Below are positions 1-10,814 of a stretch of 10,814 nucleotides of DNA, one piece after another. A program made the translations under genes and the position numbers. Below the pieces are notes generated by a model. That model saw only the letters and a program-made list of their open reading frames with translations. It did not search any database and was not told the DNA's origin. Positions within the stretch are counted from its first letter, which is position 1; the number at the start of each line of letters is the position of its first letter. Location of the stretch: the NCBI GenBank assembly GCA_944390995.1, contig CALXSA010000043.1, forward strand, positions 1-10,814. Direction: 5' to 3'. This stretch comes from an uncultured Clostridia bacterium (GTDB lineage: Bacteria > Bacillota_A > Clostridia > TANB77 > CAG-508).

Positions 1-110
1 CCTATTTTTTCAATTATTTTTCCATCTCTTGGGCTTCTAGAATCTGCAACTACTATATGGTAGAATGGAGCCTTTTTTGCACCTTGTCTTTGTAATCTTA
101 TTTTTACCAT
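1..110 (-). CDS. rpsP: 30S ribosomal protein S16, N-terminal part (cut by window edge)
   Basis: The reading frame runs from an ATG at 110 off the left edge and gives about 36 residues beginning [20 protein letters not shown], followed by [10 protein letters not shown]. This is the characteristic N-terminus of bacterial S16, an early-binding 16S rRNA protein of the small subunit. An AGGAGG ribosome binding site lies at about 120-125, eight to nine bases before the ATG. It follows ffh in the same direction, matching the common Firmicutes order ylxM-ffh-rpsP (usually followed by a KH protein, rimM, trmD and rplS, which would lie outside the window). The 262-base gap to ffh is unusually long for this operon and is filled by a structured repeat. 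The C-terminal half is not visible. Confidence 0.96.
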
Positions 111-166
111 TTAATTCACCTCCTGAAAAGTATATATATATTAAAAATTAATATCAAATTATTGTG

Positions 167-219
167 CTTTCCTTGCACTTCACTCCCTGCTGGAAAGGAA
201 TTAAATTTTGGCAAGGAAA
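167..219. repeat. Accessory hairpin module upstream of intergenic element copy 1
   Basis: Seen on the plus strand: CTTTCC (167-172) is complementary to GGAAAG (192-197), and TTTCCTTGC (168-176) is complementary to GCAAGGAAA (211-219), so two alternative hairpins compete. The 192-212 stretch (GGAAAGGAATTAAATTTTGGC with one base more than quoted elsewhere) reappears nearly unchanged at 7601-7622 beside element copy 2, where the paired stem is CCCAAC/GTTGGG instead. The stem sequence thus changes while pairing is kept. The module also resembles the left arm of the full element that follows at 251. Confidence 0.55.
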
Positions 220-250
220 AATTGTAATTATTTTTCTGACTTCTTTCCTT

Positions 251-375
251 TAGTTTGCAAAGAATTGTGCTTTTGGCTAGGCGAACGAGCAAGAAACCCG
301 CAGGCGTGCTTTTTGCACGTTGAGGAGTTTCGAAGTGATGTTCAACAACGCCAAAACGCAATTATTTGCAAACTA
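251..375. repeat. Structured intergenic element, copy 1 (ffh-rpsP gap)
   Basis: This is a 125-base imperfect long hairpin. The outer stem TAGTTTGCAAA (251-261) pairs perfectly with TTTGCAAACTA (365-375), and the last three bases are the ffh stop codon on the minus strand. Continuing inward: a G-A mismatch, AATTG/CAATT, a U-G (plus-strand) pair, TTTTGGC (271-277)/GCCAAAA (350-356), GAAC (283-286)/GTTC (340-343), GAAAC (293-297)/GTTTC (327-331), and a terminal hairpin GCGTGC (304-309), loop TTTTT, GCACGT (315-320). The order and several motifs (AGAATTG, GGCTAGGC, AGGCGT, ACGTTGAG, AACAACGCC) are shared with the copy at 7648-7769. The element lies inside an operon, so it probably does not act as a full terminator. 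I do not recognise the family. Confidence 0.8.
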
Positions 376-1725
376 TTTTAGCATGTTTTTTAAGTCAGCC
401 GGATTCATCCCCCTCATCATCTTCTTCATATTCTTGCTGTCTTTCATTTGCCTCATCATTTTTTGTGTCATTTCAAATGATTTCATAAATTTGTTTATTT
501 CTTGAACTGAAGTTCCGCTTCCCTTCGCAATTCTTAGCCTTCTATTTCCATTAAGTAGTTTTGGGTTCTGCCTTTCTTCTTTTGTCATAGAAGAAATTAT
601 TGCTTCAATTCTTACAAATTCTTTGTCATCTACTTTAACATCTTTTAGCTGGTTCATACCAGGTATCATTTTTAGTAATGATGAGAAAGAACCCATTTTC
701 TTTATTTGTCTAAGCTGCACCAAATAATCGTCTAAATCTAAGTCCTTTTTCTTTTTTAGCTGTTTTTCTATTTTTTCTGCTTCCTCTAGGTCTATTGCTT
801 CTTCTGCCTTTTCTATAATTGAAAGTACATCACCCATTCCAAGAATTCTTGATGCCATTCTTTCTGGATGGAATACTTCTATATCACTTAATTTCTCGCC
901 TGTTGCTGCAAATTTTATTGGCCTACCTGTTATTTTCTTAACAGATATTGCAGCACCACCTCTTGTGTCACCATCAAGCTTTGTTAAAACTACACCATCA
1001 ATTCCAAGTGCCTCATTGAACGACTTTGCAACATTTACCGCATCCTGACCTGTCATTGAGTCTACTACAAGCAATATTTCATGTGGTTTTACGTTAGCTT
1101 TTACATTTTTTAGCTCGTTCATGAGTTCTTCATCAATATGCAAACGACCTGCTGTATCTAGTATTACCACATCATTTAGTTTGCTAATTGCCACATCTAT
1201 TGCCTGCCTTGCGATTTGTACTACATTTTTTGTGTTTTCATTAGCATAAACTGGTATGTTTAGCTGTCCTCCAACCACTTGCAATTGCTTTATAGCAGCT
1301 GGTCTATACACATCGCATGCAACTAATAGCGGCTTTTTTCCTTGCTTTCTAAGTAGATTTGCAAGTTTTCCTGCTGTAGTTGTTTTACCTGAACCTTGAA
1401 GTCCAACAAGCATTATTACTGTTGGTGGGTTTGGCGTAAAATTAATTTTGCTCTCTGTTCCTCCAAGAAGTTCTACCAATTCGTCTTTAACTATTTTTAT
1501 TACTTGTTGTCCAGGAGTTAGTGACTTTAGCACATCTTGCCCTAAAGCTTTTTCTTGTATGGTATTTATGAATTCTTTGACAATTGCATAATTCACATCT
1601 GCCTCTAAAAGCGCAAGCTTTACCTCCCTTAACATTTCTTTTAAATCTGACTCAGTAATTCTTGCTTTTCCTCTTAACTTTCTTGTTACTTCTTGTAATT
1701 TTGCAGATAGGCCTTCAAATGCCAT
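373..1725 (-). CDS. ffh: Signal recognition particle GTPase Ffh
   Basis: This encodes the SRP54-type GTPase that, with the 4.5S/scRNA, binds signal sequences of nascent membrane proteins and delivers ribosomes to FtsY at the membrane. The protein has 450 residues, the usual length. An N-terminal helical bundle (about 1-90) precedes the G domain: P-loop GLQGSGKTT at 108-116, DVYRPAA shortly after, DTAGR at 190-194 and TKLDGD from 248. The methionine-rich M domain occupies roughly 330-450, with the SGTSVQEIN helix and a C-terminal MMRQM...MMRGM run that contacts signal peptide and RNA. The start is supported by AGGAGG seven bases upstream. It lies between ylxM and rpsP. The stop codon TAG forms the outermost base pairs of a structured repeat, and another copy lies just before the start. 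Confidence 0.98.
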   Translation of the reverse strand: MAFEGLSAKLQEVTRKLRGKARITESDLKEMLREVKLALLEADVNYAIVKEFINTIQEKALGQDVLKSLTPGQQVIKIVKDELVELLGGTESKINFTPNPPTVIMLVGLQGSGKTTTAGKLANLLRKQGKKPLLVACDVYRPAAIKQLQVVGGQLNIPVYANENTKNVVQIARQAIDVAISKLNDVVILDTAGRLHIDEELMNELKNVKANVKPHEILLVVDSMTGQDAVNVAKSFNEALGIDGVVLTKLDGDTRGGAAISVKKITGRPIKFAATGEKLSDIEVFHPERMASRILGMGDVLSIIEKAEEAIDLEEAEKIEKQLKKKKDLDLDDYLVQLRQIKKMGSFSSLLKMIPGMNQLKDVKVDDKEFVRIEAIISSMTKEERQNPKLLNGNRRLRIAKGSGTSVQEINKFMKSFEMTQKMMRQMKDSKNMKKMMRGMNPADLKNMLK

Positions 1726-1774
1726 AAGTTTTCCTCCTAATTTTAATTTTTACTGTTATCGTAAAACTAATTTT

Positions 1775-1889
1775 TAAAAGAATTGGTATATTACAAGGCA
1801 AAAATTGGTTAAAACACCGGAGGCGTACTTTTTGCTACGCCAAAGGACTTTTAAACAATTTTTAACGCCGTAAGATGCCAATTATTTTA
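1775..1889. repeat. Structured intergenic element, copy 3 (ylxM-ffh gap)
   Basis: This is a more diverged, 115-base member of the same family as the elements at 251-375 and 7648-7769. The outer stem TAAAA-g-AATTGG (1775-1786) pairs with CCAATT-a-TTTTA (1878-1889), keeping the G-A mismatch seen in the other copies, and the last three bases are the ylxM stop codon. Inward are GGC (1797-1799)/GCC (1867-1869), AAAAATTG (1800-1807)/CAATTTTT (1856-1863), and a terminal hairpin GGCGTA (1822-1827)/TACGCC (1836-1841) with a TTTTT loop core like copy 1. The closing GG/CC here corresponds to GG/TT in the other two copies, which still pairs as G-U on the plus strand. It ends 49 bases upstream of the ffh start. 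Confidence 0.72.
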
Positions 1890-2237
1890 GAAATTAAGAC
1901 AAAGTAATTCTTTTCTAACATTATTAAGTATCTTTTCAATTTTCTTGTCTGAAGAACTGTCTGTAATTTTGTTAAGTTCCTCAATTATCTCTTGTATTTG
2001 TTTTTCTTGATTTCTAGTCTTCTTCATAATTAAAAGCTTTTCCTCAAACTCGAAAAGTTTATTTTCCCCCTTTTTTATTACGTCTCTAACCGCCTGTCTT
2101 GTAATATTGTTGTTTTCGGCAATTTCAGAAAGTGATAAATCATTATTATAGTAGTCGTCTATAAATTCGTACTGCTTTTCAGTTAAAAGCTTGCCATATA
2201 TTTGGCAAAGAATGCTTATTTCTACTTTCTTTTCCAT
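1887..2237 (-). CDS. ylxM: YlxM/p13-family helix-turn-helix protein
   Basis: The protein is about 116 residues from the ATG at 2237. Its sequence MEKKVEISILCQIYGKLLTE, followed by KQYEFIDDYYNNDLSLSEIA, is typical of YlxM, a small protein encoded next to ffh in most Firmicutes and linked to the SRP pathway; its biochemical role is poorly defined. A sigma-70 region 4-like helix-turn-helix is visible at about 34-54 (LSLSEIAENNNITRQAVRDV), followed by a charged helical C-terminus. A frame extension of four codons exists from a TTG, but the AAAGGG ribosome binding site at about 2250-2255 fits the ATG better, though with a rather long spacing of about 12. It is the first gene of the ylxM-ffh-rpsP operon. 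Its stop codon lies inside the stem of a structured repeat. Confidence 0.93.
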   Translation of the reverse strand: MEKKVEISILCQIYGKLLTEKQYEFIDDYYNNDLSLSEIAENNNITRQAVRDVIKKGENKLFEFEEKLLIMKKTRNQEKQIQEIIEELNKITDSSSDKKIEKILNNVRKELLCLNF

Positions 2238-2274
2238 AGATTTCAACAACCCTTTCTTACAAGTGAGTTAAGAA

Positions 2275-2303
2275 ATAATAGCACTACTCTGTAATGCTAT
2301 TAT
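2275..2303. promoter_or_regulatory. Inverted repeat over the ylxM promoter (possible operator)
   Basis: ATAATAGCA (2275-2283) and TGCTATTAT (2295-2303) form a perfect 9-base inverted repeat with an 11-base spacer. It overlaps the -10 region of the predicted ylxM promoter and the expected transcription start. It could be a repressor-binding site or, if transcription starts further upstream, a leader hairpin. Confidence 0.45.
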
Positions 2304-2332
2304 ACTTTACACTATTTTTTCCCTTTTGTCAA
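2299..2332 (-). promoter_or_regulatory. Predicted sigma-A promoter of the SRP operon
   Basis: On the minus strand a perfect TTGACA (2327-2332) is followed after 17 bases by TAAAGT (2304-2309). An overlapping TATAAT (2299-2304) is a better hexamer but would need a 22-base spacer. Either choice places the start about 55 bases before ylxM. It is divergent from rpmB. Confidence 0.65.
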
Positions 2333-2434
2333 GGGTTTTTGCAATTTTTCTAAAATTATTCGTTATTTTTCATAGCTATGTGTCCCAGCAAGATTGACGC
2401 ACTTACGCATCTTACAAAAAATTTTCAAAAACAC

Positions 2435-2463
2435 TTGTATTTTCCCCATTTATGTGATAAACT
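2435..2463 (+). promoter_or_regulatory. Possible rpmB promoter
   Basis: TTGTAT (2435-2440), a 17-base spacer and TAAACT (2458-2463) lie about 44 bases before the rpmB ATG. The hexamers match the sigma-A consensus at 3/6 and 4/6, so this is a moderate call. No better candidate was seen in the divergent gap 2238-2506, which otherwise holds the ylxM promoter. Confidence 0.4.
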
Positions 2464-2506
2464 AGTGTATAGTCAATTTTATTCACGCATATAGGAGGTG
2501 CAAATC

Positions 2507-2704
2507 ATGGCAAAATGTGAAATATGTGATAAATCAGTAGCGCATGGAAATGAAATAAGTATAGCACGTTCTCACGTTAGTAGAAGAACTTCTAGAACTT
2601 TTAAGCCAAATATTAGAAGGGTAAAAGCAATTGTAAACGGAAATACAAAAACTATAAATGTTTGTGCAAAATGCTTACGCTCTGGAAAAGTTACTAGAGC
2701 TTAA
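2507..2704 (+). CDS. rpmB: 50S ribosomal protein L28, zinc-binding form
   Basis: The 65-residue protein starts MAKCEICDKS and contains the L28 signature (GNEISIARSHVSRRTSRTFK, then PNIRR). L28 is a basic protein of the large ribosomal subunit. C4/C7 and C53/C56 form two CxxC pairs, marking the C+ paralogue expected to bind zinc; zinc-free forms elsewhere lack these cysteines. The start at 2507 is chosen because AGGAGG (2493-2498) is eight bases upstream; an in-frame GTG at 2498 overlaps that site and is rejected. It is the only plus-strand gene, is monocistronic, and ends 31 bases before a strong terminator. Confidence 0.97.
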   Translation: MAKCEICDKSVAHGNEISIARSHVSRRTSRTFKPNIRRVKAIVNGNTKTINVCAKCLRSGKVTRA

Positions 2705-2735
2705 ATATATACTTAATTACGCGTAATTTAAACAC

Positions 2736-2769
2736 AAAAAACTTCAACTAAAAAAAGTTGAAGTTTTTT
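2736..2769. terminator. Bidirectional intrinsic terminator between rpmB and a small unknown gene
   Basis: A perfect 14-base-pair stem (2736-2749 with 2756-2769) and a six-A loop carry T-runs at the 3' end on both strands. It can terminate rpmB on the plus strand and the convergent gene at 2878-3108 on the minus strand. The stem core is ACTTCAACT/AGTTGAAGT. Confidence 0.92.
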
Positions 2770-2877
2770 GTATTAGTGCACTATGTCTTGTGGTTGCTCT
2801 TAGCCTTTCTTCTATTTACTAGAAGTTTTCGCCCCCTCAGACCAACTCTTTTTCAGAATGCACTTTTCGCTGAAAGT

Positions 2878-3108
2878 TTAGAAAATAAACTTCGCGCGCT
2901 CAATGCAACGCATTTCAGCCTCTGTCTTTACAAAGCCGGGAAGGTCGCTCTCGTTGTAGCTTTCGAATTCCGAATTACACTTTAATTCTTCATTCACAAT
3001 TACGTTTGCGTTTCCTACCAAGTTGTGTTCACTATTCATTATCCGAACATTGAACACAATGTGCATCAAGCCAATGCCAATGCATTCTGTAACAAAAAAG
3101 TATTCCAT
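2878..3108 (-). CDS. Small hypothetical protein
   Basis: The ORF is 76 codons from the ATG at 3108, starting MEYFFVTECIGIGLMHIVFN and ending MRCIERAKFIF. I do not recognise the family. Alternating hydrophobic residues in the first half suggest beta strands, followed by an acidic stretch (NSEFESYNESDLPGF) and a helical C-terminus. There is no signal peptide or clear membrane helix. The case for a real gene is context: an AAAGGA ribosome binding site about eight bases before this ATG, an almost perfect promoter at 3167-3195, and a bidirectional terminator downstream. A longer frame from 3159 is rejected because its ATG lies immediately next to the promoter's expected start and has no ribosome binding site. 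Its GC content and codon choice (CCC, GGC, GCG) look somewhat higher than its neighbours, which could mean a later arrival. Confidence 0.65.
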   Translation of the reverse strand: MEYFFVTECIGIGLMHIVFNVRIMNSEHNLVGNANVIVNEELKCNSEFESYNESDLPGFVKTEAEMRCIERAKFIF

Positions 3109-3166
3109 AGTGTTTTCCTTTCTGCCAATTATGGCGTTCCAGTTGTTTGTAACGTACATAGTTTAT

Positions 3167-3195
3167 ATTATACCATGTTTACGTAAAAAGTGCAA
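3167..3195 (-). promoter_or_regulatory. Strong sigma-A promoter of the small hypothetical gene
   Basis: On the minus strand TTGCAC (3190-3195), a 17-base spacer and a perfect TATAAT (3167-3172) are seen. The expected start at about 3160 gives a leader of roughly 50 bases before the ATG at 3108. This is one of the best housekeeping promoter matches in the window. Confidence 0.8.
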
Positions 3196-3281
3196 GTTCA
3201 AAAATATAGGCAGAATAACGGTTACAGGATAATGGTTATATTCACTTAAGGTCCGCGCAGGGCAAACATAAAACAGTACAC

Positions 3282-3310
3282 AAAAAAAGTACACTTAAGC
3301 ATGTACTTTT
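3282..3310 (-). terminator. Intrinsic terminator after divIVA
   Basis: On the minus strand AAAAGTACA (3302-3310) pairs with TGTACTTTT (3285-3293) around an eight-base loop and is followed by more T (seven in all). It begins four bases after the divIVA stop codon. It closes the sepF-divIVA transcript and separates it from the next promoter. Confidence 0.88.
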
Positions 3311-3314
3311 CTCC

Positions 3315-3764
3315 TTAGTCTTTGTTTACTTCTTTTAATAGTTCCAATTGCGAAATTAGCAATGATTCCATTTTAGCTTTATATACATCAAATTGTTTTT
3401 GTAGGTCTTCTAGTTCTTTCTTCTTTATTATAAGCTGTTGTTCTAGTTCCATCACTTGTTGTTTTGCTGTTCCTTGTGCGTCTTTAATTAATTGGTCTGC
3501 TTCTTGTTTTGCTACCTTTTTTATTTCTTCAGCTGTACTTTGAGCCATTATTAAAGTATTTTGAAGTGTTGACTCTAGATTTTGATATTTTTTTATTCCG
3601 CTTTCTAATTCTGTTATCCTAGATTTACTTTCGTTAACTTCTTTATATAGTTTTTCATAGTCTAGTGTTAGCTCATCTAAAAAATTATCTACTTCCTCTA
3701 CACTATAGCCATTCATCATTTGTTTCGCAAATTTTTTATTCTCTATATCCAAAGGTGTATACAT
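3315..3764 (-). CDS. divIVA: DivIVA-domain cell division/pole protein
   Basis: The 149-residue protein starts MYTPLDIENKKFAKQMMNGY, followed by SVEEVDNFLDEL, the conserved DivIVA lipid-binding N-domain with its coiled-coil beginning. The remainder (about 33-149) is almost continuous amphipathic coiled coil (ELESGIKKYQNLE, EEIKKVAKQEADQLIKDAQ, QQLIIKKKELEDLQKQF). DivIVA proteins oligomerise at curved membrane (poles, septa) and recruit division or wall-growth proteins. An AGGAGG site lies eight to nine bases upstream of the ATG. It is 35 bases downstream of sepF in the same direction, the typical Firmicutes pairing, but the ylmG and ylmH genes often found between them are missing. A terminator follows. 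Confidence 0.95.
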   Translation of the reverse strand: MYTPLDIENKKFAKQMMNGYSVEEVDNFLDELTLDYEKLYKEVNESKSRITELESGIKKYQNLESTLQNTLIMAQSTAEEIKKVAKQEADQLIKDAQGTAKQQVMELEQQLIIKKKELEDLQKQFDVYKAKMESLLISQLELLKEVNKD

Positions 3765-3799
3765 ATATTAATTCCTCCTAAACTTCCTATATAACTATA

Positions 3800-4282
3800 T
3801 TAATTGTTAGAATTGTTTCTTAGCCATGAAACTGATAACTTATTTTTTATTTCTTCTCTTGCCATTTCATTTGTAATATCATAGTTGTATGGTGCAACTA
3901 AGAATATAGAATTAGATACTTTTTGTAAATTGCCATCTAATGCATGAACAGCACCACTAACAACATCTACTATTCTTCTAGCTACGTCTTTATTAACATA
4001 TTCTAGATTGACAATAATAGATTTCTTTTCTTTTAATAAATTGCAAATGCTCTCTGATTGCTCAAAAGTTGTTGGCTGACAAATAACCATCTTCACTTGT
4101 TGTGTTTGTGGCATATTTACAACTTTATTGCTCCTTCTTCCCCATATTTTTCTATCTTCTTCTTCCTCGTCTTGTTCTTCTATTTCTTCATTTTTATCAT
4201 AATCTAATTCTTCTATTTCTTCCTCATCTTTCTCTGGTAATCCTAACATTCCCCATACTTTTTCCATAATAGCTCCTGACAT
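3800..4282 (-). CDS. sepF: Cell division protein SepF
   Basis: SepF binds FtsZ filaments and anchors the Z-ring to the membrane. The 160-residue protein has an N-terminal helix (MSGAIMEKVWGMLGL) suited to membrane binding, a very acidic linker (about 19-45, rich in E and D), and the C-terminal SepF domain from about 58, with VKMVICQPTTFEQSESICN, KSIIVNLEYVNKDVARRIVD and GAVHALDGNLQKVSNSIFLV. The start is supported by AAGGAGG eight bases upstream; a second ATG five codons in also has a weaker AGGAG-like site. It has its own promoter and is followed by divIVA. The yggS/ylmE gene that commonly precedes sepF is absent here; a HlyD-like gene precedes it instead. Confidence 0.95.
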   Translation of the reverse strand: MSGAIMEKVWGMLGLPEKDEEEIEELDYDKNEEIEEQDEEEEDRKIWGRRSNKVVNMPQTQQVKMVICQPTTFEQSESICNLLKEKKSIIVNLEYVNKDVARRIVDVVSGAVHALDGNLQKVSNSIFLVAPYNYDITNEMAREEIKNKLSVSWLRNNSNN

Positions 4283-4329
4283 TTTAATAACCTCCTTAAA
4301 ATATTCGTCATTGGTTTCTACTGCTATAT

Positions 4330-4358
4330 AGTATCTATCATTTTTGCCATCTTGTCAA
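4330..4358 (-). promoter_or_regulatory. Predicted sigma-A promoter of sepF-divIVA
   Basis: On the minus strand a perfect TTGACA (4353-4358) and GATACT (4330-4335) are separated by 17 bases. The start would be about 40 bases upstream of the sepF ATG. The rest of the gap (4359-4418) is AT-rich, with a short tandem ATAATTGTAAC-like repeat at 4391-4411, and holds no clear terminator for the preceding gene. Confidence 0.72.
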
Positions 4359-4418
4359 TAGTTTTTTTAGTTTTGTAACAAAATTTTAATATAATTGTAA
4401 CATAATTGTAATATTTCT

Positions 4419-5702
4419 TTAATTATTAATTAATATTTCATCATAAATTGTTATACTTGGCATGTTTTGAATTTCAGCAGAAGTATAACCCATTTCTCTC
4501 AATTCTTCACTTGTATAATTTGTAACAATAGAATATTTTTCATTAGATTTCAAAATTTTCACCAAAATTTTGTCTTCATATCCTATCCTACTTCTTGTAA
4601 CATATGCCATTTGGTTTCCGTCTCTTTCTTCATATGACAATGCCGAATTTGGAACTCTTAGTCCAGACGCATTCCACCAAATTATTCCAACTGAGGCCTT
4701 TCTATAATTTGTTAATTCTTCCACACCTTGCTCAAGCTTGAAAGTAATGACATAATCGTCTTTTTCCTCTGTTTTGTATTCTATAGTTGCATCAACTTCG
4801 TTTCCGCTTGGAAGCCTTATTTTTACGTCATCTCCGACTTCTGCGTCCCTAGCATAATCTGAATCTAATACACTTACAATATAGCAATAATAGTTATCTA
4901 TAATCTTTCCACTTTCGCTACTTGCTGGTATTATTTGCCCAGTTGTGAGTTTTAAATCTTCTAAGAATTCTTTATTGTATTTGCTGAAGTCGTCCGGTGT
5001 TAGCACTTCTTCAAAGCCATCCACCCTATATGAAACGATTCCACTTCTTTTTGCTTCTAAATATTCAGCCCCTGAGTTTAATTGTGTCTCATATTTTTTC
5101 CTTTCATCAATAAGTTTCTTTAAATATGAACCTGCTGGGCTAAGCTCTCCTGCTATTTGTGCTTTTTTCGTCATATTGCTTAAAATTTGTTGTTTGTTTT
5201 CCTGTATTTTGGTTAAATCACTTTCTCCAAAAAGCTCGTCTACTTTTGCGTCAATCTGTTCCTCCAAAACTTTTGTGTCAGAGGTAAATAGTCCTTCTTC
5301 TTCCGCCATTGCCTCATCAATTTTAGCATCTAACTCTTGAATTTTTTTTACAAGACTGTCTTCATTTTTTGTGTAATACCTGAATATTGCCTCACCTTTT
5401 GCAACTTTTTCGCCCTCTGATTTGATTTGCTCAATTCCATTCTTGTAATTTTCGCCTTTTAGCACCACTTCGTCTCTTACGATATATCCTACTCCTGTTT
5501 CTTCCTCTTGTATTTGTCCCATCTCCACATAAACAGTGTCTGTAGGATTTCTTATTAGCTGTACAACTATAAATACAACATATATTATTATGCATAACAA
5601 CAGAAACATAAAAATTTTCTTTTTATGCTCTTGCAAAAGCTTTTTAAATTTACTTTGTTTTTTGTTCTTCTGTACCTTTGCTTCCTTTTCCACTTTCTTC
5701 AC
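4419..5702 (-). CDS. HlyD-like membrane-anchored adaptor protein
   Basis: The frame gives 427 residues: a lysine-rich cytoplasmic N-terminus, one membrane helix at about 30-50 (IFMFLLLCIIIYVVFIVVQL), then an extracellular part. The latter has a first lipoyl/barrel half (about 53-110), a coiled-coil hairpin (about 116-210), a second lipoyl half around SGIVSYRVDGFEEVLTPDDF, and a beta-barrel region to the C-terminus (VGDDVKIRLPSGNEVDATIE, ASGLRVPNSALSY). This is the architecture of membrane-fusion/HlyD adaptors. No partner transporter gene is adjacent, so the role is open; its position before sepF hints at the envelope or division, which is inference. The start is uncertain: GTG at 5702 is only two to three bases from AAAAGGA, while a GTG at 5693 has a better spacing. 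It follows miaA by 74 bases, in which I saw no terminator. Confidence 0.8.
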   Translation of the reverse strand: MKKVEKEAKVQKNKKQSKFKKLLQEHKKKIFMFLLLCIIIYVVFIVVQLIRNPTDTVYVEMGQIQEEETGVGYIVRDEVVLKGENYKNGIEQIKSEGEKVAKGEAIFRYYTKNEDSLVKKIQELDAKIDEAMAEEEGLFTSDTKVLEEQIDAKVDELFGESDLTKIQENKQQILSNMTKKAQIAGELSPAGSYLKKLIDERKKYETQLNSGAEYLEAKRSGIVSYRVDGFEEVLTPDDFSKYNKEFLEDLKLTTGQIIPASSESGKIIDNYYCYIVSVLDSDYARDAEVGDDVKIRLPSGNEVDATIEYKTEEKDDYVITFKLEQGVEELTNYRKASVGIIWWNASGLRVPNSALSYEERDGNQMAYVTRSRIGYEDKILVKILKSNEKYSIVTNYTSEELREMGYTSAEIQNMPSITIYDEILINN

Positions 5703-5776
5703 ATTCCTTTTGTTATACTAGTATGTTTTGTCCCCTTATAGTCTTCGCTTTTCCCCCGTAATTTCTAAAGCACATT

Positions 5777-6700
5777 TTATATATTCAAACCACTTTTTTC
5801 AAGTATTATATCAATATTTTTCTGTGGGTCGTCCAGACCGTTAAGCCAGGTTAGCTCATCATATCTTTTAAACCACGTAATCTGTCTTTTTGCATATCTT
5901 CTTGTTTCTTGTTTTATCTTTTCTATCATTTCCTCTTTTGTAGTAACTCCATCAAAATATTCCACAACCTCTTTGTAGCCTAAGCCCTGAAGTGCAGTAG
6001 GAAATTCGCTGTACTTATTAATTAAGTCCCTTACTTCTTCAATTAAGCCCTGCTCTAGCATTATATCCACTCTTTTGTTTATTCTCTCATAAAGTTTTTC
6101 CCTGTCCATATTTATTCCGAATAAAACATAATCGTACTGTACTCCATTTTTTCTTGACTCTTTTTCTAGTTCAGTTTTTGTTTTTCCAGTAGAGTGATAT
6201 ATCTCTAGTATTCTGCATATTCTCTTTTTGTCATTAGGACTTATCTTGCCCACAGCAGTTTCGTCTATCTTCCTTGCCAACTCATAAAGCTCGTTAAGTC
6301 CTTTTTCTTGTTCTAGCTTGTTAAGTTCTTCTCTGTACGCCTCGTCAACCTCAATTTCGCTATAATCTATGCCACGCACAAGAGACTCTAAGTACAAGCC
6401 CGTTCCACCAACCACAATAGGCACTTTTCCTTTGCTTGCAATTTCCTCTATAGCTTTTATCGCATCCCTTTTGTAATCTGCAACACTGTACCTTGTGTCT
6501 GGAGAAACGCAATCTATTAGGTAATGCTTTATTCCCTGCATTTCTTCCTCTGTAGGCTTTGCAGTCCCTATTGTCATATCTTTATATATTTGCATTGAGT
6601 CACACGAAACAACCTCTCCGTCTATTTTTTTCGCAAGTTCTATGGATAGTCCGGTTTTTCCCGAAGCAGTTGGTCCACAAATCACTATAACTTTTTGCAT
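5777..6700 (-). CDS. miaA: tRNA dimethylallyltransferase MiaA
   Basis: MiaA transfers the dimethylallyl group from DMAPP to N6 of A37 in tRNAs reading codons that start with U (i6A37). The 307-residue product from 6700 has the P-loop GPTASGKT at 9-16, the catalytic-region motif SCDSMQIYKDMTIGTAKP from 32 (D34), GGTGLYLESL from 98, GLGYKEV, and the C-terminal RRYAKRQITWFKR tRNA-binding motif. A longer frame begins at 6742, but its extra 14 residues are unlike MiaA and have no ribosome binding site. The ATG at 6700 has AAAGGA about 11 bases upstream and overlaps the stop of a small upstream ORF (TAATG). It lies near mutL, as in many bacteria; the hfq gene often found after miaA is not here. Confidence 0.96.
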   Translation of the reverse strand: MQKVIVICGPTASGKTGLSIELAKKIDGEVVSCDSMQIYKDMTIGTAKPTEEEMQGIKHYLIDCVSPDTRYSVADYKRDAIKAIEEIASKGKVPIVVGGTGLYLESLVRGIDYSEIEVDEAYREELNKLEQEKGLNELYELARKIDETAVGKISPNDKKRICRILEIYHSTGKTKTELEKESRKNGVQYDYVLFGINMDREKLYERINKRVDIMLEQGLIEEVRDLINKYSEFPTALQGLGYKEVVEYFDGVTTKEEMIEKIKQETRRYAKRQITWFKRYDELTWLNGLDDPQKNIDIILEKSGLNI

Positions 6701-6795
6701 TAAAAAACCATTCCTTTCTCGCTTCGCTCTATAGGCACACATTGTAATGAAAGAATTTCTTTCAAACCAGTCTCCTTTCGAGCAAATTTACACAT
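6700..6795 (-). CDS. Possible 31-residue small ORF coupled to miaA
   Basis: An ATG at 6795 is preceded at seven bases by AAGGAG, a better ribosome binding site than that of miaA itself. The frame encodes MCKFARKETGL... and ends ...EKGMVF, with the TAA sharing its last A with the miaA ATG (TAATG). That overlap is the classic layout for translational coupling. The peptide is basic and not obviously membrane-bound; I do not recognise it. It could be a real small protein, a leader that controls miaA translation, or chance. No run of regulatory codons is evident. Confidence 0.42.
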   Translation of the reverse strand: MCKFARKETGLKEILSLQCVPIERSEKGMVF

Positions 6796-6797
6796 TT

Positions 6798-6824
6798 TTT
6801 CTCTCCTTAAGAATTCTAGAGAAA
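6798..6824. repeat. Short inverted repeat before the small ORF
   Basis: TTTCTCT (6798-6804) and AGAGAAA (6818-6824) are complementary around a 13-base spacer. In the minus-strand RNA the second arm contains part of the AAGGAGAGAAA ribosome binding site of the small ORF at 6700-6795, so folding would hide that site. Confidence 0.4.
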
Positions 6825-6854
6825 GTTAAAACTAGACATCTCAAAATTCATGCA

Positions 6855-7556
6855 TTAATCAATCTGCACATTTACCAATTCTTCTGTATCTTCTGAAGTC
6901 TCTGTTACATTGTCACGCGAAACCTCGTTTTCTGTCGTGTTTTCATCTGCATTATTTTCTACAGTATTATCATCTGAGCTGCTGGCACTTAAGTTATTTC
7001 CTTCCGTGTTGTTCACTACAACTTGGTTTTCTACTCCAAGCTCGTTTCCTTCAATCTCGTTGCCCTCTGTAATGTAAATTCCTGTAATTCCATTTGGCAA
7101 CTGTGGCTGTTCTGCCTCCTGTGCAGCATCAGCTGCTCTTTGCTCATTTATTAAATTTACCACTTGCTCTTGTATGTTTTTAAAGTAAATGCACTCTATT
7201 ATTAGGATAATTAGAAGAATTACCCCTAAAACCATTGCCCTTTTCTTTAAAACACTTCCATCTAAGCCACCCATTTTGTAGTTATAATACGACTTTGCAA
7301 ATAGTGGCAAAATTATTATTCCATTTATCGGCACAAACAGGAATGTAATTAGATTTTTTCCCATTTCCGAAACTTCAGTCATTTCAATGCCTCTAGTACT
7401 TATCCAATATACAATTGTTGTAAGTATATACATTAAAGCTGTTCCCGCTGCAATGTATATTAGTTTTTCCTTTTTTGTTAAATCTGCTAAACAGTAGTAC
7501 ATGAGCACGATTGATACTATGTTTAGAATAATTATAAATAGTAGTATTACAAGCAT
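6855..7556 (-). CDS. Unrecognised four-helix membrane protein with acidic tail
   Basis: The 233-residue protein has four likely membrane helices at about 2-23, 33-53, 69-87 and 107-125, then a short helix (FKNIQEQVVNLINEQ) and a hydrophilic C-terminal tail of about 85 residues. The tail is rich in Asn, Glu and Thr and low in complexity (GNEIEGNELG, NNADENTTENE). An even number of helices would put both ends on the same side of the membrane. I do not recognise the family; CvpA-like or DUF proteins are possible but unsupported. The start has AAAGGAGA eight bases upstream. It lies between mutL and miaA, which are usually adjacent, in the same direction. The mutL side of the gap holds a structured repeat. 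Confidence 0.78.
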   Translation of the reverse strand: MLVILLFIIILNIVSIVLMYYCLADLTKKEKLIYIAAGTALMYILTTIVYWISTRGIEMTEVSEMGKNLITFLFVPINGIIILPLFAKSYYNYKMGGLDGSVLKKRAMVLGVILLIILIIECIYFKNIQEQVVNLINEQRAADAAQEAEQPQLPNGITGIYITEGNEIEGNELGVENQVVVNNTEGNNLSASSSDDNTVENNADENTTENEVSRDNVTETSEDTEELVNVQID

Positions 7557-7586
7557 TTTAATCTCTCCTTTTGGTTTTGAATTTTG

Positions 7587-7625
7587 CCCAACTCGCTGTT
7601 GGGAAAGAATTAAATTTTGGCCAAC
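7587..7625. repeat. Accessory hairpin module upstream of intergenic element copy 2
   Basis: CCCAAC (7587-7592) pairs with GTTGGG (7598-7603) around a five-base loop, followed by AAAGAATTAAATTTTGGCC. Bases 7596-7621 are a near-direct repeat of the left arm of the full element (7646-7672: GCTGTTGGGAAAAGAATTG, then TCTTTTGGC). The element's right arm (7746-7769) could therefore pair with either copy. The equivalent module beside element copy 1 has a different but still complementary stem. Confidence 0.6.
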
Positions 7626-7647
7626 TTATTCCTTTGCCATACTAGCT

Positions 7648-7769
7648 GTTGGGAAAAGAATTGTCTTTTGGCTAGGCACACGAGTTAGAAATGTACGAGG
7701 CGTACTCAGTGTACGTTGAGTACATTTCTAATGAAGTGTAACAACGCCAAAAGCAATTATCTTCCCAAC
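7648..7769. repeat. Structured intergenic element, copy 2 (mutL-membrane protein gap)
   Basis: This is a 122-base long hairpin. The outer stem GTTGGGAA (7648-7655) pairs with TTCCCAAC (7762-7769); inward are AATTG/CAATT next to a G-A mismatch, TTTTGGC (7666-7672)/GCCAAAA (7746-7752), ACAC/GTGT, a perfect 12-base stem TTAGAAATGTAC (7685-7696)/GTACATTTCTAA (7720-7731), and a terminal hairpin GCGTAC (7700-7705)/GTACGT (7711-7716). It abuts the mutL stop codon (7770-7772) exactly. Compared with copy 1, the outer stem, the ACAC/GTGT stem and the long middle stem differ, while connecting motifs GGCTAGGC, GAGGCGT, ACGTTGAG and AACAACGCC are kept. Confidence 0.82.
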
Positions 7770-10256
7770 TCATCTTCTAGAAAACTTTCTTTCTATGTCC
7801 TCTCTCGTCATTCTAATCGCAGTTGGCCTGCCGTGTGGACATGTGAATGGGTTTGGAAGTACCAACAATTGCCTCATTAAATTGTCGACTTCTTCCCTTG
7901 AAAGCGCCATATTAGCCTTAACAGCTGCCTTGCATGCTACTGTAGCAATAAACTTGTCCTCAATTTCCTGCTTTGCAGTTCTTGCAACTGTGTTTATTTC
8001 GTCCAATGTCTCTAGAAACAACTCTTTTGTATCTAGGTCTAGGCATATTGTAGGAACTCCGCTTAGTTTAATTGTGTTTTCCCCAAACTCCTCTAAGTCA
8101 AAACCAGCTTTCTTGAAAATATCCATATTGTCTTTCGCAATTTGCATATCTTTGTGGCTTAGGTTAATTATATCTGGAAGTAGCATAAGCTGCGAATCTT
8201 TGCTTCCATTGTCACTGTAGTAATTCGCCTTTATTTTCTCGTACATTATTCTTTCGTGTGCTGCGTGTTGGTCAATAATATATAGCTCTTTATTCATTTC
8301 TATTATTATATATGTAGAAAATGCAATTCCAATATATTTGTATTCTGGTGTTTTGCCCTCTGGTAGCTTCTCGAAAATAGAAACATTCTCAGCAGTTTTT
8401 AGGTCTTGGGTGTCTATTTTGTATTCGTCCTTTTCTTCTTCCACTTTTTCTTCGTCTTTTATAACCTTGCCGAAAGTCTTCGCATACATCTCATTGAAAT
8501 CGCCATAGTCCGGTTCCATTTTTAAGTTGTCCATTTCGTGCATTTTCTCGTTAATCTCAGATAAATCTACAACCTTTGTTTCGCTGTTGTCATCGGTATT
8601 TTCAGTAATTCCATTTTTATTGTTGTATATCTGTGCAATAAAGTTTTGTGTGTCATCTGGCTTTACTTCTTCCTCGGTCTCTTGCTTTTTGTTACCAAAC
8701 CTGCTAAGCAAACCACTAAACTTACTTGATAAGCTTTCTTCTTTTGGTTCATTTGTTGCATCTAAGCTCTCATCTTCTCCACCAAATAAGTCGTCTAGCC
8801 TGTCGCTTTTATTCTCTGCACTATTTTCTGTTCCATCCAAAATTGACAAATCTTGAAGTGGTGCATTTTTTAATTTGTTTATTTCCTCTAAAATATCTAT
8901 TTTAGGCTCGGTGCTCTCTGCTGCATTGTTTTCTCCTGCTACCACGTTTTCTGGTTTACTCTCTCCAGACGCCACGTTTTCAGTCTTATTTGTTCCTGCA
9001 AGAGATGCATTTATACCTTTTAATGTATTTTGCATTGCCTCCAACTTCTGAGCAGCTGTCAACTCCTCGCCCGGCGCTTGTACGGTTGATGTAAGCGCAT
9101 CGCCAGCTGACACTTGTGTTTTCATTGTCTCTGGCGTATTGCCAACCTGCGAAATTCCATTTGAGGCTTGCGTTTGCATTGTCGCTGCCCCAAACTGTGT
9201 TGGCGAAATTTTCCACGAACTATTTAGCTGCTTATCTAGCTCAATCTTAGTCTTGTCTGGCACCAAATCTTCTTTAAGCAAGCTGTCTTTTATAGCGTGA
9301 TATATAGCCTTGAACACCTTGTTTTCTTCTTCAAACCTAACCTCTAATTTAGCAGGATGAACATTTACATCCACCTTTTGAGGGTTCATTTCTAGATTTA
9401 AAACCAAGAAACCATATTTTCCAATTGTCAAAAGGCCCTTGTAGCCCTGCTCTGCTGCACTTGTTAAGGTCTTGTCCTTTATGTATCTTTTATTTACGAA
9501 AAACAATTGATTAGACCTGTTAGAACGCGCAACAACCGGCTTTCCAATTACTCCCTTAACTTTTATATCTTCATATTCATAATCAACATCAATAATATTT
9601 TCCGCAACATCCTTTCCATAAATACTGTATATAACTGACTTCATATCGCCATTTCCTGAAGTTTGAATAATAGTCTTGCCCGAATTCACAAGTTTTATAG
9701 AAATCTCTGGATGAACAAGCGCAATTCTCGTTACTGCATCCTCAATATATCCAGCCTCTGTGAAATCTTTCTTCAAAAACTTGTACCTAACCGGCGTATT
9801 GAAAAATAGGTCTGTAACAGTAATTGTACTGCCCTTTGGACAACCAGCATCCTCGAAATTAAGAATTTGTCCGCCCTTCACCTCTATTTTCTTTCCAATC
9901 TCGTTATCCTCAGTCCTTGAAACAAGCTCCACATTACTAATAGCCGCAATACTCGCCAAAGCCTCGCCTCTAAAACCCATTGAAGTAACCGTCTCCAAAT
10001 CTTGAGCTTGCCTTATTTTACTTGTCGCATGCCTCTCAAACGCAATCTCCATATCGTCCGGCATAAAACCCTTGCCATTATCCGTAATTCTAATATAAGA
10101 AATACCACCATTTTTTATATCTATTGTTATTTTATTAGCCCCAGCATCTATAGAATTCTCCACAAGCTCCTTTACTACAGACGCAGGCCTTTCAATAACT
10201 TCTCCCGCCGCTATTTTGTTTATTGTTAAATCATCTAATAAAACTATATTACCCAT
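7770..10256 (-). CDS. mutL: DNA mismatch repair protein MutL (long-linker form)
   Basis: MutL couples MutS mismatch recognition to strand incision. The 828-residue protein has the GHKL ATPase motifs VVKELVENSIDAGA (27-40), ITDNGKGF (57-64) and GFRGEALASI (94-103), a transducer domain to about 330, and a C-terminal endonuclease domain from about 638. The metal-binding motif DQHAAHE starts at D662, followed by ERIMYE; ACKAAVKA is around C775, and CPHGRP spans 806-811. These mark it as the nicking type found in bacteria without MutH. The linker (about 330-635) is near 300 residues, low in complexity and rich in Ala, Thr, Glu and Asn, making the protein roughly 200 residues longer than usual. The ATG has AAGGA five to six bases upstream. 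The extended -10 promoter lies at 10324-10332. Confidence 0.98.
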   Translation of the reverse strand: MGNIVLLDDLTINKIAAGEVIERPASVVKELVENSIDAGANKITIDIKNGGISYIRITDNGKGFMPDDMEIAFERHATSKIRQAQDLETVTSMGFRGEALASIAAISNVELVSRTEDNEIGKKIEVKGGQILNFEDAGCPKGSTITVTDLFFNTPVRYKFLKKDFTEAGYIEDAVTRIALVHPEISIKLVNSGKTIIQTSGNGDMKSVIYSIYGKDVAENIIDVDYEYEDIKVKGVIGKPVVARSNRSNQLFFVNKRYIKDKTLTSAAEQGYKGLLTIGKYGFLVLNLEMNPQKVDVNVHPAKLEVRFEEENKVFKAIYHAIKDSLLKEDLVPDKTKIELDKQLNSSWKISPTQFGAATMQTQASNGISQVGNTPETMKTQVSAGDALTSTVQAPGEELTAAQKLEAMQNTLKGINASLAGTNKTENVASGESKPENVVAGENNAAESTEPKIDILEEINKLKNAPLQDLSILDGTENSAENKSDRLDDLFGGEDESLDATNEPKEESLSSKFSGLLSRFGNKKQETEEEVKPDDTQNFIAQIYNNKNGITENTDDNSETKVVDLSEINEKMHEMDNLKMEPDYGDFNEMYAKTFGKVIKDEEKVEEEKDEYKIDTQDLKTAENVSIFEKLPEGKTPEYKYIGIAFSTYIIIEMNKELYIIDQHAAHERIMYEKIKANYYSDNGSKDSQLMLLPDIINLSHKDMQIAKDNMDIFKKAGFDLEEFGENTIKLSGVPTICLDLDTKELFLETLDEINTVARTAKQEIEDKFIATVACKAAVKANMALSREEVDNLMRQLLVLPNPFTCPHGRPTAIRMTREDIERKFSRR

Positions 10257-10323
10257 TTTATTCCTTTTCTATCTAATATATATATCGTAAATTTATATAA
10301 TAATCTTTTTACTATAATTTAAA

Positions 10324-10332
10324 ATTATATCA
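10324..10332 (-). promoter_or_regulatory. Extended -10 promoter of mutL
   Basis: On the minus strand TGATATAAT (10324-10332) gives a perfect TATAAT with an upstream TGn extension. No good -35 hexamer is found at 16-18 bases. The leader would be about 60 bases long and AT-rich. Confidence 0.55.
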
Positions 10333-10403
10333 CTAATCTACAATTTTTGTATAGGTTTTTGACAAATTTTTTTGTAAAATTTGAAAAACTGTTTTTAGGG
10401 ACG

Positions 10404-10479
10404 GAGCAAAAAACAGCAACGCTGGAGAATAACGGCTATTGTACTTCTAACCATTATCTCCAGCGCTGCTGTTTTGCTC
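10404..10479 (-). terminator. Very long intrinsic terminator-like hairpin
   Basis: The arms 10404-10438 and 10448-10479 form a stem of more than 30 base pairs around a nine-base loop (10439-10447), with only small bulges. In the minus-strand RNA the inner stem CAGCAGCGCTGG.../...CCAGCGTTGCTG is followed directly by TTTTTT. The three non-Watson-Crick positions are G-U pairs in the minus-strand RNA but A-C mismatches on the plus strand, which suggests that the minus-strand RNA is the functional form. It is GC-richer than its surroundings. Confidence 0.7.
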
Positions 10480-10530
10480 ACAAGTAGGAAACTAAGATTT
10501 GGGGAATGTTTCCTGCTTGTTTTATCTCGA

Positions 10531-10574
10531 CCAACATAAGTTCTTCGTAAGAAGCCTTATGTTGGTTTTAGTTT
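10531..10574 (+). terminator. Possible plus-strand terminator hairpin
   Basis: CCAACATAAG (10531-10540) and CTTATGTTGG (10556-10565) form a perfect 10-pair stem extended by TTCTT/AAGAA, followed on the plus strand by TTTTAGTTT. No plus-strand gene ends nearby, so its use there is uncertain; in the minus-strand RNA it would be an internal hairpin. Confidence 0.45.
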
Positions 10575-10598
10575 AATGTCTAATACCTACTCTGTCGC

Positions 10599-10626
10599 AT
10601 TATGGTAAATTTGTATATTATGTCAA
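10599..10626 (-). promoter_or_regulatory. Sigma-A promoter of the candidate small RNA
   Basis: On the minus strand a perfect TTGACA (10621-10626) is followed after 16 bases by CATAAT (10599-10604, 5/6). The expected start is near 10592. It lies between the group II intron end and the hairpin cluster and points towards mutL. The stretch 10627-10741 upstream holds nothing I can identify. Confidence 0.65.
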
Positions 10627-10741
10627 TCAGGTCTAATTTCGGTTCTAGTGCATTTTCTCAGCAAAGTAGTATAAAACTTCGTCTCAATTTCAGAAATTAC
10701 ACAGTTAGAATTCTAGTCTCTTACAGACCTACTTTACATAA

Positions 10742-10814
10742 GTCGAGTAGAAATAGACATTACTGTCTAAAACCCTCACAGAACCGTACTTGCGCTACTA
10801 ACGCATACGGCTCT
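10742..10814 (-). mobile_element. 3' end of a group II intron (domains 5 and 6)
   Basis: On the minus strand, 10813-10781 is a clear domain 5: GAGCCGTA pairs with TACGGTTC, the AGC catalytic triad is at 10812-10810, a two-base AG bulge lies at 10790-10789, and the upper stem TGCGT/GCGCA closes a five-base loop where a GNRA tetraloop is usual. Domain 6 follows: TAGACA/TGTCTA hairpin and a bulged A (10748) seven bases from a 3' end CGAC at 10742. The ribozyme body and any reverse transcriptase gene would lie to the right of the window, in the same orientation as mutL. Whether the intron is full length cannot be told. Confidence 0.88.

Follow-up and report, generated by a model that had tools for sequence, protein, structure and literature searches.

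An intergenic hairpin repeat of uncultured Clostridia is probably a phylum-crossing relative of the enterobacterial ERIC element

The window analysed here, a stretch of 10,814 nucleotides, carries three copies of an intergenic hairpin that is probably a new, phylum-crossing branch of the ERIC type, that is, a non-autonomous, high-copy hairpin. Kinship to ERIC is what a covariance model built free of ERIC predicts, and the 'enterobacterial' ERIC repeat type may thereby be spread across bacterial phyla. By gene content the window is a Clostridia-like contig, with NCBIfam matches to ffh, ylxM, L28, a DivIVA-domain protein, miaA and mutL, and Pfam matches to S16, SepF and HlyD. Copies, host genes and probable remnants lie as follows, where R1 is a covariance model of Clostridia copies only.

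189 to 236 (approximate), + strand: probably what a deletion left of another copy, with GAATTAAATTTTGGC fused to a 3' arm (by eye, direct repeat)
251 to 375, + strand: copy 1, TA at 251-252 and 374-375; R1 143.8 bits at 246-380
278 to 282, + strand: loop motif 1 of copy 1, TAGGC, partner AACAAC at 344-349; conserved in alignment A2
302 to 324, + strand: loop motif 2 and terminal hairpin of copy 1, AGGCGT..ACGTTGAG
373 to 1725, - strand: ffh (signal recognition particle protein), host gene of copy 1; TIGR00959, 614.8 bits
1768 to 1896, + strand: copy 2, TA at 1768-1769 and 1895-1896; R1 89.2 bits at 1764-1900
1887 to 2249, - strand: ylxM, host gene of copy 2; NF045758, 88.9 bits
7598 to 7622 (approximate), + strand: probable 5'-arm remnant of a further copy (by eye, direct repeats)
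7648 to 7769, + strand: copy 3, ends without TA; R1 117.2 bits at 7642-7775
7698 to 7720, + strand: loop motif 2 and terminal hairpin of copy 3
7770 to 10256, - strand: mutL, host gene of copy 3; TIGR00585, 572.1 bits

The first-pass annotation had placed copies at 251-375, 1775-1889 and 7648-7769. All three are present and fold far beyond shuffled sequence, with the motifs named for them in place; for copy 2 the location held and the borders were too short, since pairing reaches about 1768-1896. Lengths are 125, about 129 and 122 nt. As RNA, the + strands fold at -54.8, -44.7 and -61.2 kcal/mol (copies 1 to 3), which 0 of 200 dinucleotide shuffles equal (z -7.6, -8.3 and -9.5), and the - strands fold more weakly in all three cases (-44.4, -37.7 and -55.6). 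The pattern AGGCGT..ACGTTGAG occurs twice in the window against a mean of 0.00 in 200 shuffles. Copy 2 is divergent, with loop AAGGC/AACGCC, and the remnant at 189-236 is similar to full copies starting AAGAATTAAATTTTG. Flanked by ffh and rpsP, copy 1 follows the TAG stop codon of ffh (373-375, - strand). Copy 2 lies between ylxM and ffh, with the ylxM stop codon (1887-1889) inside its outer arm, and copy 3 sits between mutL and a protein without family match, directly behind the mutL TGA (7770-7772). The genes around each copy are co-directional, as had been described: the neighbours of all three are on the - strand, and the elements are antisense to them. Compared with Rfam 15, a step proposed in the first pass, the window copies gave no match even at E<=10. 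When the copy-3 region was searched by BLAST, plasmids gave no match and phages only two of 21 nt, which are taken as chance, and an exact pattern found no element copy in viral_contigs. Elsewhere in the window, 10742-10814 on the - strand, at the contig end, holds the 3' domain of a group II intron (RF00029, 42.6 bits). A 19-bp inverted repeat at 10410-10475, 95% complementary (AAAACAGCAACGCTGGAGA), lies upstream of mutL and is unlike the element.

The family extends well beyond this contig. An exact-pattern scan of genome_contigs returned 40 stretches, 38 from uncultured Clostridia MAGs and two from Syntrophaceae MAGs. The covariance-model search that had been advised found many copies in other genomes: R1 detects 5-74 copies per genome in 22 of 22 genomes, all chosen because they had matches. 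Copies occur in 37 of the 56 genomes of the set around G006 (G006 included), and there are matches in 12 of 245 genomes in the class sample of G006 and in 75 of 149 in that of G022 (Syntrophaceae). R1 scores are about 40-150 bits on the modelled strand and about 17-46 bits on the opposite one. G010, of which the C1-C5 pieces are without match, may be a mixed bin. Three copies (L013:1372-1700, L019:3344-3669 and L037:4259-4500, approximate) carry an extra structured domain of about 160 nt in the 5' arm, between helix 3 and helix 4, with GCCGATTTGAGTTTCC..GGAAATCTCAAAGGC and a near-perfect hairpin, and this domain has no Rfam match at E 0.5. A half-motif scan of 367 kb of G006 yielded no long form with a gene between the element halves; lone half motifs are present in the scanned DNA, for example in L062 (3191, - strand). 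A second Syntrophaceae sub-family (L183, L191, L192, L197-L200, L202, L205) shares loop 2 and has ends of the type GGGGCTGTTCAAAAA../..TTTTTCAACAGCCCC.

Covariation was measured on alignment A2, which comprises 34 Clostridia copies, namely the three of the window and one each from 31 loci, and leaves out L004, L007, L013, L016, L017, L019, L031, L037 and L039 (cut, chimeric, Syntrophaceae or near-duplicate). On its structure both partners change in 24 of 40 pairs (148 cells versus 34 in shuffles). The covariation test suggested in the first pass gave a score of 0.347 against 0.113 in shuffled alignments, a value that 0 of 500 shuffles reach. The stem exchanges described among the window copies are real, in the outer arms, in GAAC/GTTC versus ACAC/GTGT and in the terminal hairpin, and arms change together rather than independently.

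Read from the outside inwards on the + strand, the element begins with TA (in part of the copies) and a site-specific outer arm of about 10 bp, followed by helices of AATTG/CAATT type and then of TTTTGGC/GCCAAAA type. Loop 1 sets TAGGC or AAGGC against AACAAC, AACGCA or AACGCC, and inward of it come a 4-bp helix, an internal loop, a helix, loop 2 and the terminal hairpin. Loop 2 has GA against GA with G.T pairs adjoining, and these two G.T pairs are mostly kept or turned into G-C through a change on the 3' side, less often into A-U. The helices are variable and the loops vary little. The element is thus an imperfect palindrome of about 125 nt in which two conserved non-helical motifs, loop 1 as WAGGC/AACRMM and loop 2 as GAG../..TGA (tandem G.A next to G.T), sit within freely changing helices.

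Outermost TA dinucleotides are found at both ends of two of the three window copies, and many family copies lack them. Boundaries set by the longest pairing are noisy, and by this measure 21 of 117 copies have TA at the right boundary as detected and 21 more have it within the last pair. Because of that noise a loop-anchored count was used, in which TA peaks 27 nt left of loop 1 (31 of 111 copies). RUP is reported in parts of PMC2229807 as a MITE of a TA-targeting transposase of IS630/Tc1-mariner type, and a similar origin from such a DDE transposase would agree with the TA at the ends of part of the copies and with empty-site pairs, such as L081 versus L085, that by eye fit a TA duplication. 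The low share of copies with TA at or next to the right boundary argues against it, as do the outer arms, where a transposase would bind, which are among the least conserved parts. We consider this origin unlikely.

The helices also indicate which strand folds. Isolated in-helix positions on the + strand of 103 distinct copies (two from Syntrophaceae) show 101 G.T and 37 A.C, or 72 versus 12 in the outer arms, 12 versus 8 in the middle and 17 versus 17 in the core, so that the excess is clear in the outer arms only, among copies found with a + strand model and with mutation bias left in. Cut, chimeric, same-site duplicate and weak matches are excluded here and from the boundary, loop-anchored and stop-codon counts, as are 13 further weaker or duplicate rows of one search, which was excluded entirely for G.T and A.C. 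The outer-arm excess of G.T over A.C argues for a fold of the antisense (+) strand, and G.T on that strand fits poorly with a role resting on the mRNA fold alone. Judging by this tolerance, recognition is probably of the + strand in a folded, single-stranded state, and we infer folding as ssDNA or antisense RNA.

Copies are strongly oriented relative to genes, here taken as ORFs called by a simple script. Among 121 entries (116 distinct), 119 have a gene behind the 3' end, which is antisense in 110. An antisense stop codon lies within -16..+12 nt of the match end in 66 of the 116 distinct copies. Antisense ORFs stop 20-27 nt behind loop 1 in 67 of 102 copies, 12 more being without such an ORF within 300 nt, and the + strand 3' end is mostly within about 10 nt of the stop codon of the antisense ORF. 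The element would seem to settle mostly right behind stop codons, its + strand antisense to the gene. Exceptions seen by eye (L029, L069:5470, L020:1913 and L020:6151) are in sense orientation, with a ribosome-binding site immediately downstream. Two matches, L069:11462-11596 and L068:8636-8769, are directly behind T-box-like terminators (GGTGGTACCNCGG) and upstream of the next gene (by eye). Two explanations of the position were rejected. TGA stops are not significantly avoided (8/66 at the element versus 101/560, p 0.30), so the TA of the stop codon as a target does not explain where the element sits. Insertion into terminators was dismissed, as copies inspected by eye show no T-tract following the outer arm. 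Integron-like attC recombination sites agree with the element in two respects, a place after stop codons and folding of the antisense strand. Yet the RYYYAAC/GTTRRRY core is not kept, helix 3 varies freely, and the element's hosts, in the window as in the ffh operon, are core genes rather than cassettes, which makes an attC identity extremely improbable.

Occupancy differs even within one operon. Of the ylxM-ffh-rpsP loci of 30 genomes, 17 are matched at sites following ylxM, ffh, rpsP or genes further along, in differing sets, and 13 have no match, including all seven whose ffh is at most 92% identical to that of the window. A terminating ribosome ends about 10 nt behind the stop codon, and the constant part of the element begins about 10 nt behind it. 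In a 3'-UTR hairpin the terminating ribosome would cover the outer arm, and such a hairpin in operon mRNAs would change the stability of the upstream message. ERIC in Yersinia is reported to alter mRNA stability in an orientation-dependent manner through an RNase E site (parts of PMC2229807 and PMC10969869). By analogy, an mRNA-processing role is the leading guess, and an mRNA effect is likely, though secondary to how the element persists. The reverse could hold if the element were a cis-acting 3'-UTR RNA under mRNA selection, its sense hairpin setting processing or decay of operon segments with mobility secondary. The antisense stop codons, the operon-internal sites, the coevolution of outer arms at the same site and the Yersinia reports agree with such an element. 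The outer-arm mismatches do not, as the mRNA strand would bear A.C where the antisense strand has G.T, and neither does the differing occupancy of the same operon among relatives. A primary role in mRNA appears possible, though rather doubtful.

Interiors and arms appear to evolve separately. Same-genome pairs with interiors at least 90% alike number 44 and involve 68 copies. The two closest pairs (0.979 and 0.978) have outer arms in common, whereas the third closest (0.978) and many of the best 40 of the 44 have different, self-complementary outer arms. L086:515 and L081:508 are 0.92 alike in the arms and 0.84 in the interior, and the interior of L086:515 is 0.98 alike to that of L086:911, about 400 bp apart. 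Paralogue interiors are closer than those of the supposed orthologue in 60 of 79 pairs, among which copies recur and some may be separate insertions. At the ffh site G.T intermediates connect the differing arms of the window, L084 and L100, and L094 and L095 show a double G-C to T-A change at an interior identity of 1.00. We infer interior gene conversion and coupled arm evolution, through selection or hairpin-templated correction. Resident copies would have their interiors homogenised within a genome, and their outer arms would stay site-specific with pairing kept. The first-pass annotation had argued for a selected fold rather than a simple dispersed repeat. A structured family is supported by the 24 of 40 pairs that change on both sides. 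Selection on the fold is not the sole reading, because outer-arm change is site-specific and interiors are often common to sites of one genome; correction of arms on a hairpin template and gene conversion between interiors probably play a part beside it.

The element appears to be mobile. No enzyme for it was found in this analysis, and we know of no mover of ERIC. A REP-like element mobilised by a long Y1 (RAYT-like) transposase of the host genomes was tried and rejected. There is a phyletic association, as long Y1 genes, of 240 aa upwards, occur in 23 of the 27 genomes that have five copies or more versus 10 of 29 others (p 1.4e-4, kinship ignored), and one gene matches NCBIfam REP_Tyr_transpos below cut-off (58.3 vs 80). 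Hardly any linkage accompanies it, however. An R1 copy is present in only one of 25 Y1 loci, six of seven genes inspected by eye are flanked by their own GGGACAGG../..CCTGTCCC repeats, and G003 (30 copies) and G033 (34 copies) are without Y1 match. Mobilisation by Y1 is thus very unlikely. The RAYT-like Y1 genes themselves (about 265 aa; L106, L108, L109, L113, L115, L119) share a recurring gene neighbourhood and inverted flanks, and together with these repeats are probably a REP system of these Clostridia.

The Syntrophaceae copies pointed to ERIC, whose core is matched in 5375 of 5426 E. coli genomes. The name ERIC dates from 1991 (PMC2229807, in part), and a 2024 review describes the element, in the sections available, as a repeat of Enterobacteriaceae and Vibrionaceae (PMC10969869). 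Among the titles listed by a literature search covering few subscription journals there was no report of ERIC beyond gammaproteobacteria, nor did the accessible portion of PMC2267715 hold one. The consensus printed in PMC2759123 (seen as an excerpt) has loop 1 AAGGC/AACGCA, which is also found in L081. This loop starts 27 nt from TA, matching the TA peak of the family copies. The + strand of ERIC, the GTGAATCCCCAGG strand, folds better in five of five cases, as does the corresponding strand of the window copies in three of three. The first-pass statement that no named family is known with such a pattern is not supported in view of ERIC, which has near-equal length, the loop motifs and the same better-folding strand, and is found by an ERIC-free model.

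That model, R2, was built from 79 Clostridia and Syntrophaceae copies (alignment A4), and its pair counts lean toward the model because A4 was aligned to R1. R2 ranks ERIC first, on the + strand and at full length (positions 1-134). Among the first eight ERIC sources, of which three hold the ybhI site and two the same Pantoea site, it found L214 and L216 (that Pantoea site) at E=2.6e-5 and L213 at 0.011. It found L212 (1.6), L209 (1.8) and L217 (9.7) weakly, and L210 and L211 not at all. Eight of ten further ERIC loci scored at E 0.001-0.084 and L227 at 1.5, and the Serratia copy L219 was not found. Results on E. coli ERICs are uneven, L210 and L211 being missed, L209, L212, L217 and L227 at E 1-10 and others better (L226, 0.01; L228, 0.05). 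E-values are approximate, calibration having been short, and more weight falls on the strand control. At E<=10 R2 does not list the minus strand of these ERICs, although this is a hairpin of equal length, so being a hairpin does not suffice to explain the match. The two loop motifs were also cast, post hoc, as a positional descriptor, which is fitted by ERIC and by one of 20000 shuffles, and its stricter form fits 68 of 103 family copies.

An unrelated family might have converged on the ERIC architecture, the loop motifs being those favoured by any such long ssDNA or RNA hairpin. R1, built from Clostridia copies alone, finds nothing in ERIC at E<=10, R2 misses several E. coli ERICs, and the conserved ERIC ends are absent in Clostridia, all of which would suit convergence. 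Against it stand the recovery of ERIC in full register on one strand only and the fit to the two-motif descriptor, and convergence seems quite improbable compared with a new branch of the ERIC type. In a broader reading, hairpins marked by two internal-loop motifs and not by sequence, with a single-strand fold, gene-end entry and in-place rewriting, would form an ancient class that crosses phyla and has ERIC as its enterobacterial tip. Interiors would be copied between sites, and arms would be re-templated on each other. We put this forward tentatively, as a possibility short of an even chance. A structural signature that recovers ERIC from Clostridia and Desulfobacterota copies offers a route to relatives elsewhere. 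It makes testable which strand is recognised, which protein binds the two loops and why stop codons are favoured. With most of them in a single orientation behind stop codons, the Clostridia copies provide a cleaner system than E. coli.

Several known systems invite comparison. The Vibrio antisense RNA AS5 (Rfam RF02818, V_AS5) matches the ERIC + strand in six of six loci (L209, L211, L213, L214, L218, L228; E 1.2e-7 to 0.2, all below gathering score) and seems to be an ERIC-like sequence filed as antisense RNA, whereas it is absent from the window matches at E<=10. REP/BIME elements are often near stop codons and linked to a RAYT gene, and like the family they are high-copy extragenic hairpins. 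Their units, given as 20-40 bp in part of PMC3733652, are much shorter than about 125 nt, and the Y1 linkage of the family is the single locus in 25. RUP, Correia/NEMIS, BOX and other MITE-like elements, compared by description only, share lengths of about 100-200 bp, long stem-loop transcripts and, in several, TA termini, and differ by the terminal inverted repeats that the available part of PMC2229807 gives for several of them. ERIC differs in its conserved terminal TATACCC..GGGTATA, absent from Clostridia copies, where outer arms vary by site; many Syntrophaceae copies have ends ATACC..GGTAT. Its helices are of other sequence, and its hosts are Enterobacteriaceae and Vibrionaceae (PMC10969869, in part) rather than Clostridia and Syntrophaceae MAGs. 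Gene orientation is mixed in 15 distinct ERIC loci. Four of these are next to an antisense stop (ybhI, cusC, speB, narK; gaps of 1, 6, 3 and 3 nt, worked out by hand with incomplete plasmid gene tables), and the remaining loci are either 3-61 nt downstream of a sense stop or apart from genes, which makes the antisense-stop rule weaker in ERIC. ERIC, also called IRU or RU-1, is an imperfect palindrome of 127 nt against about 125, intergenic and in many copies, sometimes right behind a stop codon and with TA at its ends (as family copies are in part). It shares with the family the loop motifs AAGGC/AACGCA and GAG../..TGA, the 27 nt from TA to loop 1 and the strand that folds better.
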